A model generated the notes under the pieces. The model saw only the letters and a program-made list of their open reading frames with translations. It was not told the origin of the DNA and searched no databases. From positions 1-42,092 of the forward strand of contig JAGPMT010000026.1 of assembly GCA_018052735.1 (NCBI GenBank): a stretch of 42,092 nt of DNA, in the 5' to 3' direction. A program made the translations under genes and the position numbers. Source of the stretch: Phycisphaerae bacterium (GTDB taxonomy: Bacteria; Planctomycetota; Phycisphaerae; Sedimentisphaerales; Anaerohalosphaeraceae). How positions within the stretch are numbered: position 1 is the stretch's first letter; each line of letters opens with the position of its first letter. This document shows positions 1-42,092 of this stretch, piece by piece.

Positions 1-308
1 AGCTGATGGCCGGCATCGGTGCCTGGCTGGGGCTGCCTACTGCTGTTGAGGCGCTGGTTGGGATTTCAATCTGTGCGGTAATTCTTGCCCTGTTGAGGGC
101 GTTTTATAGCCGGCGGTTCTTTGAAGTACTCGGCAATATTCGGGTCATGATGATCGCTTTTATGTTTTTTGTCGGTACCAGAGGCAAGGTTCAATACGCC
201 GGCGGCATGGAAACGGCCGATGACAAAAGGGCCTTGACCATGCCGTACGGTCCGGCCATTTTTGCCGGCCTTGTCGGCACTGCCATTTATACCGCTATCG
301 TGAGGTGA
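1..308 (+). CDS. cpaA: Prepilin peptidase (CpaA/TadV, A24 family), 3' end only
   Basis: This is the C-terminal part of a type IV prepilin peptidase, the inner-membrane protease that cleaves Flp pilin leaders in Tad systems. The gene starts before the window; the reading frame is open from base 3 and the first visible residues are Leu-Met-Ala-Gly-Ile-Gly-Ala, which match the A24 motif in which a GxGDxK stretch containing a catalytic Asp precedes 'LMAAIGAFLG'. That Asp would lie just outside the window. Two hydrophobic segments follow, and near the end MPYGPAIFAGL matches the 'PfGPfla' end of the family. The stop is 3 bases before the TadE gene, so the two are probably co-transcribed. The family call rests on a fragment and on the Tad context. 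Confidence 0.8.
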   Translation, partial: LMAGIGAWLGLPTAVEALVGISICAVILALLRAFYSRRFFEVLGNIRVMMIAFMFFVGTRGKVQYAGGMETADDKRALTMPYGPAIFAGLVGTAIYTAIVR

Positions 309-311
309 ACG

Positions 312-731
312 ATGAATACACGGAGCACGTTAAGGAGTCGGGGCACAACAATTGTTGAAACGGCAGTTGTTCTGCCGCTGCTTTTAATTCTGACATTTGG
401 TGCCCTCAAATATGGCTGGCTTTTTTTCAAATGGCAGCAGATTACCAATATTACACGTCACGCTGCCCGTATCGCCATCCTTCCGGGCAATCGAAGCGGA
501 GAAGTTGCAGCGCTGATTTCCACGCGTTTGGCCGAATGCGGCATTCCTGCCAATGGCGTTTCAATCTCTGTCCCGAATGGGTGGAATCCGGGTGTAGGCA
601 ATGAGTTGACCCTTGAGATTTCTGTTCCTGCCGCGAATGTGGATATTTTGAGGCTCAAGGGTCCCCTAATTGGTCTGCCGACTCCGACATCTTTAACAGC
701 ACGGGTGGTCATGTCAAAAGAAGGGCCCTAA
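312..731 (+). CDS. tadE: TadE-like pseudopilin / pilus assembly protein
   Basis: A 139-residue protein with one N-terminal hydrophobic segment (about residues 14-34) preceded by Arg-rich sequence. The stretch GTTIVETAVVLPLLLILTFG is the characteristic TadE start: a Gly before a Glu-containing hydrophobic helix, the site at which TadE/TadF are processed by the prepilin peptidase. The rest is a periplasmic beta-rich region with a single Cys. TadE-type minor pseudopilins are needed for Flp pilus assembly. It begins 3 bases after the prepilin peptidase stop and is followed 63 bases later by cpaB. It could equally be named TadF or TadG-like, since these are hard to separate by eye. Confidence 0.85.
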   Translation: MNTRSTLRSRGTTIVETAVVLPLLLILTFGALKYGWLFFKWQQITNITRHAARIAILPGNRSGEVAALISTRLAECGIPANGVSISVPNGWNPGVGNELTLEISVPAANVDILRLKGPLIGLPTPTSLTARVVMSKEGP

Positions 732-794
732 TGCTGTCTCCAGCTTTCAGAATGATAAGGATTTTATCGGCTCAAAGGATTTAAGGAGCGTTTT

Positions 795-1670
795 ATGAAA
801 TGGACAATTGTGCTGCTGGTGGTGTTGGGCATTATAGCGGGTGTGTGTGCGGTAGTGCTTGTTTCGGCTCTGCAGGGTTCAGCGACAATTAAAGAGGATG
901 TTGAAGTGGTTGTTGCCAAAGACAACCTGTCGGCTTGGAAGGTGCTGACGGTTGAAGATGTTGAAGTTATTAAAGTTCCCCGCAAAGAAGCCCCGGCAGA
1001 TGCCTACAGCAATACGGCTCTGGTTGTGGGCAAAGTACTGACTTCGGATGTGGTTATCCGACAGGCGATTACGAAATCAAAAATTCTCACACAGGGAGGC
1101 CCGCAGGAAATTGCCGCTATTCTGGCTCCGCGGATGCGGGCGGTCAGCGTTACCGTATCCAGCGATCAGGTCTCCGGCGGCCTTTTGTATCCGCAATGTT
1201 TTGTGGACGTTTTGGCGACATTCAAGCTGTCCGGTTCAATGCGGAGCGAATCCAAAGGCGAAGCCGTGGCAACAACCCTGCTGGAACGGGTTAAAGTATT
1301 GGCAATCGCCGGCGAATCTATTCTGTCTGCTGCATCCAAAGAGGATAAGACAGCCGCCTCAGCCCGCACCTCCCAAAAACTGACGGTGACCCTTGAACTT
1401 GATTCCAAACAGGCCGAAGCTCTGCAGCTGGCTATCAATAACGGTTCCATTTCACTGGTGCTGCGGAATCCTCTGGATATGGAAGCGGTGGATCCCCAGC
1501 CGATGGTGCTCAACAGCGGCCAGCTCAGCGGACCCGGACGACCGGTTATCCCGGTAGTCGGCAGCAATCCTGAAGAAGGCAGTAAAACCACTCAGCGGAG
1601 TACAGCCATTACAGTTATCCGGGGAAATAAAACCAGTGAAGTACAGGTTCCCGAGGAATCGTCTCAATAA
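795..1670 (+). CDS. cpaB: Flp pilus assembly protein CpaB/RcpC
   Basis: A 291-residue protein with an N-terminal membrane anchor or signal (residues 1-26) followed by an SAF-like domain: VVVAKDNLSAWKVLTVEDVE, the Gly-Lys-Val turn, then the RAVSVTVSSDQVSGGLLYPQ segment. This matches CpaB/RcpC, a periplasmic protein of the Tad secretion system that associates with the secretin and has been proposed to bind peptidoglycan. The C-terminal 45 residues are Ser/Thr/Pro rich and low complexity. The start is supported by an AAGGAG six bases upstream of the ATG. It lies between tadE and the secretin gene, the usual Tad order. Confidence 0.88.
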   Translation: MKWTIVLLVVLGIIAGVCAVVLVSALQGSATIKEDVEVVVAKDNLSAWKVLTVEDVEVIKVPRKEAPADAYSNTALVVGKVLTSDVVIRQAITKSKILTQGGPQEIAAILAPRMRAVSVTVSSDQVSGGLLYPQCFVDVLATFKLSGSMRSESKGEAVATTLLERVKVLAIAGESILSAASKEDKTAASARTSQKLTVTLELDSKQAEALQLAINNGSISLVLRNPLDMEAVDPQPMVLNSGQLSGPGRPVIPVVGSNPEEGSKTTQRSTAITVIRGNKTSEVQVPEESSQ

Positions 1671-1744
1671 GAATGCTTTACGGCAGGATTATGGCGTTGA
1701 GCATGTAAATAATGAAGGGAAGTTTCAGGCAAGGGGATTAAGCA

Positions 1745-3220
1745 ATGAGAACAACGGCGAGTCAATCAGGCGTACAGATGAATAGTTGGATAGCGGCAAT
1801 GGTGCTGGCTATACTGGCAAGCCCGGGGATGGCAGCAATAGCCGCAGATGCTGTCGGCAGCGAAGTGGCTATTGTGTATCATCAATCGCAAATTATGCAG
1901 ACGCCTTGGAAGGTGTCCCGGGTTGCCGTTACCGATCCGGCTATTGCCGATGTGCAGGTGCTGACTGCCAACCAGGTACTGATTCAAGGCCTTGCTGTTG
2001 GAACAACCGATATTCTTCTTTGGAGTGAGGATGAAACTCAGGTTGTGCAGAAGAAAGTCCAAGTAACGCTGGATATGGATACGCTGAAAGCCGATATTGG
2101 TCAATTGTTTCCGACATCATCCCTGATGCTGAGTCAATCCGGTTCCAATCTGGTGATTCGCGGCCAGCATAAAAATGCGCTTCATGCCCAACAGCTTCAG
2201 GAATATCTCAGTAAGATGAAAATCCCGTTTATCGATATGTCGGAAGTGGTTGGCGTACAGCAGGTTGAGCTGCAGGTGCGTGTGGCCGAAGTCAGCAAGA
2301 CAGGATTGCGGTCTCTCGGTGTTGACTGGACTCAGGCAGGAAGCGACTTTTCCAGCGGTGTTGCTCCCGGAGGCCCGATTGCCGAAAGCGTTTCGTTCTG
2401 GCCCGGTGCCATTAATGCCTACGAAGTCGGCACGACAGCAACGGCCTTCGGTCATATTACCAGTGCTGACCTTGTATTCTTTCTGGATGCTTTGCAGGAA
2501 AATCAGTATCTGCGGATTTTAGCCAATCCTACGCTGATTGCCCTCAATGGGCAGGAGGCAAGTTTTCTGGCCGGCGGGGAGTACCCCATTCCTGTTCCGC
2601 AATCGGGGACGGGAACCGCCGCAACCATCACCATTGAATATAAGGAATACGGTGTTCGGCTGAATTTCAAGCCTGTCGTTCTAGGCGACAATACCATTCG
2701 GCTTTATACCGCACCGGAAGTCAGCGAGCTGGATTATACCAACGGCACCTCCATCAATGGGACGGTTGTGCCGGGAGTGCTCAGCCGCAAGACTGAAACA
2801 ACGGTTGAACTCAAGAGCGGACAGAGTTTTGCTATCGCCGGCCTTCTTAAAAATACCATCAGTGCCGCCAATTCGGCTATTCCGGGACTTGGGAATCTGC
2901 CCGTTTTAGGCCCTCTTTTCCGTTCGACACGCTACCAGCAGGGCGAAACCGAGCTGGTGATTCTGGTTACGGCTAATCTGGTATCGCCGCTGGATATTGA
3001 TCCGAAAACAGCGCCGCTGCCCGGATTCCTCCATAAAGCTCCCAGCGATTGGGAATTGTATTTGGAAGGCCGTATAGAATCCCGTCAGCCGGCTGGTCTG
3101 GATGGAGTGGATGCAGATTGGCTCAAACGTCTCGGTTTGGACCAAGTCAGCGGCCCCGGTGCTTGGGATTCGTATCAATCGCCGGCTCCACTCAGCCGGG
3201 CACAGCTGCAGGCAGAATAA
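1745..3220 (+). CDS. cpaC: Tad secretin CpaC/RcpA
   Basis: The outer-membrane channel of the Flp pilus. The 491-residue product has an N-terminal signal sequence (hydrophobic core around residues 15-30), then the pilus-assembly N-terminal domain (residues 40-115, with AVTDPAIADVQVLTANQVLI), a BON-like region, and a secretin domain from about residue 240 to 420, including the LANPTLIALNGQEASFLAGGE segment and the conserved 'VPGVLSRKTETTVELKSGQS' stretch. The end LVILVTANLVSPL is the usual secretin C-terminus, followed by a 60-residue tail. The chosen ATG has AGGGG upstream; an internal ATG at 1778 would give a shorter signal peptide (MNSWIAAMVLAIL) but has a weaker ribosome site. Confidence 0.92.
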   Translation: MRTTASQSGVQMNSWIAAMVLAILASPGMAAIAADAVGSEVAIVYHQSQIMQTPWKVSRVAVTDPAIADVQVLTANQVLIQGLAVGTTDILLWSEDETQVVQKKVQVTLDMDTLKADIGQLFPTSSLMLSQSGSNLVIRGQHKNALHAQQLQEYLSKMKIPFIDMSEVVGVQQVELQVRVAEVSKTGLRSLGVDWTQAGSDFSSGVAPGGPIAESVSFWPGAINAYEVGTTATAFGHITSADLVFFLDALQENQYLRILANPTLIALNGQEASFLAGGEYPIPVPQSGTGTAATITIEYKEYGVRLNFKPVVLGDNTIRLYTAPEVSELDYTNGTSINGTVVPGVLSRKTETTVELKSGQSFAIAGLLKNTISAANSAIPGLGNLPVLGPLFRSTRYQQGETELVILVTANLVSPLDIDPKTAPLPGFLHKAPSDWELYLEGRIESRQPAGLDGVDADWLKRLGLDQVSGPGAWDSYQSPAPLSRAQLQAE

Positions 3221-3310
3221 CTGGATGAACAGGGGAGTAATGGATAGGAATCCGCCCATGCGGATGACACAAGAAACCAAGATGATAATGCCATAGATGA
3301 GGTGATATTC

Positions 3311-4456
3311 ATGACTCCAAAAACAAAAATATTTCTGGTCACGAAAGACCCCAAGACGGTCAGCCATATTGAAACAGTTGCCCGCAACGGCTCGCCGATT
3401 GAAATCGACAAGGTGTTTCCGGAAATCTCGCATGTTCCGGCCTATCTTGACGAGGGCGAGCCTGCGGCAGGAATCGTTGATATTGATCCGGCCCCGCAGG
3501 AGACGCTCAGCGAGCTGGAAGAGCTGATTCGAAATTATCCGAAGATGTGCACGGTTGTCATTTCCGAACAGATTACGCAGGAGTTGATTCTTTCGGCCAT
3601 GCAGGCCGGAGCGAGACATTTTCTCCAAAAAGGCTCTATTCACAGCGAACTGTCCGGAGTTATGGCACGGCTGCTGACGCATACCGGCGCCAAACGCAAA
3701 ACCGGCTCGATTATGACAGTTTTTTCGGCCAGCGGCGGCTGTGGTGCGACAACCATAGCCCTGAATCTGGCTATGGAAATGCATGTCTCCACATCCAAAC
3801 CGGTCTTGGTGATTGACCTCGATCGCTGCTACGGCGCTGCCGCAGCTTATCTGGATGTCAAATCGGAATACGGCATTGATGATGTACTGACCTATGAGGG
3901 CCGAATTGACAAACATCTGATTCAGTCGAGTTCCTGCTGCTACAAGGAAAATTTTCACGTGCTGTTGAAAGGTTCAGGGGCATCCCGCAAGACGGGCATT
4001 GATATCAAACCCGAAAGTCTCCGAATGGTTCTGCAGGCCTGTCGGGAAGCGTATGCCTATACGGTGATTGATGCGCCTCGAATGGATGAGCAGACGGTTC
4101 GGGAATTGAGCGAGCAGAGCGATTTTACTATTGTTGTTTTTCAATTGACGCTTAAGGATCTGGCGTTTGCCCGTTCGATTATTTCCATGTTCAGGACTCT
4201 GGGATTGCCCGATGAAAAGATCATTCCTCTGGCAAATCGCTTTGCCAAACGGGGGCCGCTGCTAAGGATTGATGACGGCAAACGCGCGCTGGGAACCGAT
4301 ACGATGTATCTGGTCCGCAGCGATTGGCGCAATGCTATGCGGTGTCTCAATAAAGGCCAGACGCTGGCTGAAGGTGCTCCGCGATCGGCGATTCGCAAAG
4401 ACCTCCGAAAGCTGGCGGCAGTTATTCAGGAAGTCAAATCGGAAGAGAAACGGTAA
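3311..4456 (+). CDS. cpaE: CpaE/TadZ-like pilus localisation ATPase
   Basis: A 381-residue two-domain protein: an N-terminal receiver-like domain (about 1-125) and a MinD/ParA-type ATPase domain (about 130-375). The ATPase P-loop reads [15 protein letters not shown], with Ala where MinD has the catalytic Lys, as is usual in Cpa[20 protein letters not shown] is the switch region. CpaE/TadZ positions the Tad machine in the cell. I place the start at the ATG at 3311, not the in-frame GTG at 3302, because GAGGTGAT (3299-3306), a near-complete complement of the 16S anti-SD, sits at ideal distance from this ATG and covers the GTG. A possible 23-codon reading frame lies in the 90-base gap before it. 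Confidence 0.88.
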
Positions 4457-4479
4457 GACACCAAAAAACAGGCGGCACA

Positions 4480-5826
4480 ATGAATACTGGCACAGATGCG
4501 GGAATGAACGGTTTTGATAGTGATAAAAAAATAGCGTTGCATCGGATTAAGTCCCGGGTGCATCAGCGGCTGCTGGGACTGTTAGACCTGAAGGAGGCAC
4601 AGCGTTTCCCCATAGAGCAGCTGCAGAAGGAGTGTACCGCCAAGATTGATGCTCTCCTGATGCAGGAAAAATACCCTCTTACAGGGCCGGAAAAGCAGCA
4701 GCTTTTAGATGAAATATTGGATGAGATTTTCGGTCTGGGACCATTGGAGCCGCTTCTGCGCGATCCTACCATCAGCGATATTTTGGTCAACGGGTATCAG
4801 CAGGTGTATATAGAGCGGCGGGGGCGTCTGGAGCGAACGGATATTACGTTTCAGGATGATGCCCATCTGATGCGGGTGATTCAGCGTATCGGAACCAATG
4901 TCGGCCGGCGGATTGACGAAAGCAGCCCGATGCTGGATGCCCGCCTGATTGACGGTTCGCGCGTTAATGCTATTATTCCGCCGCTGGCTCTGGATGGACC
5001 GGCCCTCAGCATTCGCCGGTTTGGCACCAATCCCATCGATATCCATACGCTGCTGGAACTGGGCACATTGACTGAGGAAATGTCATTTTTTCTTGAGTCC
5101 TGCGTCCAGTGCAAAATAAACATCCTTATTTCCGGCGGAACCGGAACCGGCAAAACAACGCTGCTGAATGCATTATCCCGCTGGATTCCTGCTGGCGAGC
5201 GTGTGGTAACTATTGAAGACGCGGCGGAACTCCAGCTCCAGCGGGAGCATGTGGTTCGTCTGGAAACCCGCCCGCCCAACATCGAAGGCAAAGGTCAAAT
5301 CACGCAGCGCGACCTTGTGCGGAATAGTTTGCGAATGCGTCCAGACCGCATTATCATCGGCGAAGTGCGCGGCGATGAGGCCCTTGATATGCTTCAGGCG
5401 ATGAATACCGGCCATGAGGGGTCGATGACTACCATACATGCCAACAGTCCGCGTGATGCTCTCCGCCGGCTCGAAAATATGGTCAGTATGGCCGGAATGA
5501 ATTTCCCTGTTCGAGCCATTCGTGAGCAGATCAGCTCTGCTCTGGATATTCTGATTCAAATCGGCCGGTTGGTTGGCGGTGCAAGAAAAATTATCAATAT
5601 TGCAGAAATAACCGGCATGGAGGGAGAAACGGTCTGTCTGAATGATATTTTCCGCTTTCAGCAGCAGGGAGTGGATGAGAACGGCAATGCGTTTGGACGC
5701 TTTGAAAGCTGCGGCGTTCGTCCTCGTCTGGTCGACAAATTGATTGCTCAGGGCATTGAACTGCCTCCGACCCTTTTCCAGCGCCGCGTATTGGAAACAG
5801 CCTCTGCAAAAAAGGATGTGCATTAA
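4480..5826 (+). CDS. cpaF: Tad secretion ATPase CpaF/TadA
   Basis: The hexameric motor ATPase that powers Flp pilus assembly, a cytoplasmic GspE/VirB11-type protein. The 448 residues show an N-terminal all-helical region, a TadA-type N2 domain ([20 protein letters not shown]), then Walker [17 protein letters not shown] at about residue 225, an Asp box [12 protein letters not shown], Walker [20 protein letters not shown] and the His box '[19 protein letters not shown]'. All catalytic motifs are intact. AGGCGG precedes the ATG; a second ATG eight codons in is possible. It lies 23 bases after cpaE and 9 bases before tadB. Confidence 0.95.
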
Positions 5827-5835
5827 CAGGCGACT

Positions 5836-6816
5836 ATGGATCCAAAGACCATCAATTTAATCATCAGCGTTACCGTTTTCGGATTGGTTTTATCGGTCTG
5901 GTGCATTGGGGTGCTTCTGTGGCTGGGAAGATACCTGCTGAAGCTCAAAGCGGTGCAGCGGCGTCTGGGTATTTCCAAGGCCGGTCAGGAGGATTCCCAA
6001 ACACTTCGTCTATGGCGCGATCTGCAGATTCGGCAGATGCCGCAGGAAACTGTGGAAAAAGACTCCATTGGCCTCGGAAAGAAGCTGGAGTATTGGGTGA
6101 GGGATGCAGGATGGAAAGTGCCATTCCGTACAGTAGCTCTGGGCGTAGTCGGTCTGGCAGCGTTAGTCTTCGTGATGGTTTACAATATATTCGGCGGTAT
6201 TTGGCTGGCTGTCTGCGGCGTGTTTATTACGCTTTATTTATTTGTGCAGTATGCCCAGAAACGGATTATGCATCGTGCGAATCTGTTTGAGAGGCAGCTG
6301 GTTGATGCACTGGGCGTGGCGGCGCGGGCGCTTCGCGCAGGGCATCCTTTGGTGGGAGCTTTTCAGCTGATTGGCGAGGAAATCGGCGACCCGCTGGGCG
6401 GCCTTTTCCGGCAGATTTATCAGGAACAGGCATTTGGAAGCGACTTGAAAGATTCGCTTAAGAAGGCTGCGCGGGAGGTTCGAAATACAGAATTCAAACT
6501 GTTTTCGACATCCGTCATTGTTCAGCTGCAAAGCGGCGGTAATCTAGCTGATCTGATGGATACCCTCGCTTCGGTTATTCGCTCTCACATCTGGCTTAAT
6601 AAGCGGATTCGGGTTCTTACCGCGCAGACGCAGTTCAGCAAGGTGATTCTGATTGCCATGCCGATTCTGATGTTTTTTCTGCTGAATGCCGTTGATCCCG
6701 AATATATGAAGCCGCTTTATACAACGGCCGGCGGCAATGTTCTGCTGATACTGATGATTGTCAATTTGCTGCTGGGCTCGTGGGTCATGAACAAAATGGC
6801 AAAAATCGATTTTTAG
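5836..6816 (+). CDS. tadB: Tad inner-membrane platform protein TadB
   Basis: A 326-residue type II secretion F-domain protein. It has an N-terminal membrane helix (residues 8-32), a pair of helices around 95-135, a cytoplasmic F domain (150-260; GVAARALRAGHPLVGAFQLI is typical), and two C-terminal helices (270-320). TadB and TadC together make the inner-membrane platform on which the CpaF motor acts. The gene follows cpaF by 9 bases and precedes tadC by 23, matching the tadA-tadB-tadC order of all Tad loci. Confidence 0.92.
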   Translation: MDPKTINLIISVTVFGLVLSVWCIGVLLWLGRYLLKLKAVQRRLGISKAGQEDSQTLRLWRDLQIRQMPQETVEKDSIGLGKKLEYWVRDAGWKVPFRTVALGVVGLAALVFVMVYNIFGGIWLAVCGVFITLYLFVQYAQKRIMHRANLFERQLVDALGVAARALRAGHPLVGAFQLIGEEIGDPLGGLFRQIYQEQAFGSDLKDSLKKAAREVRNTEFKLFSTSVIVQLQSGGNLADLMDTLASVIRSHIWLNKRIRVLTAQTQFSKVILIAMPILMFFLLNAVDPEYMKPLYTTAGGNVLLILMIVNLLLGSWVMNKMAKIDF

Positions 6817-6839
6817 GATAAAGGATGCGATAGAACAAT

Positions 6840-7772
6840 ATGATGGAGTTTCTTCATTCCGAATCTGCTGTTATTATTGGAATACTGATTTTCTGCGCCG
6901 TGTTTTCAATTGGATTATCTATTCTGCTCTATATGGCGCATCTCCAGAAGAAAAAGTCGGTGGAAATCCGCATGCTGGGAGTTTTTGAAGATGATCCGTT
7001 TGCAGAAAAACCCCCCAAGCGGAGTTTGTCTTCATTTCTGGTGAAATTGGGCAATATTGCTTCCCATGGACGCGCTAGTTCATCGCTGTGGGAACAGATG
7101 ATTCAGGCCGGTTATCTGAATCCTTATGCGCCGACGGTTTATACCGGCATCAAAGTTCTTCTTTTTGTAATCGGTTTTTTTATTACTGCGCTGCTGCTGC
7201 TTCCTTTTGACAGCGAAACCCTGATGCTCAGTTCTCGTCTGACCCTGATTTTTGTGGGTGCGACAGCGGCATTTTTCCTGCCGAATTTGTATATTCTCTA
7301 CCGGATGAAACACCGCCGCGATGAGATCTACCGCCACCTGCCGGAAGCGGTAGATCTGCTGGAAATCTGCGTGTCCTCCGGACTGGGGCTGGACATGGCT
7401 TGGAACATTGTTGCCGATGAAATCCGTCAGGTCAGCAGTGTGCTGTCCGGGGCTATGTCTCTGGCTAATTTTGAGATGCATTTGGGTGTCAGCCGCATCG
7501 AAGCAATGAAGCATATGGCGGAGAGAACGGGTGTGGACGAATTAAAATCATTGGCGGCCATATTAATCCAGACCGATCGCTTTGGCACCAGCATTGCTGA
7601 AACCCTTCAGGTATTCGCTCAGTCTATTCGTGAAGAGAGAAATTTTGCTGCTCAGGAATTAGCCGAAAAAATGAGTGTCAAAATGCTTTTCCCTCTGATT
7701 CTGTTTATTTTTCCGGCGGTTTTAATTGTGATGGTAGGGCCGGCAATACTGGCGTTAAAAACGGCGTTTTAA
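6840..7772 (+). CDS. tadC: Tad inner-membrane platform protein TadC
   Basis: A 310-residue paralogue of the preceding TadB, also with an F domain between helix pairs. Membrane helices are visible near residues 8-30, 100-122, 128-150 and 278-308; the cytoplasmic F domain includes the PEAVDLLEICVSSGLGLDMA stretch, and the family's 'VLIQTDRFGTSIAETLQVFA' counterpart is seen as AAILIQTDRFGTSIAETL. The first two codons are both ATG (6840 and 6843); an AAAGGA lies about 12 bases upstream. It closes the core assembly machine; the next two genes encode lipoproteins. Confidence 0.92.
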   Translation: MMEFLHSESAVIIGILIFCAVFSIGLSILLYMAHLQKKKSVEIRMLGVFEDDPFAEKPPKRSLSSFLVKLGNIASHGRASSSLWEQMIQAGYLNPYAPTVYTGIKVLLFVIGFFITALLLLPFDSETLMLSSRLTLIFVGATAAFFLPNLYILYRMKHRRDEIYRHLPEAVDLLEICVSSGLGLDMAWNIVADEIRQVSSVLSGAMSLANFEMHLGVSRIEAMKHMAERTGVDELKSLAAILIQTDRFGTSIAETLQVFAQSIREERNFAAQELAEKMSVKMLFPLILFIFPAVLIVMVGPAILALKTAF

Positions 7773-7799
7773 AAACCTTCTTAAGCAGGAGAGTTCAAA

Positions 7800-8312
7800 A
7801 TGAAATGCGGAAAAACAATGTTATTGCTTGGTGTTGTCTGCGGAATGATTCTAAACGGCTGCGGTGAGGAAAAGATTATAGGGCCTGCCCCGATCGACCA
7901 GAACACAGTGAATCAAAAGTTGACAGCGTCCTATTCAGATTTGGCAATACAGAACGCTATTATTGCACAGCATACGCTTTTCCCCTATCATTTTGTCAAC
8001 AATAGCGCCCAGCTTAATGCACTGGGTGAAAGGGATTTGGCGGTTCTGGCTGCACATTTCCGGCAGAATCCGGGGAAAATCGTACTGGTTCAGGGGCAAA
8101 CTGAACCTCTGCTGTATCAGAGCCGAGCACAGACTGTTTATGAAAAACTGCTGCAGGCCGGCATCCCCAATGAGAAAATCCAGATTGGCAGCGGTTTTGC
8201 CGGCGGAGAAGGAATTCCCTCAACAGCGGTCATTGAGATTCTGGAAAATGCTCAAACAACAACTTTCAAGGATACAGCTTCAACCGGTATGACCGAATTG
8301 AGAATGCAATAA
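7800..8312 (+). CDS. OmpA-like lipoprotein in the Tad operon
   Basis: A 170-residue putative lipoprotein. The signal peptide ends in the lipobox LNGC (Cys at about residue 22). Residues 75-155 look like a compact OmpA/MotB-type peptidoglycan-binding domain: an 'LNALGERDLAVLAAHF' helix, a VLVQGQTEPL strand corresponding to the 'V.GhTD' strand, SRAQTVYEKLLQAGI for the 'R A..V...L...GV' helix, and a final IQIGSGFAGGE strand. Some Tad loci carry an OmpA-like gene at this place. AGGAG lies 8 bases before the ATG. The OmpA call is made by eye and the domain is somewhat degraded, so peptidoglycan binding is an inference. Confidence 0.72.
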   Translation: MKCGKTMLLLGVVCGMILNGCGEEKIIGPAPIDQNTVNQKLTASYSDLAIQNAIIAQHTLFPYHFVNNSAQLNALGERDLAVLAAHFRQNPGKIVLVQGQTEPLLYQSRAQTVYEKLLQAGIPNEKIQIGSGFAGGEGIPSTAVIEILENAQTTTFKDTASTGMTELRMQ

Positions 8313-8329
8313 CCCAGAAGGATTCCGTA

Positions 8330-8932
8330 ATGTTCAAACCAAGAGAGATTGCAGTGGTTTTGTGTGCCGCGGTTATCTGCGGCTGTGCGGGGCAGCACGG
8401 GCAATATAATCGGAAAACTGCCAAACCGGTTATGGAGGATCCATTTAATCCCGACCGTCCGCCGACAGCAAAAACACTGTATCTAATGGCCGATATTCTG
8501 TCCAGCCAAGGACGCGATGCTTCTGCCGAGCAGTTGTTCAAGCGGATTCAGAGGGAATATCCCGATTTTCTTCCGGCTTATAACGACTTGGCAGCAATGC
8601 AGATGCGCCAGCGCCGGCTTGCGGAAGCGATGGAAACGCTGTCAGCGGGCCTGAAAATCAGTCCGCGCGACCCCGTATTGCTGAACAATATGGGGATATG
8701 CTGGCTGATTCGTAAAGACTATGCCAAGGCCTTGGACTATTTCACCGAAGCGGCAGCTGTTATGCCCACCAATACCCGCTATCGGGCCAACATGGCCGCG
8801 GCACTGTCGCTTCTGGGACGCCGGGAAGAAGCATTGGCCTTGTTCAAACAGATATTACCGGAAGAAGAGGCTCTCGAAAATATCCGAATCTTGTGCGATC
8901 GTGCCGCAAGCAGACCGGCAGCCAGTCAATAG
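8330..8932 (+). CDS. tadD: TadD-like TPR lipoprotein
   Basis: A 200-residue lipoprotein with lipobox VICGC (Cys at about residue 19) and three to four tetratricopeptide repeats between residues 45 and 185. The helix pairs are plain in PAYNDLAAMQMRQRRLAEAM, 'DPVLLNNMGICWLIRKDYAKAL' (split across two helices) and NTRYRANMAAALSLLGRREE. TadD lipoproteins act as pilotins or scaffolds of the Tad secretin. AGAAGGA precedes the ATG. It is the last gene of the operon; a short terminator follows 14 bases after the stop. Confidence 0.87.
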   Translation: MFKPREIAVVLCAAVICGCAGQHGQYNRKTAKPVMEDPFNPDRPPTAKTLYLMADILSSQGRDASAEQLFKRIQREYPDFLPAYNDLAAMQMRQRRLAEAMETLSAGLKISPRDPVLLNNMGICWLIRKDYAKALDYFTEAAAVMPTNTRYRANMAAALSLLGRREEALALFKQILPEEEALENIRILCDRAASRPAASQ

Positions 8933-8946
8933 ATTGAAATCCCCTG

Positions 8947-8965
8947 GCTAACTGATTAGCTTTTT
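8947..8965 (+). terminator. Intrinsic terminator of the Tad operon
   Basis: A perfect 5-bp stem GCTAA-CTGA-TTAGC (8947-8960) is followed by TTTTT. It lies 14 bases after the tadD stop and before the converging MFS gene. The stem is short, so efficiency is uncertain. Confidence 0.6.
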
Positions 8966-8996
8966 GTACAGATACTGCCAATAACAATCCAGCTGC

Positions 8997-10256
8997 TTAT
9001 TGAGGATTGGATATTTGCCGGTGCGGCGGCTTAATAAAGAAAACGCATGCTGCCGCCAGTATCAGCAGAATAGAAGCCCCGTAATAAGCGATTGCAAATG
9101 TCTTGTAAATGTCGTACATCCTGCCAGCCAGATACGAGAGCATAAAGCCACCGACGCCCCAAGCTGTAAATACCAGCCCGTAGTTTATCCCGAAATTTTT
9201 GAGTCCGTAATAATCTTTCGTCAGCGAAGGGAACAGCGCTAAATTAGCCCCGTAATTGGCTCCGATAAGTGCGGATAAGACAGTTAAAATCGGAACAGAT
9301 GCAAGAAAAGTTCCCTGCTTTGTCACAGACAACAGCATAATAGCGGCTGCCTGAATGACAAAGCACAGAAACAGAGTGGCTTTGCGTCCGATTTTGTCGC
9401 TGAGCATACCCAGAAGAATCCGCCCCGCACCGTTGCCGATCGCCAATGCTGCCACCAGCAGAAAGCCAAGTTTGATACCCGCCTGAATCTCGGCAATAGC
9501 TGCCAATTTGGCAATCACCATCAGCCCGGCACCTGCCCCGCAGGCGTACATAAACCACATCATATAAAACTGTGCGGTTGACAGCATCTCACCGGGAGTG
9601 AAATGCTCTTTTTTGGTGGGATCGGCAGATACACCGCTGGAGCTGCTGTTTTTTTCGGCTGAATAACCGGCCGGCGGGGGAGTCAGCATCTGGGCCAGCA
9701 CGACAACAATTACAAAGAAAGCAATGCCGAGAATCAGCATCGCTGTTTGAATGGTATATTCGGAAATCAGCCATTTCGACAGGGGCGCAGTATAAACAGA
9801 CGCCAATCCAAATCCAGAAACGACAATCCCTGCTATCATACCGGTTTTGGCCTTTGGAAACCATTTGACCGCCGGCGGAGTTGCGGAAGCGTATCCAAAG
9901 CCGATACCGGCGCCGGCCAATACACCAAAGCCGATCAGATAACCCAGCGGAGAGGTGGTGCGGCTGGCGACAATAAAACCAACCCCTACCAGTATGCCGC
10001 CTATTGCTGCAGCAAGCTTGGGGCTGAGTTTATCCTGCATTCGTCCGGCAGGAACCATTACCAGCGAAAAAATCAGGCAGGCAAACATATAGGGTAAAGA
10101 TTTATGGGTTTCCGTCCAATTCCATTCGGCTGGGATGGCCTTGCTGAATACGCTCCAGGTGTAAAGAATTCCAAGTGCTAAATTGATGCCCATTCCCGCA
10201 AGAGTAACGCGCCACCCCAGATTTTTTATTGAATACTGCGGATTTTGTTCATTCAT
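8997..10256 (-). CDS. MFS transporter, oxalate:formate antiporter (OFA) type
   Basis: A 12-helix major facilitator of about 419 residues. The N-terminus (NLGWRVTLAGMGINLALGIL then YTWSVFSKAI) and the segment GAGIGFGYASATPPAVKWFP are typical of the OFA family, which includes oxalate/formate exchangers and many monocarboxylate carriers. A cytoplasmic loop near residue 205 contains ThrProProPro and a Ser-rich stretch. It lies downstream of acetyl-CoA synthetase on the same strand, so acetate or another short monocarboxylate is a plausible substrate (inference). I chose the ATG at 10256 because AGGAG (10264-10268) is 7 bases away; the in-frame TTG at 10262 is too close to it. Confidence 0.85.
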   Translation of the reverse strand: MNEQNPQYSIKNLGWRVTLAGMGINLALGILYTWSVFSKAIPAEWNWTETHKSLPYMFACLIFSLVMVPAGRMQDKLSPKLAAAIGGILVGVGFIVASRTTSPLGYLIGFGVLAGAGIGFGYASATPPAVKWFPKAKTGMIAGIVVSGFGLASVYTAPLSKWLISEYTIQTAMLILGIAFFVIVVVLAQMLTPPPAGYSAEKNSSSSGVSADPTKKEHFTPGEMLSTAQFYMMWFMYACGAGAGLMVIAKLAAIAEIQAGIKLGFLLVAALAIGNGAGRILLGMLSDKIGRKATLFLCFVIQAAAIMLLSVTKQGTFLASVPILTVLSALIGANYGANLALFPSLTKDYYGLKNFGINYGLVFTAWGVGGFMLSYLAGRMYDIYKTFAIAYYGASILLILAAACVFFIKPPHRQISNPQ

Positions 10257-10280
10257 AACCAATCTCCTGTTTTGAATTTG

Positions 10281-10317
10281 GAAAAAAGCCGGACACGCTG
10301 CTGGCAGCGCATCCGGC
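10281..10317 (-). terminator. Intrinsic terminator between acs and the MFS gene
   Basis: On the minus strand two nearly complementary 14-base arms (10304-10317 and 10288-10301) with a 2-base loop are followed at once by six Ts (10287 to 10282). This is a strong Rho-independent terminator 24 bases downstream of the acetyl-CoA synthetase stop. The MFS gene's ribosome site starts 12 bases further on. The transporter must be read by partial readthrough or by a promoter inside this short gap, and no such promoter was seen. Confidence 0.8.
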
Positions 10318-10340
10318 CGTGAAGATTATGAAGGAGTTGT

Positions 10341-12323
10341 CTATTTGCCTCGTCCAGCAATGAGTTTTTCTACAACGCTCGGATCGGCCAGCGTTGTGAT
10401 ATCGCCCAGATTGCTGGTATCTTTTTCTGCAATTTTACGCAGAATGCGGCGCATGATTTTGCCCGAACGGGTTTTAGGGAGAGCCGGAGCAAACTGGATT
10501 GCTTCCGGAGCAGCGATAGCACCGATTTCCTTGCGGACATGCAGAATCAGTTCTTTCTTCAGGTCCTCGCTTTCTTGGACCCCCTCTTTGAGCGTTACAT
10601 AGGCATAAAGCCCTTGCCCTTTGATTTCATGCGGGATAGGCGTAACGGCGGCTTCTGCAACTTTAGGATGGCTGACCAATGCGCTTTCCACCTCGGCTGT
10701 TCCGATCCGGTGGCCGGAGACATTGACGACATCATCGATACGGCCCATCAGCCAGTAATCGCCGTCTTCATCCACGCGGCAGCCGTCGCCGGTGAAGTAC
10801 ACATTCTCAAACATAGAAAAATAGGTGTCGATAAATCGGTCATGGGCGCCCCACATGGTCCGCATCATTCCCGGCCAGGGCTTTCGAATGCACAGTTTGC
10901 CGCCTTCATTGCGGTTGCATGGTGTTCCGTCATCCCGCAGTACAACCGGATCCACTCCGAAGAATGGGCGTGTAGCGCTGCCGGGTTTAAGGGTCATGGC
11001 GCCCGGCAGAGGGGTGATCATAATGCCGCCGGTTTCTGTCTGCCACCACGTATCTACAATTGGGCAGCGGCTGTGTCCGACTTTTTCATAGTACCAGATC
11101 CACGCCTCCGGGTTAATGGGCTCACCGACGGATCCCAGAATGCGCAAGGTATCCAGCTTGTATTTATTGACCCACTCATCTCCCAGACGCATCAGAGCAC
11201 GTATCGCGGTAGGGGCAGTATAGAAAACGGTAACCCCGAACTTGTCGCATATCTGCCAGAACCGTCCGGCATCCGGATACGTCGGCACTCCCTCGAACAT
11301 CAGACTGGTAGCGCCGTTGGCTAAGGGTCCGTATACGATATAACTGTGTCCGGTGACCCAGCCGATATCGGCAGTACACCAATAAATATCATTATCATGG
11401 ATATCAAAGATGTATTTATGGGACATCGCTGCGTGAAGAAGATATCCGGCGGTAGTGTGAACAACGCCTTTGGGTTTGCCTGTGGAGCCGGAGGTGTAAA
11501 GGATAAACAACGGGTCTTCAGCATCCATGTTTTCGGCTGGGCAGTTAGAACTGACCTTGGCCATTTCGTCATGATACCAATGGTCGCGGTCGGGTTTCAT
11601 TTCACAGGGCTCATTGGTGACTTCAACAACAATGCAGTTTTGTATTGTAGGACACTTGGCCAGTGCCTCATCCGCAATATTTTTTAAATGGATATGCTTG
11701 CCTGCACGCAGGGATACATTGGCCGTTATCAGCATTTTGCAGTCGGAATCATTAACACGGTCTTTGATTGCATCTGCGCTGAATCCGCCGAAAATTACAG
11801 AATGAATGGCCCCGATGCGGCAGCAGGCCAGCATGGCAATTGCCAATTCGGGTACCATCGGCATATAAATGGCTACACGGTCGCCTTTCTGGATGCCTTT
11901 TGATTTCAATACATTGGCGAATTTGCATACCTCTTTGTGAAGTTCGGCATAGGTCAATTTCCGGACGGCTTTGTCCTCTTCGCCTTGCCAGAGAATAGCG
12001 ATCTTATTGGCGGTTGCTGTGGTTAAATGCCTGTCTAAGCAGTTGTAGGAAATATTCAGTTGGCCGTCGGCAAACCAGGTATGCCGGATGATGCGGTTCT
12101 TGGAATTCCATGTATATTCGAGCGCTTTGGTTGGCTCTTTGAACCAGGTGAGCATTTTGGCTTGCTCCAGCCAGAATTCATCCGGATTATGAATAGATTG
12201 CTCCCACATTTTCTGGTACTCTTCCATACTGGAAATCCAAGCTTTTGACTGAATGTGGGGGGGAGGGGGGAACTTTCGCTGTTCAGTCAGCAGAGACTCC
12301 ATACCTTTTTTGGCTTCTGTCAT
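10341..12323 (-). CDS. acsA: Acetyl-CoA synthetase (AMP-forming)
   Basis: A full-length (660-residue) acetate-CoA ligase, which activates acetate to acetyl-CoA via acetyl-AMP in the cytoplasm. Visible motifs: the AMP-binding P-loop [20 protein letters not shown] (about residue 270), the [11 protein letters not shown] motif, [20 protein letters not shown], the hinge region [20 protein letters not shown], and the C-terminal [14 protein letters not shown] with the acetylatable catalytic Lys. All are intact. The ATG has GGAG and AGAGG stretches upstream. A terminator separates it from the MFS transporter gene downstream. The 5' side faces a roughly 485-base AT-rich spacer shared with the divergent riboswitch operon. 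Confidence 0.97.
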
Positions 12324-12483
12324 AGGACCTCTTCTCCTTTCACAAAAAAGTCGCCTTGATGCCGCTTCTACATTAAAGGGGCTTGATTTTGTTTCTCATT
12401 ATTTATTCAATTTGAGTGGAAAATTCAACATAAAAAAGCGCAAATATTGTGAAATGCGATGTGCAAATCGGAACATAACAGGG

Positions 12484-12511
12484 TTGGATATATTTTAAGA
12501 GGTCTTATAAT
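12484..12511 (+). promoter_or_regulatory. Candidate sigma-70 promoter in the acs/riboswitch spacer
   Basis: TTGGAT (12484-12489), a 16-base spacer and a perfect TATAAT (12506-12511). It would start transcription near 12518, 290 bases before the riboswitch, and could make a small RNA or a longer leader. The region is AT-rich, so chance matches are possible. Confidence 0.4.
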
Positions 12512-12615
12512 CATAATGTTTTTGTGAAAAATGTTTGATTTATTTGATCAATTTAAGAGGAAAAAACAGTTGATGATACGCCAAGTGTTTCTATGTATTG
12601 CTGTTTTTCAAAAGT

Positions 12616-12747
12616 ATCTGGCTGATTCTGTTGTTGTATTTTAACCTGTTTATTTAGTGTTAACTTCTTTTCCAGAAAAAGACTTAGCTTATTTTTGCGA
12701 TGACCATAAATTGACGGTATTTTGCTATTGTCAAGAATCAGCCAGAT
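12616..12747. repeat. 14-bp perfect inverted repeat, arms 104 bases apart
   Basis: ATCTGGCTGATTCT at 12616-12629 is the exact reverse complement of AGAATCAGCCAGAT at 12734-12747. AAGT and ACTT just outside the arms extend the complementarity after a small bulge. The right arm ends 7 bases before the proposed riboswitch promoter. Its role is unknown; it could be a long RNA stem or paired protein sites. Confidence 0.6.
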
Positions 12748-12753
12748 TTTTAC

Positions 12754-12783
12754 TTGTCAGGTATAGCCCGTACTTGCTATGGT
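12754..12783 (+). promoter_or_regulatory. Candidate promoter for the cobalamin riboswitch transcript
   Basis: TTGTCA (12754-12759), an 18-base spacer and TATGGT (12778-12783) preceded by an extended -10 TGC. The start would fall near 12790, about 19 bases before the first riboswitch helix, a sensible distance. Confidence 0.5.
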
Positions 12784-12808
12784 TAAGTGAGTTCTTTGAA
12801 ATTATTGG

Positions 12809-13011
12809 AAAAGCATTTTCAGGTTCGGCCGGACTTTCCGGGCTGAATAACGAAATGGGAACACGGTGAAAATCCGTGACGGTCGCGCCGCTGTATGTAT
12901 CTGCTGTGCCGAGCGCACAAATCTTGACAGCATCGTCCCACTGTCCACTATTCGGATGGGAAGGGGTTGTCAAGCAGGATGCAAGTCAGAAAACCTGCCT
13001 GAAGGTGTTTT
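12809..13011 (+). promoter_or_regulatory. Cobalamin (adenosylcobalamin-type) riboswitch aptamer
   Basis: A B12-sensing RNA. The closing helix P1 forms between 12809-12823 (ending TTTTCAGG) and 12998-13011 (CCTGAAGGTGTTTT). Conserved core pieces appear in order: AATAACGAAATGGGAA, the CGGTGAAAATCCGTGAC hairpin, CGCGCCGCTGTA (counterpart of the B12-box core), CCCACTG paired with TGGGAAGG, and the 3' signature AAGTCAGAAAACCTGCC. The length of about 200 nt is normal for this class. It lies about 340 bases before a PEP-CTERM gene and has its own expression platform. The class call is firm; the exact cobalamin form sensed cannot be read by eye. Confidence 0.93.
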
Positions 13012-13033
13012 GTGTTGGTTTGTTCTCGCGTAT

Positions 13034-13134
13034 GGAACAGCGGCACGCCTGTCGGTCAAGGCCAGTTTGCAGCGTCCGGACACCTGCCTTTTCCGACATG
13101 GAGTTTGCAATCGATACTCATAAGCCGCTGTTCC
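13034..13134 (+). promoter_or_regulatory. Antiterminator pairing of the cobalamin riboswitch
   Basis: GGAACAGCGGC (13034-13044) is the perfect 11-base complement of GCCGCTGTTCC (13124-13134). The latter contains the 5' arm of the terminator hairpin. Formation of this helix would prevent the terminator, the standard layout of a transcription-attenuating riboswitch. Confidence 0.7.
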
Positions 13135-13161
13135 AGCAATAAGCCGACAGCGGCTTTTTTT
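13122..13161 (+). terminator. Riboswitch-controlled intrinsic terminator
   Basis: A perfect 10-bp stem, AAGCCGCTGT (13122-13131) with ACAGCGGCTT (13147-13156), is followed by an unbroken T tract. It lies 110 bases after the aptamer and about 190 bases before the first gene. Together with the antiterminator arm it forms the expression platform. Confidence 0.88.
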
Positions 13162-13175
13162 ATGGATTTTTTTCG

Positions 13176-13313
13176 AATCTGCCCAGAGCAGATTCAGAAA
13201 GGAGACCCAAAAGCTCAAAATCTGTGTTATTTCCACCGTTCAATCCGGCGGAGGATTGAACAATAAGCCGAAGGGCTTGCCGCGGCTGCTTATAATCTGC
13301 CGGCAGCTGCGGC
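13176..13313 (+). other. Series of short hairpins in the leader after the riboswitch terminator
   Basis: Four further hairpins can be drawn before the first gene: AATCTGC/GCAGATT (13176-13194), GTTCAATCC/GGATTGAAC (13238-13261, 9-bp perfect), AAGCC/GGCTT (13265-13278) and GCCGCGGCTGC/GCAGCTGCGGC (13279-13313, one G-U pair). The string CAATAAGCCG occurs twice (13137 and 13261). None has a T tract good enough to call a terminator. They may stabilise the mRNA or be a processing region. Confidence 0.5.
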
Positions 13314-13353
13314 ACTTTTCAAAAAAGCAATATGGAAACTTTGGAGAACATCA

Positions 13354-14016
13354 ATGAAGCGATTTGTTGTTTATATGGCTGGCTTAACTATTGCTGCTGC
13401 AGGATTTGCCGGTCTGACATTCGAAGATATCGATTTTTGGGTCGGTCAGGGCACTCAGAGGGCAGCCCTTGTTATCGATTGGAATGATGGACCTAACGAG
13501 CTGGTTAAGGTCTGGGGATTCCGCTGGGATGGTACGGCTACTGGTGCGGATCTGGTTCTGGCCGTTTGTGCGGCTGATGCTGATTTTTATGCGATGGGCG
13601 GATCAGGGCCTTACGGCTTTGCAATAGGCGGACTTGGATATGATAAAAATGGAAATGGTTTCTTCGACATCAGCAAAACAGCATCCGCAAGCAATTTCGA
13701 CAGCAGCGGCTATATGGCTGTGGCCGGTTATGCCTTTGACGGCTGGTCTGCGGCAGAGTCGGGTGATGTCTGGTGCGGCGGCTGGGAAACCGATGGCTTC
13801 TGGGGCTATTTTTATAATGAAGCAGGTGTATGGATTTCCTCCATGATCGGGGCCTCATCCAGAGTATTGGCTGATGGCGACTGGGATGGCTGGAGCTGGG
13901 GGGCAGCCCAGAACGGCTGGTATGGCGGCGCTCCGAGTGCGTCTGTGGCTGTGCCGGAACCGACGGCGGCTGTACTTTTGGCCATTGGTTTGCTTTTTGT
14001 ATCCAACAGAAAATAA
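13354..14016 (+). CDS. PEP-CTERM surface protein under cobalamin riboswitch control
   Basis: A 220-residue exported protein. It has a Sec signal peptide (about residues 1-19), a Trp/Gly/Asp-rich body, and a C-terminal PEP-CTERM tail: VPEPTAAVLLAIGLLFV followed by SNRK. Such tails are recognised by an exosortase, which cuts the protein and anchors or releases it at the surface. The body begins with WVGQGTQRAALVIDWNDG and contains KVWGFRWDGTATGADLVLAV and FAIGGLGYD; I recall similar Trp-Asp-Gly-rich proteins in other bacteria, including some near B12 uptake genes in Bacteroidetes, but I cannot verify this here. GGAG lies 7 bases before the ATG. It is the first gene after the riboswitch; its function is unknown. 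Confidence 0.85.
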   Translation: MKRFVVYMAGLTIAAAGFAGLTFEDIDFWVGQGTQRAALVIDWNDGPNELVKVWGFRWDGTATGADLVLAVCAADADFYAMGGSGPYGFAIGGLGYDKNGNGFFDISKTASASNFDSSGYMAVAGYAFDGWSAAESGDVWCGGWETDGFWGYFYNEAGVWISSMIGASSRVLADGDWDGWSWGAAQNGWYGGAPSASVAVPEPTAAVLLAIGLLFVSNRK

Positions 14017-14030
14017 ACGCTAACATCTTT

Positions 14031-14065
14031 GCACAGCAGGGCCAACGCCTCTGGTGTGCATTTTT
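14031..14065 (+). terminator. Possible weak terminator between the two surface-protein genes
   Basis: GCACA (14031-14035) pairs with TGTGC (14055-14059), with CAG/CTG and GGC/GCC pairs inside, followed by ATTTTT. The stem is imperfect. If active it would lower expression of the second gene relative to the first. Confidence 0.4.
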
Positions 14066-14072
14066 AAAACCG

Positions 14073-15041
14073 GTGAAAATGAGATATTTATGTTTGATAT
14101 GCTGGATTGCAGGAATGGCTGTCTGCCAAGTTCCGGCGACATCAGATTTTGCCGTCGAGGTAACGGCGGCAGAAGGCAGCTTTAACGGCAGCCGTTATCG
14201 AAATCCAAACGCTGTTCTCGGCAAACCCGCCGTGCAGTGCCTAAACGACCGGCTCTGGGATCCAACGCTGCCGGTTTCCTTTCGCGTCAAGCTTGTAGAG
14301 GCAGCCTATAACCTTTCGCTGGATGGTGCCGGTGTTATCACCACAATTAATCCGGGTGAGTCGATAACTGTTAAGTTTGACCATCCGGTTGTAGATTATC
14401 CGCAAAATCCATTCGGACAGGATTTCATTGTATTTGGGAATGCATTTTTTCAGTATTCTCAACAGGTTAAAATCTCCGACCAGACAAATCTAAATACAGT
14501 TCTATTGGCCAATCCCGCACAGACTGCATTTGGTCAAATCATCGTTTCTGTCAGTCAAGACGGACAAATCTGGCATACATTTGAAAATGGTCCCTGGGCC
14601 GATGATTTATTCCCGACTCAGGCCTATCAATGGGACCGTGCAAATGCCCGGTGGACAGATATTGAAATGGACTTTACCCGTCCGGTTGACCCCAATCTAA
14701 CGCTGGCCGATTTTTCAGGTCTTACAGCGGCCGAAGCGATTGATTTATATGCCGGTTCGGCAGGCGGGACGTCCTTTGACCTTAACGATCTGCCCCATTA
14801 TGACCAATTGCTCCCGGATCCTAATAGCGGTTATCGCTGGATTCAGTATGTTCGTTTGGAAGGTGGTCAGGGTCCGTTTGCTTTGGGCGGTCAGGTGGAT
14901 GCAGTGGCGGATGTAGCGGCCTGCGGTGATCCCACGCACCCGTATCCTTCCGGCGACATTACACGGGACTGCCGGGTGGATATGGCAGATTTGGCGATCG
15001 TGGCCGCTAGCTGGCTGGAATGTACCTACAAATGCGAGTAA
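14073..15041 (+). CDS. Exported surface protein with dockerin-like C-terminal repeat
   Basis: A 322-residue exported protein with an N-terminal signal peptide (hydrophobic to about residue 19), a beta-rich body and a C-terminal calcium-binding-type repeat, SGDITRDCRVDMADLAIVAA then SWLEC. This is half of a type I dockerin pattern (GD.n.D..VD..DL....W), common on planctomycete surface proteins. The body has the motif GESITVKFDHPVVDY then DFIVFGNAFF, IIVSVSQDGQIWH and WIQYVRLEG. This pattern (a beta-sandwich 'FD.PV....DF.VF.NAF') also occurs, as I recall, in surface proteins encoded in B12 uptake loci. Start is GTG 14073 or ATG 14079; neither has a strong ribosome site. Exact function unknown. 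Confidence 0.8.
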   Translation: MKMRYLCLICWIAGMAVCQVPATSDFAVEVTAAEGSFNGSRYRNPNAVLGKPAVQCLNDRLWDPTLPVSFRVKLVEAAYNLSLDGAGVITTINPGESITVKFDHPVVDYPQNPFGQDFIVFGNAFFQYSQQVKISDQTNLNTVLLANPAQTAFGQIIVSVSQDGQIWHTFENGPWADDLFPTQAYQWDRANARWTDIEMDFTRPVDPNLTLADFSGLTAAEAIDLYAGSAGGTSFDLNDLPHYDQLLPDPNSGYRWIQYVRLEGGQGPFALGGQVDAVADVAACGDPTHPYPSGDITRDCRVDMADLAIVAASWLECTYKCE

Positions 15042-15045
15042 GATA

Positions 15046-15942
15046 ATGACCGACAGGAAAGGATTTACATTAATCGAACTGCTGACGGTTATTGGCATTA
15101 CAGCACTTCTGCTGGCTGTGGCGGCTCCTTCGCTGCTGCTGGCAAAAGAGCAGGCCCGCGGGATTTACTGCCGCAGCAATCTCAAACAAATGTGCGCGGC
15201 TGCTGCGGCTTATGCAATGAATAGCGATGATTACTACCCGATTGCCTATTATCAGCGTTTTTCGGCTGGACAAGATGGTTCGGCATTGCTTCCTCAAGAA
15301 CCGCCCGGCGATTGCGGTTCTCAAGCCCTGTCAGAAGCAATTTCCTTTTCTTTCTGCTGGGATTTTACGGCAGTCATTACAGCTGACGGCCGCCGGCTCA
15401 TTCGCCCTGGTCTGCTCTGGCAGAGTGATACGTTGGAAAAAGTGCATCAGTGTCCTTCCTACAAAGGCAGCGATAACTGGAGCGGACATCCATATACCGG
15501 TTATAACTACAATACCAGCTATATCGGTCACGGACAGGGCGAAACCGTCAATCCGGCGGTCTTTACCGGAATCGTCAAATCCGCTCAAGACGCCTCTGGA
15601 CAGTCCATCGTAATGCCGGCCAGAACGTCACATGTCAGAAATCCCTCCTCCTGCGTAATATTTGGAGAGGGTCATTATGCCGGCGGAGCCAATAAACTGA
15701 TGCGTTCGCCGTTTGTTTGGGAAGGGGACACCGATTGGGATGTCCGGACTGGCGGTACGCAGGGCTACCGACATATGAATCAAACCAATATCGGGTGGGC
15801 GGCCGGCCATGTTACCGCTCAAAGAGAGCTTTATACGGACACACACCCGCGTTATAAATCTCAACTGGAAGCCTTCAACTGCTCTAACAAGATTAAAATT
15901 GGTTTCCTGTCGCCAGACAATTCCCTGTATGACTTGAAATAA
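15046..15942 (+). CDS. Type IV prepilin-like protein (DUF1559 / H-X9-DG type)
   Basis: A 298-residue protein with a class III prepilin signal, MTDRKGFTLIELLTVIGITA: short basic leader, Gly before the cleavage site, Phe at +1 and Glu at +5, then a hydrophobic helix. Near the C-terminus YRHMNQTNIGWAAGHV corresponds to the 'H-X9-DG' motif, with Ala replacing Asp. These pseudopilin-like proteins are very abundant in Planctomycetota and mostly uncharacterised. I start at the ATG at 15046, four bases after the previous stop, because it puts the processing site where prepilins have it; the frame stays open upstream inside the previous gene. It is probably translated by coupling with that gene and falls under the same riboswitch. 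Confidence 0.82.
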   Translation: MTDRKGFTLIELLTVIGITALLLAVAAPSLLLAKEQARGIYCRSNLKQMCAAAAAYAMNSDDYYPIAYYQRFSAGQDGSALLPQEPPGDCGSQALSEAISFSFCWDFTAVITADGRRLIRPGLLWQSDTLEKVHQCPSYKGSDNWSGHPYTGYNYNTSYIGHGQGETVNPAVFTGIVKSAQDASGQSIVMPARTSHVRNPSSCVIFGEGHYAGGANKLMRSPFVWEGDTDWDVRTGGTQGYRHMNQTNIGWAAGHVTAQRELYTDTHPRYKSQLEAFNCSNKIKIGFLSPDNSLYDLK

Positions 15943-15969
15943 GCCCTTTTCCTAAAACTGCATCCTTTC

Positions 15970-15975
15970 TATAAT
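15970..15975 (+). promoter_or_regulatory. Perfect -10 box just before comF
   Basis: TATAAT at 15970-15975, only 7 bases before the comF ATG. No matching -35 was found at normal spacing and no Shine-Dalgarno is present. If used, the mRNA would begin at or within a base or two of the start codon (leaderless). Confidence 0.4.
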
Positions 15976-15982
15976 AATCAGC

Positions 15983-16744
15983 ATGGAAATCGGAACAAGG
16001 AAGGTTTTGGGCAACAGTGCAGCAGCCGTCTGGCAGGCGGGATTGCATTTATTATGGCCGGATAAATGTTTGGTCTGCGGCCAGAGCATTCATCCTGCCG
16101 ATGAACAGCTGTGCCGGTCCTGTTGGCAGGACTTATCCGAAGCGGTGTCAGGGGATTACTGCCGCCGGTGCGGACACGATGTCAGTCCGTATGGAATTGT
16201 CGGAGGACGCTGCGGTTACTGTCAGCAGCTGGAGCTGCCTTATGACGGCATCGTTCGGGTAGGCCGTTATGAGTCGGCCTTGCGGGCACTGATTCTTTTG
16301 CTGAAATTTTCAGAGCAAACGCAGCTGGCTGACCGTCTCTCTCAGATGCTTCAGCAGGCTCTGCTGACCAGTCCCTTTCTGTCCCGCATTGATATGCTGG
16401 TTCCCGTGCCTCTGCATTGGCGCAGGCGTCTGCAGAGAGGTTTTAACCAGTCTTGTCTTCTGGCAAAGAAATTGCAGTCGTTAAATATCCCAACAGCCGC
16501 CGATCTGATACGTGTCCGCAATACCGAACAGCAATGGGACCTGACGCCTGCCCAGCGGCGGAGGAATGTCCGCGGTGCATTTGCTGTCCGCAGGGGGCAT
16601 CCATTTGCAAACAAGACAATTGTCCTTGTGGATGATGTTACCACCAGCGGAGCCACTCTTGAAGAATGCGCCAGAACCCTTAAGCTGGCCGGAGCATCAG
16701 GGGTGTATGCTGCCGTTGTGGCTGCCGCCCATCCTGTGTCATAA
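15983..16744 (+). CDS. comF: ComF-family phosphoribosyltransferase-like protein
   Basis: A 253-residue ComF/GntX-type protein. The N-terminus carries a double zinc-ribbon: CLVCGQ...CRSC (about residues 32-52) and CRRCG...CGYC (about 61-80). The C-terminal phosphoribosyltransferase fold has the PRPP-binding motif IVLVDDVTTSGATLEECA at about residue 215, and DMLVPVPLHWRRRLQRGFNQ is the ComF signature. In naturally competent bacteria ComF helps DNA uptake across the inner membrane; elsewhere its role is unclear. No ribosome-binding site precedes the ATG, and a TATAAT lies 7 bases upstream. No other competence genes are near. Confidence 0.92.
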   Translation: MEIGTRKVLGNSAAAVWQAGLHLLWPDKCLVCGQSIHPADEQLCRSCWQDLSEAVSGDYCRRCGHDVSPYGIVGGRCGYCQQLELPYDGIVRVGRYESALRALILLLKFSEQTQLADRLSQMLQQALLTSPFLSRIDMLVPVPLHWRRRLQRGFNQSCLLAKKLQSLNIPTAADLIRVRNTEQQWDLTPAQRRRNVRGAFAVRRGHPFANKTIVLVDDVTTSGATLEECARTLKLAGASGVYAAVVAAAHPVS

Positions 16745-16883
16745 ACTGGTGAAAGATGCCTTGCCGATGGACGGCTACTCAATTCGATTAACTATCGGAT
16801 TGCTCTCCAATATCCTGTAAACCCTGCCAAAAAGACATAAAGGGTCTTGTATGGGATTTTGGCTGCTTGTGTCGGGAATTTCT

Positions 16884-16912
16884 TTGACGAAAAACGGGCT
16901 GTTATGTACACT
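16884..16912 (+). promoter_or_regulatory. Sigma-70-like promoter for guaBA
   Basis: TTGACG (16884-16889), exactly 17 bases, TACACT (16907-16912). Transcription would start near 16919, giving a leader of about 50 bases before guaB. Confidence 0.65.
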
Positions 16913-16954
16913 AACCAACTTACAGAATGAGTGAAAATTCCAAAGACCTTTTAA

Positions 16955-18442
<1,488 letters not shown>

Positions 18443-18458
18443 AACACAGATAAAGCAG

Positions 18459-20000
18459 ATGACACGCGAAGTAATAGCCATTATTGATTTCGGCAGTCAG
18501 TACGGGCAGCTGATAGCCCGGCGGGTCCGCGAACATAAGGTCTATTCGCAGATTTATCAGCCGTCGGTTCGTATTGAACAGCTGGCGCAGTCCGGTCTGA
18601 AGGGAATAATTCTGTCCGGCGGGCCGGCCAGCGTATATGCTCAAAATGCTCCAACCTGCGACAAACGGATTTTCGAGCTTGGAGTACCGGTTTTGGGGAT
18701 CTGTTATGGGATGCAGATTGGCTGCCAGATTCTGGGGGCTGAAGTGCGTCCTGCCGCCAGCCGCGAGTACGGCCGGACCTCGCTGGAAATTGCCGATGCG
18801 TCAGACTTGTTCAAAGGCATCAGCCGTCATACAACTGTCTGGATGAGTCACGGCGATCAAGTTAATCAGCTGACGGAGGATTTTGTGCCTCTGGCAGCCA
18901 CGCCGACGTGTCCGTTTGCGGCGGTACGTCACAACAGCGGCAGGTTTTTCGGGGTTCAGTTCCATCCGGAAGTCACCCATACGCCCAGAGGGTCAGAAAT
19001 TCTCAAGAACTTTCTCTATGACATCTGCGGTTGTGCAGGTGACTGGCAGATGAGCGATTTTGTGGAGGACACAATCGCTCGGGTGCGACAACAGGTTGCC
19101 GGAGGAACGGTTATCTGCGGACTTTCCGGCGGTGTGGATTCGGCGGTAACAGCCGCACTGCTGCATAAAGCCATCGGCAGCCAATTGATCTGTATCTTTG
19201 TGGATAACGGCCTCTTGCGGAAAAATGAGCGGCAGGGCGTGGAATCGATGTTTCGGGAGCATTTTCATATCGACCTGCATGTCGTCGACTGGAAAGAGAA
19301 GTTTCTGGCAAAACTGGCCGGCGTCACCGATCCGCAGCAGAAGCGCAAAATTATCGGCGCCGAATTCATCGAGGCCTTCAAGTCCGAAGCCAAAAAGATA
19401 AAAGATGCCCGGTTTTTAGCGCAGGGCACACTGTATCCGGATGTCATCGAATCAGGCAGCAAGGACGGCAATCTGGCAGCCAATATCAAGCTGCATCACA
19501 ATGTCGGCGGGCTTCCCGAACAGCTCGGCTTTGAGCTGGTTGAGCCGCTGCGCGATTTATTTAAAGATGAAGTCCGGCTGGTTGGCGAGTATTTGGGACT
19601 GCCGGAAGAAATGGTTTGGAGACACCCGTTCCCCGGCCCCGGTCTGGCTGTAAGAATTATCGGTGAGGTTACCGAAGCCAAGCTGGTAATCCTGCGGGAG
19701 GCCGATGATATTCTGATTGAGGAAATCCGGGCGGCCGGACTGTATCGCCAAATCAGCCAAGCTCTGGCGGTGCTTCTGCCGATCGGCACGGTAGGGGTTA
19801 TGGGTGACGAACGCACCTATGACAATGTCATTGCTCTGCGGTGTGTCGAAACGACAGACTTTATGACGGCCGATTTTTCTCATGTGCCTTTTGAAGTGCT
19901 TGGACGGATTGCCGGCAGGATTATCAACGAGGTGCGCGGCGTCAACCGTGTGGTCTATGATGTGTCCAGCAAGCCGCCGGCTACAATAGAATGGGAATAG
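18459..20000 (+). CDS. guaA: GMP synthase (glutamine-hydrolysing)
   Basis: A 513-residue bifunctional GMP synthase that aminates XMP to GMP. The N-terminal class I glutamine amidotransferase has [13 protein letters not shown] (nucleophile Cys) and [15 protein letters not shown] (His and Glu of the triad). The ATP-pyrophosphatase domain has the PP-loop [15 protein letters not shown], and the C-terminal dimerisation domain ends with KPPATIEWE, the usual family end. I use the ATG at 18459 ([20 protein letters not shown]), which matches family starts; a TTG at 18432 overlapping guaB is in frame but adds nine residues with no ribosome site. Confidence 0.97.
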
Positions 20001-20029
20001 AGGAATCGTCAGCGCGGGGTACTTCACTC

Positions 20030-21004
20030 ATGACCAATACATTCTCATTTTACCAAAGTTTGTTTTTTTGTCTTCTGATTTTGTTGCCGAGTCGGTGGGG
20101 ATTGGCAGCAGAAGCCGTTTCATTCTATATGGATAACGACAGCAAGCGGCTCAAGCCCAATCATAATACCGACCGTCATTATACAGCCGGCACCAAGCTG
20201 GTTTTTGTGACTCAGCCGGATTGGCTGTGGCTGCAGGATTTTGCGCACTGGCATTTTGGGCAGGACGGCCGGCCGGTTGATATAGTAGCGGGTTTTTTTA
20301 TCGGTCAGAATATTTATACCCCAGACCACGCAGATGAACCGGCAAAACGCCGTCCGGAGGATATGCTTTTTGCCGGCTGGCTCTACAGCGGCATGTTTAT
20401 CCAGCGGGCAGCAGAGGATACATTGGACCATATTGAAGTGAATGTGGGTGTAATTGGTCCTTCATCTGGGGCCGAACAGGCACAGCGCTGTATCCACCGT
20501 TATTTTCATTCAGGAGAACCGGTTGGCTGGGAAAAACAAATAACCGACGAATTTGCATCCGATTTCACCTACATTCGGCAGCAGCGGCTTGCCGCATGTC
20601 TTCCGGCTTATTCTGCCACGATGGATTTTATCGCTGATTATGGATTTACAGTTGGTTCAGTGCATCGTTTTGTTCAGGCCGGGCTGACGTGCCGCTATGG
20701 ATTTAATATGGGCAAAACATTTGCCCCAGGACGACTCGACCAGCCCGATGGCATTTCTCTGCTGCGGAGAGCAGTAGAAAAATCCGGCTATATTTATCTT
20801 CGCGGGGCTGCCAAAGCGGTTGAATATAACCGTTTTTTAACCGGACTTGAGCCGGAACCTCTTGTAGGACAATTGCAGGCAGGCATTGTTTTACGGTATA
20901 AAAAGCTTGATATAGGATATTCCCAAACCTTTTTTACCCAAGAGTTTGAAGAACAGTCGGGCAAGGACAGTGTTGGTTCGCTAACACTGTCGTGGCAATT
21001 CTGA
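20030..21004 (+). CDS. LpxR-like outer-membrane lipid A deacylase family protein (DUF2219)
   Basis: A 324-residue putative outer-membrane beta-barrel. After a signal peptide ending near GLAAEA, the mature start VSFYMDNDSKRL followed by DRHYTAGTKLVF matches the LpxR/DUF2219 family, whose Salmonella member removes the 3'-acyloxyacyl chain of lipid A. The Asn-Asp pair, the Thr of YTAG, and the His and Glu of a region around GVIGPSSGAEQAQRCIH and GWEKQITDE correspond to residues needed in LpxR. The C-terminus SLTLSWQF is a typical barrel end with terminal Phe. I start at ATG 20030, which gives a clean signal peptide; an in-frame ATG at 19991 overlaps guaA. Activity on lipid A is inferred. Confidence 0.78.
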   Translation: MTNTFSFYQSLFFCLLILLPSRWGLAAEAVSFYMDNDSKRLKPNHNTDRHYTAGTKLVFVTQPDWLWLQDFAHWHFGQDGRPVDIVAGFFIGQNIYTPDHADEPAKRRPEDMLFAGWLYSGMFIQRAAEDTLDHIEVNVGVIGPSSGAEQAQRCIHRYFHSGEPVGWEKQITDEFASDFTYIRQQRLAACLPAYSATMDFIADYGFTVGSVHRFVQAGLTCRYGFNMGKTFAPGRLDQPDGISLLRRAVEKSGYIYLRGAAKAVEYNRFLTGLEPEPLVGQLQAGIVLRYKKLDIGYSQTFFTQEFEEQSGKDSVGSLTLSWQF

Positions 21005-21122
21005 TTTTATTTGCTGCCTTGAACCGATATAATTAAAATACCCAAAGCGGGATTTGTGTTGAAATTTCGGATTTTCTCACTAAATTTCGCAGACAGTTAC
21101 GACCTTTAGAGATTGAGACACT

Positions 21123-22361
21123 ATGACTCCTGAATTTAAAATTGAAGTATCGTCCCGGATTAAACGCCTTCCGCCTTACTTGTTTGGGCGGCTTAATGCC
21201 CTAAAACTCGAAAAGCGGCGTCAGGATATAGATATTATAGACTTGGGGATGGGTAATCCCATGGATGGAGCCCCCAAGATGGTTATTGACAAGCTGTGTG
21301 AAGCTGCCAGAGACCCTCGCAACCACCGTTACAGCGTGTCCAAAGGTATTTACAACCTCCGCAGGGAAATGGCATTAAAGTATGAGCGAAAATGGAATGT
21401 TTCGCTGGATCCCGACAGTGAGGTCTTGGCCTGCATCGGCTCCAAGGAGGGCTTCAGCCATATGTGTCTGGCTATGCTTGGACCGGGGGATACGGCGATT
21501 GTAGCTGACCCGGCGTTTCCAATTCATATCTACAGCGTAGCTTTGGCCGGTGCAAATGTTATCACTGTTCCGCTGGGCAACGACCAGAAATTTCTCGATA
21601 CGATTGCCTATGTATGCGAGCATTTATATCCAAAACCGAAGCTTTTAATTCTAAATTACCCCCATAATCCGACTGCAATGACAGTAGAGCCCGGATTTTT
21701 TGATACGGTGGTAGATTTGGCCAGACGGTTCAATATTGCGGTGATTCACGATTTTGCCTATGGTGAAACGGCATTTGACGGGTATAAACCGCCGAGTTTT
21801 CTTTCTGCTAAGGGAGCCAAAGAGGTAGGAATGGAATTTACCACGATGAGCAAACCCTATGGAATGGCGGGTTTCCGCATCGGATTTGCAGCGGGCAATA
21901 AGGCAATGCTTGATGCGCTGGCTACAGTCAAAGGCTATTATGATTACGGTATTTTCCAGCCGATTCAGATTGCCAGCATTATCGCAATGCGTCATTGTGA
22001 AGATGCAATAGTCCAACAGAATGCTAAATATCAGGCACGGCGGGATGTTGTCTGCGATGGGCTGAAACGGATTGGCTGGGATGTCGAAGTTCCGCGTGCA
22101 TCCATGTTTGTCTGGACGCGTTTTCCTAAGGAGCATTCCAAAGGCAAAGGCAGTGTCGATTTTGCGATGGAATTGCTCGAGAATGCGAATGTGGTGATTT
22201 CCCCCGGACGTGCTTTCGGTGAGAACGGCGAATATCACATGCGGATTGCTCTTGTCGAGAATGAGCATCGCCTGCGTCAGGCCATTCGAAATATAGGACG
22301 TTATATTCAGGGGAAAGAGGTTGTTGGCCATCGCCGAAAAAAGTCAAAAGATTTGACCTGA
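21123..22361 (+). CDS. Class I/II PLP aminotransferase (AlaC / LL-DAP aminotransferase group)
   Basis: A 412-residue fold-type I aminotransferase. The start SSRIKRLPPYLFGRLNALK is typical of the group containing glutamate-pyruvate transaminase AlaC and related LL-diaminopimelate-type enzymes. Visible active-site parts: IDLGMGNPMDGAP, ILNYPHNPTAMTVE (the Asn that holds PLP), VIHDFAYGE (Asp and Tyr), MSKPYGMAGFRIGFAAGN with the Schiff-base Lys at residue 244, and a late Arg in YHMRIALVE that would bind the substrate carboxylate. The substrate cannot be fixed by eye; alanine/pyruvate is most likely. A perfect TATAAT sits at 21028 without a good -35. A nested hairpin follows the gene. Confidence 0.88.
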   Translation: MTPEFKIEVSSRIKRLPPYLFGRLNALKLEKRRQDIDIIDLGMGNPMDGAPKMVIDKLCEAARDPRNHRYSVSKGIYNLRREMALKYERKWNVSLDPDSEVLACIGSKEGFSHMCLAMLGPGDTAIVADPAFPIHIYSVALAGANVITVPLGNDQKFLDTIAYVCEHLYPKPKLLILNYPHNPTAMTVEPGFFDTVVDLARRFNIAVIHDFAYGETAFDGYKPPSFLSAKGAKEVGMEFTTMSKPYGMAGFRIGFAAGNKAMLDALATVKGYYDYGIFQPIQIASIIAMRHCEDAIVQQNAKYQARRDVVCDGLKRIGWDVEVPRASMFVWTRFPKEHSKGKGSVDFAMELLENANVVISPGRAFGENGEYHMRIALVENEHRLRQAIRNIGRYIQGKEVVGHRRKKSKDLT

Positions 22362-22418
22362 AATAATTTTTAAAACCGTTTTTTCAGTACTGGAAACGCT
22401 CTTTTTCAGGGTTTTTTA
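22357..22418 (+). terminator. Possible nested terminator after the aminotransferase gene
   Basis: CCTGAAA (22357-22363, overlapping the stop codon) pairs with TTTCAGG (22404-22410), with an inner CGTTT/AAACG stem (22377-22398); GTTTTTT follows. The loops are large, so this is only moderately convincing. Confidence 0.45.
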
Positions 22419-22513
22419 TTGTTTCTTAACTCAATAGATTCCAATAAGTTATGCTTCTTTTGCAGAGCTGGATAGAAAACAATAAAAAAAATGGATTTCT
22501 TCAAGTTTTTTAC

Positions 22514-22542
22514 TTGACTTGAAGTGGAATATTTGCTTTAAT
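22514..22542 (+). promoter_or_regulatory. Promoter for the three-gene PEP-CTERM cluster
   Basis: TTGACT (22514-22519), exactly 17 bases, TTTAAT (22537-22542). The start would be near 22549, more than 500 bases before the first coding sequence. Confidence 0.6.
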
Positions 22543-22548
22543 AAGGTC

Positions 22549-23072
22549 ATCATCGACAGTGGGGGAAGTAGGAAAGATACGAGCTTGGCAAGTTGTTGAA
22601 TATGTTTTGAGTTTTTTATCTTGCTGAGCTGTCAATTCATTTTTTGGGGAGTGTTGGAAAGACTTTCTGTGAGGAGTTGAGATTCTGTTGGCGATAAGGG
22701 TTTTTTATCGCCGAGGACGGGAAAGAGGAATCGCAATGTGAAACAGGAAGTTTTTTTGACCGTTCAGTTCAAAAAGCTTCATTTCATACAGGCAGGAGAA
22801 GAGCTGGAAAGACGTTTACGAGGATGAGGACAGAGTGTCGTTCCAGAGCAGGTTATGTACTGCATGGACAGCGGGGAGAGGAATTGATCGAGCCAAAAGG
22901 CGGATGAATTGCTCTTTTTGAAGTGAACGTCCTTTGAGAATCGTAAAAGCTGTTCAGCGCGGGGCTGCTCAAAGCAGTCCATAAGCCTGAAACACCTTTT
23001 TGTTTTTCATAACGGGCTTTATCCAAAGGATTGTTTCTTTTGCTGTAAGAAATGTAAGAAAGGAGATTGATG
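22549..23072 (+). other. Long non-coding leader ahead of the PEP-CTERM cluster
   Basis: About 520 bases with no credible gene. It holds a hairpin GGCGATA...TATCGCC (22690-22712), a CTGCT-CAA-AGCAG hairpin near 22963, and many purine-rich runs (GAAAG, GGAAG, GGAGAAG). I do not recognise any known riboswitch class in it. It could be a regulatory leader or hold a small RNA. Confidence 0.45.
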
Positions 23073-23612
23073 ATGAAGAAGTTAGGAATGGGGCTGGCGT
23101 TTTTGGCAGTTGTTCTGCTGCCGGCAGGTGCTTGGGCAACAATTATCGCAGATGCCTTTTTTACTTACACTCCTTTGTCGGGTCCGGGGACTGTAACAGT
23201 GCACAGTTGGGTAGAGGATTTGGCTCCGACAGCCGCCCTTTACCGCTACAACTATCAAATTCTGGATCCATCGGTCAATATTCAGTGGTTCTCTGCTGAA
23301 CTCCTTCCCAATGCGGCGATTGTCAATTGGGCGACCTATACCGGTCTTCCCGGCGAGCCGGCTCTGTGGGCACCCAACGGCATCGGTACGAGTTTTGACG
23401 CAACATTTATCAATCCTATCCTGGCCCCCAGCGGGAAATCTGCGGTTTTATGGTTTGACAGCCCGCAGAAACCGACAACAGCAGACGGCATGGCGGCAGG
23501 ATTTACAGGCGGCTACAAGGCGTTCTACGGCAATCTTTATACCCCGGTTCCTGAACCGACGACATTGCTGCTGCTGGCAGCAGGGGCAATAGGACTGCTG
23601 CGAAAAAAATAG
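23073..23612 (+). CDS. PEP-CTERM surface protein 1 of the cluster
   Basis: A roughly 179-residue exported protein with a signal peptide (MKKLGMGLAFLAVVLLPAG, cleavage after AWA) and the C-terminal tail VPEPTTLLLLAAGAIGLLRKK, a complete PEP-CTERM signal: Pro-Glu-Pro, a hydrophobic helix and a basic end. The body is beta-rich with no Cys and shows ALYRYNYQILDPSVNIQWF, similar in style to the next protein. I choose the ATG at 23073, 7 bases after AGGAG; ATG 23070 and TTG 23067 are also in frame. Its role is unknown beyond being sent to the surface by an exosortase. Confidence 0.83.
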   Translation: MKKLGMGLAFLAVVLLPAGAWATIIADAFFTYTPLSGPGTVTVHSWVEDLAPTAALYRYNYQILDPSVNIQWFSAELLPNAAIVNWATYTGLPGEPALWAPNGIGTSFDATFINPILAPSGKSAVLWFDSPQKPTTADGMAAGFTGGYKAFYGNLYTPVPEPTTLLLLAAGAIGLLRKK

Positions 23613-23653
23613 CGGGTGATGGTTTAATTTTTTAAGATCGGAGGTTGTGTGCG

Positions 23654-24304
23654 ATGAAGAAGATGTGGGTGATGATAATGTCGTGCGTATTGCTGGGTTC
23701 GGCCATACAGGCCGGGCTGGCACCAACGTATCTGCCGTCCAGTTCTTATTATCAGGGCCGGCACAGTTTTGCTTATGATTTGGGGGCTCAGGGCATTTTG
23801 AGCGGCCATTTGGAGTTTGCCGTTTACAAAGGAACCGAGGCCGAAGTGATGATGGACTGGACTGGATATCAGGGACAAGCCCAGTATGTGTATGCCTACC
23901 AGGTTTTCAATGACGGGGCCAACAGCAATGCGGCACTGACCTATTTCGCCCTGACAGGCATCAATCCGGGTTCTATCGGCTCTGTCACGGAAGATATCGG
24001 ACAGGCTGAGTCCGTCGGCTCCTTTGATTCTGAAGGCATTGCTCCGGAAGGAGATGGGTATTTCAATGCATCCGTTACGAAGGCCATCTGGACATTTGCT
24101 GACGGAACCTTGATAAAAGGAACGCAGTCATGGTTTCTCTTCCTTTACAGCAACTACGATTGGATTAAGGGCGATATGGAGGTCCAGACCACGCAAAACG
24201 ACGACATCCCGATTCCAGACGATAGCAACAACAATATCCCGGAGCCGGCTACAATGCTGCTGCTGGTAAGCGGACTGGTTTTGTCCGGGTTGCGGAAAAA
24301 GTAA
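23654..24304 (+). CDS. PEP-CTERM surface protein 2 with Asp-rich linker
   Basis: A 216-residue exported protein with a signal peptide (about residues 1-19), a beta-rich body, an acidic linker NDDIPIPDDSNNNIPEPATM running straight into the PEP-CTERM signal, a hydrophobic helix and GLRKK. The body segment AQYVYAYQVFNDGANSNAAL resembles the YNYQILDP region of the previous protein, so the two may share a fold. The ATG at 23654 is preceded by GGAGGT at 8 bases, which decides the start. It follows the first gene by 41 bases. Confidence 0.83.
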   Translation: MKKMWVMIMSCVLLGSAIQAGLAPTYLPSSSYYQGRHSFAYDLGAQGILSGHLEFAVYKGTEAEVMMDWTGYQGQAQYVYAYQVFNDGANSNAALTYFALTGINPGSIGSVTEDIGQAESVGSFDSEGIAPEGDGYFNASVTKAIWTFADGTLIKGTQSWFLFLYSNYDWIKGDMEVQTTQNDDIPIPDDSNNNIPEPATMLLLVSGLVLSGLRKK

Positions 24305-24343
24305 AACGGCATCATCAATATTGCTGCCGGGGGGCGCAATTTT

Positions 24344-24979
24344 ATGAAAGGCCTAAAGAAAATGAATCCACGGTGGAGTGTGATAGCGGGGTGTGTGCTG
24401 GTTTTTCTGGCTGTTTCTGCTGGTGTACGGGGAGCCGACGAAAACAGCTATACGCTTTTAATCCAAAGCAGTCCTCCGGACGGGGGCGTTGTCTCGCCCG
24501 GGATGGGTGTTTTGGCGATGCCGGTGGGGCAGAAAATTCCTCTGGCAGCGACGCCGAATCGGGGTTATCGTTTTGCTTACTGGCTGGGCGATGTCTCCTC
24601 GAATGGTCCTGCCGATGCGATTGTATCGATTGATTCCCCCAAACTGATAGTGGCTGTATTTGTTCGGGAAGAATTTGAAGAAACGCTTCCGGGACTTAGT
24701 GTTATCGACGGCCAGATGGGCGGCGGAGGCGGTCAACGGTATATCGGCACTCCTATGCAGTCTCCCGGCGGTGTCAGTCCTGCCTATGGATCTTCCGGTG
24801 GCGGTTACACCTACAACTTTCCCAATATTCCCGATGATGATGATGATGATATTCCCATTCCGGATGATGGCGGCGATGATGATATTCCGATTCCGGGCGA
24901 TGGAGAAGTACCTGAACCGGCTACCATTTTTCTGCTTGGACTGGGTACAGTGGCTCTTGTTATAAGCCGCAAGCGATAG
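24344..24979 (+). CDS. PEP-CTERM surface protein 3 with InlB-type repeat and poly-Asp linker
   Basis: A 211-residue exported protein. After a signal peptide (hydrophobic about 14-29), residues 35-105 resemble one divergent InlB B-repeat: YTLLIQSSPPDGGVVSPG, then IPLAATPNRGYRFAYWLGDV and a closing IVAVFVRE strand. A Gly-rich stretch (QMGGGGGQRY; SSGGGYTYN) leads to an acidic linker with six consecutive Asp and repeated DDIPIP units, then VPEPATIFLLGLGTVALV and SRKR. The acidic linker may bind calcium or keep the protein extended from the surface (inference). A run of Gs lies 9 bases before the ATG. A terminator follows about 105 bases later. Confidence 0.82.
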   Translation: MKGLKKMNPRWSVIAGCVLVFLAVSAGVRGADENSYTLLIQSSPPDGGVVSPGMGVLAMPVGQKIPLAATPNRGYRFAYWLGDVSSNGPADAIVSIDSPKLIVAVFVREEFEETLPGLSVIDGQMGGGGGQRYIGTPMQSPGGVSPAYGSSGGGYTYNFPNIPDDDDDDIPIPDDGGDDDIPIPGDGEVPEPATIFLLGLGTVALVISRKR

Positions 24980-24985
24980 AAAACG

Positions 24986-25072
24986 ACCTCCTCCTGAGGC
25001 GCCGACAGCACTGATAGCATAGCATTGATTGCAGCGTCCAAGGAAGAAACGGAGATTGGCGCTGGAGGAGGT
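24986..25072. repeat. Inverted repeat after the PEP-CTERM cluster
   Basis: ACCTCCTCC (24986-24994) pairs with GGAGGAGGT (25064-25072), and GCGCC (24999-25003) with GGCGC (25058-25062), enclosing about 54 bases. It lies between the last stop codon and the terminator, so the mRNA would carry a large 3' stem-loop. The left arm resembles an anti-Shine-Dalgarno. Confidence 0.5.
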
Positions 25073-25084
25073 TTAGATGATATG

Positions 25085-25118
25085 GCCGAACGACGGGTGC
25101 GTTCGGCTGTATTTTTTT
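25085..25118 (+). terminator. Intrinsic terminator of the PEP-CTERM cluster
   Basis: A perfect 8-bp stem GCCGAACG (25085-25092) with CGTTCGGC (25100-25107), followed by TGTATTTTTTT. It ends 13 bases before the converging GroES-like gene. Confidence 0.85.
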
Positions 25119-25130
25119 AAATCCGCACGG

Positions 25131-25463
25131 CTACTGTTTCCGAAAAACCGCTACGATGTTTTCAACCTCGACGACAAACAGCCGATTGTCGCCCTCGAAA
25201 TCCACAGGGATTGCCCCCTTTGGATTGAACAAGACCTTGTCGTACTGTTTGAGCGGAAATTCACTGGACATCTCCACTTCTGCCGAAACGGACACAATCC
25301 GTCCGGTGATCGTCGGGATTTCAATATTATCGGGAAGCTGAATCCCGCCCTTGGTCTGCTTTTTATCTTCGTCTTTGCGGATCAAAACGCGCTTGCCGAT
25401 CGGTTCGATTGTCTCAAATGTTTCCTTATTGGTAATTGAAATATTCTTGTCGGATTTTGTCAT
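25131..25463 (-). CDS. groS: GroES-like co-chaperonin (Cpn10)
   Basis: A 110-residue Cpn10-like protein. After a short extension (MTKSDKNISITNKE) it follows the GroES pattern: TIEPIGKRVLIRKDEDKKQT, the mobile-loop counterpart KGGIQLPDN that contacts GroEL, ITGRIVSVSAE, YDKVLFNPKGAIPVDFEGDN and the final VEVENIVAVFRK. GroES caps the GroEL folding chamber. Its ATG overlaps the topA stop in an ATGA, so its translation is coupled to topA; no groEL gene is near. It may be an extra or diverged GroES. The frame stays open far upstream, inside topA, but the start fixed by the overlap and family length is much more likely. Confidence 0.82.
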   Translation of the reverse strand: MTKSDKNISITNKETFETIEPIGKRVLIRKDEDKKQTKGGIQLPDNIEIPTITGRIVSVSAEVEMSSEFPLKQYDKVLFNPKGAIPVDFEGDNRLFVVEVENIVAVFRKQ

Positions 25464-27841
25464 ACTTGCCTCGCTGTTGCAGATTTTTTGGAAGTTTTTG
25501 CCTTCGCTGCAGCGTCTATTCCGAGGATGCGGCGGGCTTCTTCTTCGCTGGCCGGCGGCCATTGGCCCTCTGCTTGCAGTTTTTTCAGCTCGTCCAGATG
25601 CTTCATGCTTACCATTGTCCGGCAGCGGGGGAAATTGCTGCATCCCAGAAAGGGACCGCGCTTGCTCTGGCGGATAAGCAGGTCGCCGTTTTTGCATTTG
25701 TAGCATTTGACGCCGGACGATTGAGCCGGCGGTTTGGGCGGCAGGGGCTGGCCTTGCTTATCCAGTTTCACGATGGTTTTGCAGGCAGGATAATCGGAAC
25801 AGCCCAAAAATGGCCCAAACCGTCCCCGCTTCTGAACCAAGGGTTTCGAACAGACCGGACACAGATGCTCACTGGGCTTTTCCTGCAGCATTTTGCCGTC
25901 TTTATCGCAGGGACAGGCAAATTTGCAGTTCGGATATGCCGAACAGCTTAAAAATCGTCCGTTTTTGCCCAGCCGGTAAACCAGCGGGGCTTTGCAGTCC
26001 GGGCAGGTATAATCGCTGGGCTGGGTTTGGGCTTTGGCGTGTTCTGTTGTAAAAGCCTTTTCGAGATTGTCCTTAAACGGCCTGTAAAACTCGTTGAGGA
26101 CATCCACCCAGTTAAGATGCTGCTCTTCAATCTTATCAAGCTGCTCTTCCATATGGCGGGTGAAGGCGATATCCATGACCCGCGGAAAACATTCTTCCAG
26201 CTTGTCGGTGACGATTTCACCCAGATCGGTTGCATAAAACTTTTTGTCGATTTGCTCGACATATTTCCGCTCCTGAATCGTGGAAATGATCTGGGCGTAA
26301 GTGCTGGGCCGGCCAATCCCTTCTTTTTCGAGGGCTTTGACCAGCGAGGCCTCTGTGTAGCGGGCAGGGGGTTTTGTAAAATGCTGCTCGGCATCTATCG
26401 AAATGATGCCCAAACGGTCGCCTTTCTCCAGAGCCGGCAGCTGCGGCTCTTCTGTGGAGGTCGGCCAGATTTTTGTAAAGCCGTCAAACACCAGCACGCG
26501 GCCGGTGGCACGGTATAAACAGGAAAATCCATCCTTTTGACCTGTCATTTCCACATGTGTGGTATCCCACTGGGCAGCAGCCATCTGACAGGCCACAAAC
26601 CGCCGCCATATCAGGTCGTATAATTTGTATTGGTCATCTGTTAAAAACGGCTTGATTTCGCTGGGAATCAGGTCGGGGTCAGTGGGGCGAATCGCTTCGT
26701 GTGCTTCTTGAGCATCTTTGCTTGAGGCGTAGAAATTCGGTTTTTCGGGAAGATACTGCTGGCCGATTTGCGAGCCGATGTATCGCCGAACAGCGCTGAT
26801 AGCTTCAGAAGACAAATGCGTGCTGTCCGTACGCATATAGGTAATCAATCCCAATGATCCCATGGAGCCGAGGTCGATGCCTTCATAGAGCTGCTGAGCA
26901 ACCAGCATGGTGCGCTTGGTCGCAAAACCCAGCCGGTTGGCGGCAGCTTGCTGGAGTGTCGAGGTAATAAACGGCGGTGACGGCCGGGACTGAATCCGCC
27001 GGGTTGTTTTATCCGTTACAGTATAGTGGGATTCCCGCAGCGCACTGACAAGTGCTTCTGCCTGCTGAGCAGTTTTGGCCTGAAATTTCTCTCCATTGAC
27101 CGTAATTAGATCGGCCTTGAATGCATTGTGCGCTGCCAGCCACTGCTGCTGTTCAGACAGGCAGCGTCCTTTTTCTTTGTCCGCTGCCGATTCCATAAAT
27201 GCTTTCCAGTCCGCGCCGAGGCTGCAGCTGCTGCTGGTGGTAAAGATTCCGGGAATCAGCCAGTATTCCTCCGGCACAAAGGCACGAATTTGCCGTTCCC
27301 GCTGGACAATCATTTTGACAGCAACAGACTGAACGCGGCCGGCACTAAGGCCGCGTGTTACCTTTTTCCACAGCAGCGGGCTGATTTGATAGCCAACGAT
27401 TCGGTCAAGTATCCGCCGGGCCTGCTGGGCCATAACACGGTCCATATCGATTTTGCCGGGATTTGCAAAGGCCTTTTGAATGTCGTTTTTGGTGATGGCA
27501 TTAAAAACCACACGAAAGGTATTCTCGTCGGACAGGCCGAGACATTCTTTCAAATGCCATGCAATGGCTTCCCCTTCACGGTCAAGGTCGGTTGCCAGAT
27601 AAACGCTGGAGCATCCTTTGGCGGCGGTTTTCAAGGCCTGAACCGTGCGTTTGCGGCCCGGCGTTATTTCATACGTCGGTTCGAAATTGTTCTCAATGTC
27701 CACATTGAGACCTTTGGCAGGAAGGTCGCGCACGTGTCCCATCGACGCTTTGACCTCGAAGCTGCTGCCTAAATATTTGTTTATCGTCTTGGCCTTCGCC
27801 GGCGATTCGACGATTACAAGGGATTTTCCGGTTTTTGCCAT
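25460..27841 (-). CDS. topA: DNA topoisomerase I
   Basis: A 793-residue type IA topoisomerase that relaxes negative supercoils. The N-terminal Toprim domain has SLVIVESPAKAKTINKYLG and YLATDLDREGEAIAWHL (the metal-binding DxDxE). The catalytic Tyr is in LITYMRTDSTHLS (about residue 330). After the core come three C-terminal zinc-ribbon units: CPDCKAPL...CSAYPNCKFAC, CPVCSKPL...CSDYPACKTI and CYKCKNGD...CSNFPRCRTM, and a Lys/Ala-rich tail. Length is normal for a TopA with zinc ribbons. A promoter lies about 75 bases upstream. It is the first gene of a two-gene unit with the GroES-like gene. Confidence 0.97.
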   Translation of the reverse strand: MAKTGKSLVIVESPAKAKTINKYLGSSFEVKASMGHVRDLPAKGLNVDIENNFEPTYEITPGRKRTVQALKTAAKGCSSVYLATDLDREGEAIAWHLKECLGLSDENTFRVVFNAITKNDIQKAFANPGKIDMDRVMAQQARRILDRIVGYQISPLLWKKVTRGLSAGRVQSVAVKMIVQRERQIRAFVPEEYWLIPGIFTTSSSCSLGADWKAFMESAADKEKGRCLSEQQQWLAAHNAFKADLITVNGEKFQAKTAQQAEALVSALRESHYTVTDKTTRRIQSRPSPPFITSTLQQAAANRLGFATKRTMLVAQQLYEGIDLGSMGSLGLITYMRTDSTHLSSEAISAVRRYIGSQIGQQYLPEKPNFYASSKDAQEAHEAIRPTDPDLIPSEIKPFLTDDQYKLYDLIWRRFVACQMAAAQWDTTHVEMTGQKDGFSCLYRATGRVLVFDGFTKIWPTSTEEPQLPALEKGDRLGIISIDAEQHFTKPPARYTEASLVKALEKEGIGRPSTYAQIISTIQERKYVEQIDKKFYATDLGEIVTDKLEECFPRVMDIAFTRHMEEQLDKIEEQHLNWVDVLNEFYRPFKDNLEKAFTTEHAKAQTQPSDYTCPDCKAPLVYRLGKNGRFLSCSAYPNCKFACPCDKDGKMLQEKPSEHLCPVCSKPLVQKRGRFGPFLGCSDYPACKTIVKLDKQGQPLPPKPPAQSSGVKCYKCKNGDLLIRQSKRGPFLGCSNFPRCRTMVSMKHLDELKKLQAEGQWPPASEEEARRILGIDAAAKAKTSKKSATARQV

Positions 27842-27914
27842 AAAATGCCTTATCGGTTAAGTAAAATAATAATATCTGCTCCGGTTTTACCGTTATCAAT
27901 CTGTGGTTAGTCGA

Positions 27915-27944
27915 TAGATAACAAATCCTTTGTCTGCCTGTCAA
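27915..27944 (-). promoter_or_regulatory. Promoter of topA
   Basis: On the minus strand TTGACA (27944-27939), 18 bases, TATCTA (27920-27915). The -35 is perfect. Transcription would start near 27908, 67 bases before the topA ATG. Confidence 0.65.
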
Positions 27945-28224
27945 GAAAATTAAAAAACCTGTCTGTTCTCTTTCTACGCCAATCAAATAAATCTGTTTTG
28001 CTGATGAAATAGATAAATTTATTCTGGAAAGTCCGGTAAATAAATATCTTAAAAAATTTTATTTGGATGATTGGTACACTTAATATCACTTAAGTCATCT
28101 TTTTATCGGACATCTCGAAAAAATACTTAAATCCGGCAGGTAAAGTTCCGACTTCCGAAGCTATAATTACCGATTGCATCGGCATTTCGAGACAAAAGAG
28201 TAAAACATTGAAAGGCCCTAAAAG

Positions 28225-30504
28225 ATGGAATTGCGACTGCACAGAAAGCTTTGGGGGGGTCTTTTCATTCTTGCCGCTTTCATAAGTTCCACTCTCGCTG
28301 CACAGGAAGCTGCCAAGCCGGAGAATTTATTCGAACTGTCGCTGGAGGAGCTGATGAATGTGGAAATCACTTCAATGGCTTCACTGACCTCCGCGACACG
28401 GCGACTGCAACCGTCTGCTATCACAACCATAACCGAGGCGGACATTCAGGCCTCGGGTGCCCGCTCGCTTTATGAACTGCTGGATATTTATGTGCCGAAC
28501 CTGCAGTGGATTCGAAACTGGTGGGAACCGGATAATATCGGTTTGCGCGGCATTATCAGCGACCGCGACGATAAGTACCTGCTGACGGTCAACGGCAAAG
28601 TAATGAACGACCGCACGCATTACGGCGCCATCAGCGAGCGCGATCTGGTGCTGCTGCGGGATATCCATCACATTGACGTGGTGCGCGGGCCGGGATCGGC
28701 GTTGTATGGACCGGGTGCGGTATCCATGGTGATCAATATTGTCACGCATAACTATAAGACATTCCAGGGAACAGAAATCACGACACGGGCAGGTGTGGTT
28801 GAAGAATTCGAATCGGTGGAAATTCGACACGGACGCGAGTTTTCGGATAATGACGGCGGTATTTTTGGATACGCCGGCATCGGCAATTATGTGGGCGCCA
28901 GCAAGTATGATGCGCCGGTCCACTACGGATTTGATTTTCCGAGCGTGTCATGGTTTGACTGGACCGGCCAAACCGGCGCGGACTACTATCCCGGCGACGG
29001 CACAGCCGCAGGTGACGCGATGACCAGTATCAACATGCCCCGGGACCAGGCGGCGGCCCGTGGTCTTCCGCCGGTCAAGTTGTTCGGGCAGATCAATCGA
29101 GGTGACTGGACCTATTGGGCACGGTACACGCGCGGCGGGCAGGCGTTTCCATGGGAGGGCTCGACCCTGGCACGAGTTCCCTACGGCTGGACGGACTGGC
29201 TGCGCGGCGGCATCGTGGATTGGGTTGAGTATGAGCCCGGCCAGTGGGGTCCTGCCTGGGACACGTATCCCCTGGCGCAGAATTTTTATCAATATCAGCA
29301 ATTAACAGGTTACGCGGGGTATGACACCAGCTTATCGGAGAAAACCGATTTAAGTTTGGGCTTCGGCTATGATATGTTCGATTATAATCGGTTTGTCATC
29401 AACAGTATCGCCGACTCGTATCGTGAAGACGAGTACTATGCGCGGGTATTGCTCCGGCATCGGTTTAATGAACGCCATCAGGCCGCGTTCGGTGCGGAAG
29501 TCTCACATCACGAACTGGGGCTGGATCCGCACGGCTGGCCGGATATAGGATTCAAAAGCAGCAACGATATGCTCAGCGGCGACAATGCAAGCCGGTGGTC
29601 CACCAACCTGTACTCGCTTTTTGGCGAATACCAGTGGAACATTACCGACCAATGGACGACGTTTCTCGGCGCCCGCGTCGATGACCATACTTACAGCGGC
29701 AAGATGTTTTCCCCGCGCGCCGCGCTGGTCCATACGCCCAACGAAAAGGACACCTATAAACTCATGTGGGCACGATCCGTTCGGGCTAATTTCGAGGAAG
29801 AAATGCGGGCCGGAGCGCTGAACGGTCTGGGCGACGGCGACCCGGAAAAACTCGACAGCGTCGAATTGCGTTATGAGCGTACGCACACGAAGAATATTGA
29901 TCTGGCCGCTTCGTTCTTCTGGCACTACAACCTCGAACTGATCTCCTGGTCCGGATCCACCGGTGCGCCAGTTCCCATCGGAACGCAAAAGAACTATGGT
30001 ATCGAGCTGGAGGCGTATTATCATACCGACAAAACGCGGTTCGGCATTTCACACGGCTTTACCAAGCTCTATGAATTTGATCTGGCAGAGGGGCAATCAA
30101 CCACCCTCACGTCTGAAGCGTACGGCGCCGGAGAGGACTCGGCCCTGTGGTCCAAACATGTTACCAAATTAACGGCGTGTCACAAGCTGACAGACCAGTT
30201 AACCGTCGACGGTTCGCTGCGCACCTATTGGGGATTCAGCGGGATAAAGGACCTGGAACGATACCGCCTAAGCCAGAACCCGAACCATCCGATCGATCCG
30301 GACTGGGAGCGCGGCTACCGAGGCAATTACTACCTCAATTTGGGTCTTCAGTATCAGCCGGATAAAAACCTGACCTTCCGTGTGGACGGCATGAATCTGC
30401 TGGGTATTTTTGACAAGGATTTGAATAAACGCAACTACGGTTCCTCGGGCGCCTTCCGTTCGCACGCCCCGGCAGTGGCGGTCACGATGACATATACGTT
30501 TTAG
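28225..30504 (+). CDS. TonB-dependent outer-membrane receptor
   Basis: A 759-residue TonB-dependent receptor that would import a scarce nutrient across the outer membrane. After a signal peptide (about 1-25) comes LSLEELMNVEITSMASLTSA, a known N-terminal signature of a receptor subfamily, then the plug domain (about 55-175) with the VVRGPGSALYGPGAVSMVIN motif, and a 22-strand barrel ending in VAVTMTYTF with a terminal Phe. The substrate is not evident, and no TonB, ExbB or ABC genes are near. The gene is visibly richer in G+C (frequent CGC, GCG, GAC) than its neighbours, which hints at transfer. AAAGG lies 9 bases upstream. Its stop overlaps that of the converging rdgB. Confidence 0.93.
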   Translation: MELRLHRKLWGGLFILAAFISSTLAAQEAAKPENLFELSLEELMNVEITSMASLTSATRRLQPSAITTITEADIQASGARSLYELLDIYVPNLQWIRNWWEPDNIGLRGIISDRDDKYLLTVNGKVMNDRTHYGAISERDLVLLRDIHHIDVVRGPGSALYGPGAVSMVINIVTHNYKTFQGTEITTRAGVVEEFESVEIRHGREFSDNDGGIFGYAGIGNYVGASKYDAPVHYGFDFPSVSWFDWTGQTGADYYPGDGTAAGDAMTSINMPRDQAAARGLPPVKLFGQINRGDWTYWARYTRGGQAFPWEGSTLARVPYGWTDWLRGGIVDWVEYEPGQWGPAWDTYPLAQNFYQYQQLTGYAGYDTSLSEKTDLSLGFGYDMFDYNRFVINSIADSYREDEYYARVLLRHRFNERHQAAFGAEVSHHELGLDPHGWPDIGFKSSNDMLSGDNASRWSTNLYSLFGEYQWNITDQWTTFLGARVDDHTYSGKMFSPRAALVHTPNEKDTYKLMWARSVRANFEEEMRAGALNGLGDGDPEKLDSVELRYERTHTKNIDLAASFFWHYNLELISWSGSTGAPVPIGTQKNYGIELEAYYHTDKTRFGISHGFTKLYEFDLAEGQSTTLTSEAYGAGEDSALWSKHVTKLTACHKLTDQLTVDGSLRTYWGFSGIKDLERYRLSQNPNHPIDPDWERGYRGNYYLNLGLQYQPDKNLTFRVDGMNLLGIFDKDLNKRNYGSSGAFRSHAPAVAVTMTYTF

Positions 30505-31139
30505 CGGCCGGCTTGACGCTGTGCCAAAAGCTGCTCCAGAAGCGGTTTCATCTGCCGGATGGCATGGCCGCGGTGGGAGACTTGGTTTTTGCTGCTGTTG
30601 TCAAGCTGTGCGGCGGTTTTGCCCAGCGACGGAATATAAAAAATCGGGTCATAGCCGAATCCGTTTTGCCCCCGGGGCTGGTTAATAATGACGCCTTCGA
30701 CGGCGCCCGTTGCCTCCAGCAGGATTTGCTTGTCGTCGACCAGCGCCAAGTGGCAGAAGAACCGGGCGGTACGCTGCGAATCCGGTATATCTTTTAACAG
30801 GCGCAGGACTTTTTGGTAATTGGCCTTATCCAGCGTTTTGCGGTCGGCAGCGGGGCATTCATCGGCGGCAAAGCGGGCACTGAGAACACCGGGCTGACCG
30901 TGGAGGGCATCGATGCACAAGCCGGAATCATCTGCCAAAGTCCACAGGCCTGTCGCTTGGGCATAGCCGAGGGCTTTTTTGCGGGCGTTGTCGGCAAAGG
31001 TCGCCCCGTCCTCGACGATTTCGGGCAGACCGGGAAAATCCCGCAGCGAGACCCATTCAATCCTGCCTGCAATATCTCCCAGCAGCATCGACAATTCCTC
31101 CAGCTTGCCGGGATTGGTTGTCGCAACAAGAATTTTCAT
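30501..31139 (-). CDS. rdgB: Non-canonical purine NTP pyrophosphatase (RdgB/HAM1)
   Basis: A 212-residue HAM1/RdgB family enzyme that hydrolyses ITP, dITP and XTP to monophosphates and so keeps deaminated purines out of nucleic acids. The start MKILVATTNPGKLEEL (substrate-binding T/S-x-N-x-x-K), ADDSGLCIDALHGQPGVLSA with the catalytic Asp, and NGFGYDPIFYIPSLGKTAAQL are all conserved. I take the ATG at 31139 over an in-frame TTG three bases upstream, because family proteins start here. It lies 10 bases after argF on the same strand and is probably in the arg operon. Confidence 0.95.
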   Translation of the reverse strand: MKILVATTNPGKLEELSMLLGDIAGRIEWVSLRDFPGLPEIVEDGATFADNARKKALGYAQATGLWTLADDSGLCIDALHGQPGVLSARFAADECPAADRKTLDKANYQKVLRLLKDIPDSQRTARFFCHLALVDDKQILLEATGAVEGVIINQPRGQNGFGYDPIFYIPSLGKTAAQLDNSSKNQVSHRGHAIRQMKPLLEQLLAQRQAGR

Positions 31140-31149
31140 CAAACTTGCC

Positions 31150-32061
31150 TTATTCCATCAGGTATTTCAGGAGGGCACGCTGGAAGTGGAGGCGGTTTTC
31201 GGCCTGATCAAAGACGATTGACTGTTCCGACTCCATTACCTCATCGGTAATCTCATTGCCGCGGTAAGCCGGCAGGCAGTGCATAACCTTGACCTTTTTG
31301 GCGGCCTTCGACAGCAGTGTCCTATCCACCGCATAGCCCTGAAAATCCCGTATCCGCTGGGCCTTTTCCTCTTCCTGCCCCATGCTGATCCACGTGTCCG
31401 TATAGACTATATCGGCATCGCGGACTGCTTCTTCAGGACAGCGTATCTGAACGGCACAGCCGGCAGTCACGGCGTTGGCTGCCTCCAATGTCTGTTTGTC
31501 CAGCTCATAGCCTGCCGGCGATGCACACACAAAGGCCATCCCCAGTTTGGCACAGGCAAATGCCAGCGACCGGGCGACATTGTTGCCGTCGCCGATATAC
31601 GCCAGCTTCAGCCCCGCCAGCTTGCCGCAATGCTCCTGAATGGTCAGCATGTCCGCCATCGCCTGACAGGGATGTGACCAGTCGCTCAATGCATTGATGA
31701 CCGGCACCGTCGCCCACCGGTCCAGCTCCAGCAGCGTCTCATGGGCAAAGGTCCTTGCCATAATGCCGTCCACATACCGCGAAAACACGCGGGCCATATC
31801 TTTGGCCGGTTCGCGCTTGCCGATGATGCCGATGTCCTCGGGCTTGAGATAAATGGCTATGCCGCCCAAATCGCTCATCGCCACCTGAAAGCTGATGCGC
31901 GTCCGCAGGCTGGTTTTTTCAAACAGCATCGCCAGCACCTTGCCGGACAGACACAGATCGCGCCCGCCGCTTTTGTACAGACGCTTGAGTTCGCTGCTGA
32001 GCGTCAGCAGTGCTTCCAGTTCGTCCCGCGAACAATCGGCAATGGATAAAAAGCTTTTCAT
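31150..32061 (-). CDS. argF: Ornithine carbamoyltransferase
   Basis: A 303-residue enzyme that makes citrulline from ornithine and carbamoyl phosphate, in arginine biosynthesis. The carbamoyl-phosphate site KTSLRTRISFQVAMSDLGG, the HPCQAMADMLTIQEH motif, the YIGDGNNVARSL segment, and the ornithine-site MHCLPAYRGNEITDEVM are intact. The motif KTSLRTR differs slightly from the common 'STRTR'; the Ser, Arg, Thr and Arg needed are present. The ATG overlaps the argD stop in ATGA, showing translational coupling. Confidence 0.95.
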   Translation of the reverse strand: MKSFLSIADCSRDELEALLTLSSELKRLYKSGGRDLCLSGKVLAMLFEKTSLRTRISFQVAMSDLGGIAIYLKPEDIGIIGKREPAKDMARVFSRYVDGIMARTFAHETLLELDRWATVPVINALSDWSHPCQAMADMLTIQEHCGKLAGLKLAYIGDGNNVARSLAFACAKLGMAFVCASPAGYELDKQTLEAANAVTAGCAVQIRCPEEAVRDADIVYTDTWISMGQEEEKAQRIRDFQGYAVDRTLLSKAAKKVKVMHCLPAYRGNEITDEVMESEQSIVFDQAENRLHFQRALLKYLME

Positions 32062-33245
32062 GCTTGCTGTCCCTCTGCTAAAACCTCATCCAGTATGGTT
32101 ATTGCCTTGTCGATCTCCGGCTGCGTAATCGTCATGGACGGCATCAGCCGCAGAACAGTCTCCTGCGTGCAGTTGATCCGCAGGCCCTTTTCCAGACACC
32201 GGCTGACAATTTTGGCTCCGGGCATGGTCAGCTGAACGCCAATCATCAGACCCTTGCCCCGGATATGGTCGATAATCGGGTATTTTTCCCTTAACTGTTC
32301 CAGCCGGCTCCGCAGATAATCGCCCATCGTGTGGGCATTGTCCAGCAGATGTTCTTGCTCGATGGCTTCAATGACCGCAATGCCGGCGGCGCAGGCCAGC
32401 GGATTGCCGCCGAAGGTGGAGGCGTGGGTGCCGGGAACCAGCGAGGCGGCGATTTGCGGCTTTGCCATCATCGCCCCGATGGCAGCCCCGCCGCCCAAGG
32501 CCTTGGCCATCGTGATAATATCCGGCGTGACCTCATAATGCTGGTAGGCAAACCACCGTCCGGTGCGTCCAAGACCTGTCTGTACTTCATCCAGAATCAT
32601 CAAGGCGCCGTGTGCATCGCACAGCTCCCGAATCGTCTGCATATATTCGGGCGTTGCCTCATGGATGCCGCCTTCCCCCTGAATCGGCTCAATCATCACT
32701 GCGGCCACTTCCTCATTGAACGCCTGATGCAGGGCATCGATGTCGTTATAGGGCACATACACAAATCCGGGCGGCAGCGGCAGGAATCCCTCGTGGTATT
32801 TGGGCTGTCCGGTAGCGGTCACAGTCGCCAGTGTTCGTCCATGAAAACTCTTTTCGGCGGTGATGAATTTGTATTTTTCCCGAGGCGTATGCCGCCGGGC
32901 CAGCTTAATGGCTGCTTCGTTGGCCTCAGCACCGCTGTTGCAGAAAAAGCATTTGCCGCCGAAGCCCCGCTCGGACAGCAGTCTGGCCAGCTGGCCCTGC
33001 TGGAGCGTATAAAAGGTGTTGTCCATATGCAGCAGTTCCCCCGCCTGCCGGCGAATGGCCTCTACGACTTTGGGATGGCAGTGGCCGATGCCGCTGACAG
33101 CCCAGCCGGGGAAAAAGTCCAGAATTTCATTGCCCTCAAGGTCCCAGAGTTTGTTGCCCTGTCCCTTGACAATAACCCGCGGCAGGCGGCCATAATTGCC
33201 GATTACATAACGACTGTACATTTCGATTATATCTTGAGTCTTCAT
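32058..33245 (-). CDS. argD: Acetylornithine aminotransferase
   Basis: A 395-residue class III PLP aminotransferase of arginine biosynthesis. Motifs: LWDLEGNEILDFFPGWAVSG near the start, FFCNSGAEANEAAIKLARRH, FHGRTLATVTATGQPKYHEG, ALMILDEVQTGLGRTGRWFA, and ITMAKALGGGAAIGAM with the Schiff-base Lys at about residue 240. It lies between argB (24 bases upstream) and argF (4-base overlap). Position beside argB and argF supports ArgD rather than a GABA or ornithine aminotransferase. Confidence 0.95.
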   Translation of the reverse strand: MKTQDIIEMYSRYVIGNYGRLPRVIVKGQGNKLWDLEGNEILDFFPGWAVSGIGHCHPKVVEAIRRQAGELLHMDNTFYTLQQGQLARLLSERGFGGKCFFCNSGAEANEAAIKLARRHTPREKYKFITAEKSFHGRTLATVTATGQPKYHEGFLPLPPGFVYVPYNDIDALHQAFNEEVAAVMIEPIQGEGGIHEATPEYMQTIRELCDAHGALMILDEVQTGLGRTGRWFAYQHYEVTPDIITMAKALGGGAAIGAMMAKPQIAASLVPGTHASTFGGNPLACAAGIAVIEAIEQEHLLDNAHTMGDYLRSRLEQLREKYPIIDHIRGKGLMIGVQLTMPGAKIVSRCLEKGLRINCTQETVLRLMPSMTITQPEIDKAITILDEVLAEGQQA

Positions 33246-33269
33246 TGCAGGTGTCCTTATTGTGACGGC

Positions 33270-34145
33270 CTATTTGACAATTTGTGTTCCGATGCCTTTA
33301 TCGGTATAAATTTCCAGCAGCAGCGAATGCGGGATGCGCCCGTCGATAATATGGGCCTTGCCGACGCCTCCGTCCAGCGCTGTCAGGCAGGCCTCTACTT
33401 TGGGAATCATTCCCGACGAGATAACGTTGTCCGCTATCATGCCGGCAATTTCCTTTTCACTGATGCTTGAAATACAGCTGCCCGGATCGCTGACATCCCG
33501 GCGGATGCCGTGGGTGTCGCTGAGAACAACGAGCTTTTCGGCTTTTACCGCAGCTGCTATGTGGCCGGCTACACTGTCAGCGTTGACATTGAGCTTGCCG
33601 CCGGTTTTGGCGCGGGCGACGGGGGCAATCACCGGAATCACTCCGCTGCCGCACAGTGTAATCAGCAGTTCGGCATTGACCTCCGAAACCTTGCCCACAA
33701 AGCCCAGATCAATTTTCCGACCGTCGCCGTTTTCCAAACGCAGCGGCTCAGCAAATACAACGCAGCTGCTCAATGAATGCAGCCCCATGGCCTTGATGCC
33801 CATTTCCTGCAGCGTCTGGCAGATGGGCTGATTGACGGTTTTGATTAAGGTATGCTCGGCGATGGTCAATGTGCGTTCGTCAGTATACCGCCGCCCGTGA
33901 ACCCATACCGGTTCCAGTCCCGCCTCATTCATCGCTGCGGTAATGGCTTTGCCGCCCCCGTGCACCAGAATTGGACGCATCCCGACGATCGACATAAACA
34001 CAATGTCGGTCAGAAGATTTTTCTGAAGTTCACAGTCGTCCAGAATGCTGCCGCCCAGTTTTACGACTACGATTTTGTCCCTGAACCGGCGGATGTATTC
34101 CATCGCTTCTATTAAAGCACCGGCCTTTTCAATCGCCTGTTCCAT
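33270..34145 (-). CDS. argB: Acetylglutamate kinase
   Basis: A 291-residue amino-acid kinase that phosphorylates N-acetylglutamate, the second step to arginine. VVVKLGGSILDD and PILVHGGGKAITAAMNEAGL are the family nucleotide and substrate loops; KLNVNADSVAGHIAAAVKAEKLVVLSDTHGI covers the conserved Asn-Asp-rich site in two pieces. ATG 34145 is preceded by GAGG at 7 bases, which decides it over the in-frame TTG at 34148. It follows the tRNA-Thr gene by 45 bases. argC, argJ, argG and argH are not in this window. Confidence 0.95.
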   Translation of the reverse strand: MEQAIEKAGALIEAMEYIRRFRDKIVVVKLGGSILDDCELQKNLLTDIVFMSIVGMRPILVHGGGKAITAAMNEAGLEPVWVHGRRYTDERTLTIAEHTLIKTVNQPICQTLQEMGIKAMGLHSLSSCVVFAEPLRLENGDGRKIDLGFVGKVSEVNAELLITLCGSGVIPVIAPVARAKTGGKLNVNADSVAGHIAAAVKAEKLVVLSDTHGIRRDVSDPGSCISSISEKEIAGMIADNVISSGMIPKVEACLTALDGGVGKAHIIDGRIPHSLLLEIYTDKGIGTQIVK

Positions 34146-34190
34146 CAAATATCCTCAACTGTCAAGGTTTTATCCCAAAAATACAAAAAA

Positions 34191-34261
34191 GCCAACGAAG
34201 GGATTTGAACCCTTAACCGCCGGTTTACAAAACCGGTGCTCTACCGTTGAGCTACGTTGGC
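34191..34261 (-). tRNA. tRNA-Thr (anticodon UGU)
   Basis: On the minus strand the acceptor arm GCCAACG pairs with CGTTGGC, D stem GCTC/GAGC, anticodon stem CCGGT/ACCGG with loop TTTGTAA (anticodon TGT), and T stem AAGGG/CCCTT with loop TTCAAAT. The length is 71 bases. No CCA is encoded; six Ts follow directly and may serve as terminator. Confidence 0.95.
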
Positions 34262-34283
34262 GTAACTGCTTACTTAGAAAATG

Positions 34284-34289
34284 ATTATA
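34284..34289 (-). promoter_or_regulatory. -10 box of the tRNA-Thr gene
   Basis: TATAAT on the minus strand, which would start transcription about 16 bases before the mature tRNA. No good -35 is present at 17-18 bases. Confidence 0.45.
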
Positions 34290-34899
34290 CAGCGATGGGA
34301 AGGTGTTCTTCCAGCATCTTCTGCAATTATAATAACACTAACTCTCCTGCTGTCCGGCTGGCAAGCTGCCATGCCAGAAAGCGGCTGTCAAACCATAACA
34401 GGTCAATAATTTTTCGATGACTTTACAAAAAATAACGAACTTTTGCAAGAAAATTATAGACTCCTCAATTGTTACAGACACTCAAACACTGCAGCCTGCC
34501 CTGCAAGGCAGCTGAAATGTTTTTATCTGCACATTGCAAACGGCAAAGCGGATGCTGAATATCCAGAGCAAGCCCAGCGGCATCGGCGACAAATGTTGCT
34601 GCCGGAGGAGATGGGAGCTCTGGAAGGCAGTGAGAGCATACGCCAGATAGAGTATGAAAGAGTAATCAACAATTATCAACAGCTCTGGATTTTTACACTA
34701 AAATCAGTGTTGTCGTCGACAATACTGGATAACACTCTAATTGTCCGGTGTTGTCGATGGTATTTGACGGCCTCAACAGGCACACCGCCGCCTTTGGAAC
34801 AGTATACCGGATGCCGTTATGCAGGAATTGCCGGCCGGATAGGCAGTGCGGATTGCCGCTGCCGGACGATGTTTACGGGGTATGAGGGTGTAGATCATC
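34290..34899. other. Intergenic region without a supportable gene
   Basis: About 600 bases. One plus-strand frame (34443-34982) stays open but begins with TTG, has no ribosome site, is rich in Cys and Arg and resembles no family, so I do not call it. A small hairpin CTGGCA...TGCCAG lies at 34358-34377, and GTGTTGTCG occurs twice near 34708 and 34748. It may be decayed sequence. Confidence 0.5.
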
Positions 34900-34951
34900 A
34901 ATTTCAGAAATTCTGGATTGTCATCAAAATAAATCCAGAATTGCTGAATTT
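34900..34951. repeat. Large imperfect palindrome at the end of a PEP-CTERM gene
   Basis: Two 20-base arms (34900-34919 and 34932-34951) match at 18 of 20 positions as inverted repeats, around a 12-base loop; the inner 11 bases (AATTCTGGATT/AATCCAGAATT) are perfect. There is no T tract on the minus side, so it is not a standard terminator. The stop codon of the extended PEP-CTERM frame falls at its edge. Confidence 0.65.
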
Positions 34952-35708
34952 ACAGACCCTGCCGGACCTGCGGGAAAACTGAAGCTGCCGGGTAAAAAAA
35001 CATAATAACTAACGACAGTGCAGAAAGCCCCGTTCTATGTACATGGATTTTGGAAAACCTGCCAGCAGGGGGGCAGGTCCTTTCTGGGCGGTGCTTTTTG
35101 CGTTTTCGGAGGAGCAAGCTGCCTATGCCGAGTAGGGCCAGCGTGGTCGGTTCGGGGATGATAACGTTGATGTTCATCCAAACCGGGTCGTAATTGGCAA
35201 CATTGACGAACCGGATGGAAAACAGCGAACCATCCCACCACTGACCTTGAATGCCGGTCAAGGGATTATTTGAAATGTACCACCAGCCGGGCAGAGCATA
35301 AAGGTCAATGTGGCCGATTGGTTTACCCTGCCACCAACTCACATACTGTAAGCTGGTAATACCGTCAATTCGCCCACCTTTGAGCACAGCGGTTGCGTTC
35401 GTACCAATCGTAATCTCCTCTGTTTCACCGTCCAGATAGAGCAACTGGCTGTTACCGAGAAGCACTATATCCCATATCCCGCCACTGTTACTTAAGGGCG
35501 TTGAAGTATATCGGACTTCAAGTCGGCCGAAATTTCTCATCTCAATCCAATCTGCCCCACCTCCCTGAACAATAAGCGGAGGGTTATAAGTAGTCCATTC
35601 AACCCCATATTCATATTCCCCAGCGGTAATAAAACCATCGCTATATCCGGCAGGGGAAACAGACATACAGACTAAAAACCAAAAAAGGGTCGGCATTAAC
35701 CTTTTCAT
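34950..35708 (-). CDS. PEP-CTERM surface protein with an unusual C-terminal extension
   Basis: A 252-residue exported protein. After the signal peptide (MKRLMPTLFWFLVCMSVSPA) come an aromatic-rich beta body and IIPEPTTLALLGIGSLLL with RKRKK, a complete PEP-CTERM signal at residues about 183-205. Normally the protein stops here, but the frame runs on for 47 residues, through a terminator-like hairpin (35054-35077), into a large palindrome. The stop codon was therefore probably lost recently, or the gene is decaying. Such an extension would place polar residues and a new hydrophobic stretch after the sorting signal and may block exosortase handling. ATG 35708 has GGAG 8 bases before it; the in-frame GTG at 35717 is less likely. 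Confidence 0.75.
   Translation of the reverse strand: MKRLMPTLFWFLVCMSVSPAGYSDGFITAGEYEYGVEWTTYNPPLIVQGGGADWIEMRNFGRLEVRYTSTPLSNSGGIWDIVLLGNSQLLYLDGETEEITIGTNATAVLKGGRIDGITSLQYVSWWQGKPIGHIDLYALPGWWYISNNPLTGIQGQWWDGSLFSIRFVNVANYDPVWMNINVIIPEPTTLALLGIGSLLLRKRKKHRPERTCPPAGRFSKIHVHRTGLSALSLVIMFFYPAASVFPQVRQGL
35054..35077 (-). terminator. Terminator-like hairpin inside the PEP-CTERM frame extension
   Basis: On the minus strand CCTGCC...GGCAGG (35077-35072 with 35063-35058) is followed by TTTTCC. It lies 17 bases past the codons for RKRKK, where a terminator would be expected if the gene once stopped there. Confidence 0.5.
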
Positions 35709-36017
35709 CAAAGACACTCCGCCTGTTATTTATTGTTTATTCTATCGAAAACATCTTCTTATGTCAAGATTTTTCACTTTTGGGTTCGAATGCCAACCAG
35801 ACAGTCCTCTAAAAACGCTTTTAATTCGTAAAAATCCTCGATATTTTCCTGTTCCGGCTCCTGCCGGATGGGTTGTCTGCTGGATTCAGCTGCTTGGCAT
35901 CGGCAGGGATGTTAGCCGCCGGAGCGGTATTTGCCACAACGGTTTATAAGCCGGCAAATGCAGAATTAACCGGTCAGCTGCTTAAAGCGATTTTCTGCGG
36001 TAATGCTGGGTCATTCC
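35709..36017. other. Divergent intergenic region
   Basis: About 310 bases between the leftward PEP-CTERM gene and the rightward folE promoter. A 62-codon open frame (35761-35949) has no ribosome site or family features and is not called. Nothing else was recognised. Confidence 0.5.
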
Positions 36018-36046
36018 TTGCTTTAAGGATTTAGAGGTTGTATAAT
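36018..36046 (+). promoter_or_regulatory. Promoter of folE
   Basis: TTGCTT (36018-36023), exactly 17 bases, TATAAT (36041-36046). Transcription would begin near 36053. This excludes the ATG at 36045, which is part of the -10 box, and supports the ATG at 36075. Confidence 0.65.
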
Positions 36047-36074
36047 GCTAATTTTTCAATCTAATGGGACATTT

Positions 36075-36653
36075 ATGAAAGAAGTGGATTTAGAACGGAT
36101 AGAGCGAGCGGTTTTGGAAATTCTGTATGCCGTAGGAGAAGATCCCGGCCGGGAAGGGCTCAAAGACACCCCCCGAAGGGTTGCCAAGATGTATGCTGAA
36201 TTGCTGGAAGGTCTTCGCCATGAGCCGTCCGAACACGTCAAAAGCATTTTTCACGAACAATATGATGAGATTGTGCTGCTTAAGGATATTCCTTTCTATA
36301 GTATCTGTGAACACCATCTGATGCCGTTTATCGGCAAGGCCCACGTAGCGTATCTGCCGGACGGCCGAGTTCTTGGCGTCAGCAAATTGGCTCGTGTTGT
36401 CGATTCGTTTGCACGCCGGCTGCAGCTTCAGGAGCGTCTGACAAACCAGATAGCGGATTTTCTGATGCAGAACCTCAAGCCGTTGGGAGTAACCGTAGTT
36501 TTAGAAGCGGCTCACAGCTGCATGACAATTCGCGGCATCAAAAAACCCGGTGCCACTATGATAACCAGCGCATTGCGGGGTATATTCAAAAAGGACCCTC
36601 GCAGCCGGGCGGAGGTAATGACCCTGATGCATGGGGACAAGCATTTAGGATAA
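36075..36653 (+). CDS. folE: GTP cyclohydrolase I
   Basis: A 192-residue type I GTP cyclohydrolase that makes 7,8-dihydroneopterin triphosphate, the entry to folate, biopterin and queuosine-type pathways. [40 protein letters not shown] (zinc Cys and the catalytic His pair), [19 protein letters not shown], and [16 protein letters not shown] (second zinc Cys) are all present. I use the ATG at 36075 because the -10 box of its promoter overlaps the upstream ATG at 36045; GGGA lies 5 bases before it. The stop is 2 bases before the PTPS-like gene. Confidence 0.96.
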
Positions 36654-36655
36654 AT

Positions 36656-37459
36656 ATGCATATCCTGACCCGACAGGTTCGCTTTTCAATAGCCCCTTTT
36701 TTGTCCGACCAGCCGACGGGTTTTAATTCCTATGCCTCAAAGCCCGCCGGCGGAGATGGATTGAGCGTGTTTCTGGCTTTGTGGGTAGATTTGGAAGGTC
36801 CGGTCGAGCAGCAGACTGGTTTTGTCGTAAATGTCTCGACAATCGATAAAGCGGTCCGCCAGCATGCCGTTCCTGTTTTTACTCGTTCTGTTCAAGATGC
36901 GTTTAGACATTGCAGAACCTTGAAGCTGGAAGAGCTGGCCGGACTTTTAAAACAGGTTTGGAAGCCGATTCAAGAGGTCTTTGCGGCACAGATTCTCAGG
37001 CAGCTGCGTTTGGATCTGAATCCCTATCGATATCTTGCTGTTCAGGCGGAGGATGCTGATATGCTGATTTACAGTGAAAAATTTGAGTTTTCCTCGATGC
37101 ACAAATTATGGAATGAGGCGTTTGATGCCCAGTCTAATTTTGAGCATTTTGGAAAATGTGCCAATCCGGCCGGACATGGGCATAATTATATTCTCGAAGT
37201 TCGGGTCAGAAAAAAAATACCGCAGGCGGAACAAGATTGGTTCTGTGATTTTCAGAAGGTTGTTGCAGAAGAATTTCTGGATCTTGTGGACCACAAAAAC
37301 CTGAATGCCGATGTGCCAGAGTTTAAATCGTTAAATCCAACCGTTGAAAATCTTGCCTTTTTGGCTTGGGAAAAACTGGAAGGAAAATTTAAGAACGTTA
37401 CACTATGCAGCATTACAGTCTGGGAAAATGACAGGACCTATTGTACTTACAGCCGATAA
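36656..37459 (+). CDS. 6-pyruvoyltetrahydropterin synthase / QueD-like protein with tandem T-fold domains
   Basis: A 267-residue protein, about twice the usual length of this family. The C-terminal half (about 135-267) is a normal PTPS/QueD domain: FEFSSMHKL and FGKCANPAGHGHNYILEV give the zinc His residues and the catalytic Cys, and PTVENLAFLAWEKLE the late Glu region. The N-terminal half (1-130) has the same strand pattern (RQVRFSIAPFLSD; FLALWVDLEGPVEQQTGFVV) but lacks the His ligands and looks like a degenerate copy. It starts 2 bases after folE, whose product is its substrate. It could make 6-pyruvoyl- or 6-carboxy-tetrahydropterin; queC/queE were not seen. Confidence 0.83.
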   Translation: MHILTRQVRFSIAPFLSDQPTGFNSYASKPAGGDGLSVFLALWVDLEGPVEQQTGFVVNVSTIDKAVRQHAVPVFTRSVQDAFRHCRTLKLEELAGLLKQVWKPIQEVFAAQILRQLRLDLNPYRYLAVQAEDADMLIYSEKFEFSSMHKLWNEAFDAQSNFEHFGKCANPAGHGHNYILEVRVRKKIPQAEQDWFCDFQKVVAEEFLDLVDHKNLNADVPEFKSLNPTVENLAFLAWEKLEGKFKNVTLCSITVWENDRTYCTYSR

Positions 37460-37816
37460 TTTGCCCGCTGCAGGCAATTGAACCGACCGGCAAAAAGGGC
37501 GTATCGATTTTATGAAAAACCTCTACTGAATATCTAAACTCTTGTTAATACAGCTGTAATGAATAGCCGATAAAAATGATAACCGTGTATGTTTTTTACT
37601 GAAACACGGTGTTTGGTGCTTGGGAGGGTGACTGCCTTCCGAAGCCGTGAATACGCGGAAATAATCCTATTTTGATGCTGAAAATCGGTTTTCCAGCATT
37701 CAGCGCAACCGACGGGCACGGAGTGTAGATTGGACTAGTTGTTTTAAGCTGTTTGGCCGTTTTTTATTGCGCTGTTTGAATTTTTATAAGAATTTTATCT
37801 ATAAGGATTTAAACTA
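37460..37816 (+). other. Intergenic leader with mutually exclusive hairpins
   Basis: About 357 bases with no gene. ACCGTGT (37582-37588) pairs perfectly with ACACGGT (37604-37610); the CACGG inside the latter can instead pair with CCGTG (37645-37649), which closes a second stem containing GGAGG/CCTTCC. The two folds exclude each other. A possible promoter, TTGAAT (37776-37781), 18 bases, TATAAG (37800-37805), lies after them and close to the next gene. Confidence 0.45.
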
Positions 37817-39106
37817 TTGAAAATTGCTGTTGCAGGCGTTGGTTATGTCGGTTTGGTAGCAGCTGGATGTCTGGCCGACGGGGGCAACCATGTTATCTGC
37901 GTTGACAACGACGCTGTAAAAATTGAAAATCTTAAAAAAGGTATAATCCCTATCTATGAACCGGGATTATCTGAAATTGTTCAAAAGAATGTCAAGGCAG
38001 GGCGTTTGACATTTACAACAAATCTCAAAGAGGGAGTAGATAATTCTCTGATTATCATTATCGGCGTTGGCACACCCAGCGCCCCTGACGGTTCTGCCGA
38101 TATATCAGCCGTATTGGATGTAGCCGAAAAGACGGCTCAATATATGACCGACTACCGTATCATTGTCACCAAAAGCACAGTCCCAGTCGGTACATACAAA
38201 AAAGTTACCGATTTGATGGCTTCCAAAACGAATGTCCCCTTTGACTATGTAAGCAATCCGGAATTTCTTAAAGAGGGCTCAGCTGTAGAGGATTTCCTCA
38301 AGCCGGACCGGGTAATTATCGGAACAGCCAATCCGGCGGTTATGGAGCTGATGAAGGTCCTTTATGCACCGTTTATGCGTAAAAGCAGCCGAATCTTATT
38401 TATGGACCCAGCCAGTGCAGAAATGACCAAATATGCCGCCAATGTGATGCTGGCTTCACGCATTTCATTTATGAATGAATTAAGTGCGCTCTGCGAGGTG
38501 TATGGAGCGGATATTGAATTGGTACGAGCCGGCATAGGCGCTGACAGCCGGATCGGCAATGCCTTTTTATTTGCCGGCGTCGGCTATGGCGGCAGCTGTT
38601 TTCCCAAAGATGTTCGTGCCCTCATTCATATGGGGCGGCAAAAAGGCGTCCGGATGGGTATTGCTGAAGCTGTCAATGAGGCCAATTATGCCCAGCATGA
38701 CCGCTTTGCTAAAAAAGTTATCGATTATTTTGCCGGCCGAAACGATGTGCAGCTGGGCATCTGGGGGCTGGCGTACAAAGCCCGCACCGATGACACACGT
38801 GAATCCCCGGCGATTTACTGCATTCAAAAGTTTCTGGATGCCGGGATGCGGATTATCGCTTTTGACCCCGAAGCCAGCTGCGGACCGCTGGGTGACAAGA
38901 TTCAAAAAGCAGCGGATGCCTACGATGTGCTGGCCGGCTCAGAAGCCCTTGTCATTTTTACCGATTGGCAGGAGTTTCGCTCTCCGGATTTTGATGCCAT
39001 AGCCAAAAAACTCAACAGGCCGGTCATCTTTGACGGCCGGAATCTTTACAATCCGTCTTTTGTTCGAAAGATAGGTATTGAATACCACAGCATCGGTCGG
39101 CCTTGA
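37817..39106 (+). CDS. ugd: UDP-glucose 6-dehydrogenase
   Basis: A 429-residue nucleotide-sugar dehydrogenase that makes UDP-glucuronate in two NAD steps. MKIAVAGVGYVGLVAAGCLA is the NAD-binding start; PEFLKEGSAVEDFLKPDRVI, the helical linker with ASRISFMNELSALCE, and GYGGSCFPKDVRALI with the catalytic Cys (about residue 259) are intact. The start is TTG at 37817, supported by AAGGA 9 bases upstream and by the Rossmann motif beginning at once. It opens a gene run for acidic surface sugars. Confidence 0.94.
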   Translation: MKIAVAGVGYVGLVAAGCLADGGNHVICVDNDAVKIENLKKGIIPIYEPGLSEIVQKNVKAGRLTFTTNLKEGVDNSLIIIIGVGTPSAPDGSADISAVLDVAEKTAQYMTDYRIIVTKSTVPVGTYKKVTDLMASKTNVPFDYVSNPEFLKEGSAVEDFLKPDRVIIGTANPAVMELMKVLYAPFMRKSSRILFMDPASAEMTKYAANVMLASRISFMNELSALCEVYGADIELVRAGIGADSRIGNAFLFAGVGYGGSCFPKDVRALIHMGRQKGVRMGIAEAVNEANYAQHDRFAKKVIDYFAGRNDVQLGIWGLAYKARTDDTRESPAIYCIQKFLDAGMRIIAFDPEASCGPLGDKIQKAADAYDVLAGSEALVIFTDWQEFRSPDFDAIAKKLNRPVIFDGRNLYNPSFVRKIGIEYHSIGRP

Positions 39107-39170
39107 CTGCCGTCGGATTTGGCACATCTGACAGCCGCCGGCTTGCAGAAAGCAGAAAAAAGCAGTTACT

Positions 39171-40229
39171 ATGTCTGAGAAAATACTCGTAACCGGTACC
39201 GCAGGATTTATCGGCTTTCATCTGGCCAGACGCCTGCTGGAGCGGGGCGATGAGGTCGTCGGACTGGACAGCATCAATGATTATTATGATCCGGCGATCA
39301 AGTACGCACGGCTTGAGCAGACCGGCATTCATCAGCAGGCAATCGAATACAATAAACCTGCTGTCAGCTCGACCTTTGAAAAGTACCGGTTTATTCAGCT
39401 TCATCTGGAAGATAAGCCGGCTGTTGAAGCGCTTTTTGCAAGGGAAACATTCGGCAAAGTCTGTCACCTTGCCGCACAGGCAGGTGTTCGCTACAGTTTG
39501 GTGAATCCAAGGGCCTATATCGATTCCAATATTATTGGTTTTTTTAATATTCTTGAACTGTGCCGGCAATACAAAATAGGGCATCTGACCTATGCCAGCA
39601 GCTCCAGCGTTTACGGGCTGAATGAATCCATGCCGTTTTCGACGAGCCACAATGTGGACCATCCGGTCAGCTTGTATGCGGCCAGTAAAAAGTCCAACGA
39701 GCTGATGGCTCATACTTACAGCCACCTGTTCGGCCTGCCGACGACGGGCTTGCGTTTTTTCACAGTATATGGGCCTTGGGGCCGGCCGGATATGGCTCTG
39801 TTTCGCTTTACACAGGCGATTTTGGAAGACAAGCCGATTGATGTGTACAATTACGGACAGATGCAGCGGGATTTTACGTATATTGACGATATTGTGGAAG
39901 GCATTGTCCGCGTGCTCGACAATCCGCCGCAGGGCAATCCGCATTGGACCGGCCGGACGCCGGACCCTTCCAGTTCAAAAGCGCCTTATAAGATTTACAA
40001 TATTGGAAACAGTGCGCCGGTCAAACTGACGGATTTTATAGAGGCAATAGAACAGGCACTGGGCCGAAAAGCCAACAAGAGAATGCTTCCGCTTCAGCCC
40101 GGTGATGTGCCGGCTACGTGGGCCGATGTCAGCGATTTGGCTGAAAACTTCAATTACAGGCCTGCTACAGCCATTCAGGAAGGCATCAGCCGGTTTGTCG
40201 ACTGGTATAAAGACTTTTATGGTGTTTGA
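39171..40229 (+). CDS. NAD-dependent sugar epimerase, UDP-glucuronate 4-epimerase-like
   Basis: A 352-residue extended short-chain dehydrogenase. GTAGFIGFHLARRLLERGDEV is the NAD-binding start, ASSSSVYG and SLYAASKKSNELMAHTYSH give the catalytic Ser and Tyr-x3-Lys. GLDSINDYYDPAIKYARLEQ is characteristic of bacterial UDP-glucuronate 4-epimerases (CapI/LspL type). This fits its place 64 bases after the UDP-glucose dehydrogenase: the two would make UDP-galacturonate from UDP-glucose. No strong ribosome site was found. Confidence 0.88.
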   Translation: MSEKILVTGTAGFIGFHLARRLLERGDEVVGLDSINDYYDPAIKYARLEQTGIHQQAIEYNKPAVSSTFEKYRFIQLHLEDKPAVEALFARETFGKVCHLAAQAGVRYSLVNPRAYIDSNIIGFFNILELCRQYKIGHLTYASSSSVYGLNESMPFSTSHNVDHPVSLYAASKKSNELMAHTYSHLFGLPTTGLRFFTVYGPWGRPDMALFRFTQAILEDKPIDVYNYGQMQRDFTYIDDIVEGIVRVLDNPPQGNPHWTGRTPDPSSSKAPYKIYNIGNSAPVKLTDFIEAIEQALGRKANKRMLPLQPGDVPATWADVSDLAENFNYRPATAIQEGISRFVDWYKDFYGV

Positions 40230-40251
40230 CAATCAGAAAACGGAGTGATAC

Positions 40252-41352
40252 ATGCAGGTACCTTTGCTGGACTTAAAAGCGCAATATGCGGCAATCAAGG
40301 ATGAGGTTTTGGCAAAAATCAATGAGGTGCTCGATTCCCAGCGCTGCATCGGCGGCCCGATGGTCGAGGAGCTTGAAAAGGCGATTGCACAGGTGTGCGG
40401 CTGCCGCTATGCAGTGGGTGTTTCCAGCGGCACCGATGCACTGCTGGCCAGCTTGATGAGTTTGGGTATTGGTCCCGGCGATGAAGTGATTACAACCCCC
40501 TTTACCTTTTTTGCCACCGCCGGCAGCATTGCCCGCCTCGGAGCTGTGCCGGTGTTTGTGGATATTGATCCCAAGACCTTTAATATAAATCCGGCCCTGA
40601 TAGAGCCGGCCATTACCGCTAAAACCAAAGCCATTATGCCGGTCCACCTGTTCGGCCAGATGGCTGATATGGATCCGATTATGCAGCTTGCTGGCCAGAC
40701 CTCGCTGGCGGTTATCGAAGATGCTGCCCAGGCGATCTCGGCCACCTACAAAGGCAAAAAGGCCGGTCAGATGGGCACGTGCGGCTGCTTCAGTTTCTTT
40801 CCCAGCAAAAATCTCGGCGGCATCGGGGACGGGGGGATGGTTGTTACCAACGATGAAAAACTGCATCATCAGCTGTTTATTATGCGCAACCACGGAATGG
40901 AACCCAAATATTACCATCACTGCATCGGCGGCAATTTTCGGCTTGATCCTATTCAGGCTGCGGCGCTGCTGGTCAAACTGCCGCATCTGGATGACTGGTC
41001 AAATGCCCGCCGCCAAAACGCCGCCTACTACAATAAAAAATTCAGGAATTCTGTAGTGCAGACGCCTTTTATCGCTGAAGACTGTGTGTCGATTTATAAC
41101 CAATATGTCATCCGCGTGCCCCGCCGGGATGCATTGGTCAAGCACTTGCAGTCCAAAGGCATCGGCTGTGAGATTTATTATCCTGTGCCGCTGCATCTGC
41201 AGAAGTGCTTTGCCTATCTGGGCAAAGGTCCGGGCAGTTTTCCGGAAGCCGAAAAGGCGTCCCGAGAAGTGCTGGCTTTGCCGATTTATCCTGAACTGAC
41301 CAATGAGATGAAAGACTATGTTGTCCAGACGATTTTGGACTTTCTGTCGTAA
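40252..41352 (+). CDS. DegT/DnrJ/EryC1/StrS aminotransferase (WbpE-like)
   Basis: A 366-residue PLP aminotransferase acting on keto-sugars of nucleotide sugars. VPLLDLKAQYAAIKDEVLAKI, VGVSSGTDALLASLMSLGIGPGDEVI, AVIEDAAQAISATYKGKKAG, and SFFPSKNLGGIGDGGMVVT with the Schiff-base Lys (about residue 185) are typical. The sequence resembles WbpE-type enzymes that add the 3-amino group to a UDP-HexNAc-uronate; the UDP-HexNAc dehydrogenase gene starting 93 bases downstream supports this. ACGGAG precedes the ATG. Confidence 0.9.
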   Translation: MQVPLLDLKAQYAAIKDEVLAKINEVLDSQRCIGGPMVEELEKAIAQVCGCRYAVGVSSGTDALLASLMSLGIGPGDEVITTPFTFFATAGSIARLGAVPVFVDIDPKTFNINPALIEPAITAKTKAIMPVHLFGQMADMDPIMQLAGQTSLAVIEDAAQAISATYKGKKAGQMGTCGCFSFFPSKNLGGIGDGGMVVTNDEKLHHQLFIMRNHGMEPKYYHHCIGGNFRLDPIQAAALLVKLPHLDDWSNARRQNAAYYNKKFRNSVVQTPFIAEDCVSIYNQYVIRVPRRDALVKHLQSKGIGCEIYYPVPLHLQKCFAYLGKGPGSFPEAEKASREVLALPIYPELTNEMKDYVVQTILDFLS

Positions 41353-41445
41353 ACAATCAAACTGCGTAGAACATCTGCATGTGTAAAATGCCGATACAAA
41401 CTCTATAACTGCATCAAACAGCTGACAGAATTAGGAGAACAAGAT

Positions 41446-42092
41446 ATGGCTAAAAAGCCAGCTTCGCTGGAACAGAAGATTCAAAGCAAAAAGGTGGTGG
41501 TGGGAGTACTTGGATTGGGCTATGTAGGGCTGCCGCTTGCACGGGAATTTGCATCCGCCGGCATTCGGGTCATTGGATTGGATATTGATGAGCCGAAGGT
41601 CAGGAAACTCAATGCGGGCAAAAGCATTCTTAAGACCGTTTCTCACGAATCGGTCAAAAAGATGGTGCAATCCGGCAAATTCCGCGCTACCGCTGATATG
41701 TCCGAGATTCGCAAGGTGGATGCTGTCTTGATTTGTGTTCCCACGCCGCTGACAGAAAACCGCGAGCCTGACATGCAGTATGTCGAAGGAAGCTGCCGCA
41801 CGATTGCCAAATATCTCCAGAAAGGACAGCTGATTTCGCTGGAAAGCACAACCTACCCCGGCACAACCCGCGAGCTGATGATGCCGATTCTGGAAGCGAC
41901 AGGATTAAAAGCCGGCCGGGATTTCTATCTGGCCTATTCCCCCGAACGCGAGGATCCGGGCAATAAGCAATACTGCACCCGGACGATTCCCAAGGTCGTC
42001 GGCGGCCTGACGCCCACCTGTCGGGAACTGGCCCGGCGGCTGTATCTGCTGGCGATTGAAACAATGGTGCCTGTGTCGTCGCTGGAAGCCGC
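41446..42092 (+). CDS. UDP-N-acetylhexosamine 6-dehydrogenase (WbpA-like), 5' part
   Basis: The first 215 codons of a nucleotide-sugar dehydrogenase; the gene runs off the window end. VVVGVLGLGYVGLPLAREFA is the NAD-binding start, DAVLICVPTPLTENREPDMQ and SLESTTYPGTTRELMMPIL the conserved substrate-binding region, and YLAYSPEREDPGN is typical of the UDP-GlcNAc/ManNAc dehydrogenase branch. It is distinct from the UDP-glucose dehydrogenase at 37817. AGGAG lies 8 bases before the ATG. Together with the DegT aminotransferase it suggests a UDP-2,3-diamino-uronate type precursor. Confidence 0.9.
   Translation, partial: MAKKPASLEQKIQSKKVVVGVLGLGYVGLPLAREFASAGIRVIGLDIDEPKVRKLNAGKSILKTVSHESVKKMVQSGKFRATADMSEIRKVDAVLICVPTPLTENREPDMQYVEGSCRTIAKYLQKGQLISLESTTYPGTTRELMMPILEATGLKAGRDFYLAYSPEREDPGNKQYCTRTIPKVVGGLTPTCRELARRLYLLAIETMVPVSSLEA

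Follow-up and report, generated by a model that had tools for sequence, protein, structure and literature searches.

The locus at positions 12,804-15,942 (+ strand) of the window, meaning the whole 42,092-nt stretch of DNA analysed from a Phycisphaerae bacterium (GCA_018052735.1, contig JAGPMT010000026.1, positions 1-42,092, forward strand; Planctomycetota, Phycisphaerae, Sedimentisphaerales, Anaerohalosphaeraceae), is in all likelihood a cell-surface capture module for B12 (cobamides). A planctomycete B12 capture module had been put forward in the original prediction, and this reading is well supported by the riboswitch, the operons with btu and cob genes, the predicted folds and the swapping-in of DUF4465 proteins, with B12 binding as the putative function. 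The features of the locus, with the gene that comes after it, are as follows.

12804-13016, +: cobalamin riboswitch aptamer (RF00174), 84.8 bits, E 1.2e-19, full model length
13034-13044, +: predicted antiterminator, 5' arm (GGAACAGCGGC), predicted by folding to pair with 13124-13134 over 11 bp
13124-13161, +: intrinsic terminator, GCCGCUGU / ACAGCGGC stem then U7 (fold -19.4 kcal/mol; terminator scan)
13354-14016, +: P1, exported PEP-CTERM protein, body with predicted transcobalamin/intrinsic factor beta-domain fold (AF2 model, PDB fold search)
13426-13911, +: P1 core domain (sequence alignment)
13951-14013, +: P1 PEP-CTERM sorting signal (TIGR02595, residues 200-220; exosortase elsewhere in the genome)
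14073-15041, +: P2, exported surface protein, predicted BtuH-like body and dockerin-like C-terminal tail (AF2 model, PDB fold search)
14130-14927, +: P2 core domain (alignment of 50 sequences from several phyla)
14937-15038, +: P2 dockerin-like tail, ending in WLECTYKCE (sequence; Dockerin_1 matches in related loci)
15046-15942, +: P3, prepilin-like protein with a GFLSPDNSAYDL-type conserved C terminus (N_methyl 1.8e-6; conservation)
15983-16744, +: comF/gntX-like phosphoribosyltransferase, next gene on the strand (profile matches)

The three open reading frames (13354, 14073 and 15046) lie on the same strand downstream of the riboswitch, as had been described, and encode proteins of 220 (P1), 322 (P2) and 298 aa (P3, from the ATG at 15046), the start codon of P2 being GTG at 14073 or, alternatively, ATG at 14079. 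The intergenic gaps of 56 nt (P1-P2) and 4 nt (P2-P3) are what an operon predicts. The comF/gntX-like gene, found 3' of P3 in many, not all, relatives, is probably a neighbour outside the module.

The cobalamin riboswitch, which had been read together with a terminator from the letters of the sequence, was confirmed by Rfam cmscan, in which RF00174 matched over model positions 1-189 with a score well above the gathering score of 31.5 and as the sole match in the 2.88 Mb genome. In the terminator, GCCGCUGU (13124-13131) base-pairs with ACAGCGGC (13147-13154), followed by U7 at 13155-13161, and the terminator scan picked up this hairpin as a shorter stem. The arm at 13124-13134 can alternatively pair with GGAACAGCGGC; as this arm is common to both structures, antiterminator and terminator are predicted to be mutually exclusive, giving a platform able to switch. 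A scan of the + strand from the switch to P1, which is a weak test, gave no promoter-like match.

None of the three genes had been taken for a known B12 gene, and the three bodies indeed matched no B12 family in Pfam or NCBIfam; the P1 and P2 bodies matched no Pfam family. The AF2 model of P1 has a mean pLDDT of 71.5, higher in the core, with residues 97-147 poorly predicted. Its best PDB folds (2pmv, 4kki, 3kq4 and 2bb6) are beta domains from the human B12 carriers intrinsic factor, haptocorrin and transcobalamin, and the 15 best matches all belong to the transcobalamin-like clade (Z 10.3-11.8 over 96-108 residues), followed by SAMP1 at Z 5.9. A helix (64-74) is directly followed by strands 78-85 and 88-96, and the strand number fits five core strands plus a hairpin in a model whose region 97-147 is poor. 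From the fold matches, the P1 body is predicted to hold a beta-grasp core like that of the transcobalamin beta domain (SLBB / DUF4430 clade). DUF4430 was absent among 35 P1 members at E up to 10 in the Pfam sequence search and was not recovered with the P1 sequence profile.

The C terminus of P1 combines a PEP motif, a hydrophobic stretch and a basic end, as in an exosortase substrate; it scored 17.3 bits against TIGR02595 (NCBIfam, cut-off 16) and 15.0 bits against Pfam PEP-CTERM, under the cut-off of 20.7. An exosortase is encoded in the same genome (PF09721, 185 bits). Exosortase anchoring had been proposed originally; the motif for it is confined to P1, and P2 ends in a dockerin-like GDITRDCRVDMADLAIVAASWLECTYKC tail; tails in this position match Pfam Dockerin_1 in related loci.

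The AF2 model of P2 (pLDDT 90.8) found as best PDB folds 7biz (BtuH2; Z 12.9, rmsd 3.9 over 152) and 8blw chain B (Z 12.7, rmsd 3.2 over 155), the next match reaching Z 9.8, and Foldseek gave E values of 7e-5 to 1.6e-4 for BtuH domains. The matches cover precisely the B12-binding domain of BtuH2 / BtuGH, in keeping with a P2 body predicted to have the fold of the BtuH C-terminal B12-binding domain. B12 is contacted in BtuH2 by Gln333, Asn399, His476, Tyr510, Trp511 and Trp577. P2 profiles of 30 and 50 sequences did not find the BtuH chains in the PDB, and no canonical lipobox was seen by eye in P2 of the window or its aligned relatives. A weak relation to LIC_13355 lipoproteins recurs in 32 of 50 P2 members, the best E value of 1.3e-7 falling far under the cut-off. 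The bodies had been said to recall BtuG and BtuH: the BtuH part stands for P2, P1 is unlike both, and the likeness to BtuG, a beta-propeller, was rejected, as propellers were not among the top matches of either model.

P3 carries an N_methyl prepilin motif and reached 29.6 bits with the T2SS major pseudopilin GspG equivalog, which demands 88.85; all named pseudopilin models stayed under cut-off on P3, the general N-terminal signal excepted. A P3 gene lies downstream of 89 of the 108 riboswitches surveyed below, which makes it a constant module member and not a bystander.

The survey, using core-only P1/P2 models, covered 108 cobalamin riboswitches of this order with enough downstream sequence (riboswitch G029 stands outside the counts). 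Ninety of them lead into the module, and most others into btu/cob genes or B12-independent isozymes. A P1, P2 or DUF4465 core together with P3 follows 83, a core only follows one, P3 only follows six and btu/cob genes only follow seven; the remainder are mostly B12-independent isozymes, NrdD and MetE being confirmed in one (Pfam). The association is far beyond chance. Conversely, of the 29 top-ranking P2 loci, 25 have RF00174 inside the short locus, and P1/P2 homologues almost always follow cobalamin riboswitches. They also occur beside B12 genes: in relatives, one of the same genus, the P1-P2-P3 trio leads btuF-btuD-btuC operons, two of which additionally carry cobT, cobS, cobC, btuR, cobU and cobQ, and at least nine loci within the order combine the module with btuFDC and cob genes in one direct operon. 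The gene order recurs throughout the order and also in Verrucomicrobiota, Kiritimatiellae, Lentisphaerae, Chthonomonas and one Desulfobacteraceae MAG. Fusions of the P1 and P2 cores were found in 21 ORFs from several phyla, and in six loci the P2 core and P3 occur with no P1 core.

In some relatives the P1 slot is taken by PEP-CTERM DUF4465 proteins (Pfam PF14717, 1e-43 to 1e-53), the two never occurring together, and the middle gene of such loci is a P2 relative (hhalign 98.7%). DUF4465 is a proven B12 binder, including in the planctomycete Mucisphaera (PMC13398666). P1 and P2 themselves were rejected as DUF4465 / BtuJ proteins, with no PF14717 match and hhalign probabilities of 1.1 and 0.1.

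In the genome of the window, the operon contains no btu genes. One FecCD importer is encoded, with BtuC/BtuF as best named relatives; these btuFCD-like genes are on another contig and lack a riboswitch. BtuR and corrinoid-binding domains are encoded as well, and CobS was not found. The TonB receptor at 28225 was rejected as module partner, as it matched BtuB models no better than did other receptors. Among four receptors, the one at 4963-6999 of L194 is the more BtuB-like.

In the scheme of binding, regulation, hand-over, localisation and P3 function that we infer, scarce intracellular cobalamin would let the riboswitch permit transcription into P1-P2-P3, and plentiful cobalamin would let the terminator form. 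P1 would be exported and anchored by exosortase, and P2 exported with its dockerin-like tail. Outside the cell, P1 may bind cobamides via its transcobalamin-beta-type domain and P2 via its BtuH-type domain, possibly around one and the same molecule; these links of P1 to DUF4430 and P2 to BtuH rest on predicted folds, and a common fold shows no function. The vitamin would be handed to a TonB-dependent receptor and to the genome's only BtuF-BtuC-BtuD-like importer, whose genes lie elsewhere. The pseudopilin-like P3 probably helps place or move the capture proteins. Tentatively, P3 might be a dedicated B12-regulated pseudopilin presenting or carrying a putative P1-P2 clamp, and the module would then need no BtuG lipoprotein lid such as Bacteroidota have.

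The BtuH fold is close to sugar-binding CBM32 domains (PMC8941943), and therefore P2 could in principle bind glycans. P1-P3 might be glycan or cell-envelope proteins of the surface, merely responsive to B12 status, P2 a CBM32-type sandwich and P1 a generic beta-grasp, with the riboswitch tuning surface structure instead of uptake. The CBM32 and F5/8 domains lower in the P2 fold list, the pilin-like P3 and the own-genome operon lacking btu genes would suit this reading, which is nevertheless improbable, since the top folds of P1 and P2 are B12 binders standing above the next matches, a DUF4465 protein can fill the same slot, and at least nine loci join the module to btuFDC and cob genes. Still less credible, and very nearly dismissed, is an accidental neighbourhood in which P1-P3 are transcribed from a promoter of their own and the riboswitch serves a different target: the 338 nt between aptamer and P1 would allow it, against which stand the gene order conserved from the order to the Desulfobacteraceae MAG and the promoter scan, weak as it is.

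A more serious competitor, if still the less favoured one, is that P1 or P2 alone binds B12, the other serving as scaffold or hand-over partner, for instance by docking to an outer-membrane receptor. The six loci without a P1 core are consistent with it, as are BtuK2 and BtuL of Bacteroides, which lie in B12 loci yet bind no B12 (PMC12751083). However, the folds of P1 and of P2 each point to B12 on their own, and the transcobalamin beta domain and the BtuH domain each bind B12 when isolated (PMC5599065, PMC12751083).

What is known of B12 capture at the cell surface comes chiefly from gut Bacteroidota, which use the lipoproteins BtuG, BtuH and BtuJ. Planctomycetes and their relatives in Verrucomicrobiota, Kiritimatiellae and Lentisphaerae put proteins with exosortase- and dockerin-type tails under a riboswitch of this same type, and predicted B12-binder folds are combined or swapped within the module, that of P1 being the fold of the carriers by which humans absorb B12. 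Predicted B12-carrier and B12-catcher folds under a riboswitch therefore very probably represent a widespread, so far undescribed bacterial route of B12 capture; no paper describing this module was found among the open-licence literature. A testable function is thereby offered for two families whose bodies lack Pfam annotation and for one pilin-like family, and B12 sharing in sediments and other open environments becomes more tractable.

P1 resembles the transcobalamin/intrinsic factor/haptocorrin beta domain and the bacterial SLBB clade (DUF4430; 2PMV, 4KKI, 2BB5, 3U7Z) in predicted fold, export and B12 context, and differs from the DUF4430 clade in lacking a Pfam model match and an alpha/alpha toroid partner, having instead a PEP-CTERM anchor and a BtuH-like protein as partner. 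A 2007 study already recorded that clade in planctomycetes and predicted a role in B12 scavenging (PMC1796856). BtuJ / DUF4465 proteins (IPR027828; PMC12751083, PMC13398666) share with P1 the riboswitch slot and the PEP-CTERM anchor in related genomes and are proven binders; profile comparison shows no homology to P1 or P2. P3 has the N-terminal prepilin motif of type IV pilin-like / DUF1559 proteins, from which it is set apart as a separate subfamily that is linked to B12 and has a C terminus of its own. P2 is like BtuH2 and BtuGH (BtuG1) of Bacteroides thetaiotaomicron (7BIZ, 8BLW) in predicted fold, as an overall-fold comparison, in predicted surface exposure and in cobalamin-riboswitch operons with btu genes; in contrast to them, it has no sequence profile match, PKD domains or lipobox, and bears a dockerin-like tail instead.

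The original prediction of a cobalamin riboswitch with a terminator was borne out, as the Rfam covariance model RF00174 matched the element at full length and a terminator followed by U7 is predicted to fold at 13124-13154. A genome-wide scan identified this element as the sole cobalamin riboswitch of the 2.88 Mb genome. Three closely packed genes, encoding a PEP-CTERM protein (P1), a surface protein with a dockerin-like tail (P2) and a prepilin-like protein (P3), lie downstream, with comF next:

12804-13016, + strand: full-length cobalamin riboswitch (RF00174)
13034-13044, + strand: arm of a predicted alternative antiterminator, an 11-bp pairing with an arm also used by the terminator
13124-13131 paired with 13147-13154, then U7, + strand: predicted terminator
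13354-14016, + strand: P1, ORF with PEP-CTERM end
14073-15041, + strand: P2, ORF
15046-15942, + strand: P3, ORF with prepilin end

The predicted terminator/antiterminator layout matches the design expected of an OFF switch. Three more exported PEP-CTERM proteins stand in a row at 23067-24979, the last of which carries a divergent InlB-type repeat.

Among 161 genomes of the Sedimentisphaerales, close relatives of P2 are numerous. RF00174 was present in 25 of the 29 best P2 loci, counted on the short fetched stretch only, and P1, P2 and P3 follow it in identical order in nearly all such loci. The survey comprised 108 cobalamin riboswitches of the order, the window included, each with at least 2.5 kb of downstream sequence, and used body-only protein models. 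Separate P1, P2 and P3 genes came after 32 of the 108, fused P1-P2 then P3 after 8, and P2 then P3 after 6. DUF4465 then P3 followed 36, plus one with two DUF4465 genes and one without P3; P3 stood alone in six, and 18 had none of these proteins. Among these 18, seven carry btu/cob genes and most others resemble the set for ribonucleotide reductase and methionine synthase of the B12-independent kind, Pfam-confirmed in one; second cobalamin riboswitches of the order (L256 and similar loci) head genes for anaerobic ribonucleotide reductase and metE, a classic B12-independent pairing. P3 lies downstream of 89 of the 108, and its constancy across module loci suggests that it is a needed part. A PF01902 diphthamide-synthase-like ATP pyrophosphatase directly follows P3 in several riboswitch loci (L085, 7191-7874; L235, L242, L292, L315), and the module locus L061 contains an Acido-Lenti-1 RNA match (2131-2185).

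DUF4465 and the P1/P2 core occurred together in no surveyed locus (46 versus 45 and 49). DUF4465 loci carry a remote P2 relative as their middle gene (hhalign 98.7%, E 4e-16) and P1 was unrelated to DUF4465 in profile comparison, so the true exchange is P1 for DUF4465. These genes match DUF4465 strongly (1e-43 to 1e-53), most with PEP-CTERM; the literature already records C-terminal sorting signals on DUF4465 proteins (PMC12751083). Since DUF4465 proteins of eight distant sources, including the planctomycete Mucisphaera calidilacus, bind B12 (PMC13398666), P1 occupies the slot of a proven B12 binder in related genomes.

No Pfam family matched the P1 and P2 bodies, and profile searches of both proteins missed the links given by AlphaFold2 models, built from alignments of proteins from fetched loci (26 sequences for P1, 30 for P2). 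For P1 (mean pLDDT 71.5, core well predicted), the best 15 PDB rows are beta domains of intrinsic factor, haptocorrin and transcobalamin plus one bacterial relative (Z 10.3-11.8), followed by SAMP1 (Z 5.9), and Foldseek was consistent with this ranking. The P2 model (pLDDT 90.8) comes closest to BtuH2 (7biz, Z 12.9), then to chain B of 8blw over its BtuH part (Z 12.7), ahead of PAPP-A (9.8) and then CBM32 domains; the matched part of 7biz, residues 316-592, is its B12-binding domain (PMC8941943). P2 is only weakly similar to the Leptospira LIC_13355 lipoproteins, a similarity recurring in 32 of the 50 members of the P2 core alignment, and a B12-binding test might suit those lipoproteins too.

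Behind the trio, btuF-btuD-btuC follow in four genomes (G130, G131, G095, G146); G095, of the window's genus, and G146 add cobT, cobS, cobC, btuR, cobU and cobQ, and Pfam confirmed the G095 gene calls. The window's own genome encodes one FecCD importer set (closest named relatives BtuC and BtuF), BtuR, corrinoid-binding domains, one exosortase and four TonB receptors; CobS was not found in it. This gene set fits an organism importing complete cobamides. One TonB-dependent receptor, not clearly BtuB-like, lies within the window about 12 kb from the module (28225-30504). Most likely, low B12 would let the riboswitch permit read-through into the module, and P1 and P2 would be exported, held at the cell surface to bind cobamides, and supply an outer-membrane receptor and then BtuFCD.

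Named P2 relatives extend to Planctomycetota, Verrucomicrobiota, Kiritimatiellae, Lentisphaerae, Chthonomonas, WOR-3 and Desulfobacteraceae, with an upstream same-strand cobalamin riboswitch in 16 of 20 diverged loci scanned. P1 and P2 cores are fused in 21 ORFs; in two Verrucomicrobiota loci P3 and FecCD permease genes follow the fusion, and in a Desulfobacteraceae MAG the riboswitch precedes a TonB-dependent receptor gene, with the fusion farther along the same strand. The Desulfobacteraceae riboswitch locus L116 (1495-14416) holds a TonB receptor, a PKD protein, a P1-P2 fusion, a weak cohesin match and a second P2; a cohesin beside relatives with dockerin tails may be a clue to the anchor. 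Transcobalamin's beta domain binds cobalamin on its own, and transcobalamin's two domains come together only around cobalamin (PMC5599065); taken with the P1-P2 fusions, this suggests that P1 and P2 may share one B12 site.

Within the open-licence literature, no published account was found of the module, a planctomycete BtuH-like protein, the P1/DUF4465 swap or a pilin-like partner. BtuH itself has been characterised (PMC8941943), and a transcobalamin-like clade was noted in planctomycetes as a predicted B12 scavenger (PMC1796856). P2 is like BtuH, and P1 like the DUF4430/transcobalamin-like clade, in predicted fold but not by the respective sequence tests, and membership of either protein in DUF4430 or BtuH was rejected on those tests. 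The components of the module thus have known kin.
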